Assembly (NCBI GenBank): GCA_018823415.1
Contig: JAHJIN010000196.1
Location: forward strand, 1-64,000
Direction: 5' to 3'
Source of the DNA: Chloroflexota bacterium
GTDB taxonomy: Bacteria > Chloroflexota > JAHJIN01
DNA: 64,000 bases
Shown here: positions 1 through 64,000 of the stretch, piece by piece
How positions within the stretch are numbered: the stretch's first letter is position 1
Layout: the number at the start of each line of letters is the position of its first letter
Notes under the pieces: model-generated
The model's input: only the letters and a program-made list of their open reading frames with translations
What the model was told of the DNA's origin: nothing
Database searches by the model: none
Made by a program: the position numbers and the translations under genes

Positions 1-1
1 G

Positions 2-1513
2 CCCGGCGGTCAGTTGGTCAAGCAGACGCACCGCTTTTTTGGCTCGCGCAGCCATCACTCGGGCACTCGGGGCATAGACATTGCACCGCTCCTCATCCAG
101 CAGGCCGTTGACGGGGGCGTGGACGTCTGGTCGAATGCCACGGCAATTGGTTTGTACGACGACCTTGTGCTGGGGGTGTACCAGGAGAATACGTTGCGCG
201 AACTTGAGGCCCAGTGCGTGATCGTTGCCACCGGCGCGGCAGAGAACATGCTGTCGTTCCCCGGCAATGATCTGCCCGGGGTTTATGGGGCCGGGGCGGT
301 GCAGACGTTGATGAACGTCCACGGGGTGCGCCCGGGCCAGCGCGTGTTGATGGTGGGTGCGGGCAACATTGGCGTCATCGTGAGCTACCAATTGCTCCAG
401 GCCGGGGTGGCAGTGGCGGCCATCGTGGAGGCGCTGCCCTTTGTGGGCGGCTACCAGGTGCACGCGGCCAAGGTCCGGCGTGCCGGCGTGCCCATCCTCA
501 CGCGCCATACGGTGGTGGAGGCCCTGGGCGACGAGGAGGTCACTGGCGCTGTCATCGCCCAACTGGATGATCGGTGGTGCGTGATCGATGGGACGCAACG
601 TACTCTGGATATCGATACCATTTGCCTGGCGGTGGGCCTTACGCCGCTGAGCGAACTGCTGTGGCAGGCTGGCTGCCAGATGCGCTACGTGCCGGCCCTG
701 GGCGGCCACGTGGCCGTCCACGACGAGCGCATGGAGACGACGCGGCCCGGCATATACGTGGCCGGCGATGCCTCCGGCATCGAGGAGGCATCCACGGCCA
801 TGCTGGAGGGCCGGCTGGCCGGGCTGGCGGCCGCCTTGCGCCTGCGCGGTGAATCGGACGAGGGCCTGGCGCGCTTGCGCGAGACCCAGCAAGAGCTGGC
901 TCTGTTCCGGGGCGGCCCCTACGGCGCCAAGGTTCGCGAGGGCAAAGAAGAGTTGGGGCTATCGCGCGAATGCGCGCTGTTTCCCCCATCGGCGATGCCG
1001 CTGGAGGCGCGGGCCGGCACTACACTGGAAGCGGTGTTGGAGGCCATCCCCCCGGAGCGGCTGGCGCGCGGCCCGGTGGCCGTGGTCGAGTGCCTGGAGC
1101 GCATCCCCTGCAACCCGTGTGTGGAGGCGTGCCCCCAGGGGGCCATTTCGATGCCCGGGGACCATGGTCCTGCGGACATTAGTCCTGTGGACATTAACGC
1201 GTTGCCGGTGCTGGACGCAGACGTGTGTACCGGCTGCGGGCTGTGCGTGAGCGGGTGCCCGGGCCTGGCGATTTTCATCGTAGATACCACCTATTCGCCC
1301 GACGAGGCCCTGGTGAGCCTGCCCTACGAGTTCTTGCCGCTGCCGGCCAAGGGCGCTGTGGTGACGGCGTTGGATCGGGATGGGCAGCCGGTGGGCGAGG
1401 CCCGGGTGGTCCGGGTGCGCAAGACCAAAAAGATGGACCGCACCGCCGTGGTGAGCCTGGCGGTGCCAGTGGAGCAGGCAATGGTGGTGAGAGGGTTCAA
1501 ATGGAATCTGTGA
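2..1513 (+). CDS. FAD-dependent oxidoreductase subunit with ferredoxin-like tail, 5' partial
   Basis: The gene enters from the left edge: codons are open from base 2 (Pro-Gly-Gly-Gln), and the TTG at 14 is probably internal. The visible part is a pyridine-nucleotide-disulfide oxidoreductase fold. It has a central Rossmann motif (VGAGNIGV, near residue 115 counted from base 14) and a FAD-site GIYVAGDASG near 245. The C-terminal third carries two [4Fe-4S] cysteine sets, CNPCVEACP and CTGCGLCVSGCP, which HcnB/OoxA-type subunits do not all have. It overlaps the next gene by 13 nt. With the two genes that follow it looks like a heteromeric amine or imino-acid dehydrogenase (sarcosine, proline or opine type). 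The substrate cannot be read from sequence. Confidence 0.85.
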   Translation, partial: PGGQLVKQTHRFFGSRSHHSGTRGIDIAPLLIQQAVDGGVDVWSNATAIGLYDDLVLGVYQENTLRELEAQCVIVATGAAENMLSFPGNDLPGVYGAGAVQTLMNVHGVRPGQRVLMVGAGNIGVIVSYQLLQAGVAVAAIVEALPFVGGYQVHAAKVRRAGVPILTRHTVVEALGDEEVTGAVIAQLDDRWCVIDGTQRTLDIDTICLAVGLTPLSELLWQAGCQMRYVPALGGHVAVHDERMETTRPGIYVAGDASGIEEASTAMLEGRLAGLAAALRLRGESDEGLARLRETQQELALFRGGPYGAKVREGKEELGLSRECALFPPSAMPLEARAGTTLEAVLEAIPPERLARGPVAVVECLERIPCNPCVEACPQGAISMPGDHGPADISPVDINALPVLDADVCTGCGLCVSGCPGLAIFIVDTTYSPDEALVSLPYEFLPLPAKGAVVTALDRDGQPVGEARVVRVRKTKKMDRTAVVSLAVPVEQAMVVRGFKWNL

Positions 1514-1779
1514 CGATTATCTGTCGCTGTGAGGACATCACCGAGGACGAGGTCCGGGCGGCGATCCGTGAGGGGTTGACAAGCCTGGACGAGGTCAAGC
1601 GCATCCTGCGCTGTGGGATGGGCCACTGCCAGGGGCGTACCTGCGGCCGGCTCATTGCCCGGCTCATCACCGAAGAGGCCGGCGTGCCGGCCAGCGAGCA
1701 AACGTGGACCACATACCGGCCACCCACACGCCCGGTGCCCCTGGGCGTGCTGGCTGAAGGAGGTGACGCCCATGCATGA
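1501..1779 (+). CDS. BFD-like (2Fe-2S)-binding subunit
   Basis: A 92-residue protein starting with ATG inside the end of the preceding gene. It contains ICRCEDIT near the N-terminus and CGMGHCQGRTCG near residue 38. This is the four-cysteine pattern of bacterioferritin-associated-ferredoxin-like [2Fe-2S] domains, as found in sarcosine/proline dehydrogenase and nitrite reductase modules. Its likely role is to pass electrons between the two flavoprotein subunits encoded on either side. Its stop overlaps the next start by 8 nt, so the three genes are tightly coupled. The family is clear from the cysteine spacing; the partner substrate is unknown. Confidence 0.85.
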   Translation: MESVTIICRCEDITEDEVRAAIREGLTSLDEVKRILRCGMGHCQGRTCGRLIARLITEEAGVPASEQTWTTYRPPTRPVPLGVLAEGGDAHA

Positions 1780-2917
1780 CACGGCCGAGGTCGTGGTCAT
1801 TGGCGGCGGGGTGGTGGGCTGTGCGGTGGCCTACAATCTGGCGAAATTGGGTCTCACCGACGTGGTGGTGGTGGAAAAGGGGTATCTGGCGTGCGGGGCC
1901 ACCGGGCGCTGTGGCGGCGGCATTCGCCAGCAGTGGAGTACGCCGCACAACACCCGCATGGCCATGGCTTCGGTCCGGCTCTTTGAAGGGCTTGAGGACG
2001 AGCTGGGCTATCCCACAGAATACACCCAGGGAGGCTATCTGATCCTGGCCTATACCGAAGACGAGGTAGTCCAGTCCCGTCAGAACGTGGCGATGCAGCA
2101 AGGGTTGGGATTGGACGTGCATTTTCTCTCGCCGGCCCAGGCCCGCGACGTGGTGCCGTGCCTGAGCATCGACGGGGTGTTGGCAGCTACCTATTGTCAC
2201 ACCGATGGCAAGGCGAATCCCTTTCTCGTCACGCAGGGCTATGCCCGGGCCGCCCAACGCCTGGGTGTGGAGGTGAACCGGCGCACCGCCGTGACTGACA
2301 TCGAGGTGGCGAACGGGAGCGTGCAGGCCGTCGTCACCGACCAGGGGCGCATCGCCACGCGCTGGGTAGTGAATGCGGCCGGCGGTCATGCGGCGGCCGT
2401 CGCTGCCCTGGCCGGTCTGGACATCCCGGTGGTGCCTTATCGCCACGAGATATTGGTTACGGAACCTATCGAGCCACTGTTTGACCCGCTCATCATCTCG
2501 TTCTACTATGGCACGTACATCGTGCAGGCGCCCCACGGCAGCATCCTCATGGGCCAGGGCGATCCTGACGAGCCGCCGAGCACGGACGTGCGGGCGGGGT
2601 TGCCGTTTGCTCGTAGCATCTCGGCCAAGATGATGCGATTGCTTCCGTGCCTCAAGGACGTCAAGGTGGTGCGGCAGTGGGCCGGGTTGTATGCCATGAC
2701 GCCGGATGCGCAACCGCTCCTGGGGCCGATCGACGAGCTGGCGGGCTATGTACAGGCCGTGGGGTTCAGCGGTCACGGGTTCATGGTGGCACCCATCACC
2801 GGCCAGCTCATCGCCGAGCACATTGTCCGGGGCGTCACGTCGTTGCCCACTGAAGGACTAGGGATGGGGCGGTTTGCGGCCGGCGCGCTGGCACACCGAG
2901 AAGCGTCGGTGGTGTGA
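1772..2917 (+). CDS. DadA/SoxB-type FAD-dependent amine oxidoreductase
   Basis: 381 residues from the ATG at 1772. AAGGAGGTGA lies upstream at 1757-1766. The N-terminus is a classic dinucleotide-binding motif (VVVIGGGVVGCAVAYNLA). The sequence GRCGGGIRQQW near residue 50 and the C-terminal GFSGHGFMVAP match the glycine-oxidase/sarcosine-oxidase-beta/D-amino-acid-dehydrogenase family. It is the likely catalytic subunit, oxidising an amine or imino acid and passing electrons to the Fe-S/FAD subunits upstream. The neighbouring hutI hints at amino-acid catabolism but does not prove a shared pathway. Confidence 0.88.
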   Translation: MHDTAEVVVIGGGVVGCAVAYNLAKLGLTDVVVVEKGYLACGATGRCGGGIRQQWSTPHNTRMAMASVRLFEGLEDELGYPTEYTQGGYLILAYTEDEVVQSRQNVAMQQGLGLDVHFLSPAQARDVVPCLSIDGVLAATYCHTDGKANPFLVTQGYARAAQRLGVEVNRRTAVTDIEVANGSVQAVVTDQGRIATRWVVNAAGGHAAAVAALAGLDIPVVPYRHEILVTEPIEPLFDPLIISFYYGTYIVQAPHGSILMGQGDPDEPPSTDVRAGLPFARSISAKMMRLLPCLKDVKVVRQWAGLYAMTPDAQPLLGPIDELAGYVQAVGFSGHGFMVAPITGQLIAEHIVRGVTSLPTEGLGMGRFAAGALAHREASVV

Positions 2918-2944
2918 GCCGCTTGCCGCCAGGAGAGTGAGACT

Positions 2945-4276
2945 ATGGAAGGCGATCTGTTTGTCGTCAACGCGAGCCAGGTGTTGACCGTGGCGTCGCC
3001 GGGTGGCCCCAAGCGGGGCGCGGCCCTGCGTGACGTGGGGTTGACGGTCGACGGGGCGGTCCTGATCCGGCGCGGGAACGTGGCCTGGGTCGGCGATGCA
3101 GCGCAGGTGTCCGAGCTCGCTGGCCCGCACATCCCGTTTTTGGATGCCGGCGGCCGGGTGGTGCTGCCGGGCTTGGTGGATCCGCACACGCATCTGGTGT
3201 GGGGCGGCGCGCGCCTGGCCGAGTTTGAGCAGCGCCTCGCCGGAGCCACCTATCAAGAGATCGCGGCAGCCGGAGGGGGCATTGTCAGCACCATGCAGGC
3301 GACCCGGGCAGCGTCGCAGGAAGAGTTATTGGCCAGCGCGCAGCGCCGTCTGGATGCCATGCTGGCTCATGGCACCACCACGGCAGAGGTCAAGAGCGGC
3401 TATGGCCTGGATGTGATCAGTGAGGTCAAATGCCTGGAGGTGACGCGCCTGCTGGGCGAATGGCATCCGGTGGAACTGGTGTCCACGTTCCTGGGGGCGC
3501 ATGCTGTGCCGCCGGCCTACCGCACGGATCCCGACGCCTACATCGACCAGGTGGTCATCAAAGAGATGTTGCCCCGGGTGGTGCGCGACGAGCGCGCGTT
3601 ACCACGCAATCACACCGGGCAGATCCGTGTGTATGCCAACGCTCGCACGCACGTGGCCCTGGCCGAGTTTTGCGACGTGTTCTGCGACGCCGGGGCCCTG
3701 GACCTGGTCCAGTCGCGCCGGGTGCTGGAAGCGGCACGCGCTGTGGGCCTGGGTCTCAAGGTCCACGCCGACGAGTTTGAGGCGCTGGGCGCGACTCGGC
3801 TGGCGGTGGAACTGGGCGCCGCCAGCGCCGATCACCTGGTGGTGACGCCGCCGGAAGACATTGCGACTCTGGGCGCATCAGATACGGTGGCGGTGTTTTT
3901 GCCCGGGACGCCTTTTGGCCTGGCGACCGGGCACTATGCCGATGCCCGGGCCTTTGTCGAGGCCGGCGCGGCTGTGGCCCTGGCGACGGACCTGAACCCC
4001 GGCACCAGCCCGTGCCCGTCGATGCAGTTCATCATCGCCCTGGCCTGTCGCTACATGAAAATGCTCCCGGCCGAGGCCGTGGCCGCCGCGACCATCAATG
4101 CGGCCCATGCTATCCGGCGCGGCGACGTGGTGGGCAGCCTTGAAGTGGGTAAACAGGGAGACCTGCTCATCCTGGACACCGACGACTATCGCGATTTGGC
4201 CTATCAGTTTGGCGGGAACCTGGTGCATACGGTGGTCAAGGCCGGGCGCGTGGTTTATGATAGAGAGGCGCGATAG
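2945..4276 (+). CDS. hutI: Imidazolonepropionase
   Basis: 443 residues; ATG at 2945 with AGGAG at 2931-2935. HutI hydrolyses 4-imidazolone-5-propionate to N-formimino-L-glutamate in histidine breakdown. The metal and substrate motifs are all present: DPHTHLVWGG (about residue 80), FLGAHAVP, HADEF, ADHL and ATDLNPGTSPCPS near 345. It is slightly longer than usual because about 20 residues (RDERALPRNHTGQ and flanks, around residue 220) are inserted before AEFCDVFCD. No hutU, hutH or formiminoglutamase gene lies nearby, so the rest of the pathway must be elsewhere. Family assignment is firm. Confidence 0.95.
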   Translation: MEGDLFVVNASQVLTVASPGGPKRGAALRDVGLTVDGAVLIRRGNVAWVGDAAQVSELAGPHIPFLDAGGRVVLPGLVDPHTHLVWGGARLAEFEQRLAGATYQEIAAAGGGIVSTMQATRAASQEELLASAQRRLDAMLAHGTTTAEVKSGYGLDVISEVKCLEVTRLLGEWHPVELVSTFLGAHAVPPAYRTDPDAYIDQVVIKEMLPRVVRDERALPRNHTGQIRVYANARTHVALAEFCDVFCDAGALDLVQSRRVLEAARAVGLGLKVHADEFEALGATRLAVELGAASADHLVVTPPEDIATLGASDTVAVFLPGTPFGLATGHYADARAFVEAGAAVALATDLNPGTSPCPSMQFIIALACRYMKMLPAEAVAAATINAAHAIRRGDVVGSLEVGKQGDLLILDTDDYRDLAYQFGGNLVHTVVKAGRVVYDREAR

Positions 4277-4286
4277 AGATAAAGAG

Positions 4287-4312
4287 GGGCCTGACGAGGG
4301 AACGTCAGGCCC
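4287..4312. terminator. Hairpin after hutI
   Basis: A perfect 10-bp stem (GGGCCTGACG / CGTCAGGCCC) with a 6-nt loop, 10 nt after the hutI stop and 9 nt before the next start. No U-tract follows, so it may be a weak or factor-assisted terminator or an mRNA 3'-end hairpin. Confidence 0.5.
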
Positions 4313-4321
4313 GCTCTGATT

Positions 4322-5056
4322 ATGGGGGGTATGGGCGTGCGACGGGTGGTGTTCCTGGGGCTGTTTCTGGTTCTGGCGGCGCTGATGGTCTGGGCCGGGT
4401 GGCTGGGGCTGCGCTGGCTCGAGGCGCGGCCAGCCCGGCACGCACTGGCTGCAAACCCGGCGCAAGAATATTACCTGTACGTGCCCCCCGGCGCCACGGC
4501 CGAAGACCCGGCCCCCATCATGGTGGTGGTGCATGGGACCGGGGGCAGCGGCGCGGACATGTATCGCATCTGGCAGCCGGCCGCCGAGCAGGAGGGCTTT
4601 TGCCTGGTGTGCCCATCGTTTGGCCCGGGCTATCACCGGCTGGAGGCTGGCGCCGACGAGAGCCTGCTGGCGATCCTGGACGAGGTGGCGCGGGAGCAGC
4701 CGGCGGCGCGCGGCGGTCAGCCGGTCTTACTGGTGGGCTTTTCGGGCGGGGCACAGTTTGTGCACCGGTGGGCGTTTCGGCACCCGGGCCGGGTCTGCGG
4801 CGTGGCGGCGCTCAGCGCCGGCGCATACGATCCGCCGCCCCGGGACGCCACGCGCCGGCCGCCGTTCCTGGTCTCGGTGGGGAGTGTGGACACGGGGCCG
4901 CCGAACCGGGTGACATTGGCCCGGTGGTTCCACGAGGCGCTGGTGCAGGCCGGCTATGAGGCCGATCTGCGTGTTTACGAGGGAGTGGGGCACCGGCTGT
5001 GCGACGCGGCGATAGCAGACGTGCTGACATTCTATCAGCGGGTGTGGCCAAAATAA
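4322..5056 (+). CDS. Membrane-anchored alpha/beta hydrolase (PHB-depolymerase/LpqC-like)
   Basis: 244 residues. An N-terminal hydrophobic helix (about residues 8-30) acts as uncleaved anchor or signal, followed by an alpha/beta-hydrolase domain. VVVHGTGGSG is the oxyanion region, GFSGGAQ near residue 142 is the nucleophile elbow with Ser, and VGHRLC near 222 supplies the catalytic His. It is probably an exported esterase or depolymerase-type hydrolase; the substrate is unknown. The start is uncertain: ATG 4322 lacks a Shine-Dalgarno, whereas GTG 4337 has GGGGGG 7 nt upstream, and ATG 4331 is also in frame. Confidence 0.8.
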   Translation: MGGMGVRRVVFLGLFLVLAALMVWAGWLGLRWLEARPARHALAANPAQEYYLYVPPGATAEDPAPIMVVVHGTGGSGADMYRIWQPAAEQEGFCLVCPSFGPGYHRLEAGADESLLAILDEVAREQPAARGGQPVLLVGFSGGAQFVHRWAFRHPGRVCGVAALSAGAYDPPPRDATRRPPFLVSVGSVDTGPPNRVTLARWFHEALVQAGYEADLRVYEGVGHRLCDAAIADVLTFYQRVWPK

Positions 5057-5087
5057 AAGGGACGCGATTGGTTCGCGCCCCTTTTTT
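5055..5087. terminator. Bidirectional intrinsic terminator
   Basis: A-tract, stem GGGaCGCGA / TCGCGcCCC with a 5-nt loop, then T6. It lies between two convergent genes and can serve both strands because the left side is A-rich. Confidence 0.85.
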
Positions 5088-5103
5088 GTCTTGCCGGTGA
5101 TGT

Positions 5104-8100
5104 CTACCATCCTTTTAGCGAGAGCGGCAGGTAGCCCCGGTAGCCCACGAAGGTCTGAGCGGTGGCACTGTTGTTGTCCAGGTCGGCCTCCGGCGTGGCG
5201 GCGCCGATGGTGACGGTGTTGGCGAGGGTGGTCCAGGTTGGCACGCCGGCGTCCACCGTGGCCGTGACGATGATGGTGAACGGCCCGGCGCCGGCCGCCA
5301 GGTCGCCCACCTCCCACACCAGGGGCGCGGTGCTGGTGGGAGCCGGGCTGGCCGCGACGAACGTGACACCGGCCGGCAGCGTGTCGGTGAGGCGCACGGT
5401 CTGGGCCGGGACGCCGCCGAGGTTGCCATAGGTGAGGGTGTAGCGCACCGGGCCACCGCCGGGGGGCGCGGTGCTGCTGGTCTTGCTCACCCACAGGTTG
5501 GGGTACGCCGAGCCGAGGGAGACTTCGTCCAGGTAGGCCCAGGTACGAGGCGCGCCGGCCTCGTTGTGGACGTTGAAGGTGAGAGTGATGGTCTGCCCGG
5601 CCCAGGGGGTCATGTCGGCCCAGCCATGAGTCCAGCCGTCGGTGTTGGCGTTGGCAGAGAACACAGTTGTGACGGAGACACTGCTACTTATCTTCACGTC
5701 CAGGCCGGTGCTGTTGGTTGCGGATGCCCCGCCTTCGAGTTGATATAGGAACGAGAGAGTAGGCGCGAGCGCGGCACTGGGTATCGGGACAACTTGGGCG
5801 ATTAGCGAGTCACTGGTTTGTTCGGCTGGGGTTGGTCCAGCGTAATAAGCATCGCCAGCAGACCACACTATGTGGGCAACGCCGTTTTTCTCCATCACCA
5901 CGTGCGGAGGAAGCCCCGAGTGCCCAGAGTCAGGGATGCTCTGGGCGCTGGACCAACTGCCGTCTGGTGGTTTTTTAGCATAGCGAATGCTATCTTCGGC
6001 CCATACTACACATACTGATCCATAACCATCTACTGCTAGTCGTGGAAAGAAGCAGCTCTGAACACTGTTGGAAAGATTCGCGGGGCTGGACCAGGTGATA
6101 CTAGCTTGTTCTCGCCGGGCATAGTAAATATCACGGTCACCAGAGGGGCCAGTGACAGATTCTGACCATACCAATTGCACGTTCCTGCTACTGTCTATAG
6201 CTAGCTGTGGCTCCGTCGAGTATCCAGGGTTGTTAGAAACGTTTTGGACAGTGCTCCAGGAATCATCAGGTGTTCTTTGGACGTAGTATATGTCATTATC
6301 ACCATCAATATCATCTTGCCACACTATATGGACAATCCGATCCTCATCTACTACAAGTCCGGCCCCGCTCGAAGTGCCCAGGTTATATGAAATGTTTCGC
6401 GGCTTGGACCAAGTACCGTCAAGGGACCGGCGAATGTAAAAGGCATCACCTGGAATTGGTGTACGATCATTCCACACCACGTGTAGCATTCCAATCCTGT
6501 CCACTGCCAATTTCGGCGCAAAGGAGTCGCCAGAATTGTTGGAGAGGTTCTGAGGGCTAGACCAAACACCGTTGCGGTCTCGACAAGCATAATAGATATC
6601 ATAATTGCCCGGTGTATTGTCATACCACACCACGTGGACTTGGTCGTTTCCGTCCACAGCCAGGTTTGGAGCGAACGAGTCTCCCGTGTTTTGGGATATG
6701 TTCTGGGCGCTAGACCAGATGCCATCCATACGCCGCTGTGCGTAGTAGACATCCCACTTGCCCGGGCTACGGTCGTACCATACCACGTGAACGACGCCAT
6801 TGTTATCTATCGCCAATTCTGGGAGTTGTGACTCATCAGTAGTATTGGAAATGTTCTGTGCGGTAGACCATGCACCGTCGCTGCTTCGCTTTGCATAGTA
6901 GATATCTGCGTATCCATTCCCGTAGCTGGCACTCCATACGGCGTGGATGATTCCGCGCTGCTCTAATGCCAATCGCGGATAGTTCAATCCTCTACTGCCA
7001 GAGGACAAGTTTAGTGTTGGTCCAAAAGACGAGGGTTGCGTTGGACCTAATCGAATGGCATTATTGCCAGTATGTTTGATGCTACTGGTTACAGTAGGTG
7101 CAAGCGCGCCTTGACATAGCCAGTCGCTTGGCGTGGAGCCACCTTCCTCAAACCCACCATTCTGCACTTGATCATCCATTGAGGGCAAATAAAAGATCGC
7201 GGGCTGCAACACTTGGGCTGCCCGGAGTGTCATGGAGGACAGGGCGGCATAGTTCGTTTTGCTCGCGGCAATGGTATGCACGTCTGTGCCTGTAAGGTAG
7301 GCATTGTAGCTGTCGGTTGAGCCTGTGGTGACTGGAAGTAGCGATGGGGGTGACACCCCCATCGCTACATGGGTCACTGGTGTGTCCCGGCTATCGCTTA
7401 CACGCCCACTCAGACGATATGTGTAAAATATCGAGTGCGGGTATGGACCAACGCTCGGGTAGGGTTCCACATTTCCTGCGCGATCCCGAGCCCGGCACCG
7501 GAAATAATAAGTATGTCCAGCTACACCTGGGAAGCTGTCGGATATACCGCGAACATTCACCAGCCAATCTATCCATGGACCGCTTGCGCCATCCCGATAT
7601 TGTACGTCGTATCCATCAAGTCCGGAAGGACCAATATCTTGGCCTGACCACTGGATCAGATCCAGTAGGCCGGTATACATAGGCAGGTTCAGGATCTCTG
7701 ATGTGGGCGGCTGAGCATCCAACGTCCCCCAATGCGGCCGCCAGTCCCGGCCCGTAGCCACCAGCACCGTCTGGGCATGAAAATACCCCGGCGCGCCCGA
7801 CGCATAGATGTCCGACCGGGTCCAGTACCAGTTGCCGTTGTAATAGATCAATTCCGTACGGCCATAGGCGATCCACTCCCCGTCGGGGGACCAGGCCGGG
7901 TACCAATAGTCCACCGAGTTGGTGTGCCCGGCCACGAACGTGACTGCGCCCCCGCTGGCGTTCACCACGTCAACGTCCATGAAGCCGTCGCCGTTGTCGT
8001 CGTTGCTGAAGGCGATCTGGGTGCCGTCCGGCGACCAGCAAGGATACTGCGCGTATGGCACGCCACCGGTCACCTGGGTCTGTCCAGTCCCGTCGGCGTT

Positions 8101-8772
8101 CATGACCCACACCTCGTACAAGCCAGTGCGGTTGGAGACAAAGGCAATGCGCGCATCGTCCGGGGACCAGGCCGGCATCCCATCATAGGTCACGTTGGTG
8201 GTGAGACGGGTCTGGCCGGTGCCGTCGGCATTCATGACATAGACCTCGCCGTTGCCGTCCCTGTCGCTCTCAAAGGCAATGCGGGTGCCATCCGGTGACC
8301 AGCCGGGGACGCCATTGTTGGCGCTGGCAGTGAGGCCAATCGGCCCCGAGCCGTCGGCATTCATGGTGTAGACCTGGTACTCGTCGCCGCGCAGGGATTG
8401 GTAGACGATGCGGGTGCAGCCGCGATTGAGCTTGGGGGCGGTGTCGGGCTTGTCGCGGTCGGTGAGCTGGGTCTGGCCCGAGCCGTCGCCGTTGGCGGTG
8501 TACACGTCCCAGGAGCTGCCGTGATAGGCGGCAAAGGTCAGCTTGCTCCAGGGGGCGCAGGCCGGGACAGCGTTGACCGTGTCGCCGGACCGATCTTCGG
8601 GCTGCGCGCCGGGCAGCAGGGGCAACGGCGACTGGCCCATCTGGTAACCTGGCTCGCGGGGCGGGGCAGGCGGAGTGGGGAGCTGCGCGTGGACCGGCAA
8701 TAGCGGGACCAGCAGCAGCGCGCCTACCAGCACGACCAGGCCGGTGAATTGTTGGCGAGTTCGATGATACAT
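5104..8772 (-). CDS. Large exported beta-propeller / repeat protein
   Basis: 1222 residues, ATG preceded by AGAGGAG. A signal peptide (about residues 1-30, ending PVHA) is followed by TolB/PD40-type repeats (about 80-330, repeated WSPDGTRIAF and VYVMNADGTG). Next come an Ig/FN3-like segment (355-450), a carboxypeptidase-regulatory-like domain (453-530) and the start of a carbohydrate-binding-like domain (NGGFEEGG, about 535). Seven and a half repeats of about 47 residues (H-V-V-W-x-D ... D-I-Y-Y ... W-S) span 598-975. The second half of the binding-like domain follows, then a DUF11 domain, and the protein ends GYLPLSLKGW. The function is probably extracellular binding. The repeat block is more AT-rich than its surroundings. 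It is last in a three-gene minus-strand operon. Confidence 0.85.
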   Translation of the reverse strand: MYHRTRQQFTGLVVLVGALLLVPLLPVHAQLPTPPAPPREPGYQMGQSPLPLLPGAQPEDRSGDTVNAVPACAPWSKLTFAAYHGSSWDVYTANGDGSGQTQLTDRDKPDTAPKLNRGCTRIVYQSLRGDEYQVYTMNADGSGPIGLTASANNGVPGWSPDGTRIAFESDRDGNGEVYVMNADGTGQTRLTTNVTYDGMPAWSPDDARIAFVSNRTGLYEVWVMNADGTGQTQVTGGVPYAQYPCWSPDGTQIAFSNDDNGDGFMDVDVVNASGGAVTFVAGHTNSVDYWYPAWSPDGEWIAYGRTELIYYNGNWYWTRSDIYASGAPGYFHAQTVLVATGRDWRPHWGTLDAQPPTSEILNLPMYTGLLDLIQWSGQDIGPSGLDGYDVQYRDGASGPWIDWLVNVRGISDSFPGVAGHTYYFRCRARDRAGNVEPYPSVGPYPHSIFYTYRLSGRVSDSRDTPVTHVAMGVSPPSLLPVTTGSTDSYNAYLTGTDVHTIAASKTNYAALSSMTLRAAQVLQPAIFYLPSMDDQVQNGGFEEGGSTPSDWLCQGALAPTVTSSIKHTGNNAIRLGPTQPSSFGPTLNLSSGSRGLNYPRLALEQRGIIHAVWSASYGNGYADIYYAKRSSDGAWSTAQNISNTTDESQLPELAIDNNGVVHVVWYDRSPGKWDVYYAQRRMDGIWSSAQNISQNTGDSFAPNLAVDGNDQVHVVWYDNTPGNYDIYYACRDRNGVWSSPQNLSNNSGDSFAPKLAVDRIGMLHVVWNDRTPIPGDAFYIRRSLDGTWSKPRNISYNLGTSSGAGLVVDEDRIVHIVWQDDIDGDNDIYYVQRTPDDSWSTVQNVSNNPGYSTEPQLAIDSSRNVQLVWSESVTGPSGDRDIYYARREQASITWSSPANLSNSVQSCFFPRLAVDGYGSVCVVWAEDSIRYAKKPPDGSWSSAQSIPDSGHSGLPPHVVMEKNGVAHIVWSAGDAYYAGPTPAEQTSDSLIAQVVPIPSAALAPTLSFLYQLEGGASATNSTGLDVKISSSVSVTTVFSANANTDGWTHGWADMTPWAGQTITLTFNVHNEAGAPRTWAYLDEVSLGSAYPNLWVSKTSSTAPPGGGPVRYTLTYGNLGGVPAQTVRLTDTLPAGVTFVAASPAPTSTAPLVWEVGDLAAGAGPFTIIVTATVDAGVPTWTTLANTVTIGAATPEADLDNNSATAQTFVGYRGYLPLSLKGW

Positions 8773-8784
8773 GGATGCTCCTCT

Positions 8785-9642
8785 TTACGGTGTACCTGAA
8801 CCCAACGCCCGGGCCAGACGTGCATCCAGCTTGCGGGCCAGGTCCACCACCGAAACCAGCGGCTCGTCCTCGTCAGCCAGCATGTGGTCGATGTAGCCCA
8901 TGACGCGCTGCCGGCGAAACACCACCACGTCTATGCGCACCTTGATGCTGCCGGTGTTCATGATGATCCGTACCCCGGCTGACCGTTCGCCGATGGCCGA
9001 AGCGCCGGAGAGATCGGTTTCAGATACCAGCCGGGCATCGGGGTTTTCCCTTTTAAAGCTCCGGATGATGGGCTCGACGATCAGTTCGCGGTGAGTGATG
9101 GTAAAGTCCATGCTGGCCTGGTCCAGGCGCGTCTGGCCCCGGTCCAGAAACGCCGTCACGTATTGCACCGGGTCGGACGAGACAAAGGCCGTGATATTCG
9201 TGGGGTTAAAGTCTTCTGCCGGCTCCAATCCCAGCTCGGCCGGGTCCATGGACTCGAATCCGGCTGGCAGGTCCGAAAGCCAGAGTTTGACCTCGGTCAG
9301 GTTTGGCGTGGGGGTGGGCGTGGGCGTGCTGGTAGGTGTATTGGTGGCCGTGGCCGTGGGCGTGGGCGTGTTGGTCGGCGTAGCCGTGGGCGTGGCGGTG
9401 GGCGTGGCAGTCCACAAGGCCGCCGTGGCCGTGAGCTTGGCATAGGCCGTGGCCTCCAGTTGCGCCGGCGAGGGGCCGCTGGTGGTATAGGCCGCAGCCA
9501 GGAACCCCACGCCCACCAGGGCCAGCAGGCAGGCCAGGCCGCCGATGGCCGCCACGATGAGGATGGCTTTGCGCCGGCCGTGGCGCTGCCCGGCCGGCGG
9601 CACTTTCATGCTGTCTACCAGGGGCGCTTGATCAGGTTCCAT
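8785..9642 (-). CDS. Single-pass membrane protein with Thr-Pro stalk
   Basis: 285 residues from ATG 9642, chosen because GGGGGGAG lies just upstream; an in-frame TTG at 9666 would add 8 residues. A transmembrane helix (about residues 28-52) is followed by the segment AYAKLTATAALWT and a low-complexity Thr/Pro/Ala stalk (about 75-110). A folded extracellular domain of about 170 residues (SDLPAGFESMDPAEL onward) follows, which I do not recognise. The same AYAKLT segment and stalk occur in the lipoprotein upstream, so the two are partial paralogues. It sits 12 nt ahead of the large exported protein and may be displayed on the cell surface with it. Confidence 0.75.
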   Translation of the reverse strand: MEPDQAPLVDSMKVPPAGQRHGRRKAILIVAAIGGLACLLALVGVGFLAAAYTTSGPSPAQLEATAYAKLTATAALWTATPTATPTATPTNTPTPTATATNTPTSTPTPTPTPNLTEVKLWLSDLPAGFESMDPAELGLEPAEDFNPTNITAFVSSDPVQYVTAFLDRGQTRLDQASMDFTITHRELIVEPIIRSFKRENPDARLVSETDLSGASAIGERSAGVRIIMNTGSIKVRIDVVVFRRQRVMGYIDHMLADEDEPLVSVVDLARKLDARLARALGSGTP

Positions 9643-9681
9643 GTTTGGGCTCCCCCCAATCCCCAATCTGCTGGCCCCCGG

Positions 9682-10425
9682 TTAGGGCTTTTTCTCCCAT
9701 TTACCGGTGTTGCCGTTAAAATACAGGTTATACTTGTCGGCCAGGGCCGTCAATTCCGGGTCTACCTTGTCCTCCAACTCGTTCAGATTCGTGTTGGTAT
9801 CCCGAATCGCCGAGGTGACAATGTTGTTATTTTTCTGCACGATGCCCCAGTTGATGGCCTTGATGGCCTCAAACAGGGCGTGCAACGTGTTGACATAGTG
9901 ATCGCGATAAGCCTTGGCCTCGGCCGGGGTCTTGACGGCCTCTAATTGGGGCAGGATGGGTTCCACCGCTTTGACATAGGCGTCTACACCATTAACTTGT
10001 TCGTGCAGCCAGCGCGCATTGTTCCAGGTCTTGATCAAGGTCTCACGGGCCGCCTCCTCCTGCGACCGGTAGGGATGCGTGTCGTTGAGATATTTCATCA
10101 CTTGCTGGTCCGGCGGGACCGGCTTGGCCGTGGGCTTGGGCGTGTTGGTGGGCGTGAACGTGGGCGCGGCGGTGGGTGTGTTCGTTGGGCGCGGGGTAGC
10201 CGTCTGGGTTGGGGTGGCTGTGGCCGTGGGGGTGGGTGTCTCGGTGGGGGTGGGTGTGTTGGACGGCGTGGGCGTCCACGATTCGGCCGTGGACGTGAGC
10301 TTGGCATAGGCCGTGGACTCGACCTCGGCTGCCGATGGTGGGCGGCTGATGCAACCCAGAACAGTGGCCAACAATACCAGGGCCGTCAGGCCCAGTCCGA
10401 ACGTATGACGACGCGAGTGTGACAT
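9682..10425 (-). CDS. Lipoprotein with Thr-Pro stalk
   Basis: 247 residues; ATG with GGAG close upstream. A lipoprotein signal peptide ends in the lipobox VLGC at about residue 25. The segment AYAKLTSTAESWT, a long TPT-rich stalk (about 50-105) and a mostly helical domain (DQQVMKYLNDTHPYRSQEEA onward to GKWEKKP) follow. I do not recognise the domain. First gene of a three-gene operon of surface proteins. The (GTGGGC)n-like coding repeats of the stalk are visible at 10130-10270. Confidence 0.78.
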   Translation of the reverse strand: MSHSRRHTFGLGLTALVLLATVLGCISRPPSAAEVESTAYAKLTSTAESWTPTPSNTPTPTETPTPTATATPTQTATPRPTNTPTAAPTFTPTNTPKPTAKPVPPDQQVMKYLNDTHPYRSQEEAARETLIKTWNNARWLHEQVNGVDAYVKAVEPILPQLEAVKTPAEAKAYRDHYVNTLHALFEAIKAINWGIVQKNNNIVTSAIRDTNTNLNELEDKVDPELTALADKYNLYFNGNTGKWEKKP

Positions 10426-10501
10426 GGCTCCTTCATCCTCCTTTGTGTGTCGGTCTGTATTTTGCCCTTAACCTTTTCCTAATCTGTCCCTGAAATGATA
10501 A

Positions 10502-10526
10502 CTGGGCGGCATATGCTGCCGCCCAG
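10502..10526. terminator. Hairpin downstream of the reductase-like gene
   Basis: Perfect 10-bp stem CTGGGCGGCA / TGCCGCCCAG around a 5-nt loop in the 249-nt gap 10426-10674. It is placed to end minus-strand transcription from the reductase-like gene. Only a weak T-rich stretch follows. Nothing else convincing is visible in this gap. Confidence 0.5.
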
Positions 10527-10674
10527 AGAAGAGGTTTTGTTTGGTAATTAGCCCGAGGGCTTGTTTTCAGGGAAATTATACTACAAGTCGCAGCGGAATG
10601 CAAGGACTTTTCGGGCCGGCGATTCCAGCAAGTCTATGCAGCGTCACGGCATCACACGCACCTTGTCGATCCTT

Positions 10675-11796
10675 TCAGAGCGGCAGGGTGATGACCCGCT
10701 CCGGGGGCAGCATGGTATTCGCCAGGCTTGCCAGTTTCATGAGCACGCCGCCCTTGAGCAGGCTGGCGGGCGTCAGGCCGGCCTCCAGGTGGTCGTTGGA
10801 GGCGAATTGCTGCGCCTGTTTGCTATCGTTGGCCTGGAGCTTGTGGACCAGGCTCTTCATCAAGTGCTGATAGTGGTCGGCGGCCGGCTGGCCGTTGCGT
10901 TCTGCGGCAATGATGGCGCGCACGGCCTGCCGGGCGCTCAACGCCGCGTTGTCCATCCCCAGGCCCCGGTGCGCGTCTACCAGGTTGGCCGCGTCGCCGG
11001 CGAACAGCAGCCGTCCCTCGCCCAGGAAAATGCCGCCGACCAGGGGCGATGAGAACCCTTCTTTGCGCACGATCTCGCCGTGGAACCCATAGCGTTCCTG
11101 GATATAGGCCCACAGGCGGTCGGCATAGTCCCGGGGCGACTCGTTGGCTCCCGTGCCAATGACCCACTGATCGTCCTTGAGATAGGCCCAGGCGAACATG
11201 AGGGGCGCCAGGTCCACGTTGTAGATCATGTACAGCGTGTGCGGGTCCAGGCTGGTCTCACCCATGCAGTAATAGTTGACCGTGCCACCGGTGGCCCGGG
11301 GGCCAAAGTCGTCGGGGCGCAACTGCTTGCGGATGCGAGAATACAGCCCATCGGCGGCGATCAGGTAGCGGGCGCGCACCTCGCGCTCCTGGCCGTCGGC
11401 GCGGATACACAGGTCCAGTCCGGCGTCATCCGGCTGGAAATCCAGCAGACGCGTTTCATCCTGAAACTCGGCCCCGGCCGCGGCGGCCACATCGTTGAGC
11501 CAGCTATCGAACGTCGAGCGCCAAAAGTTGAGCATTTTCATCTGGCCGGGGATCGCGCGCCCGCTGGGCGTGACGATCTCGACCTGGCGCAGTTCGTTCT
11601 GGCACAGCTTGTCGGGCGGAATGGGCGCGCCCACGAGTTTTTCCAGATAGGGAAACTGGATGCCCGAGCACGATTTGTTCCGGGGCGTTTTTCGCTTTTC
11701 GATGAGCAGGGTGGCGAACCCGTGTTCGGCGGCGAACCGGGCGGCCACCGAGCCGGCGATCCCGCCGCCCACGACGACGACGTCATATTGTTCCAT
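10675..11796 (-). CDS. Geranylgeranyl-reductase-family flavoprotein
   Basis: 373 residues from ATG 11796 (AAGGA 5 nt upstream); the open frame extends further upstream without homology. The N-terminal FAD motif is VVVGGGIAGSVAARFAAE. NKSCSGIQFPYLEKL near residue 45 and FAGDAANLVDAHRGLGMDN near 275 are typical of the geranylgeranyl reductase / digeranylgeranylglycerophospholipid reductase family. It probably saturates isoprenoid double bonds (quinone, carotenoid or lipid tails) or oxidises a related lipid. It follows an EFR1-type flavodoxin/ferredoxin gene by 86 nt, a plausible electron donor, and both lie behind a TetR gene. Confidence 0.82.
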   Translation of the reverse strand: MEQYDVVVVGGGIAGSVAARFAAEHGFATLLIEKRKTPRNKSCSGIQFPYLEKLVGAPIPPDKLCQNELRQVEIVTPSGRAIPGQMKMLNFWRSTFDSWLNDVAAAAGAEFQDETRLLDFQPDDAGLDLCIRADGQEREVRARYLIAADGLYSRIRKQLRPDDFGPRATGGTVNYYCMGETSLDPHTLYMIYNVDLAPLMFAWAYLKDDQWVIGTGANESPRDYADRLWAYIQERYGFHGEIVRKEGFSSPLVGGIFLGEGRLLFAGDAANLVDAHRGLGMDNAALSARQAVRAIIAAERNGQPAADHYQHLMKSLVHKLQANDSKQAQQFASNDHLEAGLTPASLLKGGVLMKLASLANTMLPPERVITLPL

Positions 11797-11882
11797 GTGA
11801 TCCTTGGCTCCTATTGTAATTTCGCGTCGGCCGGCATGCCCGGCTTGAGCGCGTGATCGGGGTTGGCAACGCCAGGCCCGGG

Positions 11883-12710
11883 TTAGCGAGTCAACTCGCG
11901 CACGGTCAGGCCGGGGTCGTGGTAACGCCGCCGGCCCTCGGTCCGCCCGATGAACGTGGATTGGACGGCCTCTTGCGGGCAGAACTGGAAGCAGCGCATG
12001 CATTGCTCGCACCGGTCGCTCCAGGTGGGTCGGCCATCCACCAGCGTGATGTTGCCGGTGGGGCAGACCTGGGCGCAGATACCACAGCCGGTACACGTAC
12101 CGTCCACGCGCATGAGGCGGGGGAGCCGGCTCAAGCCCCGGCTCTGAAACAGCGGATTGAGCAGCCGCTCCATTGGACCCCAGATCCGCGATGTAGGTTT
12201 CCACAACTCCTGGCCAGCCATCACCTGGTCTATGAACGCCTGCACGTGACACTCGGCCCGGGCCACCACCTGGGTGGTCTGTTCCGGTGTAGGCGCGTTC
12301 ACGGCCATGATCCAGGTGTTGGGCATGGGCGCCGAGGTACCGCCCACGACGGCATATCCCTTGTCAGCCAGGATGCCTCGGCCGATAGGTAGACAGCGGC
12401 CCTCCGTAGGAGGCATGGGGATGCCTTCCACCTCGCAGCCGGTAGACACCAGCAAAAAGGCACGCTTGTCGGTCACCGGGGGCAAATTCTCCAGAAACCG
12501 ACGCATGATGCGCGGCACGCCAAAGCAGTACACCGGGAATGCAAACCCGTGCCAGGAGGCCTGGTCATGGCACGGCGATAGCCCCGGCTCCTCAATGCTC
12601 CGCACCTCGACCGCGTGCCCGCCAGCGTGCAGCCGATCTGCTGCCATCGTCGTCAGGCGTTTGGCGTTGCCGGTGCCCGAAAAATAATAGATCACCACGT
12701 TTGTGTCCAT
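11883..12710 (-). CDS. EFR1-family flavodoxin/ferredoxin fusion
   Basis: 275 residues from ATG 12710 (GAGGAG upstream). The N-terminal flavodoxin-like domain carries the FMN phosphate loop YYFSGTGNAKR. The C-terminal part has two [4Fe-4S] motifs, CTGCGICAQVCP (about 208) and CEQCMRCFQFCP (about 236). This architecture defines the EFR1 group, which carries electrons between low-potential donors and reductases. Its position between a TetR regulator and a geranylgeranyl-reductase-like flavoprotein suggests it supplies that enzyme with electrons; this is inference. Confidence 0.85.
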   Translation of the reverse strand: MDTNVVIYYFSGTGNAKRLTTMAADRLHAGGHAVEVRSIEEPGLSPCHDQASWHGFAFPVYCFGVPRIMRRFLENLPPVTDKRAFLLVSTGCEVEGIPMPPTEGRCLPIGRGILADKGYAVVGGTSAPMPNTWIMAVNAPTPEQTTQVVARAECHVQAFIDQVMAGQELWKPTSRIWGPMERLLNPLFQSRGLSRLPRLMRVDGTCTGCGICAQVCPTGNITLVDGRPTWSDRCEQCMRCFQFCPQEAVQSTFIGRTEGRRRYHDPGLTVRELTR

Positions 12711-12780
12711 GAGCGTTTCTCTCCTCGCCAACGACCGTTGCCGGCGGTTGGTTATGTGGTTGGCTACCCGTCGTCAATGA

Positions 12781-13386
12781 TCAGGCTATGTCCAGCAATG
12801 TCGCTTTCAGGTACCCTGCACAGATCGCCCGGGCTTTGGTCAGATCAAACAGATCCAGGTTCAGGGCATACTGGAGCGTCAGCCCGTCCATGAGGGCCAG
12901 GAATCCCTGCGCAATCTGGTCCACGTCACCGGCCCGGAACATGCCCAATTCGATTCCGGCCTCGATGACGGTGCGCGTTGCCATCTCGTAGCGCTGGATC
13001 ATGCCCTTCATCGCCGCCTGAAAGCGCGGGTCCAGCAGGCACTCGGCCCAAAAGTGAACGAACACACGCTCCAGATGGTTCTCCGCAAATGCTTGGTCGT
13101 CAAACATGGCAGCGATGACCAGATTCAAAAAATCCGGCGGCGACATATCGGCTGTCATCCCGGCCCGCAAACGCTCGTCGTACTCGTCGATGATGGACTG
13201 GAATGTCTGGAGTAGCACATCCTGCTTGTTGGCGAAATAGTGATTGACCACGCCCTTGCTTACGCCGGCTTCGTCGGCGATGGCCTGCATGGTCAGATTT
13301 CCGATGCCGCCGCGCGCGATGCAACGTGTGGCCGCTGCAATGACCTGGGCCTGACGGATGGACTTCATACCCAGTTTAGGGGTCAT
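12781..13386 (-). CDS. TetR-family transcriptional regulator
   Basis: 201 residues; AAGGAGG 6 nt before the ATG. The N-terminal helix-turn-helix is canonical: GIGNLTMQAIADEAGVSKGVVNHYF at about residues 27-52 fits the TetR_N pattern, closest in style to BetI-like members. The C-terminal ligand domain is divergent. It is the first gene of a minus-strand unit with the EFR1 and reductase-like genes. A 10-bp palindrome lies just downstream of its own -10, so it is likely autoregulated and probably controls the two following genes. Confidence 0.9.
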   Translation of the reverse strand: MTPKLGMKSIRQAQVIAAATRCIARGGIGNLTMQAIADEAGVSKGVVNHYFANKQDVLLQTFQSIIDEYDERLRAGMTADMSPPDFLNLVIAAMFDDQAFAENHLERVFVHFWAECLLDPRFQAAMKGMIQRYEMATRTVIEAGIELGMFRAGDVDQIAQGFLALMDGLTLQYALNLDLFDLTKARAICAGYLKATLLDIA

Positions 13387-13409
13387 GGCTTGCCTCCTTT
13401 TTTATATCG

Positions 13410-13450
13410 ACCGGCCGGTATAATATAATACAAGCTCGCCATTTTGTCAA
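13410..13450 (-). promoter_or_regulatory. tetR promoter with palindromic operator
   Basis: On the minus strand, TTGACA (13445-13450), a 17-nt spacer and TATATT (13422-13427) precede tetR. A perfect palindrome ACCGGCCGGT (13410-13419) overlaps the expected transcription start, a typical TetR self-repression site. Confidence 0.65.
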
Positions 13451-13459
13451 GTGATGGGA

Positions 13460-13488
13460 TTGACGCCGATACCACAACAGTGTAAAAT
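13460..13488 (+). promoter_or_regulatory. malQ promoter
   Basis: TTGACG (13460-13465), 17-nt spacer, TAAAAT (13483-13488); about 31 nt of leader before the malQ start. Divergent from the tetR promoter. Confidence 0.75.
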
Positions 13489-13525
13489 GACAGCAGCACC
13501 CATCTCATCCAATGGAGGCGTTCCC

Positions 13526-15088
13526 ATGCGGTTCCCTCGCTCGTGCGGTATCTTGTTGCACCCCACGTCTTTTCCGGGCCGTTATGGCATTGGCGATCTG
13601 GGCGATGCGGCCTATCAGTTTGCCGATTTCCTGGCGACCGGCGGCCAGACCTTGTGGCAGGTGATGCCCCTGGGGCCGACGGGCTATGGCGACTCGCCGT
13701 ATCAGTGCTTTTCCGCGTTTGCCGGCAACCCGCTGCTCGTCAGCCCGGACCGGCTGCTGGCCGAGGGCCTGCTAACTGACGCAGACTTGGCCGAGGTGCC
13801 CCCGTTCCCGGCGCAGCGCGTGGACTATGGCTGGGTGATCCAGTGGAAGACGGCCCTGCTGCACCGGTCGTTTCTGGTGTTTCAGGACCGGGCCACGCCG
13901 GCGCAATTGGACGGGTTGTGGCTGTTTAGCCAGCGCAACGCCGGCTGGCTGGACGATTATGCGCTGTTCATGGCCCTCAAAGAGCACCACGGCGGCGGCA
14001 CGTGGACTGCGTGGGAATTTCCCCTCGTGACCCGCGATCCGGCGACGCTGGCCCACTGGCGCGAGCAATTGGCCGACGCCATCCAGGAGCAACGATACCG
14101 CCAGTGGCTGTTCTTTCGCCAGTGGTGGGCCCTCAAGTCCTACGCCAACGAGCGCGGCATCCGCTTTGTGGGCGACATCCCCATTTTTGTGGCCCACGAC
14201 AGCGCCGACGTGTGGGCCAATCCGCACCTGTTCTACCTGGACCGGGCCGGCAATCCCACGGCGGTGGCCGGCGTGCCGCCCGATTATTTCAGCGCCACCG
14301 GCCAGCTCTGGGGCAACCCCCTCTATCGCTGGGATGTGCTGGCTCGCAATGGCTATGACTGGTGGCTGGCCCGGTTCCGCGCGGTGCTCGAGCTGGTCGA
14401 CATCATCCGGCTGGATCATTTCCGGGGCTTTGAAGCCTATTGGGAGATCCCGGCCGGCTCGCCCACGGCCGAGATAGGCCAGTGGGTCAAGGGACCGGGC
14501 GCGGCACTGTTCTATCGCCTCAAAGACATGCTGGGCGAGCTGCCCATCGTGGCCGAAGACCTGGGCGTGATCACCCGCGAGGTGGTGAACCTGCGCAACG
14601 AGTTCAATTTTCCGGGGATGAAGATCCTCCAGTTTGCCTTTTCGTCGGATGCGAGCAATCCCTTTTTGCCGCACAATTATGACGCCAACTGCGCAGTGTA
14701 TACCGGCACACACGACAACGATACCAGCGTGGGCTGGTTCCAATCGTCCAGCACGCCGGGCGAGCGGGCGCTTGCGCTGCAATACCTGGGCCGCGAGACC
14801 GGCGACCACATCAACTGGGACCTGATCCGGCTGGCGTATGCGTCGGTAGCCGACACGGCCGTGGTGCCACTTCAGGATGTGCTGGGCGACGGTTCCAGCG
14901 CGCGTATGAACTACCCCTCGCGGCTGGGCGGTCAGTGGGAATGGCGCTATCCCGAGGGGGTGCTTACCAACGAACTGGCGCAGCGCTTGTTGGGCCTGGC
15001 CCAGACCTATGGCCGCGCGCCGGCGCCGGCCGGTGCCGGCCCCGGCGGGTTCGAGGGGCGCGTGAATCCGGCTCCGACCATCCAATAA
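13526..15088 (+). CDS. malQ: 4-alpha-glucanotransferase (amylomaltase)
   Basis: 520 residues from ATG 13526, fixed by GGAGG at 13514-13518 and a promoter just upstream; an in-frame GTG at 13451 lies before the promoter. GH77 amylomaltases disproportionate maltodextrins in glycogen/maltose metabolism. The protein opens with the family signature GILLHPTSFPGRYGIGDLG and contains YGDSPYQ, DIIRLDHFRGFEAYWEIP (catalytic Asp), VAEDLGVIT and YTGTHDNDTSVGW. It is followed 22 nt later by a glycosyltransferase gene. Assignment is firm. Confidence 0.95.
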   Translation: MRFPRSCGILLHPTSFPGRYGIGDLGDAAYQFADFLATGGQTLWQVMPLGPTGYGDSPYQCFSAFAGNPLLVSPDRLLAEGLLTDADLAEVPPFPAQRVDYGWVIQWKTALLHRSFLVFQDRATPAQLDGLWLFSQRNAGWLDDYALFMALKEHHGGGTWTAWEFPLVTRDPATLAHWREQLADAIQEQRYRQWLFFRQWWALKSYANERGIRFVGDIPIFVAHDSADVWANPHLFYLDRAGNPTAVAGVPPDYFSATGQLWGNPLYRWDVLARNGYDWWLARFRAVLELVDIIRLDHFRGFEAYWEIPAGSPTAEIGQWVKGPGAALFYRLKDMLGELPIVAEDLGVITREVVNLRNEFNFPGMKILQFAFSSDASNPFLPHNYDANCAVYTGTHDNDTSVGWFQSSSTPGERALALQYLGRETGDHINWDLIRLAYASVADTAVVPLQDVLGDGSSARMNYPSRLGGQWEWRYPEGVLTNELAQRLLGLAQTYGRAPAPAGAGPGGFEGRVNPAPTIQ

Positions 15089-15110
15089 CGCACCGTTCGG
15101 GAGGCCCATC

Positions 15111-16226
15111 TTGCAAGTTGCCATTGTTCACGACTGGCTGAACCAATACGGCGGCGCCGAGCGGGTGCTGGAAGCCCTGCACGCGCTTTATCCGGCCGCG
15201 CCGGTGTACGCCGCCATGTATGGTCCCCAGGTCATGCCGCCGGCCTACCGGTCGTGGGACATTCGCCCATCGTTCATGCAGCGTCTACCCGGCGTTATCG
15301 GTCATCACCAGGTCTACCTGCTGCTCTATCCCCGGGCCGTGGAGAGCTATGACCTGTCGGCGTATGATCTGGTCATCAGCACGTCCAGTTCTTTTGCCCA
15401 TGCGGCCATCGCGGCGCCCCACGCGCCTCACGTGTGCTATTGCCACAACCCCATGCGCTTTGGCTGGAATTATGACGAGTACGTGCGCCACGAGCGCGTC
15501 CCGGTGCTCGCGCGCGGGCTGCTGCAGCCGTTCATCCGCTGGCTGCGGTCGTGGGACCGCCGCACCGCCGCCCGGGTGGACGACTGGATCGCCAATTCGC
15601 GCAACGTGGCCGGCCGTATCCGCCAATACTATGGGCGCGAGTCGGTGGTCATCCCGCCACCGGTGGACGTGTCGCGGTTTCACCTGGCCGGGCCGGGCGC
15701 CGGCGATTATTACCTGATCCTCTCGCGCCTCATCCCCTACAAACGCATCGACGTGGCGGTGCAGGCCTTTGCCGGGCTGGATCGACCCCTTTGGATCGCC
15801 GGCAGCGGCCGGGCCCGGGCCGAGCTGGAGGCCATTGCCCCCCAAAACGTGCGCTTTTTGGGCCGTGTGCCCGACGAGGACGTGCCGGGCCTTTATGCCG
15901 GCTGTCGGGCGTTCATCTTTCCCGGCCAGGAGGACCTGGGCATCACGCCGCTGGAGGCGATGGCGGCCGGCCGGCCGGTCATCGCCTATGCGGCCGGCGG
16001 GGCCCTGGAGACCGTCATCGAGGGCGAGACCGGCGTCTTTTTCCGTGAGCAGACGCCCGAGGCCCTGGCTGCCGCCATCCGCGAGTTCGAGGCCCAGGAA
16101 TTCGATCCGGCCGCGGCGCGCCGCCAGGCCGAGCGTTTCGACATCAACTCATTTCAAGCGCAAATCAGCGCCTTGGTGGACCAATGCCTGGAGCGGGGTG
16201 TGCGGCGCCCGCTGCATACCCCATGA
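15111..16226 (+). CDS. GT4-family glycosyltransferase
   Basis: 371 residues; TTG start with GGGAGG 6 nt upstream, so a rare start codon is likely. GT-B fold: N-terminal VAIVHDWLNQYGGAERVLEAL and a C-terminal donor domain with YLILSRLIPYKRIDVAVQAF, GSGRAR, FLGRVPDED and QEDLGITPLEAMAAGRPVIAY (E-x7-E-type motif). It transfers a sugar from a nucleotide donor, probably for cell-surface glycan or glycolipid synthesis. Its stop overlaps the next start (ATGA). Confidence 0.88.
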   Translation: MQVAIVHDWLNQYGGAERVLEALHALYPAAPVYAAMYGPQVMPPAYRSWDIRPSFMQRLPGVIGHHQVYLLLYPRAVESYDLSAYDLVISTSSSFAHAAIAAPHAPHVCYCHNPMRFGWNYDEYVRHERVPVLARGLLQPFIRWLRSWDRRTAARVDDWIANSRNVAGRIRQYYGRESVVIPPPVDVSRFHLAGPGAGDYYLILSRLIPYKRIDVAVQAFAGLDRPLWIAGSGRARAELEAIAPQNVRFLGRVPDEDVPGLYAGCRAFIFPGQEDLGITPLEAMAAGRPVIAYAAGGALETVIEGETGVFFREQTPEALAAAIREFEAQEFDPAAARRQAERFDINSFQAQISALVDQCLERGVRRPLHTP

Positions 16227-18046
16227 CGACCTTGCCGGTGGCTGACCTGGAAGCCCGACTCGCTCAGGAAACCGGCGCTACGCCGGCCCGGGTGGATGTG
16301 CTGAACGCCCTGGCCTGGGAGTTGCGGGCCGCCGATACTGCCCGCGCCCTGGCGATGAGCCAGGAGGCCAACAAACTGGCCCGGCGCATTGCGTATGGCC
16401 GGGGACTGGGATATAGCCTGCTCTATGCCGGCATCTGTCACGTCCGGCTGGCCGACCGCGAGGCCGCGTTGCCCTGCTTGCAAGAGGCGCTGTTTTTGCT
16501 GGCTGGTGTGGACCAGCGCGGTGAAGCGATGGCGCTCAACGCGCTGGGCAACGTCGAGTATATGGCCGGCAATCTGGTGGAAGCGTTGGCCTACTATATT
16601 CGCAGCCTGGATGGCCGCCAGCGCAGCGGCGACCGGCGCGGCGAAGCCGTGACCCTAATGAACATTGGCAACATCTATGAAAAGCTGGGGGACTATGCCA
16701 ATGCGCTGGATTATTTCTTTCGCAATCTCGGGATCGCCCAAGAGATCGACGATGAGCACGCCCGGGCAGTTTCAATGGCCAACATCGGCGTCGTGTACCA
16801 GAACACCGGCGACCCGGAAAAGGCCGCGGAATCGTTCGCCGAAGGGGCGCAGATATTCAGGCGCGTGGGTGACCGGCAGGGCGAGGCCGCCTGCCTGAAC
16901 AACCTGGGGTTCATGTATCAGCAGCAGGGCGAACACGAGCGGGCGCTGGAATATTTCTTGCGGGCGCACCAGATCTCGGGAGAGAGCGGCGATCGGGTAA
17001 ACCAGGCCATGACCGCCACCAACGCCGGGGAGGTGTACGCGCTCCTGGGCGACGACGAGGCGGCCCTGGACTGTTTGCAGCGCGGCCTGACCATTGCCCG
17101 GGAAATCGGGAACCCGCAGGTTGAGACGGCGGCTATCTGGAGCCTGGGCGGGTTCTTGCTGGACAAACGCCAGTTCGACCAGGCCATCGAACAGCTTGGG
17201 CAAGGGCTGGCTGTGGCCGAACGCATCGGCTACCGGGAGTGGATCTATAAAACGCACGAATCGCTGGCCGAGGCCTATGAGCAGGCCGGGCAGATGGGCA
17301 GTGCTCTGGAGCATTACCGGGCCTTTCACCGGGTCAAAGAAGAGGTGTTCAACGAGGAATCGGGCCGCAAGACCAAGACCCTGATGGCCCAGTTCCAGGT
17401 GGAAAAGGCCCAGCGCGAGGCCGAGATCTATCGCCTGCGCAACGTCGAGCTGGCCCAGGCTCACACTGAATTACAGGCCCTCAACCAGTCGTTGCAAGCG
17501 GCCAACGCGCAGATCCGCCACCAGGCCGAGCTGCTGGAGCAGCAAACCCGGGAAGACAGCCTGACCGGGCTGTACAACCGGCGCTATCTGGACCAGCAGT
17601 TGGCGCTCGAGTTCCAGCGCGCCCGGCGCTTTGGACGTCCCCTCGCGGTGGTGATGGCCGATCTGGACCATTTCAAGCGCATCAACGACCGCTATTCGCA
17701 CGCGATGGGGGATCGAGTGCTTCAAGCCGTGGCAGACATATTGCGCCAGTCGTGCCGGGAGACGGATTTCGCGGCCCGCTATGGGGGCGAAGAGTTTGTG
17801 CTGTTCTTGCCCGAGACGTCAGCCGTCGATGGCGCCGTGATCTGCGAGCGCATTCGTCAGACGGTAGAGGCGTACGATTGGGCGGCCATCCAGCCGGGCC
17901 TGCACGTGACCATCAGCATGGGTTTGGCCGAAAACGAGGGCCACGCCGATCACGGGGCGCTGCTGCGGGCAGCCGATGACCGACTCTATGAGGCCAAGCG
18001 GGCCGGGCGCAATCGCGTGCAAGGATGTGCGACATGGATTGGCTAG
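16223..18046 (+). CDS. TPR-repeat diguanylate cyclase
   Basis: 607 residues from ATG 16223, overlapping the previous stop by 4 nt. Residues about 40-390 are tandem tetratricopeptide repeats (A-x-x-x-G-N-x-Y motifs such as NIGNIYEKLGDYANALDYF). A coiled coil (about 395-440) leads into a GGDEF domain (450-605). The active-site loop is RYGGEEF, so c-di-GMP synthesis is likely. RETD five residues before it fits the inhibitory I-site. There is no membrane segment; the TPRs probably sense a protein partner. Confidence 0.9.
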   Translation: MTTLPVADLEARLAQETGATPARVDVLNALAWELRAADTARALAMSQEANKLARRIAYGRGLGYSLLYAGICHVRLADREAALPCLQEALFLLAGVDQRGEAMALNALGNVEYMAGNLVEALAYYIRSLDGRQRSGDRRGEAVTLMNIGNIYEKLGDYANALDYFFRNLGIAQEIDDEHARAVSMANIGVVYQNTGDPEKAAESFAEGAQIFRRVGDRQGEAACLNNLGFMYQQQGEHERALEYFLRAHQISGESGDRVNQAMTATNAGEVYALLGDDEAALDCLQRGLTIAREIGNPQVETAAIWSLGGFLLDKRQFDQAIEQLGQGLAVAERIGYREWIYKTHESLAEAYEQAGQMGSALEHYRAFHRVKEEVFNEESGRKTKTLMAQFQVEKAQREAEIYRLRNVELAQAHTELQALNQSLQAANAQIRHQAELLEQQTREDSLTGLYNRRYLDQQLALEFQRARRFGRPLAVVMADLDHFKRINDRYSHAMGDRVLQAVADILRQSCRETDFAARYGGEEFVLFLPETSAVDGAVICERIRQTVEAYDWAAIQPGLHVTISMGLAENEGHADHGALLRAADDRLYEAKRAGRNRVQGCATWIG

Positions 18047-18963
18047 AGATCAGCGTGCAGGTGGACCGTGAAGCGGTGGAATCGGTAAGCGAGGTGCTCA
18101 CGCGCTATGGGTATGGCGGCGTGGCCATTGACGAGCCGGGCCAGCCCGGCCCCGATGGCGACTATATTGTGGACCTGGTCGCGCCGGTCACGGTGCACGC
18201 CTATCTGGCGCAGGACGAAACCGTGACCGACCGGCTGCACCAACTCGAAGTGGCATTGTGGCACTTGAGCCGGCTGCGGCCCATTGGTGCCCTGCAGACC
18301 CGTCCGGTGCAGGCCCAGGACTGGGAAACGGCCTGGAAGGCGTATTACCGGCCGCAACAGGTGGGCGAGCGCATCGTGGTGGTGCCGGCGTGGGAAGCGC
18401 CCGCCGACACGCCCGGCACCGTGGCCGTGCTGATGGACCCGGGCATGGCCTTTGGCACCGGCACGCATCCCACCACGCGCCTGTGCCTGGCTGCCCTGGA
18501 GCGCTATGTGCAGCCGGGCCAGCGCATCCTGGATGTGGGCACCGGCTCGGGCATCCTGGCGATTGCCGCAGCCAAGCTGGGCGCGGCCAACGTGCTGGCC
18601 CTGGACACCGATCCCATTGCCGTGCAGGCCGCGCGCGAGAACGCACAGGTCAATCTGACCGGCGCCGTGTGTGCGGCCCTGGGCACGCTGGACGGCCAGG
18701 GCGGGCTGGTCACAGAAGACCAGGTGCCCACATCGCACGAACCGCCCTATGACCTGGTGGTTGCCAATCTCACGGCCGCCATCGTCGCGCGCCTGGCGCA
18801 GGGCCTGGTGTCGGCGCTGCGGCCTGGGGGCTGGCTCATCGTCAGCGGCATCATCGACGAACTGGAGGCCAAGGCACGCCTGGCACTGGACGCCACCGGC
18901 TGGGACCTGGAACAACGCGTGGAGGCCGATGGCTGGATCGCCCTCATCGGGCGCCGGACCTAG
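18034..18963 (+). CDS. prmA: Ribosomal protein L11 methyltransferase
   Basis: 309 residues from ATG 18034, chosen because AAGGA lies 8 nt upstream; ATG 18025 is in frame but too close. PrmA uses S-adenosylmethionine to methylate L11. The N-terminal substrate domain begins WLEISVQVDREAVESVSEVL. The core has DPGMAFGTGTHPTTRLCL, the SAM loop LDVGTGSGILAIAAAKLGA and the catalytic-region VANLTAAIV. It overlaps the GGDEF gene by 13 nt and precedes rsmE by 11 nt, a common prmA-rsmE pairing. Confidence 0.94.
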   Translation: MDWLEISVQVDREAVESVSEVLTRYGYGGVAIDEPGQPGPDGDYIVDLVAPVTVHAYLAQDETVTDRLHQLEVALWHLSRLRPIGALQTRPVQAQDWETAWKAYYRPQQVGERIVVVPAWEAPADTPGTVAVLMDPGMAFGTGTHPTTRLCLAALERYVQPGQRILDVGTGSGILAIAAAKLGAANVLALDTDPIAVQAARENAQVNLTGAVCAALGTLDGQGGLVTEDQVPTSHEPPYDLVVANLTAAIVARLAQGLVSALRPGGWLIVSGIIDELEAKARLALDATGWDLEQRVEADGWIALIGRRT

Positions 18964-18974
18964 AGGAGCGGGCC

Positions 18975-19739
18975 ATGCACCGATTCTTTGTTTCACCTGA
19001 TGACCTGACGCCGGACCGCGTATCGCTTACCGGCACGGTCGTCCATCAACTGCGCAACGTGCTGCGCATGACCCCCGGGTCGCGCATCATCGTCCTGGAC
19101 GATTCGGGCTGGGAATACGAGGTGGAGCTCACCGAAGTCAGCCGTGAGCTGGTAGAAGGCGTGGTGCTGGTGCGCCGCCTGACCGAGACCGAGCCCCAGG
19201 TCAAGATCAGCCTCTATCAGTCGCTGCTCAAGGGCGACCGGTTCGAGTTTGTCCTGCAGAAATGCACCGAGGTGGGCGTGGTCGAGTTTGTGCCCACACT
19301 GGCGGCGCGGTGCGTGGTGAGCAACCTGGACATAGACCCCCGCCGGATGGACCGCTGGGAGCGGATCATCCAGGAGGCCGCCGAACAGGCGTACCGGGGG
19401 CGCCTGCCGCGCTTGCAGCCGGCCATGCTGCTGGCCGAGGCGTGCAAGCGCATGGTGCGGGCCGGCCCGGCCTTGATGCTGCACGAAGGGGTCACCCAGG
19501 CCAGCCTTCACAGCCTGGTCGCCGAGCTGGACGCGGACCCGAACGGCAGTTCACTGTTCAACGTGAGCGTGCTGGTGGGACCAGAGGGTGGTTTCACGGA
19601 CGCCGAAGTGGACCAGGCAGCGGGCTATGGGGTGCGCCCAGTGAGCCTGGGGCCGCGCATCCTGCGCTCCGAAACGGCCGGCCTGGTGACCGCAGCCGCC
19701 ATCCTCTATCACCGGGGCGAGCTGGAACCTCTGGAATAA
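18975..19739 (+). CDS. rsmE: 16S rRNA m3U1498 methyltransferase
   Basis: 254 residues. RsmE methylates U1498 of 16S rRNA. The N-terminal PUA-like segment is MHRFFVSPD ... HQLRNVLRM. The C-terminal SPOUT knot has LVGPEGGFTDAEVDQA and SLGPRILRSETAGLVTAAA, diagnostic for the family. Last gene of the malQ-side plus-strand cluster and convergent with the MFS gene across 72 nt. Confidence 0.94.
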   Translation: MHRFFVSPDDLTPDRVSLTGTVVHQLRNVLRMTPGSRIIVLDDSGWEYEVELTEVSRELVEGVVLVRRLTETEPQVKISLYQSLLKGDRFEFVLQKCTEVGVVEFVPTLAARCVVSNLDIDPRRMDRWERIIQEAAEQAYRGRLPRLQPAMLLAEACKRMVRAGPALMLHEGVTQASLHSLVAELDADPNGSSLFNVSVLVGPEGGFTDAEVDQAAGYGVRPVSLGPRILRSETAGLVTAAAILYHRGELEPLE

Positions 19740-19811
19740 TCGCTGCTGTGCTGACCGCCGGGGAGTAGCCGCCCAACGGCGGAAGCAAAAGGTGACTGAC
19801 CTTTCCGGGAG

Positions 19812-21125
19812 CTACCGGGCGCGTTCAGGCGCCGGGGAGTGCCAGTCGTAGCCCCGCAGCCGCCATACCGCGCCCGCAGCCAGCACAGCCAGCCCCAGCG
19901 AGAGCACCAGCAGCCCATCCATGCCGCGCCAGTCTGCAAACGGACCGCCCAGCCAGCCGCCCAGCAGGTGCCCCACGCCCAGCAGCACAGAATACAGCCC
20001 CATCACGGTGCCCCGGGCGGCCGGGTCTGCTTCCGAGATGTCGGCCAGGTAGCCTAATGCGGCCGGGGGGAATCCGCTGACCAGCAGCACGCCCCCCAAC
20101 GCGGCCGCGATGGCCGGCGCAACGGCCCACAGCGGCCAGCCGCCGCTGTGATTCACCGCCAATCCCCCAAGGCCCAACAACCCCAGCCCGCTCAGGGCCA
20201 CCAGCATGACGGTGGTCTTGGGCCAGCGGCTCAGGGCATTGCCCCAGAGCAGGATCCCCACCACAAACAGCACGATGAACGCGCCAAACAGCAACCCCAC
20301 GGACGAGCCGGTCGCAAACTGGCCGCCGGCCAGAACCTGGTCGGGGAACGCGGCGTTCGCCATCTGGAACGCGGTGTGGGTGAACCACACGCCCACCACG
20401 GCGTTCAACAGCAGCCACGCCGGCACAAAGCGCAACACCCGGGGCCGCAGCAAGGCCGTCGCGTACTCGCGCCAGGCGCGCCCCGGGACCGTGGCCCTGG
20501 CAGGGGCGCGGCGGAGCCGGCGCACGTCTTGCAGGCCCCAGGCGAACACGCCCAGGCTCACCATATAGAGCGCGGTGAGCACCGTAAAGCCGGCGGCGCC
20601 CAGGCCATCCCACAGGAACCCGGCCACCACCGCGCCCAGGGCCATGCCGCCGGTGGAGGCCACCTCATAGGCGGCCATCACCCGGCCCCGCAGGGCCGGC
20701 GAGCGCGTGGTAATGGCCGACAGATAGCTCAAGGTGGGCGGGGTGGTGCTGGCCGTGGATAGGCCCTCCAGGAGCCGGGTGATCAGGAGCAATCCCAGCA
20801 CAGAAGTGAGGGCCGTCATCTGGACGGCGATAGCGCCCAATAACGGCCCCAGGAGGATAAAGACCTTGCGGCCCCAGCGGTCGCTCAGCGCGCCGAAAAA
20901 GGGCGCCCCCCCCAACTCGGTGAGGAACGCGCTGCCAGCCACAAACCCCACGACCGTGGCCGAGATGTCATATTGCGACGCGGCAATGTGCGCCAGATAC
21001 AGGCCGAGCAGCACGCCGGTGGCGCTTTCTGCACAGCGCAGCACCACGCTGCCGGCCAGGCAGGCGATGATCGAGCGTCGCAAGCGAAAGCGGCGCCTGG
21101 TGCGCGCGCCCGGGAGGGCCGTCAT
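19812..21125 (-). CDS. MFS transporter
   Basis: 437 residues with about 12 hydrophobic helices. Loop 2-3 carries the MFS A-motif-like GALSDRWGRKVFILLGP, and TM5 has GGMALGAVVAGFLWDGLG. Overall style matches drug/metabolite exporters. The substrate cannot be told. It starts 3 nt after the stop of the small lipoprotein gene upstream, so the two are co-transcribed. Confidence 0.85.
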   Translation of the reverse strand: MTALPGARTRRRFRLRRSIIACLAGSVVLRCAESATGVLLGLYLAHIAASQYDISATVVGFVAGSAFLTELGGAPFFGALSDRWGRKVFILLGPLLGAIAVQMTALTSVLGLLLITRLLEGLSTASTTPPTLSYLSAITTRSPALRGRVMAAYEVASTGGMALGAVVAGFLWDGLGAAGFTVLTALYMVSLGVFAWGLQDVRRLRRAPARATVPGRAWREYATALLRPRVLRFVPAWLLLNAVVGVWFTHTAFQMANAAFPDQVLAGGQFATGSSVGLLFGAFIVLFVVGILLWGNALSRWPKTTVMLVALSGLGLLGLGGLAVNHSGGWPLWAVAPAIAAALGGVLLVSGFPPAALGYLADISEADPAARGTVMGLYSVLLGVGHLLGGWLGGPFADWRGMDGLLVLSLGLAVLAAGAVWRLRGYDWHSPAPERAR

Positions 21126-21128
21126 GCG

Positions 21129-21560
21129 TTATGGCCCGGTGCCAGAAGCCGGCCGCCGGATGACGAAATCGACGGTCGAGGTGCGCCACGGCCCCACGTC
21201 AACCAGTCGGTGATAGGTCTTGGGGTCCGGTGCCAGCCGAACGACATAATGCCCCGACGCGATTTCCGTTGTATACCGTCCTTGCTCGTCGGTGACCAGT
21301 TCCAGGTTCGGTTCCTGGTTGGCCATATAGACGGTTGTACCCTCGGACGAGATGTCTTGCAGGTTCACACCATAGATGAGTACCTTGACGCCGGCCGCCG
21401 GCTCGCCGGCGTTTTGCGGGTCATCCAGCGCGCCGGTTGGGTCCTTGGCATAGCGCACAGTGCCGGCAACTGTGCCCGGCCCCACGATCACATCACAGCC
21501 CGTGCCGAGCATCGCCAACACGATCAGCGCCAGCCCGGCCATCCACCATCGTCGCTTCAT
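21129..21560 (-). CDS. Small lipoprotein with carboxypeptidase-regulatory-like domain
   Basis: 143 residues from ATG 21560; TAGGAG upstream is supplied by the intergenic repeat. Signal peptide with lipobox LGTGC at about residue 22, then one beta-sandwich-like domain (AGTVRYAKDPTGALDD ... DEQGRYTTEIASGHYVVRL) resembling CarboxypepD_reg/CnaB modules. The open frame upstream of 21560 (NFTAEHAESAE...) is translated repeat DNA and not part of the protein. Function unknown; it may accompany the MFS exporter it is coupled to. Confidence 0.78.
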   Translation of the reverse strand: MKRRWWMAGLALIVLAMLGTGCDVIVGPGTVAGTVRYAKDPTGALDDPQNAGEPAAGVKVLIYGVNLQDISSEGTTVYMANQEPNLELVTDEQGRYTTEIASGHYVVRLAPDPKTYHRLVDVGPWRTSTVDFVIRRPASGTGP

Positions 21561-21569
21561 TCGTTCACT

Positions 21570-21725
21570 CCTATCTGGATGAATCAGAAAACTAACCGCC
21601 GAGATCGCAGAGAACGCTGAGCAGATATGAATAGCCTCTGCGCTCTCGGCGTGCTCTGCGGTGAAATTCTTGCTCATTGGGCAAGAATTTCATTGGTAAC
21701 ATACTGACCTGGACCAGCCAGAATC
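21570..21725. repeat. Intergenic modular repeat, copy A
   Basis: Bounded by CCTATCTGGATGAATCAGAA-like and TGACCTGGACCAGCCAGAAT boxes. The core TAACCGCCGAGATCGCAGAG pairs imperfectly with CTCTGCGCTCTCGGCG and CTCTGCGGTG. It also has a perfect stem AAATTCTTGC / GCAAGAATTT. Same order as copy B at 46086. Its left edge, read on the minus strand, provides TAGGAG for the lipoprotein start. Confidence 0.8.
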
Positions 21726-21806
21726 GAAAACTCGGACCACAAAAGACACTGCTCTTTCCAGAGAGATTATATCATGCCTGCATCGCGGATTCAAGGCACA
21801 CGTGCC

Positions 21807-21835
21807 TTGACACGTTGGGCTGCCGGACGTACAAT
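21807..21835 (+). promoter_or_regulatory. corA promoter
   Basis: Consensus TTGACA (21807-21812), 17-nt spacer, TACAAT (21830-21835), 35 nt before the corA start. Confidence 0.8.
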
Positions 21836-21870
21836 ATTCCCATAGACATTGACGGCAAGCGAGGAGAGTC

Positions 21871-22872
21871 ATGACCCGCATCCTGTACCGGCCCCCTGCC
21901 GGAACCTTGCGCACCGATCTGACCTCGGCCGACCTGGCCGTGCCATTAAAGGAACCGGCCGGCCTGTTGTGGGTCGATCTGAGCGGCGAACCATCGGACG
22001 AGTTCCGGTCCCTGCTGCTCGATACGTTTGGCTTTCACCCGCTGGCCGTGGACGATGCCCTGGAAGAAACCCACGTGCCCAAGCTGGACGACTGGGTCGA
22101 ATATCTCTACCTGGTGCTGCATGCCGTGGTCTTTGACGCACAGGGGCACGCGCCGCGCACCGATGGCCCCATCGACACGCTCGAGCTGGACATATTTCTG
22201 GGCCAGAACTATTTGGTGACCTATCACGCCCAGCCCATCGCTGCCGTGGACCGGGTGTGGTCTAGCTGCCAGCGCGACGAGCGTCACCTGAAGCGCGGGG
22301 CTGCTTATTTGCTCTACAAGCTGGCCGACGAACTGGTGGCAGACTATATGCCCGCCGTTGAGCAGATGGATGATGCTATCGATCTGATCGAAGACGAGAT
22401 CTTTGACAACCCGGCCCCCACGGTGTTGGAACGCACCTTTGCCTTCAAGCGCGCGCTGCTGCACCTGCGCCGCATCATCATGCCGCAGCGCGAGGTGCTC
22501 AACAAGCTGGCCCGCGATGATTATGCCGTGATCGCTGCCGAGCACCGCATATTCTTCCGCGACGTGTATGACCACCTGGTGCGGTTGTACGACATCACCG
22601 AGTCCATGCGCGACTTGGTGGGGGGCGTGCTCGATACCTACCTGTCGGTGGTCAACAACCGGATGAACGAGATCATGAAAACGCTGACCATCATCACCAC
22701 GCTGTTCATGCCACTCGCGTTCCTGACCGGGTTCTTTGGGATGAACTTTTTCCAGCCGGTGACGCCGCTGGGCATCTGGACTGGCCTGCCGGCCTTTTTG
22801 CTGACCCTGGGCGTGATGGCGCTCGTGCCGGTGGGCATGTTCCTGTGGATGCGCCGCCGGGCGTGGATGTAA
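21871..22872 (+). CDS. corA: CorA-type Mg2+/Co2+ channel
   Basis: 333 residues; GAGGAG before the ATG. Cytoplasmic funnel domain with long helices (EQMDDAIDLIEDEIFDN), then two C-terminal transmembrane helices. The first ends in the signature GMN (TGFFGMNFFQPV, about residue 292), and a basic tail MRRRAWM follows. CorA forms pentameric magnesium channels gated by internal Mg2+. It has its own strong promoter and lies upstream of the potassium genes and mgtE, giving two unrelated Mg2+ transport systems in 6 kb. Confidence 0.94.
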   Translation: MTRILYRPPAGTLRTDLTSADLAVPLKEPAGLLWVDLSGEPSDEFRSLLLDTFGFHPLAVDDALEETHVPKLDDWVEYLYLVLHAVVFDAQGHAPRTDGPIDTLELDIFLGQNYLVTYHAQPIAAVDRVWSSCQRDERHLKRGAAYLLYKLADELVADYMPAVEQMDDAIDLIEDEIFDNPAPTVLERTFAFKRALLHLRRIIMPQREVLNKLARDDYAVIAAEHRIFFRDVYDHLVRLYDITESMRDLVGGVLDTYLSVVNNRMNEIMKTLTIITTLFMPLAFLTGFFGMNFFQPVTPLGIWTGLPAFLLTLGVMALVPVGMFLWMRRRAWM

Positions 22873-22883
22873 CAGGTTGGCCC

Positions 22884-22911
22884 TTGACGGCGCGGCCAAA
22901 CAGTGTAGAAT
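22884..22911 (+). promoter_or_regulatory. Promoter of the KimA-like gene
   Basis: TTGACG (22884-22889), 16-nt spacer, TAGAAT (22906-22911), about 90 nt ahead of the GTG start. Confidence 0.7.
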
Positions 22912-22941
22912 ATCAGGTACAGAAATTGGGAGACGTAACCA

Positions 22942-22979
22942 ACCGGGCACCAGGCGTGCCCGGTGCGTTCGTAACGCAC
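22942..22979 (+). promoter_or_regulatory. Two overlapping hairpins in the kimA-like leader
   Basis: Stem ACCGGGCAC / GTGCCCGGT (22942-22964) and stem GTGCGTT / AACGCAC (22963-22979) share two bases. No U-tract follows. The pattern does not match the c-di-AMP (ydaO) riboswitch as I know it. Role unknown. Confidence 0.45.
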
Positions 22980-23001
22980 TCGATGTGAGGAGGCCGTTCT
23001 A

Positions 23002-24939
23002 GTGGGCATCGAAAAAGAAAACGGCACCACTATCTTGCACCGCGCCACCGATTACCAGCCGCCGCGCTCGTGGCGCACCTGGCTCATTGGCCGGCCCCTG
23101 CCCACCGCCGACGCGCCGCACCAGACCATCGGCAAGGCGGTGGGCCTGGCCGTGTTTGCCTCTGACGCCCTTTCGTCCACGGCCTATGCCACCCAGGAAA
23201 TCCTGATCATCCTGGCCGCTGCCGGGACCCTGGCCTTTGGCTATGTGTTTCCCATCTCGGTGGCGATTGTGGTACTGCTGGCTATCGTGGCGATTTCATA
23301 CGAGCAAACCATCCACGCCTATCCGGGCGGCGGCGGCGCCTATATCGTGGCACGTGACAACCTGGGCGAGCTGCCGGCGCAGACCGCCGGCGCCGCCTTG
23401 CTCACCGACTATATCCTGACGGTGGCCGTGTCTGTGTCGTCGGGTGTGGCCCAGCTTACGTCGGCCTTTCCCGAACTGTTTGCCTATCGTGTGCCCATCG
23501 CCGTGGTGCTGGTGCTGTTTGTCATGCTGATCAACCTGCGGGGCGTCAAAGAGTCGGGGACCGTTTTCGCCATCCCCACCTACTTTTTCATGGGCATGAT
23601 GTTTCTGACGGTGGGCGTGGGGCTGTTCCGCCACGTCACCGGGACCCTGGGCACGGTGGTGGGGCCGCCGCCTCTGGAGGTGGCTGCGGCGCAGGCTATC
23701 ACGCCGTTTCTGATCCTGCACGCCTTTTCCAGCGGCACAGCGGCCCTCACCGGCATAGAGGCCATCTCCAATGGAGTCCAGGCCTTTAAAGAACCGCGCA
23801 GTCGCAACGCCGGCATCACCCTCATCTGGATGGCGGTCATCCTGGGGTCCTTGTTCCTGGGCATCAGCTTTTTGGCCGGTCCCATCGGGGCGGTGCCGTC
23901 CGAGGCCGAGACCGTGATCTCGCAGTTGGCACGCACGGTCTATGGCGACCAGGGCCTCTTGTATCTGGGCGTCATCGCGGCCACCACGGTCATCCTGATC
24001 CTGGCAGCCAACACCTCGTTCGCCGGCTTTCCACGCCTGGGCGCGCTACTGGCTATCGATGGCTTTTTGCCTCGACAACTGGCGTATCAGGGCAGCCGGC
24101 TGGTGTATTCGCGGGGGATCATGGTCCTGGCCCTTTTGGCCTGCGTGCTTATCATAGTTTTTAACGCCAGCGTCACCGCCCTGATCCCGCTGTATGCCAT
24201 TGGCGTGTTCCTCTCGTTCACGCTGTCGCAGGCCGGCATGGCCCGGCGCTGGCACAAGATCGGACGCTTGCCACCGGGCCAAGAGGTAGTAGAGCGTGGT
24301 TCGTCCCTCCACCACGAATCCGGCTGGCAAGTCAAGATGGTAGCCAATGGCCTGGGCGCGGCCTGCACCCTGGCGGTCATGTTTGTCTTTGCCGGCACCA
24401 AGTTTGTGGATGGCGCCTGGATCGTGCTGCTGCTCATACCCATCCTGGTGGCTATTTTTTCATACATCCACCATCATTACCAACGTCTGGCCCAGCAGCT
24501 TTCGCTGGACGATTATGGCACGCCGCCGCGCCTGGCCCGGCACCGGGTCATCATGCCCATTGGCGGGGTCCACCGGGGCACGCTGGGCGCCCTGCAATAC
24601 GCCCGATCCCTGTCGGACGACGTGACGGCCGTGCACGTGGCGTTGGATGCAGCCGAGGCCGAGCGTATCCAGCGCAAATGGGAGTCGTGGGGCGAAGGGG
24701 TGCGCCTGGTGGTGCTGGATTCGCCGTATCGGCTGATGCTGGAACCGCTGCTAGGGTACATCGAAGAGGTGGCGACCCAGCGTCAGCCCAACGAGACGAT
24801 TACCATCGTGGTGCCCCAGTTTGTGCCCGGGCGCGTGTGGAACAGTCTGCTCCACACGCAAACGGCCACTTGGCTGCGATTGGCACTGCTGTCCAAGCCG
24901 GACATCGTCGTCACTGACGTGCCGTATCAGGTGGATTGA
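23002..24939 (+). CDS. KimA-like K+ importer (APC superfamily)
   Basis: 645 residues; GTG start with GAGGAGG 8 nt upstream. Sequence follows Bacillus KimA (YdaO) closely from memory: VFASDALSSTAYATQEILIIL, YEQTIHAYPGGGGAYIVARDNLGE, TGIEAISNGVQAFKEP, LILAANTSFAGFPRLGALLA. About 12 transmembrane helices are followed by a cytoplasmic domain (about residues 510-645; HRVIMPIGGVHRGTLGALQYA, QFVPGRVWNSLLHTQ). KimA imports K+ with protons and is inhibited by c-di-AMP in Firmicutes. Two RCK genes follow directly, supporting a potassium role; a pure amino-acid permease is less likely. Confidence 0.85.
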   Translation: MGIEKENGTTILHRATDYQPPRSWRTWLIGRPLPTADAPHQTIGKAVGLAVFASDALSSTAYATQEILIILAAAGTLAFGYVFPISVAIVVLLAIVAISYEQTIHAYPGGGGAYIVARDNLGELPAQTAGAALLTDYILTVAVSVSSGVAQLTSAFPELFAYRVPIAVVLVLFVMLINLRGVKESGTVFAIPTYFFMGMMFLTVGVGLFRHVTGTLGTVVGPPPLEVAAAQAITPFLILHAFSSGTAALTGIEAISNGVQAFKEPRSRNAGITLIWMAVILGSLFLGISFLAGPIGAVPSEAETVISQLARTVYGDQGLLYLGVIAATTVILILAANTSFAGFPRLGALLAIDGFLPRQLAYQGSRLVYSRGIMVLALLACVLIIVFNASVTALIPLYAIGVFLSFTLSQAGMARRWHKIGRLPPGQEVVERGSSLHHESGWQVKMVANGLGAACTLAVMFVFAGTKFVDGAWIVLLLIPILVAIFSYIHHHYQRLAQQLSLDDYGTPPRLARHRVIMPIGGVHRGTLGALQYARSLSDDVTAVHVALDAAEAERIQRKWESWGEGVRLVVLDSPYRLMLEPLLGYIEEVATQRQPNETITIVVPQFVPGRVWNSLLHTQTATWLRLALLSKPDIVVTDVPYQVD

Positions 24940-25021
24940 TGTGATTCGTGACCCGTAGGGGCGATGTGCGTCTCGCGCTCCGAGTTCCGAATCCTGCAAT
25001 ACGTAAATGGAGAAACCGACC

Positions 25022-25702
25022 ATGAATATGATTGTGGTGGGCTGCGGGCGCGTCGGCTCGCAGTTGGCGTATCGGCTCTATCAGACCGGCCACAAGGTGG
25101 TGGTGGTAGACCCGGTGGCCGAAGCTTTTGAGAATCTGCCGGCCGATTTTCGCGGGCGTACCGTGGAAGGCGAGGTGCTGAACCAGGATGTGCTGCACCG
25201 GGCCGGCATCGAGCAGGCCGATAGCCTGGCTGCCGTCACCCCCCAGGACCCGATCAATGCCGTGGTAGCCCACGTGGCGCGCACGGTCTATCACGTGCCC
25301 ATCGTGGTGGTACGCAACTATAACCCGCGCTGGCGCGTGATCCATGAGGCGTTTGGTTTGCAGGTGGTCAGCTCCACCAGTTGGGGGGCGCAGCGCATCG
25401 AAGAGCTGCTTACCCAGTCGCCAGAGCACACCGTGCTGTCGGCCGGCCACGGCGAGGTGATGGTGTGCGAACTGGCGGTGCCCCAGAGCTGGCACGGCCG
25501 GTCGCTGCCAGAGCTGCTGGCTGTGACCGAGTGCCGGCCGGTGGCGGTGGCTCGGGCCGGCCGGGCCGTGCTGCCCACCGACGACATGACGCTGGAACCG
25601 GGCGACGTGTTGTACCTCAGCACCACCCAGGCCGGCCTGGACGCGCTGCGCGCCTGGCAGGCGCAGGCCGATGCGGTCGCGGCCGCGGCCGAGAAGGAGT
25701 GA
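25022..25702 (+). CDS. TrkA/RCK-family K+ uptake regulator 1
   Basis: 226 residues from ATG 25022 (GGAG 9 nt upstream). RCK_N Rossmann domain with VVGCGRVGSQLAYRLYQTGHKVVVVD at the N-terminus, then an RCK_C domain (about 135-215, VMVCELAVPQSWHGRSLPELL). Such subunits bind NAD(H)/ATP and gate a K+ transporter; RCK_C domains bind c-di-AMP in several bacteria. It lies between the KimA-like importer and a second RCK gene, 2 nt before the latter. Confidence 0.9.
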   Translation: MNMIVVGCGRVGSQLAYRLYQTGHKVVVVDPVAEAFENLPADFRGRTVEGEVLNQDVLHRAGIEQADSLAAVTPQDPINAVVAHVARTVYHVPIVVVRNYNPRWRVIHEAFGLQVVSSTSWGAQRIEELLTQSPEHTVLSAGHGEVMVCELAVPQSWHGRSLPELLAVTECRPVAVARAGRAVLPTDDMTLEPGDVLYLSTTQAGLDALRAWQAQADAVAAAAEKE

Positions 25703-25704
25703 GC

Positions 25705-26418
25705 ATGTTGGTTCTCATCGCGGGCGGCGGACGCACCGGCGCCCAACTGGCGACCATGTTGGTCAACCATCCGTCGGGCCACCAGGTGCGTCTTATCGAG
25801 CACCGGGCCGCCGTCTTGCCGCACCTGCACCGCGAGCTGCCCACCGAGGCCATTGTCGAAGGCAATGCCACGTCGCCCCCGGTGTTGGAGCACGCCGGCA
25901 TTCGGCAGGCTGACGTGCTGGTGGCCTGCACCAGCCAGGACGCGGATAACCTGGTGTTGTGCTTTTTGGCCCGGTCGATGTTCAACGTGCCGCGTACCAT
26001 CGCCCGGATCAACAACCCGCGCAATGCCTGGTTGTTCGATAACAAGTTTCACGTAGACGTGGCGCTGGATCAGGCCGATCTGATGGCGCATCTCATCGCC
26101 GAAGAGATGTCATTGGGCGACATGATGACGCTGCTCAAGCTGCGCAAGGGACAATACTCGCTGGTGGAAGAAAAGGTTGACCCGGCGGCTCCGGCCGTGG
26201 ACCAGGCCGTGCGTGACCTGGGCCTGCCGGCCGAGTGCGTGCTCACCGCCGTGATCCGTGAGGGGCAACTACTCATTCCCCGGGGCGATACGGTCCTGCA
26301 AGCCGGCGACCAGGTGTTGGCCGTGGTGCATGCGGAGCAACTCGCCCAGTTGGCGGCGCTTTTGGGGCCACCGTCTGCGGGGCCGCCGTCCGCGGCGCCG
26401 CCGCCCGAAGCGGAATAG
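25705..26418 (+). CDS. TrkA/RCK-family K+ uptake regulator 2
   Basis: 237 residues from ATG 25705 with GAAGGAGT upstream. RCK_N motif IAGGGRTGAQLATML and acidic LIEH at the end of beta-2; RCK_C about 145-222 (AECVLTAVIREGQLLIPRGD). A Pro/Ala-rich tail (GPPSAGPPSAAPPPEAE) is added. With RCK 1 it likely forms a heteromeric regulatory ring for the KimA-like importer; paired RCK genes next to an APC permease also occur in Actinobacteria as I recall. Confidence 0.9.
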   Translation: MLVLIAGGGRTGAQLATMLVNHPSGHQVRLIEHRAAVLPHLHRELPTEAIVEGNATSPPVLEHAGIRQADVLVACTSQDADNLVLCFLARSMFNVPRTIARINNPRNAWLFDNKFHVDVALDQADLMAHLIAEEMSLGDMMTLLKLRKGQYSLVEEKVDPAAPAVDQAVRDLGLPAECVLTAVIREGQLLIPRGDTVLQAGDQVLAVVHAEQLAQLAALLGPPSAGPPSAAPPPEAE

Positions 26419-26454
26419 ACCAGTGCCCGTCACCCTCAAGTGACGGGCACTGGT
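26419..26454. terminator. Perfect 15-bp hairpin between convergent genes
   Basis: ACCAGTGCCCGTCAC / GTGACGGGCACTGGT with a 6-nt loop, right after the RCK 2 stop and 5 nt before the end of mgtE. GCGTTTT follows on the plus strand. Likely shared terminator. Confidence 0.75.
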
Positions 26455-26459
26455 GCGTT

Positions 26460-27809
26460 TTACAGGCCCAGCATTACCTGGGCGATGGTAAAATAGATGA
26501 ACAGGCCGGTGGCATCCACCAGGGTGCTCATCACCGGCCCGGAGACGATGGCCGGGTCGATATGTAGCCGGGCCGCCAGCAGCGGCAGCACCGAGCCCAG
26601 CCCGTTGGCCCATACCACGATGGTAAAAATGGTCAGCGAGACGGTCAGGGCCAGAGCCTGGCTGGAGCCCCAGGTCAGGGCGCGGACATAGGCTGCGACG
26701 GCCAGCCCCAGGCCCAGCAGCAGGCCAGCCCGCAACTCGTGCCAGAGGGCGCGCAGGGCGTCTCCCAGGTCGATGTCGCCCACGGCCAGCGCCCGGATGA
26801 TGGTGCTGGTGGTCTGCGAGCCGGCGTTGCCGCCGGTGCCGATGAGCAACGGCACAAAGAACGACAGGGCCACCGCGGCCTGCAACTCGTTCTCAAAGTG
26901 GCGCAGCACGGTGCCGGTGAGGCTCTCGGTCACAAAGAGGATCGCCAGCCAGCCGATGCGCTTGCGGGCCACCGTAAATACGCCGGTGTCCAGGTAGGGC
27001 CGGTCCAACGGCTGCGCCCCACCCTGGCGTTGAAAGTCCTCCGTCGTTTCCTCTTCCAGCACGTCCACCACGTCGTCAACCGTGATCACCCCCAACAAGA
27101 TGCCGCTGGCGTCCACCACCGGCAAGGCCAGCAGGTCATAGCGGGTCATCAGCCGGGCGCATTCTTCCTGGTCGGTTCCGGCCGGCACCGAAATGACGTC
27201 CGAGTCCATGAATTCGGCGATAGGGGTGGCTGGGTCGGCCACGATGAGTTGGCGCAGGCTGACCACGCCGCACAGGCGCCCGTGCGCGTCTACCACAAAG
27301 AGATAGTACGCGGCATTGGCTTCTGGGTGCCAGGCCCGAATGGCCGCGATGGCTTCGGCGGCCGTCATGCGGCGGCGGAGAGCCAGGTATTCGGAGGTCA
27401 TGAGGCCGCCGGCGCTGTCGTCCTGATGCAGCAGCAGGGGCCGCACCTCGTCCGGGTCTTCCAGGCTGTCTAGCACGGCCTGGGCACGGGCCGGCGGGAT
27501 GTCGCCCAGCAGGTCGGCAGCCTCGTCCGGCTCCATCTGATCCACGATGCGCACGACGGCGTCGATGGGCAAGGCGCCCACCAGGTCGGCCGCATCTTGG
27601 TTGTCCAGTTCCTCCAGGATGTCTGCCGAGTCGGCCGGGTTCAGTTGGGGCAGCAGCGCCACCTGGTCCTTATCGGTCAGTTCGGCAAAGAGTTCAGCCT
27701 GGTCCGGTGGGCGCAGCGCGGCGATGATGGCTACGGCGGTGGGTAGATCGTCGTGTTCCAGCGCGGTGCGCAGGCGTGCCAGAACATCTTCCAGGATAGG
27801 GGTCTGCAT
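26460..27809 (-). CDS. mgtE: MgtE-type Mg2+ channel
   Basis: 449 residues; GGAGG 7 nt before ATG. Order: MgtE_N superhelix (about 20-125, repeated ADxADLLGDIP units), two CBS domains (about 135-255), and five transmembrane helices (about 285-449) including FFVPLLIGTGGNAGSQTTSTIIRAL, the family pore signature. MgtE admits Mg2+ and closes when Mg2+ binds the N/CBS domains. It has its own promoter and a leader of about 185 nt with a short proline-rich ORF. Confidence 0.94.
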   Translation of the reverse strand: MQTPILEDVLARLRTALEHDDLPTAVAIIAALRPPDQAELFAELTDKDQVALLPQLNPADSADILEELDNQDAADLVGALPIDAVVRIVDQMEPDEAADLLGDIPPARAQAVLDSLEDPDEVRPLLLHQDDSAGGLMTSEYLALRRRMTAAEAIAAIRAWHPEANAAYYLFVVDAHGRLCGVVSLRQLIVADPATPIAEFMDSDVISVPAGTDQEECARLMTRYDLLALPVVDASGILLGVITVDDVVDVLEEETTEDFQRQGGAQPLDRPYLDTGVFTVARKRIGWLAILFVTESLTGTVLRHFENELQAAVALSFFVPLLIGTGGNAGSQTTSTIIRALAVGDIDLGDALRALWHELRAGLLLGLGLAVAAYVRALTWGSSQALALTVSLTIFTIVVWANGLGSVLPLLAARLHIDPAIVSGPVMSTLVDATGLFIYFTIAQVMLGL

Positions 27810-27844
27810 GGGGCACCTCCAGGTTAGGGATTTTCCCCGGAGGT

Positions 27845-27995
27845 AGGGGTGGGGGAGCGAACCTGCCTGCGGGGGTTAGATCACGGGATTGGCAGGATTG
27901 GGATGGGACTGGTGTCCCTCCATATGTGGTGCGGGTATGTCGTTCATCTCTTTTCCTCAGATATACTCGGTGAGGGCCGGACGGCCTCACGCGGC
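27845..27995 (-). promoter_or_regulatory. C-rich mgtE leader, candidate Rho-dependent attenuator
   Basis: From the expected start of transcription, a hairpin (27971-27991, GTGAGG... / ...CCTCAC) is followed by the short ORF and a run with 48 C against 17 G in about 106 nt (27841-27946, minus strand). That bias is typical of Rho-utilisation sites. I see no M-box riboswitch motif and no U-tailed hairpin. Confidence 0.45.
27876..27947 (-). CDS. Proline-rich leader peptide ORF upstream of mgtE
   Basis: A 23-codon ORF in the mgtE leader, ATG 27947, with GAGG 7 nt upstream and TAA at 27876. Five of 23 residues are Pro (DIPAPH and HPNPANP segments). Enterobacterial Mg2+ transporter mRNAs (mgtA, mgtCBR) carry Pro-rich leader ORFs whose translation senses Mg2+ and proline. 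The same arrangement here is suggestive. A chance ORF is possible; expression is unproven. Confidence 0.5.
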   Translation of the reverse strand: MNDIPAPHMEGHQSHPNPANPVI

Positions 27996-28001
27996 GGCTG
28001 G

Positions 28002-28030
28002 ATTCTACTCCTCTGGCCTGGTTTTGTCAA
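28002..28030 (-). promoter_or_regulatory. mgtE promoter
   Basis: On the minus strand TTGACA (28025-28030), 17-nt spacer, TAGAAT (28002-28007). Confidence 0.8.
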
Positions 28031-28050
28031 GTGGCTAAATCTGTTCCAAC

Positions 28051-28920
28051 CTATAGGTTCAATAAGACAATGGCGGCGATGGCGACCAGAACGCCCAGCA
28101 CGTTGGCCCGGGTAACGCGCTCGCGCCAGACCAACGCCCCGGCCCCAAAGGCCAGCATCACGCCCAATACCGAGTACAATGTGTACACCACGGTAGACTG
28201 GCCGGTAAAGAACGGGTCGTTGAGGGCTTCTAGCAGAAAATAGGTGGAGAAAAAATTGGGGATGCCCAATAGCAGCCCGCGCACAAACGATTCGCGGTCC
28301 ACGGGCAGCCTTTGCAGCCCCACACGCAGTGTCCTGTGGACGATGCCCCACATCAGCAGGCCGGCAGCGGTAAAGATCAGCGTGATAAACAGGGATTTCT
28401 CATCGCTGGCGCCCAGCGTGTTGAACAGGTTCACCCAGAGGTCGGCCAGGCCAAAGGACAAGACTAGCACCGGGAAGAACCAGATGGCCCGGCGGTCCAC
28501 GCCGTGCAGATGACCAGGCCGGATGGGGCTGAGGAGGTAGAACGCGGTCAGGGTAGCCGCAATGCCCAGGGCGATGGTCACGGTGAGCGACTCGCCCAGG
28601 AACAGGAGGGCAAAGAGCACCGGCACGCTGAGGGATAGCCGGGTCACAGAGCCGGCCAGCGACATCCCATAGGTGCGGATGCCCCACATCATCAGGTAAA
28701 ACGTGGCCGGCCACAGCACACCGCCGCCCAGGCCCAACGCCAGCGTGGTGGTGCTGATCCCGTCGATGCCGTGTCCCAGGGCCAGTGCCCACCCCAATGC
28801 GGACGCTGCGATATAGTTGCTCGCCAGCACCACCTGGGTGTTGGCGCCGCGCAGTTCGTTGAGCTTGACCAGCGCGCTGATGCCAAAAGAGGCCAGGATC
28901 GCCAGGAGCAGGAAGGTCAT
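28051..28920 (-). CDS. EamA/DMT-type permease
   Basis: 289 residues with about 10 transmembrane helices arranged as two five-helix halves, as in the drug/metabolite transporter superfamily. GESLTVTIALGIAATLTAF closes half one, and LVWRERVTRANVLGVLVAIAA closes half two, the usual EamA repeat endings. Substrate unknown. It follows the methyltransferase gene by 38 nt on the same strand and ends close to the mgtE promoter. Confidence 0.8.
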   Translation of the reverse strand: MTFLLLAILASFGISALVKLNELRGANTQVVLASNYIAASALGWALALGHGIDGISTTTLALGLGGGVLWPATFYLMMWGIRTYGMSLAGSVTRLSLSVPVLFALLFLGESLTVTIALGIAATLTAFYLLSPIRPGHLHGVDRRAIWFFPVLVLSFGLADLWVNLFNTLGASDEKSLFITLIFTAAGLLMWGIVHRTLRVGLQRLPVDRESFVRGLLLGIPNFFSTYFLLEALNDPFFTGQSTVVYTLYSVLGVMLAFGAGALVWRERVTRANVLGVLVAIAAIVLLNL

Positions 28921-28958
28921 TGCGCGTGGTTAACCTCATCAGACCTTGGGGGCCGTTG

Positions 28959-30551
28959 TCATTTGCGGGGATCGATGGCGCGCAGCGCCTCACGGTATCG
29001 GGTCAGACGTTCCTCGGCGCCCGGGTCGCGCACGCCGCTCAGTTCGTCTTCCAGGCGGCGCTGGGCCAGCCGCAAATAGTGGTCTTCTTGTTCGATGCCT
29101 ACAAATTTGCGGCCCAGACGCAGGGCGGCCACGCCGGTGCTGGCAGAGCCGGCAAATGGGTCCAGCACCCGATCGCCCGGATTTGTGGCGGCCAGGATGA
29201 TGCGCTCCAGCAACGCCAGCGGCTTTTGCGTGGGGTGTTTGCCCTGGCTCTTTTCCGATGGGGGTGGCGTGGGAAAGCGCCATAGGCTGCGCATTTGCTT
29301 GTTGGCGTTCAGGGCCTTGATCAGGTCATAGTTGTAGACGTGTTTGCTGTCCTCGTCGCGGCCGGCCCACAAGATGGTTTCGTGGCTGTGGGTAAAATAG
29401 CGGCAGGCCAGGTTGGGCGGCGCGTTGGGTTTAAACCAGGTAATGTCGTTCAGGATCTTGAAACCTAGCTCTTGCATGGCAAACCCAATGGAATAGATGG
29501 CGTGATAGGTGCCGCTCACCCAGATGGTGCCGTTGGGCGATAGCACGCGCTGGCAGGCGGCCAGCCAGTGGCGATGAAAACGGTGGTCCTCTACCACGCC
29601 CTGCGAGCGGTCCCACTCGCCCTTGTTCACGCTGACGCGCCGGCCGGCGTGACAGGTGGTGCCGTCGTTGGAGAGGCCATAGGGCGGGTCGGCAAAGATC
29701 ATGGGGATGGAGCCAGCCCGCATACCAGCGAGCACGTCCAGGCAATCGCCCTGGATGAGGGCGGCGCGCTCGTGGTGAAAAAAGACCGAGCCGGGCCAGT
29801 TGGAGGTTTCGTATTCCAGGATAGTTTCGGGGACGGCACGCGCCGGGAGCGGGGCCGGCACGTCTGACGCTGGCAGGGTCTCGGGCTGGCCCATGACGAC
29901 CTGGCGGTAGAGGTCAGGGATCTCTTGGGCGCCGGGCACCTCGATCAGCACGCGCTGCCGGGGCACCTTTTTGCCCTGGGTGCGATAGAGGGCCTGTCCA
30001 GACGCGCCGCTGGTGCCGGTTTCCCAGTCTATAAACTCTTCCTGGCGGCGCAAAAACCAATCCCGGGTGGCCTGCACCGGCAAGACATAGAGCGCGTCAC
30101 GCAGCACCTTGAGTCGTCCCAGCATACCCTCTGTGTCGCCGTCCTCGTAATAGCGGTGCACCTCCACCGGCGAATTGCCCACGGCCAGGTAATAGTAATA
30201 CAGGTCGTGGGCGGTGGTATAGAGAAAGCACCCCGGCGACCCCCGGCCGTCGTTGCTCACCGTCTCCAGGGCAAAGTTGCCGGTATCGCGGCGGGCGAAC
30301 GTGCCCAACACCTCGACGTCCTTGGGCGCGGCGTAGCGATCTACCTTGACCTCGATGCGCCGCTCACGCACGGTGTCTTCGTCGGTCATCACCCGCCACA
30401 AGAGGTCCACGTCGCGCCGCTGGTAGTCGGGATGGTCCTCCACGTTGACCACGTCTACCGTGCCGGGCTGGTTCCAGAGATACCGCTCGATAATGGCCGT
30501 GCCGATCCAGGCCAAGAGTTGCCGCTCGCGAAAGGTCGCCTGTTCCGTCAT
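28959..30551 (-). CDS. Beta-class DNA methyltransferase with nuclease-like N-terminus
   Basis: 530 residues. The C-terminal half is a beta-class amino-methyltransferase: motif IV DPPYG (288-292), then SNDGTTC and VSVNKGEWD, HPTQKPLALLERII, and SAM motif DPFAGS (464-469). This order and the VNKG segment resemble adenine methylases of the DpnA/HindIII group. Residues 40-125 look like a PD-(D/E)XK fold: RRDVDLLW, then EVKVD 18-20 residues later (Asp47/49, Glu67, Lys69), then GNFALETVSN. It could be a single-chain restriction-modification enzyme or a methylase with a dead nuclease domain. Its start overlaps the GNAT stop (ATGA). Confidence 0.85.
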   Translation of the reverse strand: MTEQATFRERQLLAWIGTAIIERYLWNQPGTVDVVNVEDHPDYQRRDVDLLWRVMTDEDTVRERRIEVKVDRYAAPKDVEVLGTFARRDTGNFALETVSNDGRGSPGCFLYTTAHDLYYYYLAVGNSPVEVHRYYEDGDTEGMLGRLKVLRDALYVLPVQATRDWFLRRQEEFIDWETGTSGASGQALYRTQGKKVPRQRVLIEVPGAQEIPDLYRQVVMGQPETLPASDVPAPLPARAVPETILEYETSNWPGSVFFHHERAALIQGDCLDVLAGMRAGSIPMIFADPPYGLSNDGTTCHAGRRVSVNKGEWDRSQGVVEDHRFHRHWLAACQRVLSPNGTIWVSGTYHAIYSIGFAMQELGFKILNDITWFKPNAPPNLACRYFTHSHETILWAGRDEDSKHVYNYDLIKALNANKQMRSLWRFPTPPPSEKSQGKHPTQKPLALLERIILAATNPGDRVLDPFAGSASTGVAALRLGRKFVGIEQEDHYLRLAQRRLEDELSGVRDPGAEERLTRYREALRAIDPRK

Positions 30552-31396
30552 GGGGTTTCCTCAAAGCTGGCGATCATCCAGTCGCCGATGTCTTGAAAGC
30601 CCACCTTGTCGTACACGCGGCCGGCGGCCGGGTCGTGCCAGAACAGGTACGGCGCAATGCCCCGGCCCAGCAGGTCCGCGCACAGGGCCGCCATGCACGA
30701 GGTGGAGAGGCCCCGGTTGCGATGGGATTCCAGCGTGGCGACGGCACCGATCATGGCTACCCCGGCACCCACACGCAGTGTCCTGTGGAGGGCCGTGGTA
30801 TGCGCCGCCGAGATGATTCGCTCGCCCTCATAGATACAGTAGGTGATCTGCCCGGCCTCCAGGTTGTTGACCGCGTGCTGGCGGTGTTCCTCCGGCGTGG
30901 TGGTGCGACCCAGGTCGGCAAAGAAATCGCGGGCATAGAACGCGGCCAGCGCGTCGATATCATCCCGGCCAGCCCTGCGCGCGCCGTGATGGTCGCTGGC
31001 GGCCAGGGCGCCCGGCGGCAGGTGGTAGTAGCGCTGCTGAAACCGCTTTTTGATGGACGCCGGGTCAAAATGCGCCAGGAACGGCTCCACCTGGGCCGGG
31101 ACGCCGGTGCAAAAGCGGAGCCCCGCGCGCCGGGCGATGTCGGCAAACTCGGCCAGCGGGGCCGGCTCGCCCAGCGGCCAATAGACGGCATAGTTCTGGC
31201 GGTAGCGCATCATGTCCGCCACCAACTGGTCGCCCCGGAACGCGCCATAATAGACCAGCCGGGCTGGGTCCTCCATGCCAAACTGATACAGGTCCGCGAT
31301 CTGGAAGAGATTGTTGGCCGGTTCCTGCTGGATCAAGGCCAGCAGCGCCTCGCGGTCGGCCGGCGTTAGCAGTCGAATGGTGAGATTGGCAGACAT
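30548..31396 (-). CDS. GNAT-family N-acetyltransferase
   Basis: 282 residues. The C-terminal half (about 140-275) is a GNAT domain: YEGERIISAAHT, then GVAMIGAVATLESHRNRGLSTSCMAAL, where motif A (V-A-T-x-x-x-x-R-x-R-G) binds acetyl-CoA, and YDKVGFQDIGDW near the end. The N-terminal half (LLALIQQEPANNLFQIADLY) is the extra domain seen in two-domain GNATs. Target unknown. It has its own promoter and is translationally coupled to the methyltransferase gene. Confidence 0.85.
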   Translation of the reverse strand: MSANLTIRLLTPADREALLALIQQEPANNLFQIADLYQFGMEDPARLVYYGAFRGDQLVADMMRYRQNYAVYWPLGEPAPLAEFADIARRAGLRFCTGVPAQVEPFLAHFDPASIKKRFQQRYYHLPPGALAASDHHGARRAGRDDIDALAAFYARDFFADLGRTTTPEEHRQHAVNNLEAGQITYCIYEGERIISAAHTTALHRTLRVGAGVAMIGAVATLESHRNRGLSTSCMAALCADLLGRGIAPYLFWHDPAAGRVYDKVGFQDIGDWMIASFEETP

Positions 31397-31423
31397 GGGG
31401 CATCCTCCGGGTTGGTCGTCGTT

Positions 31424-31452
31424 ATTATACTATGCCCTCCGGGGGCACGCAA
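31424..31452 (-). promoter_or_regulatory. Promoter of the GNAT/methyltransferase unit
   Basis: Minus strand TTGCGT (31447-31452), 17-nt spacer, TATAAT (31424-31429). Confidence 0.75.
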
Positions 31453-31464
31453 GCGCCGGTGATA

Positions 31465-31493
31465 TTGACCATCTGTTGCTTTGCGGCTATAAT
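31465..31493 (+). promoter_or_regulatory. Promoter of the OYE-like gene
   Basis: TTGACC (31465-31470), 17-nt spacer, TATAAT (31488-31493); divergent from the GNAT promoter 12 nt away. The 163-nt gap 31397-31559 holds nothing else obvious. Confidence 0.8.
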
Positions 31494-31559
31494 GACAGTC
31501 AGGGGGTTGGCAGCCGCGAGTCCTCACTATACCCAAGAATTCGACTAGAAAGGCAAACC

Positions 31560-32744
31560 ATGCGACGAGACCATTATCATCTATTCTCTGAATGCCAAAT
31601 CGGTGCTCTGACACTACCCAACCGGCTGGTACGCTCGGCCACGTGGGACCCGTCCATCCTGGACGAGCGCCGGATGACCGACGCCGTTTTGGAGGTCTAT
31701 CGCCAGGTAGCGGCCGGCGGCGTGGGCCTCATCATCACCGGCGATTTTTCGGTGGTGGCGCCGGGCGTGGTGGAAGAAGAGCAACCGTGCGCCTATGAGG
31801 ACGTGCGCATCGCCGGCTATGACCGGCTGGTAGAGGCGGTGCACCAGGCCGCGCCAGGGTGCCGGATCGTGGCCCAGGTCAGCGGCGACTATCCGGGCAT
31901 CGGCCCGTCCGACATCCCGTCACCCTATACGACCGAAAGGACCCGGGTCCTCACCACTGCTCAGATCCGGGCCATCGTGGGTTGCTTTGCCCGGGCCATC
32001 GCTGGCGTCCAGGCCGACGGGTTCGACGGGGTGCAGCTTCACGCGGCGCACGGCGGGCTGCTGAGTCGCTTTTTGTCGCCGTATGCCAATCTGCGCCAGG
32101 ACGAGTATGGCGATGGGGTGCGCATCGTCCGCGAGATCGTGACCGAGGCCCGGGCGCTGGCCGGCGATTTCCCCATCCTCATCAAGATGAACGCCACCGA
32201 CTATATGCCCGGCGGCGTGGATATGGACAATTTCCCGGCCTTGGCACGCGCGGTCGCGGCGGCCGGCGTAGACGCCATCGAGGTCAGCGGCGGCATGTGG
32301 GATTGCCTGGCCCGGCCCGAGTCAGAGCTGGGCTTTCGGCCGGTGCCGGCCCCCGAATCGCACACGCGCATCAAGGACCCGGGCCAGCAGAGCTACTTTT
32401 TGCCCTATGTCGAGCGGGTGGATGTGGACGTGCCCATCATCCTGGTAGGCGGCAATCGCGATGTGGAGCGGCTAGAGGCCATCGTGCAACAGGGCCACGC
32501 AGACCTCATCGCTCTGTGCCGGCCTCTCATTAGCGAGCCGGACCTGCCCCGGCGCTGGCAGGAGGGCCGGGGCGCCACCGGCACCGATTGCATCTCGTGC
32601 AATTCGTGCCTCTATGACATGTATACGCGGCTGGAGGCTGGGTCGCCAGGCCTTGCCACGTGCGTGTACAAGCAAGACCGTGCCCGCTTTCAAGAGGCCC
32701 AGCGCTGGCTGGCTTCGTGGGTCAAGGAGAACGTCATTGTCTGA
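31560..32744 (+). CDS. OYE-like NADH:flavin oxidoreductase
   Basis: 394 residues from ATG 31560 (AGAAAGG upstream); the open frame before this overlaps the promoter. TIM-barrel FMN enzyme of the old-yellow-enzyme group: LPNRLVRSATWDP at the N-terminus, GFDGVQLHAAHGGLLSRFLSP (substrate/FMN His), LIKMNATDY and ILVGGNRDVERLEAIV. The C-terminal Cys cluster CISCNSCLYDM plus a later Cys is shared with Fe-S enoate-reductase-like members, but no full enoate-reductase tail is present. It overlaps trmO by 8 nt. Substrate unknown. Confidence 0.87.
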   Translation: MRRDHYHLFSECQIGALTLPNRLVRSATWDPSILDERRMTDAVLEVYRQVAAGGVGLIITGDFSVVAPGVVEEEQPCAYEDVRIAGYDRLVEAVHQAAPGCRIVAQVSGDYPGIGPSDIPSPYTTERTRVLTTAQIRAIVGCFARAIAGVQADGFDGVQLHAAHGGLLSRFLSPYANLRQDEYGDGVRIVREIVTEARALAGDFPILIKMNATDYMPGGVDMDNFPALARAVAAAGVDAIEVSGGMWDCLARPESELGFRPVPAPESHTRIKDPGQQSYFLPYVERVDVDVPIILVGGNRDVERLEAIVQQGHADLIALCRPLISEPDLPRRWQEGRGATGTDCISCNSCLYDMYTRLEAGSPGLATCVYKQDRARFQEAQRWLASWVKENVIV

Positions 32745-33222
32745 CGACATCAGCTATCAGCCCATTGGCATCATCCACAGCCCGTTCTGCGACATTGCCG
32801 ATATGCCGATTCAGCCGGCCGGCGCGCTGGGCGTGGCCGGGACCGTGGAGATCCGGCCCGAGTTGGCCGCCGGGCTGACCGACCTGGAAGGGTTTTCGCA
32901 CATCATCCTGCTGTATCACTTGCACCGGGCCGGCGATGCACAACTCCAGGTCACGCCGTTTCTGGACGCCCGGCCCCACGGCGTGTTTGCTACGCGCGCG
33001 CCCAGGCGCCCCAACCCCATCGGCCTGTCGGTGGTGCGGCTGGTGGCGCGCGAAGGGACCCGGCTGCACATCGAGAACGTGGACGTGCTGGACGGCACGC
33101 CGCTGCTGGACATCAAGCCCTATGTGCCCGAGTTCGACGAACACCCGGCCGAGCGCGTGGGCTGGCTGGAGCAGGCCCGGGGCGCGGTGCGCCACCGGCG
33201 GTCCGACCGCCGATTCGAATAA
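32737..33222 (+). CDS. trmO: TrmO/TsaA-family tRNA methyltransferase
   Basis: 161 residues; TTG start inside the previous gene with AAGGAGA 7 nt upstream. TrmO uses SAM to N6-methylate threonylcarbamoyl-adenosine 37 in tRNAs reading ACY codons. Visible signatures: YQPIGIIHSPF at the N-terminus, LEGFSHIILLYHLHRA, and GVFATRAPRRPNPIGLSVVRL, then LDGTPLLDIKPYVPEFD. Family assignment is firm; the symbol is by homology to E. coli YaeB/TsaA. Confidence 0.88.
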   Translation: MSDDISYQPIGIIHSPFCDIADMPIQPAGALGVAGTVEIRPELAAGLTDLEGFSHIILLYHLHRAGDAQLQVTPFLDARPHGVFATRAPRRPNPIGLSVVRLVAREGTRLHIENVDVLDGTPLLDIKPYVPEFDEHPAERVGWLEQARGAVRHRRSDRRFE

Positions 33223-33225
33223 ACA

Positions 33226-33262
33226 ACCCTCCCGCAGGTTAAATGCCAACCTGCGGGAGGGT
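33226..33262. terminator. Perfect 15-bp hairpin between trmO and the helicase gene
   Basis: ACCCTCCCGCAGGTT / AACCTGCGGGAGGGT with a 7-nt loop, 4 nt after the trmO stop and 18 nt before the next start. There is no U-tract, so it may be a processing or stability hairpin. Confidence 0.55.
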
Positions 33263-33280
33263 ATAGATCAGGAGCCGGTT

Positions 33281-36200
33281 ATGAACATCGACTGGGAACA
33301 CGAGTTGAACGCCAATCAGCGTCTCGCCGCGCAGCACCCACCGGGGCCGCTGCTGGTGCGGGCCGGTCCGGGCAGCGGCAAGACGCGCACCCTGGCGTAT
33401 CGCGTCGCCTACCTGGTGCAAGAGGGCGTGGACCCGGCGCACATTTTGGCTCTCACCTTTACCAACAAGGCCGCCGACGAGATGCGCCGGCGCGTGGACG
33501 ACCTGCTGGGCGAGCCGGCGCAGGGCCTGTGGGTATCCACCATCCACGCCGCCTGCCTGCGCTTGCTGCGCCAGCACGGCGACGCCATTGGTCTGCCCCG
33601 GCACTTGCTGGTCTTTGACCGGGCCGCCCAGGAAGACGCCTTGCTCCTGGCCCTGGAACGCCTGGGCTGGAGTGCCTACATCACCCACGCCGACATGCAA
33701 TCCCTGCAAACCGCCATCGAGGCACGCAAGGCCCGGCTGCTCACGGCCGACCACGAAATCGAGGACGCCACGCCGATCCAGGAAGCCTACGCGCAGGTGG
33801 GCGCGATTTATGCTGACATCCTTCGCGAGTCTAACGCGCTGGACTTTGACGATCTCATCGTAGAAGCCGCGCGCCTGCTGCACGAGGACGATAGCGTGGC
33901 CGAACAGGTGCGCGGCCAGTTTGGGCACGTGCTGGTGGACGAGTTTCACGACCTCAACCCGGCCCAATATGCCTTGCTCAAGCTGCTCATGCCGCCCCGG
34001 CGCCGGCCGGCCCCCGACATCATGATCGTGGCCGACGAGCATCAGAGCATCTATGGCTGGCGCGGTGCAGTGCCCCATCTAGTGAAATGGTTCCAGCGCG
34101 ATTATCGGCCCCTGATCATCGACCTGGCCCACAACTATCGCAGCACCAAACCCCTCATCGTGGCGGCTCGGGCGCTGGTGCCCAATGCACCGTCGGCCAT
34201 CCCCACCCCCGAGCACGAGCACGGGCCCGCGCCCGAGCATCACCTCTTTCTCACTCGGACCGACGAGCAAGAGTGGCTGGTGGCCGAGGTACAGCGCCTC
34301 ATGGTCGAGGAGGGCCTGCGCCCCGGCGACATCGCCGTGCTCTACCGGGCTCACTGGCTGGGCGACGCCGTGCAGGATGCGCTCCAGCAGGCCCACATAC
34401 CCGTGCATCGCGTGCAGCGCGAGAGCCTGTTTGACCGGCCCGGCAACCAGGAGATCCTGCGCTATCTACAACTGTTGCGTAGCCTGGCCGATCCCCAGTG
34501 GCAGACGGCGCTCAACTTTCCCCGGGTCCTGGCCGACGAGCTGACCATGCTGCAATTGCGCATCTTGAGCCAGCGTGCCGGGCAATCGCTGGCCGACATG
34601 GCCCGCGAGTTGGACGCTTACCCGGAGGTCAGCCCGCTTACCCGGACCGCCGTGCGCCGCTTTTTGACCCTTTTGGACCAGGCGTTGCTTCCCCACATCA
34701 ACGAGGACGCCGACCGTGTGGTGACGGCCCTGTTCGATGCGCTGGAGCCGCAGCGCAGCCCATACAGCGACCAGGAAGCCGAGACCTTGCGCGGCTTTGC
34801 CCACACGCTGCGCCTGGACGACGAGGTGCGTGCCTTGCGTGATGCGGTAGACGCCGGCCGGCCTATTGCCCTGCTGGTCCCGGAGCCAGCCATCGACGCC
34901 CTGTGCGCGGCTGCCGTCCTGGAACACGCCCTGGTCGACGTGCTGGGCGCGGCGGTGACGGCCCACACCGCAGACGACGACGTGCCAAACAACGCCTTGC
35001 GGCTGGCGCTCGCGCCCACCGGCGCCAGTGCGTCCCCGGCCGACCTGGCGCTGACGCCGCGCGTCGCCGGCAGTATGCGCTACTCGCTCTCCACAGTGGC
35101 CTGGCAGCTGGCGAGCCGCCTCTTGGTGAGCTATGAAACGCTAGATCAGGCCCGGTTCGTGGTATACGACATCGAGACCACCGGGTTGGACGCCGACCGT
35201 CACGAGATTATCGAGATTGGCGCGCTTACCGTGGACCGGGGCGAGACGGTGGGCCAGCCGTTCCATACCCTGGTGCGGCCGGTGCAGCGTATCCCGGCCG
35301 CCGCCAGCAAGATCCACGGCCTCACCGATGCCGACGTACGCGACGCGCCCCCCATCGAGAGCGTGCTGCCGGCCTTTTTGCGCTACATGGGCGACGTCAC
35401 GCTGGTGGGGCACAATGCGGTCCGTTTCGACAACGTGTTCCTCAACCGCGCCTTGCGGCGCGTGCTGCGCCGGCGGCTGATCAACCCGTGCCTGGACACG
35501 CTAGAACTGGCCCGGCGCCTGCTGTCCCAGGGGCCATACGCGCTGGATGCCCTGGCCGAACGCCTGGGCCTGCCCGAAGCGCCGCACCGGGCCCTGGCCG
35601 ACGCCGAGGTGGAGCGCGACCTGCTCCTGGCCTTATTGGAAGAAAACCGCTGGCAAAAAGAGCTGGAATGCCTGGCGCACATGCTGCCGGTAGTGGCCCT
35701 GGGGATGCACGCCGCCGGTGTGCCCAGGGTGGACGAAAACGACACCCTGTGGTGCGCTGCCGCCCGCGTGGCCCGAGCCGCGTCACCGTGGACCCTGGTC
35801 GCCATGGACCGTATGTTGGACCGCCTACCAACGCCAAGCGGGTGGGATGCCGACCGGGTGTTCGCCGACCTGGCAGCCGCCGATCTGCCGGCCACCCTGG
35901 CCGACGCCCACTGGTCGCAACTGCGGCACACCTGGGAGCGGCTGGCCGGCGATTTCGTGGCCGTGCGCGAGGACCGTTCGCTGGAGGCGTTTCTGGGGCA
36001 CGCGGCCCTGGCCTCGCCCGAGGACGAGGTGCTTGAGGTCACGGCGCCCGAGGCCGCACCCGCTGGCCGCGTCACCCTCATGACCCTGCACAACGCCAAG
36101 GGCACCGAGTTCCGGGCTGTGTTCATCATCGGCGCCGAAGAGGGCCACATCCCTCACTGGCGCCATCAGGCCGACGAAAACGCCATCGCCGAAGAACGGC

Positions 36201-36382
36201 GCGTGCTCTATGTGGGGATGACCCGGGCCGGCCAGCGGCTCTATCTCACCAGCACGCGCGAGCGCCAGGAAGGGTGGCGCCGTAACCCGTCGCGCTTTTT
36301 ATTCGACTTGGCCGAGGATGACGTGCGCCGCGTGTATCACTATGGCGATGCAGCCGAGGCTGGCGAGCCGGTCCCTGAGTAG
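33281..36382 (+). CDS. UvrD-family helicase with embedded DnaQ-like exonuclease
   Basis: 1033 residues from ATG 33281 (AGGAG upstream); the longer open frame before it is trmO in another frame. SF1A motifs: LNANQRLAA (Q motif), AGPGSGKTR (Walker A, about 28-36), VLVDEFHDLN (motif II, with His where Gln is usual), QSIYGWRGA (III), and LYVGMTRAGQRLYLT (VI, about 970). Between them, residues about 624-790 form a DEDDh exonuclease: DIETTGLD, GHNAVRFDN and HRALADAEV. The nuclease therefore sits inside the helicase, between the early motifs and V/VI. Likely a DNA repair helicase-nuclease. Confidence 0.9.
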   Translation: MNIDWEHELNANQRLAAQHPPGPLLVRAGPGSGKTRTLAYRVAYLVQEGVDPAHILALTFTNKAADEMRRRVDDLLGEPAQGLWVSTIHAACLRLLRQHGDAIGLPRHLLVFDRAAQEDALLLALERLGWSAYITHADMQSLQTAIEARKARLLTADHEIEDATPIQEAYAQVGAIYADILRESNALDFDDLIVEAARLLHEDDSVAEQVRGQFGHVLVDEFHDLNPAQYALLKLLMPPRRRPAPDIMIVADEHQSIYGWRGAVPHLVKWFQRDYRPLIIDLAHNYRSTKPLIVAARALVPNAPSAIPTPEHEHGPAPEHHLFLTRTDEQEWLVAEVQRLMVEEGLRPGDIAVLYRAHWLGDAVQDALQQAHIPVHRVQRESLFDRPGNQEILRYLQLLRSLADPQWQTALNFPRVLADELTMLQLRILSQRAGQSLADMARELDAYPEVSPLTRTAVRRFLTLLDQALLPHINEDADRVVTALFDALEPQRSPYSDQEAETLRGFAHTLRLDDEVRALRDAVDAGRPIALLVPEPAIDALCAAAVLEHALVDVLGAAVTAHTADDDVPNNALRLALAPTGASASPADLALTPRVAGSMRYSLSTVAWQLASRLLVSYETLDQARFVVYDIETTGLDADRHEIIEIGALTVDRGETVGQPFHTLVRPVQRIPAAASKIHGLTDADVRDAPPIESVLPAFLRYMGDVTLVGHNAVRFDNVFLNRALRRVLRRRLINPCLDTLELARRLLSQGPYALDALAERLGLPEAPHRALADAEVERDLLLALLEENRWQKELECLAHMLPVVALGMHAAGVPRVDENDTLWCAAARVARAASPWTLVAMDRMLDRLPTPSGWDADRVFADLAAADLPATLADAHWSQLRHTWERLAGDFVAVREDRSLEAFLGHAALASPEDEVLEVTAPEAAPAGRVTLMTLHNAKGTEFRAVFIIGAEEGHIPHWRHQADENAIAEERRVLYVGMTRAGQRLYLTSTRERQEGWRRNPSRFLFDLAEDDVRRVYHYGDAAEAGEPVPE

Positions 36383-36390
36383 GGGGGATC

Positions 36391-36422
36391 AAAAAAGGAG
36401 GGGCTTCATCTGAAGCCCCTCC
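36391..36422 (-). terminator. Intrinsic terminator of the SWIM gene
   Basis: 12-bp stem GGAGGGGCTTCA / TGAAGCCCCTCC with a 2-nt loop. Read on the minus strand it is followed by T6, so it ends transcription from the right; on the plus strand it backs the helicase stop. Confidence 0.85.
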
Positions 36423-36442
36423 AACGCCATCAGTTACGTGAT

Positions 36443-36530
36443 CCTAACCTGGATGAACCTGAACCAACCAGGTTGATGCTGGCTATCGCATGGGAAATTC
36501 TTGCTCGCTGTACAACGGGTTGGGCCCTAA
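36443..36530. repeat. Intergenic modular repeat, copy D
   Basis: Contains CCTAACCTGGATGAACCTGA (36443-36462), AACCAACCAGGTTG, GAAATTCTTGCTC and GGGTTGGGCCCTAACCC. These are the same modules as copies A-C. It lies in the 3' flank of the SWIM gene. Confidence 0.65.
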
Positions 36531-36802
36531 CCCACGGCCATCGCTGACTCGAGCACCTGTTCGCGTTGCGGTATGGGCAACATCGGCCCCAGCACCCGCT
36601 CCATCGTCATCGTATGGCTGCAAATGCCTCGCTTGCGGAAAAAGTCACAGTCGCACAGCCATTGCCCAGAGCGATACTCTACGGTATGCACATCATTATC
36701 ACCCTGTATCTCCACTCGAAAACTCGTAAAGGTCACCCGGTCCAGTTCTTCGGCGTAACGACGTGCCTTTTGGATCTTGTTAATCAGGCTGGAATCGATC
36801 AT
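36527..36802 (-). CDS. SWIM zinc-finger protein
   Basis: 91 residues; GGAGGA 8 nt before ATG. The C-terminal half holds C-x-C-x(8)-C-x-H (CDCDFFRKRGICSH), the SWIM zinc-finger pattern that binds DNA or proteins. The N-terminal part (KARRYAEELDRVTFTSFRVEIQ) is typical of small stand-alone SWIM proteins. Role unknown. It is preceded by a promoter, a 36-codon ORF and a U-tailed hairpin that could regulate its expression. Confidence 0.8.
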   Translation of the reverse strand: MIDSSLINKIQKARRYAEELDRVTFTSFRVEIQGDNDVHTVEYRSGQWLCDCDFFRKRGICSHTMTMERVLGPMLPIPQREQVLESAMAVG

Positions 36803-36847
36803 GCACGTTTTCCTCCATAATAGAGTGTTAGTCGATCATGCTAATGG

Positions 36848-36958
36848 TTACAGGTGCCCCCTTTCTTCCCCGGGCCGCTGCCAGCTACAAAAAGGCACGG
36901 TGCATGCAGATGACAGCATGTCCGTGCCCATTTGCCAGCTTGAAGGTTGGTGTGACAT
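36848..36958 (-). CDS. Possible 36-residue leader ORF before the SWIM gene
   Basis: ATG 36958 has a perfect AGGAGG 7 nt upstream, and TAA is at 36848. The product is Ser/Cys/Trp-rich (SSACTVPFCSW segment). The U-tailed hairpin lies inside it, so a translating ribosome would prevent the hairpin from forming. A coding role is not shown. Confidence 0.4.
   Translation of the reverse strand: MSHQPSSWQMGTDMLSSACTVPFCSWQRPGEERGHL
36889..36928 (-). terminator. U-tailed hairpin inside the SWIM leader
   Basis: Read on the minus strand: GGCACGG plus six further pairs and one bulge, loop, CCGTGCC, then T5. With the promoter at 37003-37032 it would define an RNA of about 108 nt (36889 to about 36996), either an sRNA or an attenuated leader. 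Confidence 0.6.
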
Positions 36959-37002
36959 TGGTCGTCCTCCTGAGCCAGGGGATTTGTTATTCGACCGGTT
37001 CC

Positions 37003-37032
37003 ATTATACTGTATGCAATGGGCACTCGTCAA
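37003..37032 (-). promoter_or_regulatory. Promoter reading towards the SWIM gene
   Basis: Minus strand TTGACG (37027-37032), 18-nt spacer, TATAAT (37003-37008). The 420-nt gap 36803-37222 thus holds two promoters, a short ORF and a terminator. Confidence 0.75.
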
Positions 37033-37148
37033 TACCCGGTTGATCCCAGAAGGGTGGCGCTACACACACGGATACCCTACGCTTGCCCCACGCGGCCAGA
37101 TCGGGGCGTGGTGGGTCGGTCACATGAGCAACTGGTACCGCGAACCTA

Positions 37149-37177
37149 TTGCAAAACTTGCACCGGGCGGCTATAAT
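37149..37177 (+). promoter_or_regulatory. Promoter of the kinase operon
   Basis: TTGCAA (37149-37154), 17-nt spacer, TATAAT (37172-37177), about 46 nt before the kinase start. Confidence 0.75.
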
Positions 37178-37222
37178 AGGAGCATACGTGTCACATCTAC
37201 TGACTGAGAACGGGAGGCCAGT

Positions 37223-39163
37223 TTGCGTACCGAAACCAACGTGATCCGCCGCGATCTCGTGGTAGGCGCTTCAGAGACCGGGTCTACGGACCAGTTGCTA
37301 CCCACCGGGTCGACCTTGCAGAAACGATACGAGGTTCAGGACGTGCTGGGTGTGGGCGGCATGAGCACGGTGTATCTGGTGCGGGATCATCGTTTTGCAC
37401 ATGCGACCAAGTTGTGCGCCATGAAAGAGATGGCCGAGCACTCGAATGATCCCGGCACCCGGCGGTTACACCTGTCCACCTTTGAGCGCGAGGCCAACAT
37501 TCTGGCCACCCTTAATCACCCGGCCATTCCCAAGATCTATGACTTTTTTGCCGAGAAACAGCGGCACTATTTGGTCATGGAATACATTGACGGGAAAAAC
37601 CTGGAGGATCTCCTATCCGAAACCCGGGCCTTTATTCCCCAGGAGCAAATTATCGACTGGGCGATCCAGATCTGTGATGTGCTGATCTATCTACACAGCC
37701 AGCAGTCCTATCCCATCATCTTTCGCGATCTCAAGCCCGCCAACATCATGATCACCCGCGACCAGCGCCTGGTGCTCATCGATTTCGGGATCGCGCGCAT
37801 ATTCGAGAGCGGTACCAGGGGCACCATGATCGGCACTGAGGGCTATTCGCCACCCGAACAGTATCGTGGTGTAGCCACCCCCGCCACCGACATCTATGCT
37901 CTGGGTGCCACATTGCATCACCTCATCACACGCCGTGATCCACGCCAGGAGACGCCGTTCACGTTCCACGAACGGCCGCCCCGCACCATTAACCCGGCCA
38001 TTTCCACCCAGCTAGAGGCTATCGTGATGAAGGCCCTGGCCTATGACGTCGAAGATCGCTACACTTCGGCTGCAGAAGTCAAGATGACCCTGCTGGGGCT
38101 GTTCCAAACTGGCGGTCTGGACGCCGACGCCGCCAAGCGCTTTGGCCTGGGCACGCACGGCTTTCCTACGGCCGACGAACCGGCTCCTGCCGCCGTGGCT
38201 CGCCCCACCCAGTTGGTGTGGAAGTTTGCCTGCGAGGAAGAGGTGCGCTCGTCGCCCTGTGTCGCCATGGACCTCGTATTGGTGGGCTGCTATGACCACA
38301 ACGTGTACGCCCTGGACGCCCAGGACGGCTCGTTTCGTTGGAAGTTTCCCACCGACGCTGGCATCTCGTCGTCGCCCTGCACCGAACAAAACATGGTCTT
38401 TGTGGGGTCAGAAGATGGGGGCCTTTATGCCCTGGACATTCCCACCGGCCGCTCGCTCTGGCACTTTCGCACAGCGGGAGCCATTCGCTCTTCGCCGCGC
38501 GTCATTCGCAATCTGGTTATTGTGGGCAGCGACGACTATCACCTGTATGCCGTTGATGTGCGATGGGGTCGCCAGTCCTGGAAGTGCCGCTTGTGGGACC
38601 GAGTGCGGTCTTCGCCCTTTTTGGACGACGATGCGGCCTATGTGGGCTGTGATGATGGCCTGATCTATGCCGTGAACCTGGATGGCGGGTCCATTCGCTG
38701 GCGCACTCGCACGCAGAATCGGGTGGTCTCGTCTCCCACTGGGGCCGACGGGCTGCTCTTTGTGGGCTCGACCGATTACAACATCTATGCCCTGGATGTG
38801 CAGAACGGCTGGCCAGTGTGGCGCTATCGTACCAAGCACTATGTCACATCGTCGCCGGCGTATCACAAGGGCCGTGTCTATGTGGGCTCGGTGGATGGAC
38901 GGCTCTATTGCCTGGAAGCCAAAAGCGGCCGGTTGCTGTGGTCGTATGAAGCAGAGGGCCAGATCACTTCGTCGCCCCGGGTCATGGGCGAGCTGGTCTT
39001 TTTCGGCGGGGTAGATGGTTATATCTATGCGTTGCGGATCGAAGATGGTTCTTTGCATTGGCGTTATCAAGCCGATGGACCGGTGCCTTCCTCGCCTTTT
39101 GTAACCACCAACACGGTCTATGTAGGCTCGATGGATCACCACGTCTATGCCTTGAAGATGTAA
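37223..39163 (+). CDS. Ser/Thr protein kinase with PQQ-like beta-propeller
   Basis: 646 residues; TTG start with GGGAGG 5 nt upstream. Kinase domain about 33-290: LGVGGMSTVYLV (glycine loop), CAMKEM (Lys), IIFRDLKPANIMI (catalytic loop with Phe for the usual His), LIDFGIAR, and GYSPPEQY. Residues about 330-646 are eight repeats of the form V-Y-A-L-D-x-x-x-G-x-x-x-W ... V-x-S-S-P (PQQ/BamB-type propeller). There is no transmembrane helix, so kinase and sensor are cytosolic. First gene of an operon with PP2C phosphatase, J-VWA and FHA proteins. Confidence 0.92.
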   Translation: MRTETNVIRRDLVVGASETGSTDQLLPTGSTLQKRYEVQDVLGVGGMSTVYLVRDHRFAHATKLCAMKEMAEHSNDPGTRRLHLSTFEREANILATLNHPAIPKIYDFFAEKQRHYLVMEYIDGKNLEDLLSETRAFIPQEQIIDWAIQICDVLIYLHSQQSYPIIFRDLKPANIMITRDQRLVLIDFGIARIFESGTRGTMIGTEGYSPPEQYRGVATPATDIYALGATLHHLITRRDPRQETPFTFHERPPRTINPAISTQLEAIVMKALAYDVEDRYTSAAEVKMTLLGLFQTGGLDADAAKRFGLGTHGFPTADEPAPAAVARPTQLVWKFACEEEVRSSPCVAMDLVLVGCYDHNVYALDAQDGSFRWKFPTDAGISSSPCTEQNMVFVGSEDGGLYALDIPTGRSLWHFRTAGAIRSSPRVIRNLVIVGSDDYHLYAVDVRWGRQSWKCRLWDRVRSSPFLDDDAAYVGCDDGLIYAVNLDGGSIRWRTRTQNRVVSSPTGADGLLFVGSTDYNIYALDVQNGWPVWRYRTKHYVTSSPAYHKGRVYVGSVDGRLYCLEAKSGRLLWSYEAEGQITSSPRVMGELVFFGGVDGYIYALRIEDGSLHWRYQADGPVPSSPFVTTNTVYVGSMDHHVYALKM

Positions 39164-39233
39164 TCTCAGTAGACAAGGGATACAGTAGCAAAACGGGTAC
39201 ATACCGGCACCACGAACGTCAGTGAGGTGAACT

Positions 39234-40133
39234 TTGAAACTAGGGCAACGACTACGCCAGGCATTCGCTCCACCACAAGCTATCATACCCGATCCGTCGG
39301 CCGGCGACGGTGACGACCCATCGGCCTCGCCCACGCCGCCTCCGCAGCCGGCGCCCCACCGGCCCAGCACGTGGGAGGTGAGCGCGTGGAGCCATGTGGG
39401 CCAGGTGCGCACGCAAAACCAGGACCGTTTTCTGACTCTGCAATCGGTCACCAGCACCGGTGAAGCGCAACTCTTGCCCCTGGGACTGTTTGTTGTGGCT
39501 GATGGCATGGGCGGTCACGCCGACGGCGACATGGCCAGCGAGATTGCCCTGCGCGCCATCGCCGCCCACACGTTGCCCGAACTGCCCCTATCCAGCGTCC
39601 AACAGCAAGGTCGCCCCATCCACGAGATCCTGACCGACGCCGTGCTGGCGGCCCACCAGGACATCCTGCGCCAGGGCCAGCATCAGGGTATGGGAACCAC
39701 AGCCACCGTGGCGTTGCTGGTGGGGACCGCGTTATATCTGGCCCATGTGGGCGACACCCGGGCCTATGTATTGGATTCGACCGGCTTGCACCCGGTGACC
39801 CGTGACCACTCGGTGGTAGCGCGCCTGCAAGAGTTGAGACAGATCACGGCCCAAGAGGCCCCGGATCACCCGCAACGCAACGTGTTGTATCGCGCGTTGG
39901 GCCAAAGCGAAGAACTCGAGATCGAAACGTACTATCACCGGCTCTCGGGGGTATCACACGTGATGCTGTGCAGCGATGGCCTGTGGAACATGGTGCCGGC
40001 AGACGAGATGACGCGTATCTTGGAGGAGGCGAGTAGCGCCCAGGCAGCCTGCGAAACCCTGATCGCGGCTGCCAATGCTGCGGGCGGTGAAGACAACATC
40101 ACCGTAATTCTGTTGCGCCTGCCAGCCGCCTGA
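39234..40133 (+). CDS. PP2C-type Ser/Thr phosphatase
   Basis: 299 residues; TTG start with GAGGTGA upstream. After a Pro-rich N-terminus (about 15-45) the PPM fold shows [52 protein letters not shown] and GEDNITVIL, which carry the conserved metal-binding Asp residues. It should reverse phosphorylation by the kinase encoded 70 nt upstream. Confidence 0.94.
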
Positions 40134-40150
40134 GAACAGGAGTGGGACTC

Positions 40151-41674
40151 GTGACCGAGCCAGATGCCACCTGGATCGATTATTATCGCACACTGGGCGT
40201 GTCCGAGCACGCTGATGCCGACGAGATCAAGCGAGCCTATCGCCGCATGGCGCGCCGGCACCACCCCGACATTGACCACAGCCCCGATGCGGCCGAGCGC
40301 TTTTTGCTCATTCAAACCGCCTTTGACGTGCTGGGGGACAGCGAGCGCCGGGTCGGATACGACATTGAATGGCAGCTTTACCGCCAACGCCGGGACCAGG
40401 TCCAAGGTGAACACATCGCCATCCGCTGGGCTTTGAGCCAGCAGACGTTACCGTACCAATCAGAGCCACAGGTGGTGTATGCGTTGCTGGATCTGGTAGC
40501 CGGCCCGGCAGAAGATTCGGCCGGCCTGCCCCTGAATCTCTGTTTGTTGTTGGATTGTTCCAGCTCGATGCGGGGGCCTACCCTCATGCGGCTCAAAGAA
40601 GCCGCCCACCTTGTCATCGACCAACTGGACGAACAAGATAGCTTTAGCCTGGTGGCCTTTCACGACCGGGCCCAGGTGCTCATCCCCAACCGGGGTGCGG
40701 TGCATCCCGGTGTGGCCCGGGCCGCGATCAACAACCTCGGCACGCGAGGCGGCACCGAAATCGCGCAGGGCCTGGCCGCCGCGCTCGAGCAGGTCAAACA
40801 GTGCGCCTCGAACAAGTATCTCAACCAGGTTGTCTTTTTGACCGATGGTTACACCTATGGCGATGACGAGCGTTGCCGTGACCTGGCGCGACAGGCCGGG
40901 GCCGCCGGCATCAACATCAGTGCTCTGGGCTTGGGGCCGCATTGGAATGAAGATTTGCTAGATGACGTTGCCACGTTGAGTGGGGGCACCTCGCTCTATA
41001 TCGATTCACCCGAAGGGATCGTCGAGGCCTTTCAGGATCAAATGGCGCGCTTGCGCGACGTGTTTGTGCAAAACGCGCAGCTCCAGGTGGCACTGGCCGA
41101 TCATGTGACCGTTCGCACTGCTTATCGCTTTTTCCCTGCCATCGCCCCATTGCCGGTGTCGGAAGGTACGAGCTTGACCTGGCCCCTGGGGCGCATCGAG
41201 CGACACACCGGCCAAACCCTATTGATCGAGTTCCAGGTTGCGCCGCCGGCCGCACCCGGCCCGCTGCCGTTGGCCCAGCTCCAGTTGGATGGGCGTGCGT
41301 CGACCAGGATCGGCCACTTGATCCAGGCAGACCTGGTCGCCAACTGCGAGTTGGATCCAGAAAAAAGCCCCCTGGACGTGCGTTTGCGGGGGTTTCTGGA
41401 ACGTGTCGTGGCCTATCGCCTGCAAGAACGTGCCTGGCAAGATTGGGCCGCAGCCAAAGTCGAGGAGGCCACGTCGCGGCTGCGCTTTGCGGCAACCAAG
41501 CTCTTGGAATTGGGCGAGGTGGACCTGGCCCGGGAAACCATCCGTGAGGCCAAGCGACTCGAAGCCACCGGCCAGCCATCGTCCAGTGGCAAGAAACGCA
41601 TCGTGTATGGCACACGCAGCTTGACATCAGGGTTGCCCTGGCGCCGTCCCAGAGGAAGGGAGAGCGGATCATGA
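40151..41674 (+). CDS. J-domain / von Willebrand A fusion protein
   Basis: 507 residues from GTG 40151 (AGGAG 8 nt upstream); GTG 40142 overlaps that site. Residues about 8-75 are a DnaJ J-domain with the essential HPD ([11 protein letters not shown]). Residues about 115-300 are a VWA domain with MIDAS motif DCSSS ([11 protein letters not shown]) and [11 protein letters not shown]. The C-terminal 200 residues resemble the beta-rich/helical tail of Chloroflexi-type VWA proteins. The J-domain implies Hsp70 recruitment; the VWA implies metal-dependent protein binding. This fusion is unusual. Its stop overlaps the FHA start. Confidence 0.88.
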
Positions 41675-42216
41675 TCGAATGTCCCAACTGTAAAACACAA
41701 TATCTGGATGGCACGCTGTTCTGCGAAGAGTGCGGCGTGGCCCTGAACCTGGAGCTTTTGGCCAGTGACAAGCGCACCGATCCCCTGCGCGGAATGTCCA
41801 CGGCCCGGGACACCCACACCGGCCCCATGCGCGTCCCCTCGTCACCCGGCCAATCCATAGAACCGATAGAAATACCCCTCGGTTCAATGGCCTTGTGGAT
41901 CGCCAACAGCCGCCGCCGCCAACTGTTTGCCACCGGCCCCGAGATACTGATTGGCCGGCTAGACAGTGCCAACCAGGTAGTGCCAGACCTGGACCTGACC
42001 GCAGATGGTGGTTTTGAGGGCGGTGTTTCCAGGCGCCACAGCCGCATTGTGTTCCGTGATGGTCAGCCTTATATAGAAGACCTGAACAGCACCAACCACA
42101 CCTACTTGAATGGCGAGGCGTTGGAACCGTTGATGCCATACGCCATCCAAAGTGGCGACGAGTTGCGCCTGGGCTCCATGCTGTTGCGCGTGGAAATGTC
42201 GACAGCGTCCGAATAG
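41671..42216 (+). CDS. Zinc-ribbon / FHA-domain protein
   Basis: 181 residues, ATGA-coupled to the J-VWA gene. N-terminal zinc ribbon [19 protein letters not shown], a linker, and a C-terminal FHA domain (about 88-178) with [14 protein letters not shown] and [11 protein letters not shown], the phosphothreonine-binding loops. It likely reads phosphorylation placed by the operon's kinase and assembles partners. Confidence 0.92.
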
Positions 42217-42225
42217 CGCCAGATT

Positions 42226-42330
42226 GGGTCTGGCTTGTCCAGGTTAGGGCCTAACCAGCAAAGTTCTTGCACGATGAGCGAGAACTTGCAGAAGCATTAA
42301 CTTGGTTGGGTCTGGTTTATCCAGGTTAGG
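42226..42330. repeat. Intergenic modular repeat, copy C (duplicated box)
   Basis: Two near-identical boxes, GGGTCTGGCTTGTCCAGGTT (from 42226) and GGGTCTGGTTTATCCAGGTT (from 42308), flank a hairpin (AAGTTCTTGC / GCGAGAACTT). The second runs directly into AGGAGG, the ribosome-binding site of the next gene. Confidence 0.75.
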
Positions 42331-42343
42331 AGGAACACATCGC

Positions 42344-42589
42344 ATGACCAAACCCGTGATCATTCATTTTCTCAATGAAGACCCCATTCGGGCCGAGATG
42401 GAAGAGTTGCCATCGCCCTCTGATTCGACCATCACGTTTATGGCCCCACGCAAATTGGATGGCAAGCCCATACCTTATATCACGGCCGGGGCCGTCTCGT
42501 TTATTTTTCCGTGGCACCGCATCAGCTTCTTAGAGGTGATGACCAGCGAAGAAGAGCGGCGCGAAGTGGTGGACTTTTTCCGCGAATAG
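42344..42589 (+). CDS. Small acidic protein of unknown function
   Basis: 81 residues; AGGAGG 10 nt before ATG 42344. Sequence elements IIHFLNEDPIRAEMEELPSP and FPWHRISFLEVMTSEEERRE suggest a compact beta-rich fold; I do not recognise it. It follows the FHA gene after the duplicated repeat and ends before a strong terminator, so it is probably the last gene of the kinase operon. Confidence 0.7.
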   Translation: MTKPVIIHFLNEDPIRAEMEELPSPSDSTITFMAPRKLDGKPIPYITAGAVSFIFPWHRISFLEVMTSEEERREVVDFFRE

Positions 42590-42624
42590 GTCGTGGGTTG
42601 GCGCCGCGCCTCACTACATCGCAA

Positions 42625-42658
42625 AACACCCCGTTCTCCTTATGGAGAATGGGGTGTT
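42625..42658 (+). terminator. Terminator of the kinase operon
   Basis: 15-bp stem AACACCCCGTTCTCC / GGAGAATGGGGTGTT (one G-T pair) with a TTAT loop. Nearly palindromic, so it may also act on the minus strand. Confidence 0.7.
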
Positions 42659-42698
42659 GATGGTTAAACTTGCGACTGCCGCGGGGACAGTCCATGTC

Positions 42699-42742
42699 GC
42701 GCTGCGGTCGCGCTGCGGTCGCACTGCGGTCGCACTGCGGTC
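42699..42742. repeat. Four tandem copies of an 11-bp unit
   Basis: GCGCTGCGGTC twice, then GCACTGCGGTC twice, in perfect register, just downstream of the HTH gene. Confidence 0.85.
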
Positions 42743-42748
42743 AGTCGA

Positions 42749-42994
42749 TCATTTGAGATGAGGATTAAAGCGATAAGCCAGACTCAGATACTCCAACGCC
42801 GTGCGCTCGGGGATGCCCACCGTCTGACCAATCTCATCGATGCCATAGCCCTGGCCCAACAGCGATGTCACCTGCTCATAGTCCTTGATGCAAGATTTGA
42901 CCGTGCCGAAGTTTTGCCTCATCTGCCGTGCGATATCTTCGTCTGCCAGACCACGATTGTAAAGTTGGATGATGAGACCACGCGGAATAATCAT
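42749..42994 (-). CDS. Small helix-turn-helix protein
   Basis: 81 residues; AGGAGG 7 nt before ATG. Two HTH-like helical repeats: IQLYNRGLADEDIARQMRQNFGTV and VTSLLGQGYGIDEIGQTVGIPERTALEYL resemble Sigma70_r4/transposase-type helices. It may bind DNA as a small regulator. It has its own promoter. The target is unknown. Confidence 0.75.
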   Translation of the reverse strand: MIIPRGLIIQLYNRGLADEDIARQMRQNFGTVKSCIKDYEQVTSLLGQGYGIDEIGQTVGIPERTALEYLSLAYRFNPHLK

Positions 42995-43025
42995 GCCTTG
43001 TCCTCCTGTATAGCTATCTGGCTAG

Positions 43026-43054
43026 AGTATAGCTCAGATATACTGGAGGCGCAA
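43026..43054 (-). promoter_or_regulatory. Promoter of the small HTH gene
   Basis: Minus strand TTGCGC (43049-43054), 17-nt spacer, TATACT (43026-43031). Confidence 0.7.
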
Positions 43055-43140
43055 TTGGGCAATAGTACGGTTCGTTGTAGGACGGGTACTAGAGCGGATA
43101 TATAGCTATAGGCGTAGGCCAATCCGGCTTTGGTCCTAGT

Positions 43141-43167
43141 ACCATGGTACGACCAAGGTCGTATGGT
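43141..43167. terminator. Palindromic hairpin after the FecR-like gene
   Basis: ACCA-tgg-TACGACC / GGTCGTA-TGGT with a 2-nt loop; also contains the 12-bp palindrome GTACCATGGTAC. Probably ends the argS/FecR-like transcript; no U-tract. Confidence 0.45.
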
Positions 43168-43228
43168 CCCCAGACTATGGGTGTATGAGGCTCGACACGC
43201 CCAGCCAGTGGCATCCGTTTGCTATGCG

Positions 43229-44422
43229 CTATTCGCCGATCAGGCTGATGTCCGTGACCATGCTTTCATAGTCGTGTCCAGAGGCCATGACCTCAAAGGT
43301 CAAAATCTCCGAAGGGCGCATGGGCATGATCTCGGGATCATAGAGGTCGAATTCAAAGTGTTGCCAGTCGCTTTGTGGAATCTGGTCGGCCGGCCCCACC
43401 GGGCCGCCTTCATCGTTCTTGTAAAAGAACCCGTGATACCAGATATGGCTGACTTCTTCCGAACCGGTCCGGTAGCGAATGCGTACCGCAATAGGGTGCT
43501 CTGACCCCATGACGCCTCCGCCATCCAGGCTTTGATGGATCACCTTGACGTCCAGCGACAGGCGCAACTGCAAGAAATCGGTCACGTCCTTGTGGACGAT
43601 TTCTTGGCCGATGATGCTTTCCCCGTGACCGCCCTCGCTACCCCGGCGCACAAACCGCACCACCGTGCGTCCTTCAGACTTGGTCAGGGTGATTTCCCCC
43701 TCGACGCCGCTGATAGCCGTGTCGGCCAGTTGCCAGCCTTCAAAGCCCTGGTCGAGATCACCATTCACCAGCAACTCGATCTCGGCCGGTTTGGGCACCG
43801 ACGGGCTCTGGCCGGCCAGCACTTCGCCACGTTGCCCTTGCGCCACCGCCACCGTTGTGCCCTGGGCCAGCGCCACGGCACTGCCGCGCCGCACCGAGAC
43901 GGCGCTCACCAGATCCCCCACCTCAACACGATAGCTCCCCTCGGTCAATTCATAGGTGGCCTGGGGCGTTTGCACCCGAAAGCGCAGCGAGGTATCGCTG
44001 CGCGGCACGGCCACGCCGATGCGCGCCACACCCGTATCTATGGCCAGTGTAACCTGGAGGTTCGATGCGCCATACAGCGGCGTGCTGGACTCGTGCAGCG
44101 TGACCTGGGTATTGGGAAACAGGGTAACGGTACTGCCATCAAAGGTGGTGATGAGGGCCCGGGAGGCGTCGCGCGTCTCCACGCTGTCGCCCTCTCGCAG
44201 GGGGGCCTGGCGTGTCGTGACCACGGTCCAATCCTTGGAGCCGGCCGTGCGCAGCGCCGCCGTGCCACCCCACACTTCGAGGCGAGCTTCCTGAGCGGCC
44301 ATGGCCGTATCGCGATACCATAACCCGGTGAACACGCAGGTGGCACACAAGAGCAGCCACATGGCAAAAGTGCTCCACAGGACGATCCAGGCTGTCATTT
44401 CGGGTCGTTGTCGCGCAAACAC
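43229..44422 (-). CDS. Membrane-anchored FecR-like protein
   Basis: 397 residues; GTG start 14 nt after the argS stop, with only a weak AGCGAG site. One transmembrane helix (about 10-33). Residues about 45-200 follow the FecR pattern (W-x-x-x-T-x-x-x-x-P-L-x-E-G-D-S-V-x-T and TVTLFPNTQVTL). A C-terminal jelly-roll/carbohydrate-binding-like domain begins NGDLDQGFEGWQ (about 220-397). It probably displays a binding domain outside the cell. No FecI sigma gene is nearby, so a classic FecIR role is unlikely. Confidence 0.75.
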   Translation of the reverse strand: MFARQRPEMTAWIVLWSTFAMWLLLCATCVFTGLWYRDTAMAAQEARLEVWGGTAALRTAGSKDWTVVTTRQAPLREGDSVETRDASRALITTFDGSTVTLFPNTQVTLHESSTPLYGASNLQVTLAIDTGVARIGVAVPRSDTSLRFRVQTPQATYELTEGSYRVEVGDLVSAVSVRRGSAVALAQGTTVAVAQGQRGEVLAGQSPSVPKPAEIELLVNGDLDQGFEGWQLADTAISGVEGEITLTKSEGRTVVRFVRRGSEGGHGESIIGQEIVHKDVTDFLQLRLSLDVKVIHQSLDGGGVMGSEHPIAVRIRYRTGSEEVSHIWYHGFFYKNDEGGPVGPADQIPQSDWQHFEFDLYDPEIMPMRPSEILTFEVMASGHDYESMVTDISLIGE

Positions 44423-44436
44423 GGTCGTATTCTCGC

Positions 44437-46077
44437 TTACATGCTGTCGGGGGCCGACAGGCCCATGAGGTTCAAGGCCCGGGCCAGCACGATCTGGGCT
44501 GTGGCCGCCAGCTTGAGCCGGGCCTTGGTGAGCGCCTCGTCATCGGAAAGGACCCGGCAATCGCGGTAGAACAGGTGAAAGGTGGTGGCCAATTCCTGGG
44601 CATAGTAAGGCACATAGTGCGGAGCCAGCTCGAGCGCGGCCTTTTCCACCACCTCGGGAAGCCGGAGCAACTGCCGGATCAATGCCAGTTCGGATGGATG
44701 GGCAAGGAGCGACACATCGCCGGTACGCCAGTCAATGTCTGGGGCCTTGCGCAGGATGCTGGCGATGCGCGCATGGGCATACTGCACATAGTACACCGGG
44801 TTGCGCTCTGACTGCTCGACCGCCAGCGACAGGTCAAACTCCATGTGGCTCTCTGTGGCCCGGGCCAGCATGAAATAGCGCACGGCGTCGGGGCCGGCCT
44901 CGTCGATGAGTTCGTCCAGCGTGACAAAGTTGGCCCGGCGCGTGCTCATCTTGACCACCTGGCCGTCGCGCAGCACGGTGATAAACTGGTTCAACACCAG
45001 CCGAATGCCGTCGGTGGGATAGCCCAGGGCTTGCAGGCCGCGCATCACGTCGGGGAACGCGGCAATGTGGTCGGCCCCCAGCACGTCTATGATGTACCCA
45101 AAACCCCGCTCGAGCTTGTCGACGTGGTAGGCAATGTCCGGCAGGCGATACGTGGGCTCGCCGGTGCCCTTGACCACCACCCGGTCCTCGTCGCCGCCCA
45201 GGTCGGTGGTGCGGAACCAGACTGCGCCGTCCTTGTCATAGACATGTCCCCGCTCGCGCAGGGCCTCCAGCGTGGTCTGGACCTTGCCGGTCTTGTACAG
45301 GTCGTCCTCGTTATAGTATACGTCAAAAACCACGCCCAGGCGTGCCAGGGTGACCTGAATCTCGGCAAAGATGAGGCGCTCGGCAGTGTCCTTGAAGATG
45401 GTGATGTCGGCGGTATCGGCCAGGCTGTCGCCGTGCTCGTCCAGCACCACCTGGGCAATGTCAATGATATAGCCGCCCTGGTAATAATCGGCCGGAAAGT
45501 CAATGGGCTGGCCCAGCAGTTCCCGGTAGCGCAGGCGCACGCTGTCGCCCAGGACAGTCATCTGGCGGCCGGCGTTGTTGAAATAATACTCGCGGGTCAC
45601 GTCATAGCCCGCAGCGGTGAGCAGGTGAGCCAGCGTATCGCCGATGGCCGCGCCCCGACCGTGGCCCACGGTGAGAGGGCCAGTGGGGTTGGAGCTGACA
45701 AACTCGACCTGGGTCTGGAGGCCGTGGCCCAGGTCTATGGCGCCCCAGGCGTCGCCGGCGGCCCGAATGGTTTCTACCTGCCGCGCCAGCCAGGCGTCGG
45801 CCAGGGCAATGTTGATAAAACCCGGCCCGGCGATCTCGACGCGACCCACAAAGGGGGCCGGGGGCAGGTGCCGCACGATGACCTCGGCCAGGGCACGGGG
45901 TTTCATGGCCGCGTCTTTTTGGTATTTCAGCGCCAGCGTGGTCGCATAATCGCCGTGGTCGGCCTGGCGTGGGTGTTCCACCGCCAGGTCGCTGACGGCA
46001 AAATGCGGCAGGTCGCCGGCGGCCCACGCCGCCTCTAGCGCCTGGCGAAACAATGTGGCGATGTCGTCTCGGATCAT
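44437..46077 (-). CDS. argS: Arginyl-tRNA synthetase
   Basis: 546 residues from ATG 46077, chosen because AGGTTAGGA (from the repeat) lies about 8 nt upstream; ATG 46083 is in frame but too close. Class I aaRS: N-terminal Arg_S domain, NPTGPLTVGHGRGAAIGDTL (HIGH), KMSTR (KMSKS equivalent) and a DALR anticodon domain (VYYVQYAHARIASILRKA to GLSAPDSM). It charges tRNA-Arg with arginine. Repeat copy B sits immediately upstream. Confidence 0.96.
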   Translation of the reverse strand: MIRDDIATLFRQALEAAWAAGDLPHFAVSDLAVEHPRQADHGDYATTLALKYQKDAAMKPRALAEVIVRHLPPAPFVGRVEIAGPGFINIALADAWLARQVETIRAAGDAWGAIDLGHGLQTQVEFVSSNPTGPLTVGHGRGAAIGDTLAHLLTAAGYDVTREYYFNNAGRQMTVLGDSVRLRYRELLGQPIDFPADYYQGGYIIDIAQVVLDEHGDSLADTADITIFKDTAERLIFAEIQVTLARLGVVFDVYYNEDDLYKTGKVQTTLEALRERGHVYDKDGAVWFRTTDLGGDEDRVVVKGTGEPTYRLPDIAYHVDKLERGFGYIIDVLGADHIAAFPDVMRGLQALGYPTDGIRLVLNQFITVLRDGQVVKMSTRRANFVTLDELIDEAGPDAVRYFMLARATESHMEFDLSLAVEQSERNPVYYVQYAHARIASILRKAPDIDWRTGDVSLLAHPSELALIRQLLRLPEVVEKAALELAPHYVPYYAQELATTFHLFYRDCRVLSDDEALTKARLKLAATAQIVLARALNLMGLSAPDSM

Positions 46078-46085
46078 GAGCATAT

Positions 46086-46237
46086 CCTAACCTGGACCAG
46101 CCAGAACCAAACAAAAAATCTAACCGCCGAGATCGCAGAGACCGCTGAGCAGATGATGAAAAACCTCTGCGCCCTCTGCGGCTCTGCGGTGGAATCCTTG
46201 CTTATTGGGCAAGGATCTCACTGGTAACGCACCAGCG
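46086..46237. repeat. Intergenic modular repeat, copy B
   Basis: Same modules and order as copy A: CCTAACCTGGACCAGCCAGA at the left edge, TAACCGCCGAGATCGCAGAG core with its imperfect CTCTGCG partners, stem ATCCTTGC / GCAAGGAT, and CTGGTAACGCACC. Read on the minus strand it delivers the argS ribosome-binding site. Confidence 0.82.
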
Positions 46238-46248
46238 GGAATAGTCTA

Positions 46249-47100
46249 TCACACGTCGGCCGTTTCTTCAAGTCGCAAGAGCCGGGCGGCCGTGCCGCCC
46301 AGGAGCGCGGCCTCGACGTCTGGTGCGAGGCCCAGCGCCCGGATGCGCTTGAGGTAACGCTCCGGCCTCACGAGCGGATAATCGCTGCCCCACAGGGCCT
46401 TTCCCGGCGCGCACTGCTCTGCCACGCGATAGACAGCGTCATCGTACAAGTAGACGCTGGCGGCGGTATCGTAATAGACGTTGGCGCACGCGGCACGGAC
46501 CTCGGGCATCAACTCGTAAAAGGCCAGGCCGCCGCCCCAGTGGGCGCTGACGAGGGTGAGATTGGGATAACGCTGTGCCAGACGATGGAGCATGGCCGGC
46601 CCCACGTTGCCTTTGCCAGGATACGTGTGGCCCGGCCCCTCGTTGCTGTGCGTCAGCAACGGCACGCCCCGTTGGGCGATCGATTGAACGAATACCTGCA
46701 CATCGTCGTCGTCCCAGGTATAGCCCTGGCCGTCGGGCATCAGCTCGCCAACACCGCGCAGGCCCCGGTCCAGGCACCACTCGACATCGGCGATGGCCTG
46801 ATGGCCGGTCAAGGGCTGCGCCACGGCAAACCCCACCAGCCGGCCCTGGTAGCGGCGCACGGCGTCCAGCACATAGGCGTTGTGCTCGCGGCACAGGCCC
46901 TCGTCGGCCCAGGCAAAACCAAAGGCCACGGCCTTGTCCACCCCGGCCCGGTCCATCGTGCCAATGAGGTCCTCAGCCGTCGCCATCCGGGCCTGGGGAT
47001 CGCTGTAGAGCGTGCAAAACCAGCGGTCGCAGTCCAGGTATGGCTCGCGGCGCGCGCACCATTCTGGCGGAAAGATGTGGGTGTGGAAATCGATAATCAT
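46249..47100 (-). CDS. Amidohydrolase-2 (ACMSD-like) family protein
   Basis: 283 residues forming a TIM-barrel metal hydrolase: N-terminal IIDFHTHIFPPEW (H-x-H), central LLTHSNEGPGHTYPGKGN, LVSAHWGGG and ALWGSDYPLVRPERYLKRI near the end, the metal and acid/base residues of the PF04909 group. Such enzymes act as decarboxylases or lactone/amide hydrolases on small acids. Substrate unknown. No clear Shine-Dalgarno precedes the ATG. Confidence 0.85.
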   Translation of the reverse strand: MIIDFHTHIFPPEWCARREPYLDCDRWFCTLYSDPQARMATAEDLIGTMDRAGVDKAVAFGFAWADEGLCREHNAYVLDAVRRYQGRLVGFAVAQPLTGHQAIADVEWCLDRGLRGVGELMPDGQGYTWDDDDVQVFVQSIAQRGVPLLTHSNEGPGHTYPGKGNVGPAMLHRLAQRYPNLTLVSAHWGGGLAFYELMPEVRAACANVYYDTAASVYLYDDAVYRVAEQCAPGKALWGSDYPLVRPERYLKRIRALGLAPDVEAALLGGTAARLLRLEETADV

Positions 47101-47171
47101 GCCAAAACCCAGACCGCCGACCCCGGCCGGCCGTCGGTCCCCCTATGATACCCCCGGGGGAGAGGCTGCAT

Positions 47172-47480
47172 TCACCCGCCCCGCACCGTGTTGTACTTGT
47201 GGGGCCGCTCCCAGTTGCGGTCCATCACCCGGCGAAACAGGGCCTCGGCGTCCTGGTCCAGGGCCGATAGCAGGTGCAAGATGCGAATGATGGTATCAAT
47301 CAGCTCCTCGCCCACAACCTCGTGTGACTGCCCTTTTTTGTAGGCATCGGTGGCTTCCGAGACCTCGGTATGGATGAGGGCCAGCATCTCCCAGATGCGC
47401 GCCGGGTCCGACGAAAAGCCCTTGGCGTCGGCCAGGGCGCGGACCTCGATCATCTTTTCGTTGAGGCCGATGGGTTCCAT
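47172..47480 (-). CDS. MazG-like nucleotide pyrophosphohydrolase
   Basis: 102 residues from ATG 47480 (GGGAGAG upstream). The helical MazG core has MLALIHTEVSEATDAYKKG and GEELIDTIIRILHLLSAL; the E-x-x-E and E-x-x-D acidic pairs bind Mg2+. It probably removes damaged or excess nucleoside triphosphates. The frame upstream of 47480 is translated repeat DNA. Confidence 0.85.
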   Translation of the reverse strand: MEPIGLNEKMIEVRALADAKGFSSDPARIWEMLALIHTEVSEATDAYKKGQSHEVVGEELIDTIIRILHLLSALDQDAEALFRRVMDRNWERPHKYNTVRGG

Positions 47481-47493
47481 GTGTCTCTCCCGG

Positions 47494-47574
47494 CCCTCAC
47501 CCCCTGCGCTTCGCACGCCCCCTCCCCTCTCCCAATTTTGGGAGAGGGGAGGGGGTTGGCGGGAGAGGTGAGGG
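47494..47574. repeat. Nested inverted repeat
   Basis: Outer arms CCCTCAC / GTGAGGG and a long inner stem CCCCCTCCCCTCTCCCA / TGGGAGAGGGGAGGGGG, filling the gap between the rluD-like and mazG-like genes. It has the look of a dispersed REP-type element. Confidence 0.8.
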
Positions 47575-48486
47575 CTATATTCCTCGCAAGCGTTCCAGAA
47601 CACGCTGGAGGTCGTCCGGCAAGTCGCTGGTGAATTCCAGTTGTTTCCTGGTGATGGGCTGCTGAAAGCCCAGGCCGCTGGCGTGGAGGAACTGCCGGCC
47701 CACGTTCAACCGGTCCTTGCGCGGGCCATACACCGGGTCGCCGGCCACCGGGTGCCCGATGTAGGCCAGGTGGACGCGGATCTGGTGCGTGCGGCCGGTT
47801 TCGGGCCGGGCTTCCACCAGCGTATAGTCGGGCCAGGCCTCCAGTACGGTAAAGCGCGTGCGCGCCTCGCGCCCGTCGGCGCGGACGGTCATGCGCTGGC
47901 GCCAGCGCGAGTGCCGGCCCACCGGCGCATCGATGAGGCCTTGGACCGTGGGCACGTGGCCCACTACCAGGGCGGTGTAGCGCTTGCGCACGGCCTGGTC
48001 CTTGAACTGGGCCTTGAGCCCGTCGGTGGCGCGCTGGGTCTTGCCCACCACCAGCAGGCCCGAGGTATCCTTGTCCAGCCGGTGGACGATGCCGGGTCGG
48101 CCTTCAGGGTCGGTGCCGGCCAGGTGCGGGTAGCGCGCCAGCAGCGCGTTCGCCAGCGTGCCAGATTCGTGGCCCACGGCCGGGTGGATGACCAGGCCGG
48201 CGGGCTTGTCGATGACCAGCACCTCCCGGTCTTCGTATACCACATGCAGTGGGATCGCTTCGGGGATCAGGGCCGGCTCGTCGTCTGAAGGGGGCAAATA
48301 GACCAGGATGGTGTTGCCGCCGACGAGGCGCAGGCTGGACTTGGCCGGCTGGCCGTCTACCAGCACCTGGCCCTCGACGATAAGCCGCTGCACCTGGGCC
48401 CGCGACAGGTCGGTCTGGGCCGCCAGGTAGGCGTCCAGCCGTTTGCCGTGGTCTTGATCGGTGGGGGTGAGCGAGAGTGGGTCCAT
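47575..48486 (-). CDS. RluA/RluD-family pseudouridine synthase
   Basis: 303 residues. S4 RNA-binding domain (about 14-60, KRLDAYLAAQTDLSRAQVQRL), then the synthase domain with RPGIVHRLDKDTSGLLVVGK (catalytic Asp) and PETGRTHQIRVHLAYIGHPVAGD. Closest to RluD, which modifies 23S rRNA helix 69. Its start shares one base with the stop of the diadenylate-cyclase-like gene (TAATG). Confidence 0.93.
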   Translation of the reverse strand: MDPLSLTPTDQDHGKRLDAYLAAQTDLSRAQVQRLIVEGQVLVDGQPAKSSLRLVGGNTILVYLPPSDDEPALIPEAIPLHVVYEDREVLVIDKPAGLVIHPAVGHESGTLANALLARYPHLAGTDPEGRPGIVHRLDKDTSGLLVVGKTQRATDGLKAQFKDQAVRKRYTALVVGHVPTVQGLIDAPVGRHSRWRQRMTVRADGREARTRFTVLEAWPDYTLVEARPETGRTHQIRVHLAYIGHPVAGDPVYGPRKDRLNVGRQFLHASGLGFQQPITRKQLEFTSDLPDDLQRVLERLRGI

Positions 48487-49535
48487 TACAGGCGTAGGAT
48501 CAACTTGCCGCCCTGATAGATGGAAATGGGACCATCCTGGCTGACGACGACGGCCATGCTGCCGGTCTCGGCGCTCATTTTGGCGGCGCTGGTGTGGCGG
48601 GCGCCTTCGCCGGGCAAGGTATCCGCCACGGTGTGGGGTTGGGGTCGCAGCAGGACCATGCAGCCCTTGAACGCGCCGCGCGCGTCCACAATGGTGGCGC
48701 CGTCCTGCTTGGCAAAGTTGATCAATTCCTGGTCGGACAGCGCATAGATGTTGGCTGATTGGATGGCGGCATAGGCGCTGATCTTGGGCGGGTCGGACCG
48801 GTTGAGGATGTCGTCGGCATCGCCCACCATGAAAATGGCACCCAGGTTCATCTCGCTCATCTGAAAGGCCACGCTGAGCACGCGCTGCACCAGCGCCAGG
48901 TCATAGTGTTGCCCCTGGGCGATGGCAGTGACGGAGCGGTCGATGTGTGGCGCATCACGCATCACCCAATCGCCGCGCACAAACTCGCCCACCAGCGCGC
49001 CGTGGGCAAAGACCTTGACGCGGTGCCCCTGGGGCGGCACAAAGAATACCACGGCATGGGCCTGTTTGCTGATGATGGCATAGCGCCGGAACTGGGCGCC
49101 CAGGATGGGGCTGACTTGCTCGTCGTCCAGGTGAATGTCTACCTTGCGGATGCTGTGGACCAGGCCGGTCTGGTCGATGGCATAGGCGAGCACCTGCCCA
49201 TCGACCATTTCGGCCAGGGTGGTGAGGACCCGGCTCATTTCGCGGATGTGGGCGGCTTCGACCAGATGGATTTCGGCTTCTGGGAGCAAATCAGCGATGC
49301 GGGCCGGCTCGCCCACGATGAACGCCGACGAGATGGGTTTTTCCTCGTGCTCGCGTTGGGCCAGATCGGCGGCCGTGTCGGCAATATTGAGCATGGATGG
49401 CGCGTCGATGCCTTGCTCGGCCGCCAGCTCGAGCAAAAAGTGAGCGCCTTCTTCCCGAATCCAGGCGTCAAAGATGCGCGCCTTGCGTTCCAGCTCGATC
49501 AGGCGGCTTTTTTCCACCTGTACCCACTCGGTCAT
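48486..49535 (-). CDS. Tandem diadenylate-cyclase-domain (DAC/DisA_N) protein
   Basis: 349 residues from ATG 49535 (GAGAG upstream). The C-terminal half (about 210-345) is a DAC domain: GAIFMVGD, DGATIVD (DGA 278-280), GARHTSAAKMS (RH-x-x-A 313-317) and VVVSQDGPISIYQGG. These are the ATP-binding motifs of c-di-AMP synthases. The N-terminal half (about 45-185) repeats the order in weaker form: SSAFIVGEP, VDGQVLAYAID (DGQ 112-114), GAQFRRYAIIS (149-153) and VVFFVPPQGHRVKVFAHG. It therefore looks like one active plus one degenerate DAC unit. No membrane helix is present. Confidence 0.82.
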   Translation of the reverse strand: MTEWVQVEKSRLIELERKARIFDAWIREEGAHFLLELAAEQGIDAPSMLNIADTAADLAQREHEEKPISSAFIVGEPARIADLLPEAEIHLVEAAHIREMSRVLTTLAEMVDGQVLAYAIDQTGLVHSIRKVDIHLDDEQVSPILGAQFRRYAIISKQAHAVVFFVPPQGHRVKVFAHGALVGEFVRGDWVMRDAPHIDRSVTAIAQGQHYDLALVQRVLSVAFQMSEMNLGAIFMVGDADDILNRSDPPKISAYAAIQSANIYALSDQELINFAKQDGATIVDARGAFKGCMVLLRPQPHTVADTLPGEGARHTSAAKMSAETGSMAVVVSQDGPISIYQGGKLILRL

Positions 49536-50398
49536 GGCACGTCTCTCGATGGTGGCCGAATCCACCAGCGGTCCAGGTCGCGATAGGGGCGTTGGCATTC
49601 CTTGATCTGGGGGCGTTGGGCCAGATAGGCCGGGCCGGTGGCGCGGATCCAGTCGTGGAAATGGTGCTTGAGGGCCTCGGGTTCCCAGCGGTGGGCCGGG
49701 GTCGCATCGAACACCGGCGCGCCGTTCGTCCACCGCCCCTGGGCCAGGCACACCGGGCATTCCAGGCCGCCATCGACCGTGGGCCGGAAAAAGTCGGCGC
49801 CGCAGACCGGGCAATGGCCCGGCCCAAAGTCAGGCCGCACGTCTGCGCCGGCCAGGGCGCGGCGCAGGTTGGCGCCGGCGACTATGGCGTGCTCCAAGTT
49901 GGCCGGATCCAGGAGTACCTGGCCGGGGCCGGGCGCATAGGCCATCAGCGCGCCGGCCAGCCGGTAGCCAAAGGCCATCACGGCGCTGTTGAGGAACGGC
50001 AGCAAAAGCCGTCCCCACTCGCGCAGGCCGGCCACGCCCACGGTCACGGCGGCTTGGCCGGCGAACTGGTCTTGCCGGGCCAAGGCCATGATAAAGCGGT
50101 CGACCAGGAGCTTGACGGGGCCGGGGGGCAGCAGGGCATAGGCCGGCGCGCCCAGGACCAGCCCATCGGCGGCCTGCATCTCGGTCAGCAGGAATTCCAT
50201 GTCGTCGTTCAGGCGGCAGGGGCCGCCGTCGCGCAAGGCGCAGCCCATACAGCCGGTGCAATAGTCCAGGCGCAGGTCGGTGAGCCGCAGCAGGCGCACG
50301 TCATCGGTGGCGACGCTCGCAGCGCGGACCACTTCTTTGACCAGGACTTCGGTATTGCCCAGTTTGCGGCTGGAGCCGATTAAACCCAGAATGCGCAT
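49532..50398 (-). CDS. Flavodoxin-family NAD(P)H oxidoreductase with zinc ribbon
   Basis: 288 residues. N-terminal FMN-reductase fold: LGLIGSSRKLGNTEVLVKEV (phosphate loop), CTGCMGCAL (Cys cluster), VLGAPAYALLPPGPVKLLVDR. The C-terminal extension has a zinc ribbon, HCPVCGADFFR ... LECPVC, and an aromatic tail. It probably reduces quinones, flavins or Fe-S partners. It is ATGA-coupled to the diadenylate-cyclase-like gene. Confidence 0.85.
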   Translation of the reverse strand: MRILGLIGSSRKLGNTEVLVKEVVRAASVATDDVRLLRLTDLRLDYCTGCMGCALRDGGPCRLNDDMEFLLTEMQAADGLVLGAPAYALLPPGPVKLLVDRFIMALARQDQFAGQAAVTVGVAGLREWGRLLLPFLNSAVMAFGYRLAGALMAYAPGPGQVLLDPANLEHAIVAGANLRRALAGADVRPDFGPGHCPVCGADFFRPTVDGGLECPVCLAQGRWTNGAPVFDATPAHRWEPEALKHHFHDWIRATGPAYLAQRPQIKECQRPYRDLDRWWIRPPSRDVP

Positions 50399-50421
50399 GG
50401 TTCCTCGCGAGGCATGATGCC

Positions 50422-50949
50422 TTATAAATCAGTTGTACTATCACCTGGGGCATCTGATGGCGTGGGTTCCAGTTCGGGGGCCGGCTGTTCCTCACTCGAC
50501 ATGAATATCAGATAATAGGCCAGCAGACCCACGCCGGCCACGATGGCGGCGTCGGCAATGTTGAACACGGGCCATAGCACAAACTCGATGAAATCCACCA
50601 CGCTGCCGCCATGGTGGAGCCGGTCCAGCAGGTTGCCGATGGCGCCGCCCAGTTGCAGGCCTAGGCTCACCCGCACCAGGAGCAACTGGCCGGGCATGCG
50701 CCGATAATAGATCAGGATGACCGTCACCACCACCAGGGCAATGATTGCCAGAATAGAGCCCTGATCCTGGAACAGGCCAAAAGCGGCCCCGGTGTTGGTG
50801 GTATAGCGCAGCCGCAGGATGTCGCCCACCACCGGGACTATGCGGCCATCGTTCAGATTGGCCGTGGCCCAGAGTTTGGTGCCCTGGTCAAGCAGCACGA
50901 CCACCAGGGCGATGAGGAACAAGATGCCTTCTTGCCACCAACGTTTCAC
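50422..50949 (-). CDS. lspA: Signal peptidase II (prolipoprotein)
   Basis: 175 residues with four transmembrane helices. Conserved motifs: LDQGTKLWA, RYTTNTGAAFGLF, GGAIGNLLDRL (catalytic Asp), VVDFI and VFNIADAAIV (second catalytic Asp). It cleaves lipoprotein signal peptides, serving the lipoproteins at 9682 and 21129. A cytosolic acidic/Pro tail of about 25 residues is added. Confidence 0.94.
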   Translation of the reverse strand: MKRWWQEGILFLIALVVVLLDQGTKLWATANLNDGRIVPVVGDILRLRYTTNTGAAFGLFQDQGSILAIIALVVVTVILIYYRRMPGQLLLVRVSLGLQLGGAIGNLLDRLHHGGSVVDFIEFVLWPVFNIADAAIVAGVGLLAYYLIFMSSEEQPAPELEPTPSDAPGDSTTDL

Positions 50950-50999
50950 GGTCTATTACCTTTCTGGATATGGATGACAGTGACCCAGATACAAGAAAC

Positions 51000-51030
51000 G
51001 CCGTCCCGTCGTGCCCTACGACGGGATGGC
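51000..51030 (-). terminator. Hairpin between dksA-like and lspA
   Basis: 13-bp stem (one G-T) GCCGTCCCGTCGT / ACGACGGGATGGC with a 5-nt loop; GTTTCTTGT follows on the minus strand. It may partly separate the two genes. Confidence 0.5.
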
Positions 51031-51057
51031 GAGTAACATGCTGGGCGGAAAGACCGC

Positions 51058-51435
51058 CTAGCGCCGGCGCGGGGCCATTTCGGCGATGCGCTGGCAACGC
51101 AAGCATAGCGACGTGTAAGGAATGGCCTCCAGGCGCGCCAGGTCGATCTCGGTGCCGCACCGTTCGCAGAGGCCATATTCGCCGCGTTCGAACCGGCCCA
51201 GGGCTTCTTCCACAGCCCGCAACCGGCGTTCTACGGTCTTGCGCAGTGAGATCCGTTTTTCGTGCTCAAAGGTTTCCGTGGCATCATCGGCCAGGTGATT
51301 GCCATAGCCGGTGTGCTCGCTGACATCACCCGCGGCGATCTCGGCGTCTTGTTCTTCCAGGTGTGCGAGTTCGTCCCGCAGCCGATCACACTCGGCCAGC
51401 AGCGGGGCGTGTAACTCGTCTTTGCTCAGAATCAT
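51058..51435 (-). CDS. TraR/DksA-type zinc-finger protein
   Basis: 125 residues; AGAGGA upstream of ATG. N-terminal coiled-coil (about 1-85, KDELHAPLLAECDRLRDELAHLEEQ) and a C4 zinc finger (CERCG ... CLRCQ, about 91-115). DksA-like proteins enter the RNA polymerase secondary channel and modulate transcription. First gene of the long minus-strand cluster that runs through lspA and the DAC gene. Confidence 0.9.
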   Translation of the reverse strand: MILSKDELHAPLLAECDRLRDELAHLEEQDAEIAAGDVSEHTGYGNHLADDATETFEHEKRISLRKTVERRLRAVEEALGRFERGEYGLCERCGTEIDLARLEAIPYTSLCLRCQRIAEMAPRRR

Positions 51436-51505
51436 CGTCGATTTCCTCTTGTCTAGCAGTGCCGGTCTATTGTAGCCGATCTATGACAAAAAGGCAAGCG
51501 GCCTT

Positions 51506-51666
51506 CTGGCAGTGTGGTGATTACCCACATCTCACCACGGAGGCACGGAATGCACGGAGAAGACCCAGAAAATACTCCTGACTCGGTGGTCTCCGTGTCT
51601 CTGTGGTGGAAAAATCGTCGACTGAAAGACCCCCACTGTACTTGTGGGTAATCACCACTGGCAGTG
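51506..51666. mobile_element. MITE with 15-bp terminal inverted repeats and 9-bp target duplication
   Basis: Ends TGGTGATTACCCACA (51515-51529) and TGTGGGTAATCACCA (51643-51657) are perfect inverted repeats. Both are flanked by the 9-bp direct repeat CTGGCAGTG (51506-51514, 51658-51666). The 143-bp interior holds a second imperfect palindrome (CACCACGGAGGCACGGA / TCCGTGTCTCTGTGGTG) and no ORF of note. It lies in the dksA-tyrS gap, ending 3 bp before the tyrS -35. Confidence 0.9.
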
Positions 51667-51668
51667 TC

Positions 51669-51697
51669 TTGACACATTGCGTCCGTTCTGGTATCAT
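51669..51697 (+). promoter_or_regulatory. tyrS promoter
   Basis: TTGACA (51669-51674), 17-nt spacer, TATCAT (51692-51697). It gives a leader of about 220 nt before tyrS. Confidence 0.85.
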
Positions 51698-51733
51698 AGC
51701 AGCAGATTCAGATACTTGCCAGGAGTTTTTATC

Positions 51734-51832
51734 ATGCGCGGTCACGCGCCCCTTACCCACAACCGGGCCACCCATCGAGTTCGCCAGTATATCTATTTGT
51801 GGCGTGCTCGGGGTTGGGGTGCGATTTCGTAG
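51734..51832 (+). CDS. Tyr-containing leader peptide of tyrS
   Basis: A 32-codon ORF with AGGAG 8 nt before ATG 51734 and TAG at 51830-51832. Near its end it reads RQYIYLWRARGW: two Tyr codons (51788-51790, 51794-51796) one codon apart, just before the 5' arm of the predicted antiterminator (51803). The placement fits ribosome-mediated attenuation of a tyrosyl-tRNA synthetase. Two Tyr codons is a modest signal, and two Trp codons are also present. Confidence 0.6.
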   Translation: MRGHAPLTHNRATHRVRQYIYLWRARGWGAIS

Positions 51833-51864
51833 GCGCCCGACGCGCGATTGCTCCCCCGGCCACG
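51803..51864 (+). promoter_or_regulatory. tyrS antiterminator pairing
   Basis: CGTGCTCGGGG (51803-51813) can pair with CCCCGGCCACG (51854-51864): ten of eleven positions, one of them G-U, one C-C mismatch. The 3' arm overlaps the first five bases of the terminator stem (51860-51864), so the two structures exclude each other. Confidence 0.6.
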
Positions 51865-51894
51865 GGCACGCCCATCCGCCCGTGGTCTTTTTTT
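51860..51894 (+). terminator. tyrS leader attenuator
   Basis: Perfect 8-bp stem CCACGGGC / GCCCGTGG, 10-nt loop, then TCTTTTTTT, ending 30 nt before the tyrS start. It lies upstream of the gene in its own leader, as attenuators do. Confidence 0.85.
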
Positions 51895-51924
51895 ACCTCG
51901 TTCCCTTTTTTTCAGGAGGTTCCC

Positions 51925-53106
51925 ATGAAACCAGACATCGATACCCTGTTACGCCGGGGCGTAGCCGAGGTCATTGTAGAAGACGAACTGCGGCAAAAGC
52001 TGACCGCCGGCCGCAAGTTGCGACTCAAAGAAGGCTTTGACCCTTCGAAACCTCACCTGCATGTGGGCCACGCAGCCACGCTGCGCAAGCTGCGCCAGTT
52101 CCAGGACCTGGGCCATCAGGTGGTGCTCATTGTGGGCGACTGGACCGCCCAGATCGGCGACCCATCGGGTCGCGACGAGAGCCGCACGGTCCTGGGCCGA
52201 GAAGAGGTGTTGGAAAACGCCGAAACCTATATGCAACAGTTTTTCCACATCGTGGACCGGGACCGGGCCGAAGTGCGTTGGCAGAGCGAGTGGTTTGACG
52301 GGTTCAACCTGGCCGACGTGTTCAAGCTCACCAGCCACTTTACCTACGCCCAGATGATGGCCCACGAGACGTTCCGCACGCGCGTGGAACAGAACCGGCC
52401 CCTCACTCTCATGGAGTTGATGTACCCACTGCTCCAGGCCTATGATTCCGTGGCCGTGGAAGCTGACGTCGAGTTTGGCGGCATGGACCAAAAGTTCAAC
52501 ATCCTGGCCGGCCGCGAGATGCAGCCTATTTTCGGCCAGCCGCCACAGAACGTGTTTCTGGTGCCCTTGCTTCCCGGCACCGACGGCCGCAAGATGAGCA
52601 AGAGCTTTGGCAATACCATCGACCTGGAAGATCCGGCCCACGAGATGTATGGCAAGACCATGTCTTTGGCCGACGCGGTGTTGATGGACTATTTGGCCTG
52701 TCTCACCGACATCCCGGACCTCGAGCTGGCCGAGATGGAGCAAGCCATGCGCGATGGCACCATGAACCCACGTGATGCCAAGATGCGACTGGGCCGCGAG
52801 TTGGTGACCCAGTTTCACGGCCCAGCGGCAGCGCAAGAGGCCGAGGCCGAATTCGTGCGCGTGTTCCAGCAGCGCGACCTACCCTCCGACATGCCCGAGT
52901 TTGCCCTGGACGTGCCCATGAACGTGGTCGAATTGATGGTCGAGGCCGGCCTGGTGCCCAGCAAGAGTGAGGCCCGCCGGCTCGTCGTTCAGGGTGGCGT
53001 ACGATTGGACGACGAGCGCATCGAGAGCGCCGATTTCGACGTGCCGGCGCGCGATGGTGTGCTCCGGGTGGGCAAACGCCGGTTCCTGCGGTTGATAGCC
53101 CAATAG
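51925..53106 (+). CDS. tyrS: Tyrosyl-tRNA synthetase
   Basis: 393 residues; CAGGAGGT before ATG 51925. Class I: HLHVGHAATLRKL (HIGH), GDWTAQIGDPSGRDESR, GGMDQKFNILAGRE, GRKMSKSFGN (KMSKS) and a C-terminal S4 domain (SEARRLVVQGGVRLDDERI). It charges tRNA-Tyr. This is the TyrZ-like long-KMSKS type rather than E. coli type by feel. It is preceded by a promoter, leader peptide and attenuator. Confidence 0.96.
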   Translation: MKPDIDTLLRRGVAEVIVEDELRQKLTAGRKLRLKEGFDPSKPHLHVGHAATLRKLRQFQDLGHQVVLIVGDWTAQIGDPSGRDESRTVLGREEVLENAETYMQQFFHIVDRDRAEVRWQSEWFDGFNLADVFKLTSHFTYAQMMAHETFRTRVEQNRPLTLMELMYPLLQAYDSVAVEADVEFGGMDQKFNILAGREMQPIFGQPPQNVFLVPLLPGTDGRKMSKSFGNTIDLEDPAHEMYGKTMSLADAVLMDYLACLTDIPDLELAEMEQAMRDGTMNPRDAKMRLGRELVTQFHGPAAAQEAEAEFVRVFQQRDLPSDMPEFALDVPMNVVELMVEAGLVPSKSEARRLVVQGGVRLDDERIESADFDVPARDGVLRVGKRRFLRLIAQ

Positions 53107-53109
53107 TGC

Positions 53110-53142
53110 AGAGGCGACCGTTACAAGCGGTCGCCTCTTTTT
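53110..53142 (+). terminator. tyrS terminator
   Basis: AGAGGCGACCG / CGGTCGCCTCT with a 7-nt loop and T5, 3 nt after the stop. Confidence 0.9.
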
Positions 53143-53156
53143 GCGCCCGGCTGCCC

Positions 53157-53185
53157 TTGCGCATCCCCAGCCCGGGCGGTATAAT
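53157..53185 (+). promoter_or_regulatory. Promoter of the APC-USP-DUF389 gene
   Basis: TTGCGC (53157-53162), 17-nt spacer, TATAAT (53180-53185). It shows that the in-frame start at 53141 is not used. Confidence 0.75.
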
Positions 53186-53221
53186 GAACCCTGGCACGCA
53201 TCCACACCACGCGGGGGTATC

Positions 53222-56200
53222 ATGGCCAAAACCAAACCCTCCTCCACTCAGTTCGAAGTGCAGATGGCCCGGGGCCTGGACCTGTGGGAGGCTATCGCAT
53301 TGAGCCTGGGCGTCACGCTGGGCCTGGGCGCCTTGGTCGTGCCGGTCCTGGCCGGTCCAGAAACGGGACCAACCTTGCCGCTGCTTTTTGTGCTGGCCGG
53401 CCTGTTGATGTTGCCCACCATCATCAGCTATGATACCCTGTCCATTGCCTATCCCGGCTCGGGCGGCGCCTATCGCCTGGCACAGCGCGGGCCGGCGCAA
53501 GGTGGCGCGCTGGCCTTTTTCACCGGCTGGGTCCTGGTCTTTGCCGGGCTCGCTGCCAGTGGCCTGCTGGCCCTGGGATTCGCCGCGTACCTGAACGCCC
53601 TGATCGCGTCGTGGCTCCACGTGACCATCCCCGATGCGCTCCACGCGGTGTGGCTGTTGTTGCTTTTGACCTTGCTGAACATCGCGGGCAGCCGGGTCGG
53701 CCGGCGCTGGCAGAGTGCATTGGCCCTGGCGGTGGCCGGCGGTTTGGTGATCGTGGTTGTGGCCTATGCCGCCATGCTGCCGGTCCCGCTCCCGGCCCTC
53801 GATCGCCTGTCGTTGCCGGGGTCCTGGTCGGCCCTGTCCATCATCCTGGGCGCCTTCCTGGGGCTGGAAGTGCTGGCGCTGTCCAGCGGCGAGGTTCGCA
53901 ACCGGGCGCGCGCCCTGCCCCGGGCCTCGGCGGTGTACCTGGTGGGCAGTATGGTGCTCTGCACCAGCGTGGCGTATCTGCTGACCGGACCGTCTTTTCC
54001 GATGCTGGACAAGCTGTTCGCCGGCGCGCTGGCGGCTGTCCCGGTCCTGCCGGCGCTGCTCGTGGGCCTGGGCTTGCTGGGGACGTTGCTGGCGCTGAAC
54101 ACCACCTTGAACGGCACGGCCAGACTGGTGTATAGCCAGGCCCACGATGGTGGGTTGCCGCCCTGGCTCACGCGCACGAACGCTCGTTTTGGCACGCCGC
54201 ACGTGGCCTTGTTGGTCGTGGCGATTCTTAGCGCCGGCGCCACGTTCCTGGACGACTGGAGCTTGCTAGCCAGGTTGACCAGCCTGGGATTCGTGCTCGT
54301 CACGGCGGCGGTCAACACAACGGCGTTGCGCTACCGGCGCCGCGGATTGGACCGTCAATCCGACGAGGGCTCTGACGAGGGCTGGAACCTGCGGTCGTTA
54401 CTTGGGCTATCGCCGGTCCTGGGCATTGGCGTGGCGCTGGTCCTGTTGTCCACGTTCTCCGGCGGGCCGCTGTTTGTCACGGCGGCTTGGTGCTTGGTGG
54501 GCGTGGTCATCTATGTGGTCTATGCCCGACATCACGCCATCGCTGCCAAAGAGGGCGTCACTGTCTTTGCCGGGCGTGGTCGCCGCTTGATCCAGGAATC
54601 CAGCACGTATCGGATCCTGGTGCCGATGGTGGGTTCACAGGCCAACCGCCCGCTGGTGCAACAGGCCACCCGGCTGGCGCGGCAGCACGGCGGCGACGTG
54701 CTGGTCCTGGGCGTGGTCAGCGTACCCGAGCAATTGCCGCCAGAAGAAGGCCAACGCCAGGCCCGCGAAAAGCAGGTCCTCATGGAATGGGCCCTGGCAC
54801 ACGGGCGCGAGGCTGGCGTGCCCATCCACGCCGTCACCCGCATCGCCCGCGACGTGGCCCAGGGCATCATCGACGCCGCCACCGAAGAGCATTGTCACCT
54901 GATCCTCATGAACTGGTCGGACCTGTCGACCACTCCCGGCCTGAGTGCTGTCATCCAGAACGCCCCCTGCGAGGTGGCCGCCATCCAGGGCACTTTGGGC
55001 GATTCGGTCCGCAGCATCCTGGTGCCTACTCATGGCGGTCCCAACACGCCGCCGGCCGTGCGCCTGGGCGTGTCACTGCTGGACCCGGACCAGGGTACGG
55101 TCACGGTCATGTGCGTGGCTCCCAACAACAGCGCCCTGGAGCGCCAGGTCGCGCTGGGTTATATCCAGGATGGCCTGGCCGACGTGGAGGATCGCAGTCG
55201 GGTGGTCGAAAAGGTCGTGGCGGCCCCCAGCGCCGTCACCGGCATCGTGCAGGAAGCCGAGCACCACGACGCGGTGATCCTGGGGGCTTCGGAAGAGGGA
55301 TTGTTTGACCGGCTGGTCTTTGGCGATTTCCCCGAGATTGTGGCCCGGCGCTGCACGCGCCCGGTGATCATGACCAAGCGCACTCGGGGCCTGGCCGTAT
55401 TCTGGCTGCGCCGCGTGGTTCAATCTATACTCGACCGGCTGCCGCGTCTCACCACCGAGCAGCGCATCACCGTCTATCGCGACATTCGGCACAATGCCCG
55501 GCCCGGCGCAAACTATTACGTGCTCATTGCCCTGAGTTGCGTCATCGCCACGCTGGGCCTGGTGGTGAATAGCCCGGCCGTGGTCATTGGGGCGATGCTG
55601 GTGGCCCCGCTGATGAGTCCCATCATGGCCCTTTCCCTCTCCATCGTCCTGGGCGACGCGCGGCTGTTGCGGCTGGCCGCGCAGGCCGTGTTCCAGGGTA
55701 CGGTGGCGGCCATCGGGATCAGTTTGTTCCTGGGCTGGCTCTCGCCCTATAACCTGGTCACGGCCGAGATGGCGGCGCGCACGCAGCCCACACTGCTGGA
55801 CCTGGGCATCGCCCTGGCCTCTGGCGCGGCCGGCGCGTATGCCATCGCCCGGGATGAAGTGTCGGCGGCGCTGCCTGGCGTGGCCATCGCGGCTGCCCTC
55901 ATGCCGCCGCTGTCCGTCGTGGGCCTGGGCCTGTCCATCGGGCGATGGGACGCGGCCGGGGGCGCGCTGTTGCTCTTTCTTACTAACCTCATCGCCATCA
56001 CGTTGGCCGGATCGCTGGTGTTCCTGGGATTGGGCTTTCGCACCGGGCGCATGGTGTTCCAGTTCGAGACCCGGCGCGGCCTGGCCATCACCCTCACGCT
56101 CCTGGTCCTCATCTCGATCCCGCTGGCCTTCATCATGCTGGACGCGCTACAATCCACTCGGTTGCAGCAAGGCATCGACAATACCCTGCATAATCAGATC

Positions 56201-56404
56201 GGCGCGCTGCCGGCTGCACACCTGGACCAATTCGAGTACGAGCAGGCGGATGGGCGCCTCATCATCAGCGTGTGGATCGACACCGCGCAGGCCATCGACG
56301 AGCGTACCCTGGCCGGCATCCGGGCGGCGCTGGAGCGCGACCTGGGCGAGCCGGTGACGCTGCGGCTGTTCATCACGGCCATCGAATACCAGGAGGTCCG
56401 ATGA
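53222..56404 (+). CDS. APC permease - two UspA domains - DUF389 fusion
   Basis: 1060 residues from ATG 53222 (GGGGG upstream). Residues 1-430: APC-type permease (IALSLGVTLGLGALVVPVLAG, YPGSGGAYRLAQRGPAQGG, LALNTTLNGTARLVYSQAHDG). Residues about 461-585 and 598-715: two universal-stress-protein folds (YRILVPMVGS; RSILVPTHGG ... DAVILGASEEGLFDRLVFGD). Residues about 760-960: DUF389 membrane domain (NSPAVVIGAMLVAPLMSPIM). A soluble tail of about 90 residues ends it. The cargo is unknown. UspA domains bind ATP in many members, so stress- or nucleotide-controlled transport is plausible. Its stop overlaps the next start. Confidence 0.88.
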   Translation: MAKTKPSSTQFEVQMARGLDLWEAIALSLGVTLGLGALVVPVLAGPETGPTLPLLFVLAGLLMLPTIISYDTLSIAYPGSGGAYRLAQRGPAQGGALAFFTGWVLVFAGLAASGLLALGFAAYLNALIASWLHVTIPDALHAVWLLLLLTLLNIAGSRVGRRWQSALALAVAGGLVIVVVAYAAMLPVPLPALDRLSLPGSWSALSIILGAFLGLEVLALSSGEVRNRARALPRASAVYLVGSMVLCTSVAYLLTGPSFPMLDKLFAGALAAVPVLPALLVGLGLLGTLLALNTTLNGTARLVYSQAHDGGLPPWLTRTNARFGTPHVALLVVAILSAGATFLDDWSLLARLTSLGFVLVTAAVNTTALRYRRRGLDRQSDEGSDEGWNLRSLLGLSPVLGIGVALVLLSTFSGGPLFVTAAWCLVGVVIYVVYARHHAIAAKEGVTVFAGRGRRLIQESSTYRILVPMVGSQANRPLVQQATRLARQHGGDVLVLGVVSVPEQLPPEEGQRQAREKQVLMEWALAHGREAGVPIHAVTRIARDVAQGIIDAATEEHCHLILMNWSDLSTTPGLSAVIQNAPCEVAAIQGTLGDSVRSILVPTHGGPNTPPAVRLGVSLLDPDQGTVTVMCVAPNNSALERQVALGYIQDGLADVEDRSRVVEKVVAAPSAVTGIVQEAEHHDAVILGASEEGLFDRLVFGDFPEIVARRCTRPVIMTKRTRGLAVFWLRRVVQSILDRLPRLTTEQRITVYRDIRHNARPGANYYVLIALSCVIATLGLVVNSPAVVIGAMLVAPLMSPIMALSLSIVLGDARLLRLAAQAVFQGTVAAIGISLFLGWLSPYNLVTAEMAARTQPTLLDLGIALASGAAGAYAIARDEVSAALPGVAIAAALMPPLSVVGLGLSIGRWDAAGGALLLFLTNLIAITLAGSLVFLGLGFRTGRMVFQFETRRGLAITLTLLVLISIPLAFIMLDALQSTRLQQGIDNTLHNQIGALPAAHLDQFEYEQADGRLIISVWIDTAQAIDERTLAGIRAALERDLGEPVTLRLFITAIEYQEVR

Positions 56405-59088
56405 AACAGCGCGCAGTGATTATCGGGTTGCTGGTGTGTATCCTGCTGCTGGCGCTGGGGCTGCGATTCTACCGGCTGGACGCCCAGAGCTACTGGAGCG
56501 ACGAGGGGGCCAGTGTGACGTTGGCCCTGGGTCCGCTGGCCGACATTGCACCCAAATCGGCCGCCGACATTCACCCGCCGCTGTATTATTACCTGTTGTG
56601 GGGCTGGGTGCGCCTGTTTGGGCCGGGCGAGTTTGCCACGCGTGCATTATCGGCGCTGGCCGGGACGCTGCTAGTGGCGTTGACGTTTGCCGTGGGCCGG
56701 CGCACCATGGGCACCATCTCGGCCCTCGTGGGCACATTCCTCTGCGCCATATCGCCGCTGCTCATCCACTACTCGCAAGAGACCCGCATGTACGAATTGA
56801 TGGCGCTGTGGGGAGTGCTGTCGGCGTGGCTGCTCCTGCTGATGGAGGTCTGGCCGGTCCCGGTGGATCATACCACGCGCGTGGAGAGGCACGTCTCGCG
56901 CCTGGCGCGGGTCCTGGCGCGCCCCATCCCCACCAAGCGTGCTTCCCGCTTCCCGCTTCGCGCCCTTGCCCTCTGGCTGGGCTATGTGACCGCTGCAACG
57001 CTGGGTCTATACACCCAATACTTTTTCTTCACTGTCCTCCTCTGGCAAAACATCTATGTCCTGTATCGTGCATCTTTTATTCTGTATCGTGACCGGGATT
57101 GGAAGCGCCTGGCGCGCCGGCTCCTGCTCCCCTGGCTCGCGGCCCAGGCCACCGTCGGTGCATTGTTCCTGCCATGGGCGCTGCGCGTGAAGGATCAACT
57201 GGCTGGCTGGCCCAGCTATGGTGAGCCGTTTGCGCTGCCGGATCTGCTGCGCCGGGTAGTCGAGACTTTTACCTTTGGCCCGGCCGCCGCCGAAACCCTC
57301 ACCGGCAAGGCCGAGTTGGCCCTGTGGGCGCTCGTCGGCGTCTCGGCCATTGCCTTGCTATGGGCCATCGCCCGCGAGTGGCGCCGGCCCCAATCACCCA
57401 GCGCCACGTTCATCGCCCTGTACCTGTTTGTCCCCATCGCCGCCGTCTATGTGCTGTCGCAGGGCCGGCCCATGGACAAACCGGATTTCCTCAAGCAGAT
57501 CCTGGCGGCGGTGCCGGCGTATTGCCTGTTCCTGGGCCTGGGCATCGACGGCGCGGGGCGACTGGCCGGTTGGATAGCCGACGAGTGGATCATTGGCCGG
57601 TTGGCACGAGGCAGCGCCACCGTGACGCGCGTCGGTCACTGGCTCACCGGCAAGCTGGCGCTGGGCCGGCTGGCCGGCACGGTTGGTGAGGCGGCGCGGG
57701 CCGGTCACGATGCGGCCGGCAAGCTGGCGTTTGGCCGGTTCGCACAGGCCACGCACTGGGGAACCGACCAGGCGGCATCGGCCACGGGGGGGTGGTTGGC
57801 CGGGCTGGTGGTCCGGGTGCTCGTGGTGCTGGCAGTGGTGGCCGGGCTGACGTTCTTTAGCAGCCGGGCGCTGGATGCGTATTACCACAACCCCAAATAC
57901 GCGCGCGACGACTATCGCGGGCTGGCGACGTTTGTCGCGGCGTCCGAACAGCCCGGCGATGCCATTATCCTGAACGCGCCGGGCCAGATCGAGATATTCG
58001 AGCTGTACTATCATGGGCCGGCGCTGCGCTACCCGCTGCCCCGCCAGCGCCCCATCGACGAGGGCATCACCGCCACCGACCTGGAAGCCATCGCCCAGGC
58101 ACACGACCGAGTCTGGCTGGTGCTGTGGGCCGTGGAGGAGAGCGACCCCGGGCGATTCGTGGAAGGCTGGCTGGACGCTCACGCCTACAAGACGCTGGAT
58201 CAGTGGTACGGCAACGTGCGGCTGGTGCTCTATCAGGTGGCGAGCGACGCCGGGGGCGGCGAGCGACCGCTGGAGCTGCGCCTGGGCGAGGCCATTCTGC
58301 TGCGAGGCTATGCCCTGCCGCCGGCGGCCCGGGCCGGCGACATCGCGCCGCTGACCTTGTTCTGGCAGGCGTTGGGACCGGTGGACCGGCGCTACAAGGT
58401 CTTTGCGCATATTGTGGATGACCAGGACTATTTGTGGGGCCAGCGGGACGCCGAACCGGTGGGCAATGCCCGGCCCACCACGTCCTGGGCCGTGGGCGAG
58501 GTGATCACGGATACGTATGGCCTGCTGGTGCTGCCCGGCACGCCACTGGGCCAATATCACGTCGAGGTGGGGATGTATGGGCTGAACGACGGCGCGCGTC
58601 TGCCCATGTCTGACGCCAGCGGCGCGTCCCGGGGCGACCGGGTGCTCCTGGGGCCGCTGGTGGTGACGCGCCCGGCTGTGCCGCCGTCTACTGAGGCCTT
58701 GCGCATCCCACACGCGCTGGACAGCGAGTTGGATGGCAGCGTCCGGCTCCTGGGCTATGGCCTGACGCGCTGGGGCGAGGGCGACGAGCGCGCCGAGTTT
58801 GCCCCCGGCGACGTGGTCCTCCTGACCCTGTTCTGGCGGGCGACCGAGCAACCCGCGGCTGATTACGTGGTGCGGGTGCAGCTTCTCGACAGTGCCGGCC
58901 AGCCGGTCATGGCCCTGGATGCGGCGCCGGGCACGGCGTCCTGGCAGCCTGGTGATGCCGTGCGCGACCAGCACCGGCTGGCGTTGGGCAGCGTGGCCCC
59001 GGGGGTGTACCATCTCACCGTGGCGTTGGTGGCCGGCGATGGGCGCGTGGCCGGGCCGGTGGGATTGGGACCGGTGACGGTGCGTTGA
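56401..59088 (+). CDS. GT39-like membrane glycosyltransferase with beta-sandwich tail
   Basis: 895 residues, ATGA-coupled to the gene before. N-terminal polytopic part (about 1-510) opens with LGLRFYRLDAQSYWSDEGAS, whose Asp-Glu in the first outer loop is the catalytic signature of GT-C enzymes (PMT/ArnT type), followed by ADIHPPLYYYLLWGWVRLFG. Residues about 620-895 hold two related beta-sandwich segments (RLGEAILLRGYALPP ... and RLLGYGLTRWGEGDERAEF ...) ending GPVTVR. It likely moves sugars from polyprenyl-phosphate donors to envelope targets. The last 45 codons are duplicated at 61684-61806. Confidence 0.85.
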   Translation: MKQRAVIIGLLVCILLLALGLRFYRLDAQSYWSDEGASVTLALGPLADIAPKSAADIHPPLYYYLLWGWVRLFGPGEFATRALSALAGTLLVALTFAVGRRTMGTISALVGTFLCAISPLLIHYSQETRMYELMALWGVLSAWLLLLMEVWPVPVDHTTRVERHVSRLARVLARPIPTKRASRFPLRALALWLGYVTAATLGLYTQYFFFTVLLWQNIYVLYRASFILYRDRDWKRLARRLLLPWLAAQATVGALFLPWALRVKDQLAGWPSYGEPFALPDLLRRVVETFTFGPAAAETLTGKAELALWALVGVSAIALLWAIAREWRRPQSPSATFIALYLFVPIAAVYVLSQGRPMDKPDFLKQILAAVPAYCLFLGLGIDGAGRLAGWIADEWIIGRLARGSATVTRVGHWLTGKLALGRLAGTVGEAARAGHDAAGKLAFGRFAQATHWGTDQAASATGGWLAGLVVRVLVVLAVVAGLTFFSSRALDAYYHNPKYARDDYRGLATFVAASEQPGDAIILNAPGQIEIFELYYHGPALRYPLPRQRPIDEGITATDLEAIAQAHDRVWLVLWAVEESDPGRFVEGWLDAHAYKTLDQWYGNVRLVLYQVASDAGGGERPLELRLGEAILLRGYALPPAARAGDIAPLTLFWQALGPVDRRYKVFAHIVDDQDYLWGQRDAEPVGNARPTTSWAVGEVITDTYGLLVLPGTPLGQYHVEVGMYGLNDGARLPMSDASGASRGDRVLLGPLVVTRPAVPPSTEALRIPHALDSELDGSVRLLGYGLTRWGEGDERAEFAPGDVVLLTLFWRATEQPAADYVVRVQLLDSAGQPVMALDAAPGTASWQPGDAVRDQHRLALGSVAPGVYHLTVALVAGDGRVAGPVGLGPVTVR

Positions 59089-59116
59089 AGCGGCAAATCG
59101 AGGAGGAAACTGTGCG

Positions 59117-61594
59117 ATGAAAGGCCAGACCAAGCAGCAACTCGTCGATGAATTGGCAGCACTGCGCCAGCGGATCTCGGAACTGGAAGCGTCGGAACCC
59201 GAGCACAAGCGTTCGGAAAAGGCGCTGCTGGAATCTGAGGCCCGATGGTATTCGCTGACTATGAATTCTCCCGACCATATCCTGGCGCTGGATATGGATC
59301 TCAACATCCAGTTTGTGAACTATGCCTCACCGGGCTTGACATTAGAAGAACTGATAGGTACTCCCCTCTACACCTACTTGGCAGCAGAAAGGCAGTCCGA
59401 GATCAAGGCTCTCCTGGAGAACGTGCTGGAAACCGGCGAGCCGGCCAGGTACGAAACGAAATTTGACACCTCGGACGGCGGTATCATCCACTATGAATCA
59501 CTCGCTGTACCCAGGGTATTGCATGAAAAAGTAGTCGGCCTTGTCGTCACTGCCCGCGACATCACGGAGCGCAAGCGAGCGGAGGAAGAACTCAAGCTGA
59601 ACGAGTCGCGCCTGAATTCGCTGCTCGAGATCAGCCAGATGGCGCACGAATTAAGCGAGCAGGAAATCGTTCAAATGGCGATAGAGGAAGCGGTCAAGCT
59701 CACCGGCAGCGAGATTGGCTATCTGCATTTCGTCAACCCCGACCGGCAAACGATCGAGTTGGTGACCTGGTCAGAACGGACGAAAGAGTTGTGTGTAGCC
59801 GCATACGATAGCCACTACCCAATGGACCAGGCGGGAGTGTGGGCGGACTGCGTTCGATCAGAAAAGCCGGTCGTTCACAACGACTATCAAAATCTGGCCG
59901 ATAAGAAGGGCTACCCAGCGGGGCATGTGCACCTGATACGCCACGTAAGCGTGGCCGTTCTCGACGAAGACAAGGCCGCACTCATCGTCGGCGTGGGCAA
60001 CAAGGAAACAGACTATGACGAAACTGATGTGCGGCAACTGCTGCTGGTAGGGAACCAACTGGGCCGGATCTTGCAGCGCAAGCGGTCGGAAGAGGCGCTG
60101 CGCCGGCGCATGGAAGAACTGGCCGTCCTGCACGCCATCGCCATGGCCGGGGCCGAGACCACAAGCCTGGACACACTGCTCGAACTCACCATCATGATTA
60201 TTGGCAAGTTGTTCGACGCTGATGCCTTTGGTCTGGGCCTGGTCGACGAGGGGGCCGGCGTGCTGCGCGTTCACCCGGCGTCGGTGGATATCAGCGGTCA
60301 TCCCCACGGGTTCACGATCCCGCTGGGCCAGGGCGTGACCGGGCAGGTGGCAGCGACGGGTCGCCCCCGGCGCATCCCGGACGTGACTCACGAGCCCGCG
60401 TATCTGCCAGTGACGCCGGGGATGCGCTCCGAGTTGAGCGTGCCGCTCAAGGTGGGCCAGCGCGTCATCGGGATACTCAATGCCGAGAGCCGGCGCCCGA
60501 ATGCCTTTAGCGAGGATGACGAGCGCCTGATGATGACGTTCGCCGGGCAGTTGACCACCGCCATCGAAAAAGTGCGGCTGTTCGAGGCCGAGCACCGCCG
60601 GGCCGAAGAGGCGGAGACCCTGCGTCAGGCCGGGGCCGCGGTCGTCGCCACCTTGCAGCAAGAGGAGGCCGTCGAGCGCATCCTGCACGAGTTGGCCCGT
60701 GTGGTGCCCTATGGCAGCGCCGCAGTGCAATTGTTGCGCGAGGGCTATGTGGAGAACGTCGGCGGGCGCGGCTGGCCGGACTCGACGATCGTGGTGGGCC
60801 TGCGCTTTCCGGTGCCCGGCGATAACCCCAACACCATAGTGATCCAGCAGCGTCAATCCCTCATCTTGCCGAACGCGCCTGCTGCCTATGCCGATTTTTT
60901 ACAAGATCCGCACACACGCATCCGCTCCTGGCTCGGCGTGCCACTGATCGTTCGCGGTCAGGTGATCGGCATGCTGGCCCTGGACAGCGAGCAGCAGGAC
61001 TTTTTCACATCCGATCACTCCCGGCTGGCGGCGGCCTTTGCCGACCAGGTGGCCATCGCCATCGAGAACGCCCGGCTGTTCCGGGAGTTGCAGTACCTGG
61101 CCATCACCGACTCGTTGACCGGCCTGTTCAATCGCGGCCACTTTTTCGAACTGGCTAAACGCGAGTTTGCGCGTGCCCGGCGTTACCAGCACGCCCTATC
61201 CGCGCTCATGCTGGACATTGATCGGTTCAAGCGCGTGAACGATACCTATGGGCACGCCGCTGGCGATCAGGTACTGCGCGTGGTGGCCGAGCGCTGCCAG
61301 GGCAGCATGCGAAGCACCGACGTGCTGGGACGCTATGGGGGTGAAGAGTTTGTCGCACTGTTGCCGGAAACCGCGCTCGTCCATGCCCAGAACATGGCCG
61401 AACGGCTGCGCGTCCAGATCGCCCAACCAGCCCTCCATGATGGGCATCCCCTGGTGACAGTTACCGCCAGCCTGGGCATCGCTCTTCTGGATGTAGGATG
61501 TACCGACCTGGATACCTTGCTCCAGCGCGCCGACGAGGCCCTCTACGCGGCCAAGCGGGCCGGGCGAGACTGCGTGCGCGTGTGGCAAGGTTGA
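59117..61594 (+). CDS. PAS/multi-GAF diguanylate cyclase
   Basis: 825 residues; GAGGAGGA upstream. Order: short coiled coil, PAS (about 45-155, ending ARDITERKRAEEEL), GAF 1 (about 180-325, GYLHFVNPDRQTIELVTW), GAF 2 (about 345-500), GAF 3 (about 510-655) and GGDEF (about 665-822). Active site RYGGEEF, with RSTD five residues before it as a probable I-site. It should make c-di-GMP in the cytosol in response to ligands or redox. Second GGDEF protein in the window. Confidence 0.92.
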   Translation: MKGQTKQQLVDELAALRQRISELEASEPEHKRSEKALLESEARWYSLTMNSPDHILALDMDLNIQFVNYASPGLTLEELIGTPLYTYLAAERQSEIKALLENVLETGEPARYETKFDTSDGGIIHYESLAVPRVLHEKVVGLVVTARDITERKRAEEELKLNESRLNSLLEISQMAHELSEQEIVQMAIEEAVKLTGSEIGYLHFVNPDRQTIELVTWSERTKELCVAAYDSHYPMDQAGVWADCVRSEKPVVHNDYQNLADKKGYPAGHVHLIRHVSVAVLDEDKAALIVGVGNKETDYDETDVRQLLLVGNQLGRILQRKRSEEALRRRMEELAVLHAIAMAGAETTSLDTLLELTIMIIGKLFDADAFGLGLVDEGAGVLRVHPASVDISGHPHGFTIPLGQGVTGQVAATGRPRRIPDVTHEPAYLPVTPGMRSELSVPLKVGQRVIGILNAESRRPNAFSEDDERLMMTFAGQLTTAIEKVRLFEAEHRRAEEAETLRQAGAAVVATLQQEEAVERILHELARVVPYGSAAVQLLREGYVENVGGRGWPDSTIVVGLRFPVPGDNPNTIVIQQRQSLILPNAPAAYADFLQDPHTRIRSWLGVPLIVRGQVIGMLALDSEQQDFFTSDHSRLAAAFADQVAIAIENARLFRELQYLAITDSLTGLFNRGHFFELAKREFARARRYQHALSALMLDIDRFKRVNDTYGHAAGDQVLRVVAERCQGSMRSTDVLGRYGGEEFVALLPETALVHAQNMAERLRVQIAQPALHDGHPLVTVTASLGIALLDVGCTDLDTLLQRADEALYAAKRAGRDCVRVWQG

Positions 61595-61610
61595 GTTGTC
61601 CGGTGGCATC

Positions 61611-61806
61611 ATAGTGCCGCTGGCATACTGGGCCACCGAAGAACGCGAGGACCTGGCCGATGGCATTTACATCACCGGCGGTGTGGAACCCGGCGATGCC
61701 GTGCGTGACCAGCACCGGCTGGCATTGGGCGGCATGGCCCCGGGGGGTACCATCTCACCGTGGCGTTGGTGGCCGGCGACGGGCGGGTGGCCGGGCCGGT
61801 CGACTG
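61611..61806 (+). pseudogene. Decayed copy of the GT39-like C-terminus
   Basis: 61684-61806 is nearly the same as 58951-59072 (shared ...GCCGTGCG-GACCAGCACCGG...). A one-base loss (CCCGGGGGTG to CCCGGGGGG) shifts the frame. Before that, VPLAYWATEERED parallels LTLFWRATEQPAAD of the full gene. It is a short non-functional remnant. Confidence 0.75.
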
Positions 61807-61809
61807 GGG

Positions 61810-61830
61810 GTGCTAGTGATACGCTAGCAC
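61810..61830. other. Small hairpin near the element edge
   Basis: GTGCTAG / CTAGCAC with a 7-nt loop. The 10-mer GGTGCTAGTG here (61809) recurs at 63928. Confidence 0.5.
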
Positions 61831-61850
61831 GCCACACACCGGGCAACACA

Positions 61851-61880
61851 AAAGGCCCTGCGCAAGTAGGGCCTTTTTTT
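61851..61880 (+). terminator. Intrinsic terminator
   Basis: AAAGGCCCT / AGGGCCTTT with an 8-nt loop and T7. It closes the plus-strand unit before the tRNA fragment; A-tract on the left also allows minus-strand use. Confidence 0.85.
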
Positions 61881-61895
61881 CGGGGACAATGTAAC

Positions 61896-61936
61896 TGGCT
61901 CCCGGAGTAGGACTCGAACCTACAACCTAGCGGTTA
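61896..61936 (-). tRNA. 3' half of a tRNA (probably Asn), att site of an integrative element
   Basis: On the minus strand: TAACCGCT, variable loop, T-arm GTAGG-TTCGAGT-CCTAC, acceptor TCCGGGA, discriminator G and CCA. The D-arm and anticodon 5' half are missing: the sequence upstream (61937 on) is unrelated. A G discriminator, a 3' strand pairing with TCCCGGA and TAA after the break fit tRNA-Asn(GTT), cut in the anticodon loop. A tyrosine recombinase gene lies 180 nt away, so this is likely an attachment-site half. Confidence 0.7.
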
Positions 61937-61950
61937 CGACTTGATGACAA

Positions 61951-62095
61951 GGAGAAGCCCCGCCACAAGGGGCGGGGCAAGTCCTCAAAGGGTGCAGGGG
62001 GCGGGAGCCACCCCCACCCGAGGGCAGGGTGGAAGCCCCGCTCTCGGAACCGAGCGCGGCGCTAAGGGCGTCGAGGCGAAGCTCCGACGCCCCAG
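61951..62095. ncRNA. GC-rich multi-hairpin segment, possible IS605/IS607-type end or omega-RNA remnant
   Basis: Consecutive stems on the plus strand: GCCCCGCC / GGCGGGGC (61957-61978), GGGGG / CCCCC (61997-62015) competing with CCACCC / GGGTGG (62014-62032), CTCGG / CCGAG (62043-62054) and GGGCGTCG / CGACGCCC (62066-62092). The GAAGCCCCGCC hairpin and AGGCGAAGCTC loop recall the right ends of TnpB elements. No tnpB gene is present. It spans the 180-nt gap between the tRNA half and the integrase. The identity is tentative. Confidence 0.35.
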
Positions 62096-62115
62096 CGACG
62101 GGCGAGTTTACTCAT

Positions 62116-63033
62116 TCAAGTGCGGGTTCCATCCTTCTGATCCCTCTTCTCCACAAAATCGGCCGGGCTATATTGTTTGTACAGCCTCCTCGCTTGCAAC
62201 GCCATCGTGTACCGTTCTACCATGCGAATGTCACTCCACCGGCCGATCTTTTGTACTACCCGCGATGGTGCCCCCGCCTCGGTAGAGATGCAGGCAAAAG
62301 CCCGACGAAAAGCGTGAGGCGACACGCCCTCAACGCCCGCCTTTTTCCCCAGGCGTCGCAGAATGTTGCGCAAACCCGATGTCGTTAGCGGTTGCCTCGG
62401 CGTGAGCCCACCTAGCGACACGAATACCGTCTCCACGCCCTCTGCCGCTGACCGCACATCTAGCCAGGCCTGCAATCGCTGGACCGTTATGTTGCCAAAG
62501 GGGACCATCTCTTCATCTCCCCCCTTGCCGATCACCGTCAACAGCCCTGCATCCAGTACCACATCTGCCATCCGCAGTCGGCAAAGCTCCGCCGCCCGCA
62601 AGCCCGAGTCCACCAGCAGGCTGATCATCGCTTGATACCGCAGGCCGGCAACCGTCTCCAGGTCGCACGCATTCACGAGCGCCTGCACCTCATCGGCTGT
62701 CAATGTCCGCTGGATGCGTTCTTTTACCGTTGGCACTTTGAGCGCTCGCCCTGGATCCGCTCTGATGATCCTTTCCTCACGGCACCAGGCAAAGAACGCC
62801 CGCGCCGCGCATACCGCCTGCTTGATCGTGGCCGAACCCCACCAGCCATGCAATGCAGCGCCCCATTCCCGCAGCAAAGTGCGAGATATTTCTTCCAGTT
62901 GCTCACCTACTCGCTCGGTCAGCCAGTCCGCCATCTTCCTCAAGTGCCATTTATATTGTCGCACTGTCACCTCACTCCTACCGGCCTGACGCATTGCAAT
63001 CGCGAACTCGTCTATCGCATCCCTTACCAACAT
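62116..63033 (-). CDS. Tyrosine recombinase (XerC/D-like integrase)
   Basis: 305 residues; AGGGAGG 7 nt before ATG. N-terminal SAM-like core-binding domain (about 1-90) and catalytic domain with the full residue set: Arg in DSGLRAAELCRL (about 148), Lys in VIGKGGDEE, HAFRRAF (H-x-x-R, about 247), the helix GRWSDIRMVERYT with the Tyr nucleophile (about 282). It should catalyse site-specific integration/excision, most simply at the tRNA half 180 nt away. Its start lies 23 nt from the end of the broken second recombinase. Confidence 0.92.
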   Translation of the reverse strand: MLVRDAIDEFAIAMRQAGRSEVTVRQYKWHLRKMADWLTERVGEQLEEISRTLLREWGAALHGWWGSATIKQAVCAARAFFAWCREERIIRADPGRALKVPTVKERIQRTLTADEVQALVNACDLETVAGLRYQAMISLLVDSGLRAAELCRLRMADVVLDAGLLTVIGKGGDEEMVPFGNITVQRLQAWLDVRSAAEGVETVFVSLGGLTPRQPLTTSGLRNILRRLGKKAGVEGVSPHAFRRAFACISTEAGAPSRVVQKIGRWSDIRMVERYTMALQARRLYKQYSPADFVEKRDQKDGTRT

Positions 63034-63055
63034 GACGGACCTCCCTTTTGGCCAG

Positions 63056-63536
63056 CTATTCTACTCGCTTCTCTGAGACCCGGCACCCGATGTCGCTCAG
63101 GAAACGCACGATAGCATCGTCCCGGGGGTCGGTCGCTACTGCCAATAGGCGCTTCAGGTCCCGGCGGCTGATGGCCCAGGGGATCCGCTGTTTCGGAAGC
63201 TTGGCGGTCGACGCAGGCTATAGGGCTCGTGGGCAGATGTTCCTCCTTGACTAGCCAGTTGAAAAAGCAGCGCAACACGCGGTAATAGGCGTCCACGGAG
63301 TAAGGACTCAACCCGCAGGGCACCGCTACCCGCGTCGGGTGCTCCGTGTGTTTTTCCGTCCGTGACTGTAGCCGGGCCATAAAGCCCCGGACCGTCGCGA
63401 CCTCCCACCAGGGAACCCCGTTGACGTAGCATTGGTACTGGGCGATGTGGTCCTGGTACCACCCGACCCTGCAAGGTGCTGACCGTGCCCCCTGCCACGC
63501 TTCCACAAATTCCTCGTTCAACGCTTCCAGTTCCAT
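63056..63536 (-). pseudogene. Frameshifted, truncated second tyrosine recombinase
   Basis: ATG 63536 has GGAGGT 8 nt upstream. The first frame gives a recombinase N-terminal domain (EEFVEAWQGAR ... CFFNWLVKEEHLPTSPI). Homology then moves one base (+1) near 63205-63225 to PASTAKLPKQRIPWAISRRD, LKRLLAVATDPRDD and FLSDIGCRVSEKRVE, ending at TAG 63056-63058 just past the first catalytic Arg. The rest of the catalytic domain is lost. The original frame stays open to 63024 but without homology. Confidence 0.7.
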
Positions 63537-63775
63537 TTCCGTACACCTCCGACAAATAGTCGCCTGGGGTTTGCCAAGCGCCAGGACTAGTCTAACGGAA
63601 TCGGTCGTATCCTGGCAATTGGCACGCGCGAATCTCCCAAGGAAACCAAGCTGCCTGCGATGTCCGGGATGGAGGAGGTGTTTCAGGTCCAGCCCGGACG
63701 AAAAGGTGTTGATAGCGCGGTTGAACCATATCCACAGGGTGTCCGTTCGCCGCGTGTGTGCCATACACAACAACA

Positions 63776-63806
63776 GGGCCGGCCTAGCGCATGGCCAGGC
63801 CGGCCC
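63776..63806. other. Palindrome in the right-hand non-coding stretch
   Basis: GGGCCGGCCT / AGGCCGGCCC, perfect 10-bp arms with an 11-nt loop. In 63537-64000 I see no convincing protein gene, only this palindrome, a promoter-like site and a terminator. Confidence 0.5.
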
Positions 63807-63817
63807 CACTGCCATCC

Positions 63818-63846
63818 TTCCGGTGGTATGGCAAACATGGTATAAT
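63818..63846 (+). promoter_or_regulatory. Extended -10 promoter
   Basis: TTCCGG (weak -35), 17-nt spacer ending TGG, then TATAAT (63841-63846): an extended -10 type promoter. A transcript would run into the terminator at 63929. Confidence 0.5.
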
Positions 63847-63928
63847 ACAGCCAGCCCGCCTGCTGGTGTTTCAGTTGGCGGGTCAGGGGGTCGGGGGGTG
63901 GTGGTACACTCCCCAATCCCCGCCTCAG

Positions 63929-63992
63929 GTGCTAGTGGGGCCACTGGTGAGCGAGAGCTCGGCTGGAATGCCCCACTAGCACTGGTTTTTTT
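63929..63992 (+). terminator. Intrinsic terminator with 12-bp stem
   Basis: GTGCTAGTGGGG (63929-63940) and CCCCACTAGCAC (63971-63982) enclose a 30-nt loop; TGG then T7 follow. With the promoter at 63818-63846 it would delimit an RNA of about 140 nt. Confidence 0.75.
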
Positions 63993-64000
63993 AAACTATC

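Follow-up and report, generated by a model that had tools for sequence, protein, structure and literature searches.

The leader of tyrS in the window, the whole 64,000-nucleotide stretch of Chloroflexota DNA analysed here, is very probably a ribosome-mediated transcription attenuator of the trp/pheST type with specificity for tyrosine, an assignment based on its sequence parts, its mutually exclusive folds and the conservation of Tyr codons and pairing. A sequence-only reading had noted this leader and interpreted it as attenuation by a leader peptide; its observation is confirmed, its interpretation is supported and the finding is larger than its author thought. We consider it likely that this is the first Tyr-specific leader-peptide attenuator and that it constitutes the standard control of tyrS across much of the Chloroflexota, which employ T-boxes for other synthetases, and that in one large family the leader peptide is often made from a transcript which is probably leaderless.

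The host genome is a 6.9-Mb Chloroflexota assembly (G000), and the relatives compared with it share the phylum only. The regulated gene is a genuine tyrS, as its product matches the NCBIfam model TIGR00234 with E=2.4e-102 and 343 bits at a cut-off of 113.8. Its leader contains the parts that had been proposed (Table 1). The promoter agrees with the consensus in 11/12 positions (-35 TTGACA at 51669, a 17 nt spacer and -10 TATCAT at 51692-51697) and lies immediately 5' of the leader, while the ORF adjoining it has the opposite orientation. It is followed by a translatable short ORF with a good Shine-Dalgarno sequence (AGGAG, then the ATG at 51734), which carries Tyr-Ile-Tyr codons with two TAT triplets (51788-51790 and 51794-51796), and the terminator is situated between this ORF and tyrS. 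A perfect 16-nt inverted repeat (GTGGTGATTACCCACA / TGTGGGTAATCACCAC) at 51514-51658, enclosing 113 nt, stops 10 nt 5' of the promoter and has the appearance of a small repeat insertion.

Table 1. Coordinates of tyrS and its leader elements in the window
Feature	Position	Strand	Basis
Sigma-70-type promoter TTGACA-17-TATCAT	51669..51697	+	11/12 consensus matches
Shine-Dalgarno AGGAG of leader ORF, 7 nt 5' of ATG	51722..51726	+	sequence
Leader peptide ORF, MRGHAPLTHNRATHRVRQYIYLWRARGWGAIS and stop, 32 codons, ATG at 51734	51734..51832	+	sequence; relatives
Region 1, 5' arm of the 1:2 protector hairpin	51770..51786	+	fold -20.3 kcal/mol
Regulatory codons TAT ATC TAT (Tyr-Ile-Tyr)	51788..51796	+	Tyr codons conserved in relatives
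Region 2, partner of region 1 (through 51800-51814) or of region 3	51798..51826	+	alternative folds
Region 3, antiterminator 3' strand	51846..51874	+	overlap with the 5' terminator arm, which starts at 51858
Intrinsic terminator, arms 51858-51867 and 51878-51887, T7 tail 51888-51894	51858..51894	+	fold -20.2
tyrS, tyrosyl-tRNA synthetase (regulated gene)	51925..53106	+	NCBIfam TIGR00234 equivalog

Three hairpins can be formed by this leader, each of which was evaluated by its minimum free energy (MFE) against 500 dinucleotide shuffles. Hairpin 1:2 (51770-51786 with 51800-51814; MFE -20.3 kcal/mol, 1/500 shuffles equally low) encloses the Tyr-Ile-Tyr codons (51788-51796) in a loop of 13 nt. The 2:3 antiterminator pairs 51798-51826 with 51846-51874 (MFE -47.7 kcal/mol, 1/500 equally low), and for the 3:4 terminator (MFE -20.2) none of the 500 shuffles folded equally low. 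As 2:3 and 3:4 overlap, they are mutually exclusive. The sequence-only reading had recognized these latter two structures and overlooked hairpin 1:2 with the Tyr codons in it. The antiterminator it proposed, 51803-51813 with 51854-51864, overlaps the folded helix, which is longer and partly in another register; its terminator, with a 5' arm overlapping the antiterminator, is present (arms 51858-51867 / 51878-51887, T7 51888-51894). The core of the window's 2:3 helix, 51801-51810 with 51863-51872, corresponds to the helix of two relatives (G014 and G002), GGCGTGC x GCACGCC is common to the window and loci L009 and L010, and L009 has a 1:2 hairpin of like kind around its Tyr codons. A simple duplex test gave no significant result for the window leader (z 0.4) because it picked another pairing; hence, we replaced it by intramolecular folding, which is significant. 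A simple terminator scan likewise misses the window terminator, since the 10-nt loop exceeds the scan's 8-nt limit.

We infer ribosome stalling, termination, readthrough and a response to tyrosine from this arrangement as follows. With enough Tyr-tRNA, the ribosome would pass the Tyr codons and hairpin 1:2 would form behind it, so that region 3 stays free for pairing with region 4 and transcription ends ahead of tyrS. Under a shortage of charged Tyr-tRNA, the ribosome would wait at the first Tyr codon (51788), cover region 1 and open 1:2. The core of region 2, which starts about 10 nt past this codon, could then pair with region 3, and therefore the terminator could not form and tyrS would be transcribed. 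In the window as in G014 and G002, region 2 is located within the leader ORF. Assuming a ribosome footprint of about 10 nt beyond the A-site codon, a ribosome at the first Tyr codon leaves region 2 free, whereas one placed at the second covers part of region 2 and the fold is then the terminator. The first Tyr codon should hence be decisive in the window leader. That there are only two Tyr codons had been named as the weak point of the reading, and we count it against the attenuator as well, the position of the second codon being unfavourable.

An alignment of tyrS upstream regions had been proposed as the way to check the reading, and this comparison bore it out: Tyr-rich leader ORFs followed by a terminator/antiterminator pair are found repeatedly upstream of tyrS, in ten family groups of the Chloroflexota. 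G014 and G002, whose TyrRS is 63% identical, carry the leader MDFLSTRGFKY[IV]YRRRAQGPGV[GE]A, then a stop, in the same layout as the window, with the Tyr codons in the 1:2 loop and an extended antiterminator around GGCGTGCCC x GGGCACGCC. They share the stretch Y[IV]YxxRAxGxG with the window leader before tyrS; beyond these three genomes, this pattern matches only G307 (twice) and G144 among 400 Chloroflexota, so the exact leader variant of the window is rare. The leaders of other families differ in sequence and follow the same plan. Family f71 has ..GYVYPAP.., and the peptides of the remaining families end, up to the stop codon, in ..TYAYAYLQQA, ..GTYTYYSACRR and ..NTYGYYPAFRR (f57), ..RTYYYRV and ..SYYCTYASYHTG (f12), ..YMSYYYPR and ..CDYYPRASQS (f53), ..SQSYYPRT (f22), ..CTYIYSSGL (f66), ..VYYYFPC (f39) and ..KYYYYTAP and ..FSYYYSRA (f6). 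TTGAC-like -35 boxes together with -10 boxes are located just 5' of the leader ORF in the listed leaders of families f3, f57, f12, f53 and f71.

To quantify this enrichment we scanned 154 Chloroflexota tyrS loci, 49 of which carry a terminator-like hairpin no further than 150 nt from tyrS, for Tyr clusters (Y.?Y in a short upstream ORF), with the expectation taken from shuffled sequence. Enrichment of the cognate codon is apparent in the two Tyr codons of the window leader and in the clusters found in 24/49 terminator-bearing leaders against 2.2 expected, although, the tyrS loci being related, these counts are not independent events. Tyr is by far the top of the 20 residues, the second-ranked being Phe with 9 against 2.7 expected at the same 49 loci. 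None of 14 terminator-bearing tyrS leaders of other phyla and none of 14 leaders before Chloroflexota pheS contains a Tyr cluster, and 19 trpS loci of the same genomes yielded a single terminator and no leader. Since DNA of high GC content often contains short ORFs and GC-rich hairpins, one could regard the arrangement as an unremarkable short ORF with an unrelated terminator behind it, upstream of tyrS and without regulation. Such a chance arrangement is highly improbable in view of the joint recurrence of promoter, ORF, Tyr codons and alternative stems in ten family groups, and of the window promoter standing directly upstream beside an oppositely directed ORF.

The most regular version of the leader is found in family f6, where we searched for two Tyr codons followed by a CGCGCC..GGCGCGTTTT terminator and used the reversed pattern as control. 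The pattern is present in 83/150 genomes, as compared to a handful for the control, and 29 of the 30 loci opened lie before tyrS. An in-frame stop follows the Tyr pair within 15 nt in all 73 distinct sequences (at exactly 9 nt in 57), while in the other frames a stop within 22 nt occurs in 6/146 cases. The antiterminator beats its shuffles (p<=0.05) in 70/73 sequences, and 1-6 nt separate the stop codon from region 2. In this version, a ribosome at the stop codon would mask region 2 and one held at the Tyr run would leave it free; given this spacing, it seems to have no need of hairpin 1:2. In many f6 leaders the leader ATG lies 6-7 nt after a TATAAT box (L235, L236, L238, L240, L241, L296-L312). 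Because of this short distance, the transcript from which the peptide is translated is probably leaderless in these cases.

Compensatory changes in the stems, which had been named as further support, are seen where they can be counted, i.e. in the antiterminators of the f6 and f39 leaders rather than in the window's own small group. Among ten aligned antiterminators, 7/9 pairs show a change of both partners in at least one sequence, and double changes occupy 17 cells against 4.8 in shuffles. The covariation score is 0.68 compared to 0.27 for shuffles and at most 0.32 for slid registers, where the arms were aligned by hand in the proposed register, which favours that helix and is offset in part by the slid control.

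Hairpins without Tyr codons, which the sequence-only reading had named as a refuting case, do exist in G149 (L008) and some Chloroflexia, but they are a minority. In the segment 79-133 nt upstream of tyrS, G149 retains hairpins like those of its relatives, and its ORF MHALFANTRRSAAPDPG reaches its stop without a Tyr codon. Its leader reads NTRRSAAPDPG where relatives have NTYGYYPAFRR, i.e. the Tyr codons are replaced, and G149 has thus apparently lost the tyrosine signal. At the Chloroflexia loci L014, L015, L016 and L017 a hairpin is present and the Tyr cluster is absent, and no leader is evident before tyrS at L011-L013. About half of the terminator-bearing loci are without a Tyr cluster, and several of these hairpins lie in coding or unrelated sequence. 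The exceptional loci are losses or other regulation; the Tyr leader is hence common and not universal.

The hairpins retained by G149 would also fit a general translation sensor, in which the terminator would give way to any slowdown of translation or to a drug, with Tyr codons that are incidental or reflect nascent-peptide arrest. Slowdown-sensing leader peptides of the ermC type are known (named in PMC2965389). We nevertheless regard a sensor of this kind as improbable: Tyr is the sole strongly enriched residue (24 versus 2.2) and stands before the cognate synthetase gene, and the f6 Tyr runs keep a near-fixed distance from stop and antiterminator. The remainder of the leader peptide varies freely across families, which disfavours a peptide-arrest motif. 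Arrest via the RARGWG / RAQGPG stretch was considered separately and rejected, since the codons of this stretch also encode the antiterminator arm in the window and in G014/G002 and the peptides of other families share only the Tyr codons.

For a tyrosine-specific attenuator, the alternative sensor to consider is a T-box riboswitch at tyrS that the sequence-only reading might have overlooked. T-box-like elements do precede six other synthetase-type genes of the same genome (L001-L006, all below the curated Rfam cut-off), namely serS, valS, thrS, an alaX-like gene, trpS and leuS, as named from reading the downstream ORF sequences and not from a family search. At tyrS itself, as had been stated, none is visible: 51600-51960 gave no Rfam match up to E=10, and no T-box core motif was found in the 154 Chloroflexota tyrS leaders. 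Core and specifier thus being absent from these searches, we reject the T-box for this leader and give it practically no credence. The T-box had been brought in as the known control of tyrS in Firmicutes, a frame that does not apply to this host, which belongs to the Chloroflexota.

The same genome has a second candidate for a cognate leader peptide at pheS (L257, contig C311). A GTG/ATG ORF ending in ..SNSMAFFFAEP and a stop lies about 170-280 nt upstream and is followed by a terminator, AGCCCTCTTC..GAAGGGGGCTTTTT. AGAGGGC after the Phe codons could form an antiterminator with the complementary GCCCTCT in the terminator arm; the free fold of the segment does not choose this pairing, which makes it the weaker case. 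At 13 of the 20 Chloroflexota pheS loci read, a T-box core is present instead.

Among known systems, the pheST attenuator of E. coli uses the pheM leader peptide, and the E. coli trp operon has an attenuator with 1:2 / 2:3 / 3:4 hairpins. The tyrS leader resembles pheST in its cognate-codon-rich peptide, its terminator/antiterminator switch and its synthetase target, whereas it involves Tyr and not Phe, tyrS and not pheST, and Chloroflexota and not Gammaproteobacteria. It shares the alternative hairpins and the regulatory codons at 1:2 with trp, from which it differs by regulating a synthetase gene and by having the 5' arm of the antiterminator within the leader ORF. Outside the Proteobacteria, leader-peptide attenuators of the classical type have been predicted for trpS and leuS of Streptomyces (PMC1262725), which likewise are synthetase genes but, according to the passages of that article available to us, rely on Trp and Leu codons in few genomes; these passages contain no Tyr case. 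In bacilli, hisS paralogues have replaced a T-box by a His-leader peptide (PMC2965389), i.e. a cognate leader peptide in an otherwise T-box-using lineage as in our case, although for His and in Firmicutes. According to the same article, leader-peptide attenuation was previously known from Proteobacteria and Actinobacteria, and its main text mentions neither tyrS nor Chloroflexota. The tyrS T-box of Bacillus subtilis (cited in PMC2494555) also responds to Tyr-tRNA charging by terminator/antiterminator control of tyrS, but binds the tRNA directly with no leader ORF, and its parts are absent from the window leader. Dehalococcoides has three T-boxes per genome, for ileS and trp genes and none for tyrS (PMC2494555).

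The sequence-only reading was aware of no described tyrosine case, and in the literature open to full-text search we likewise found neither a Tyr leader nor an example from the Chloroflexota. The mechanism is of a known kind, while its tyrosine specificity, its tyrS target and the phylum appear to be new. Cognate leader-peptide control of synthetases has been described for Phe, Trp, Leu and His in Proteobacteria, Actinobacteria and bacilli. With a Tyr leader that recurs in genomes retaining T-boxes for other synthetases, the exchange of one sensing system for the other can be tested for individual genes, and the regular f6 leaders, many of them apparently leaderless, would offer a compact model for the coupling of a ribosome that starts at the 5' end to RNA polymerase.
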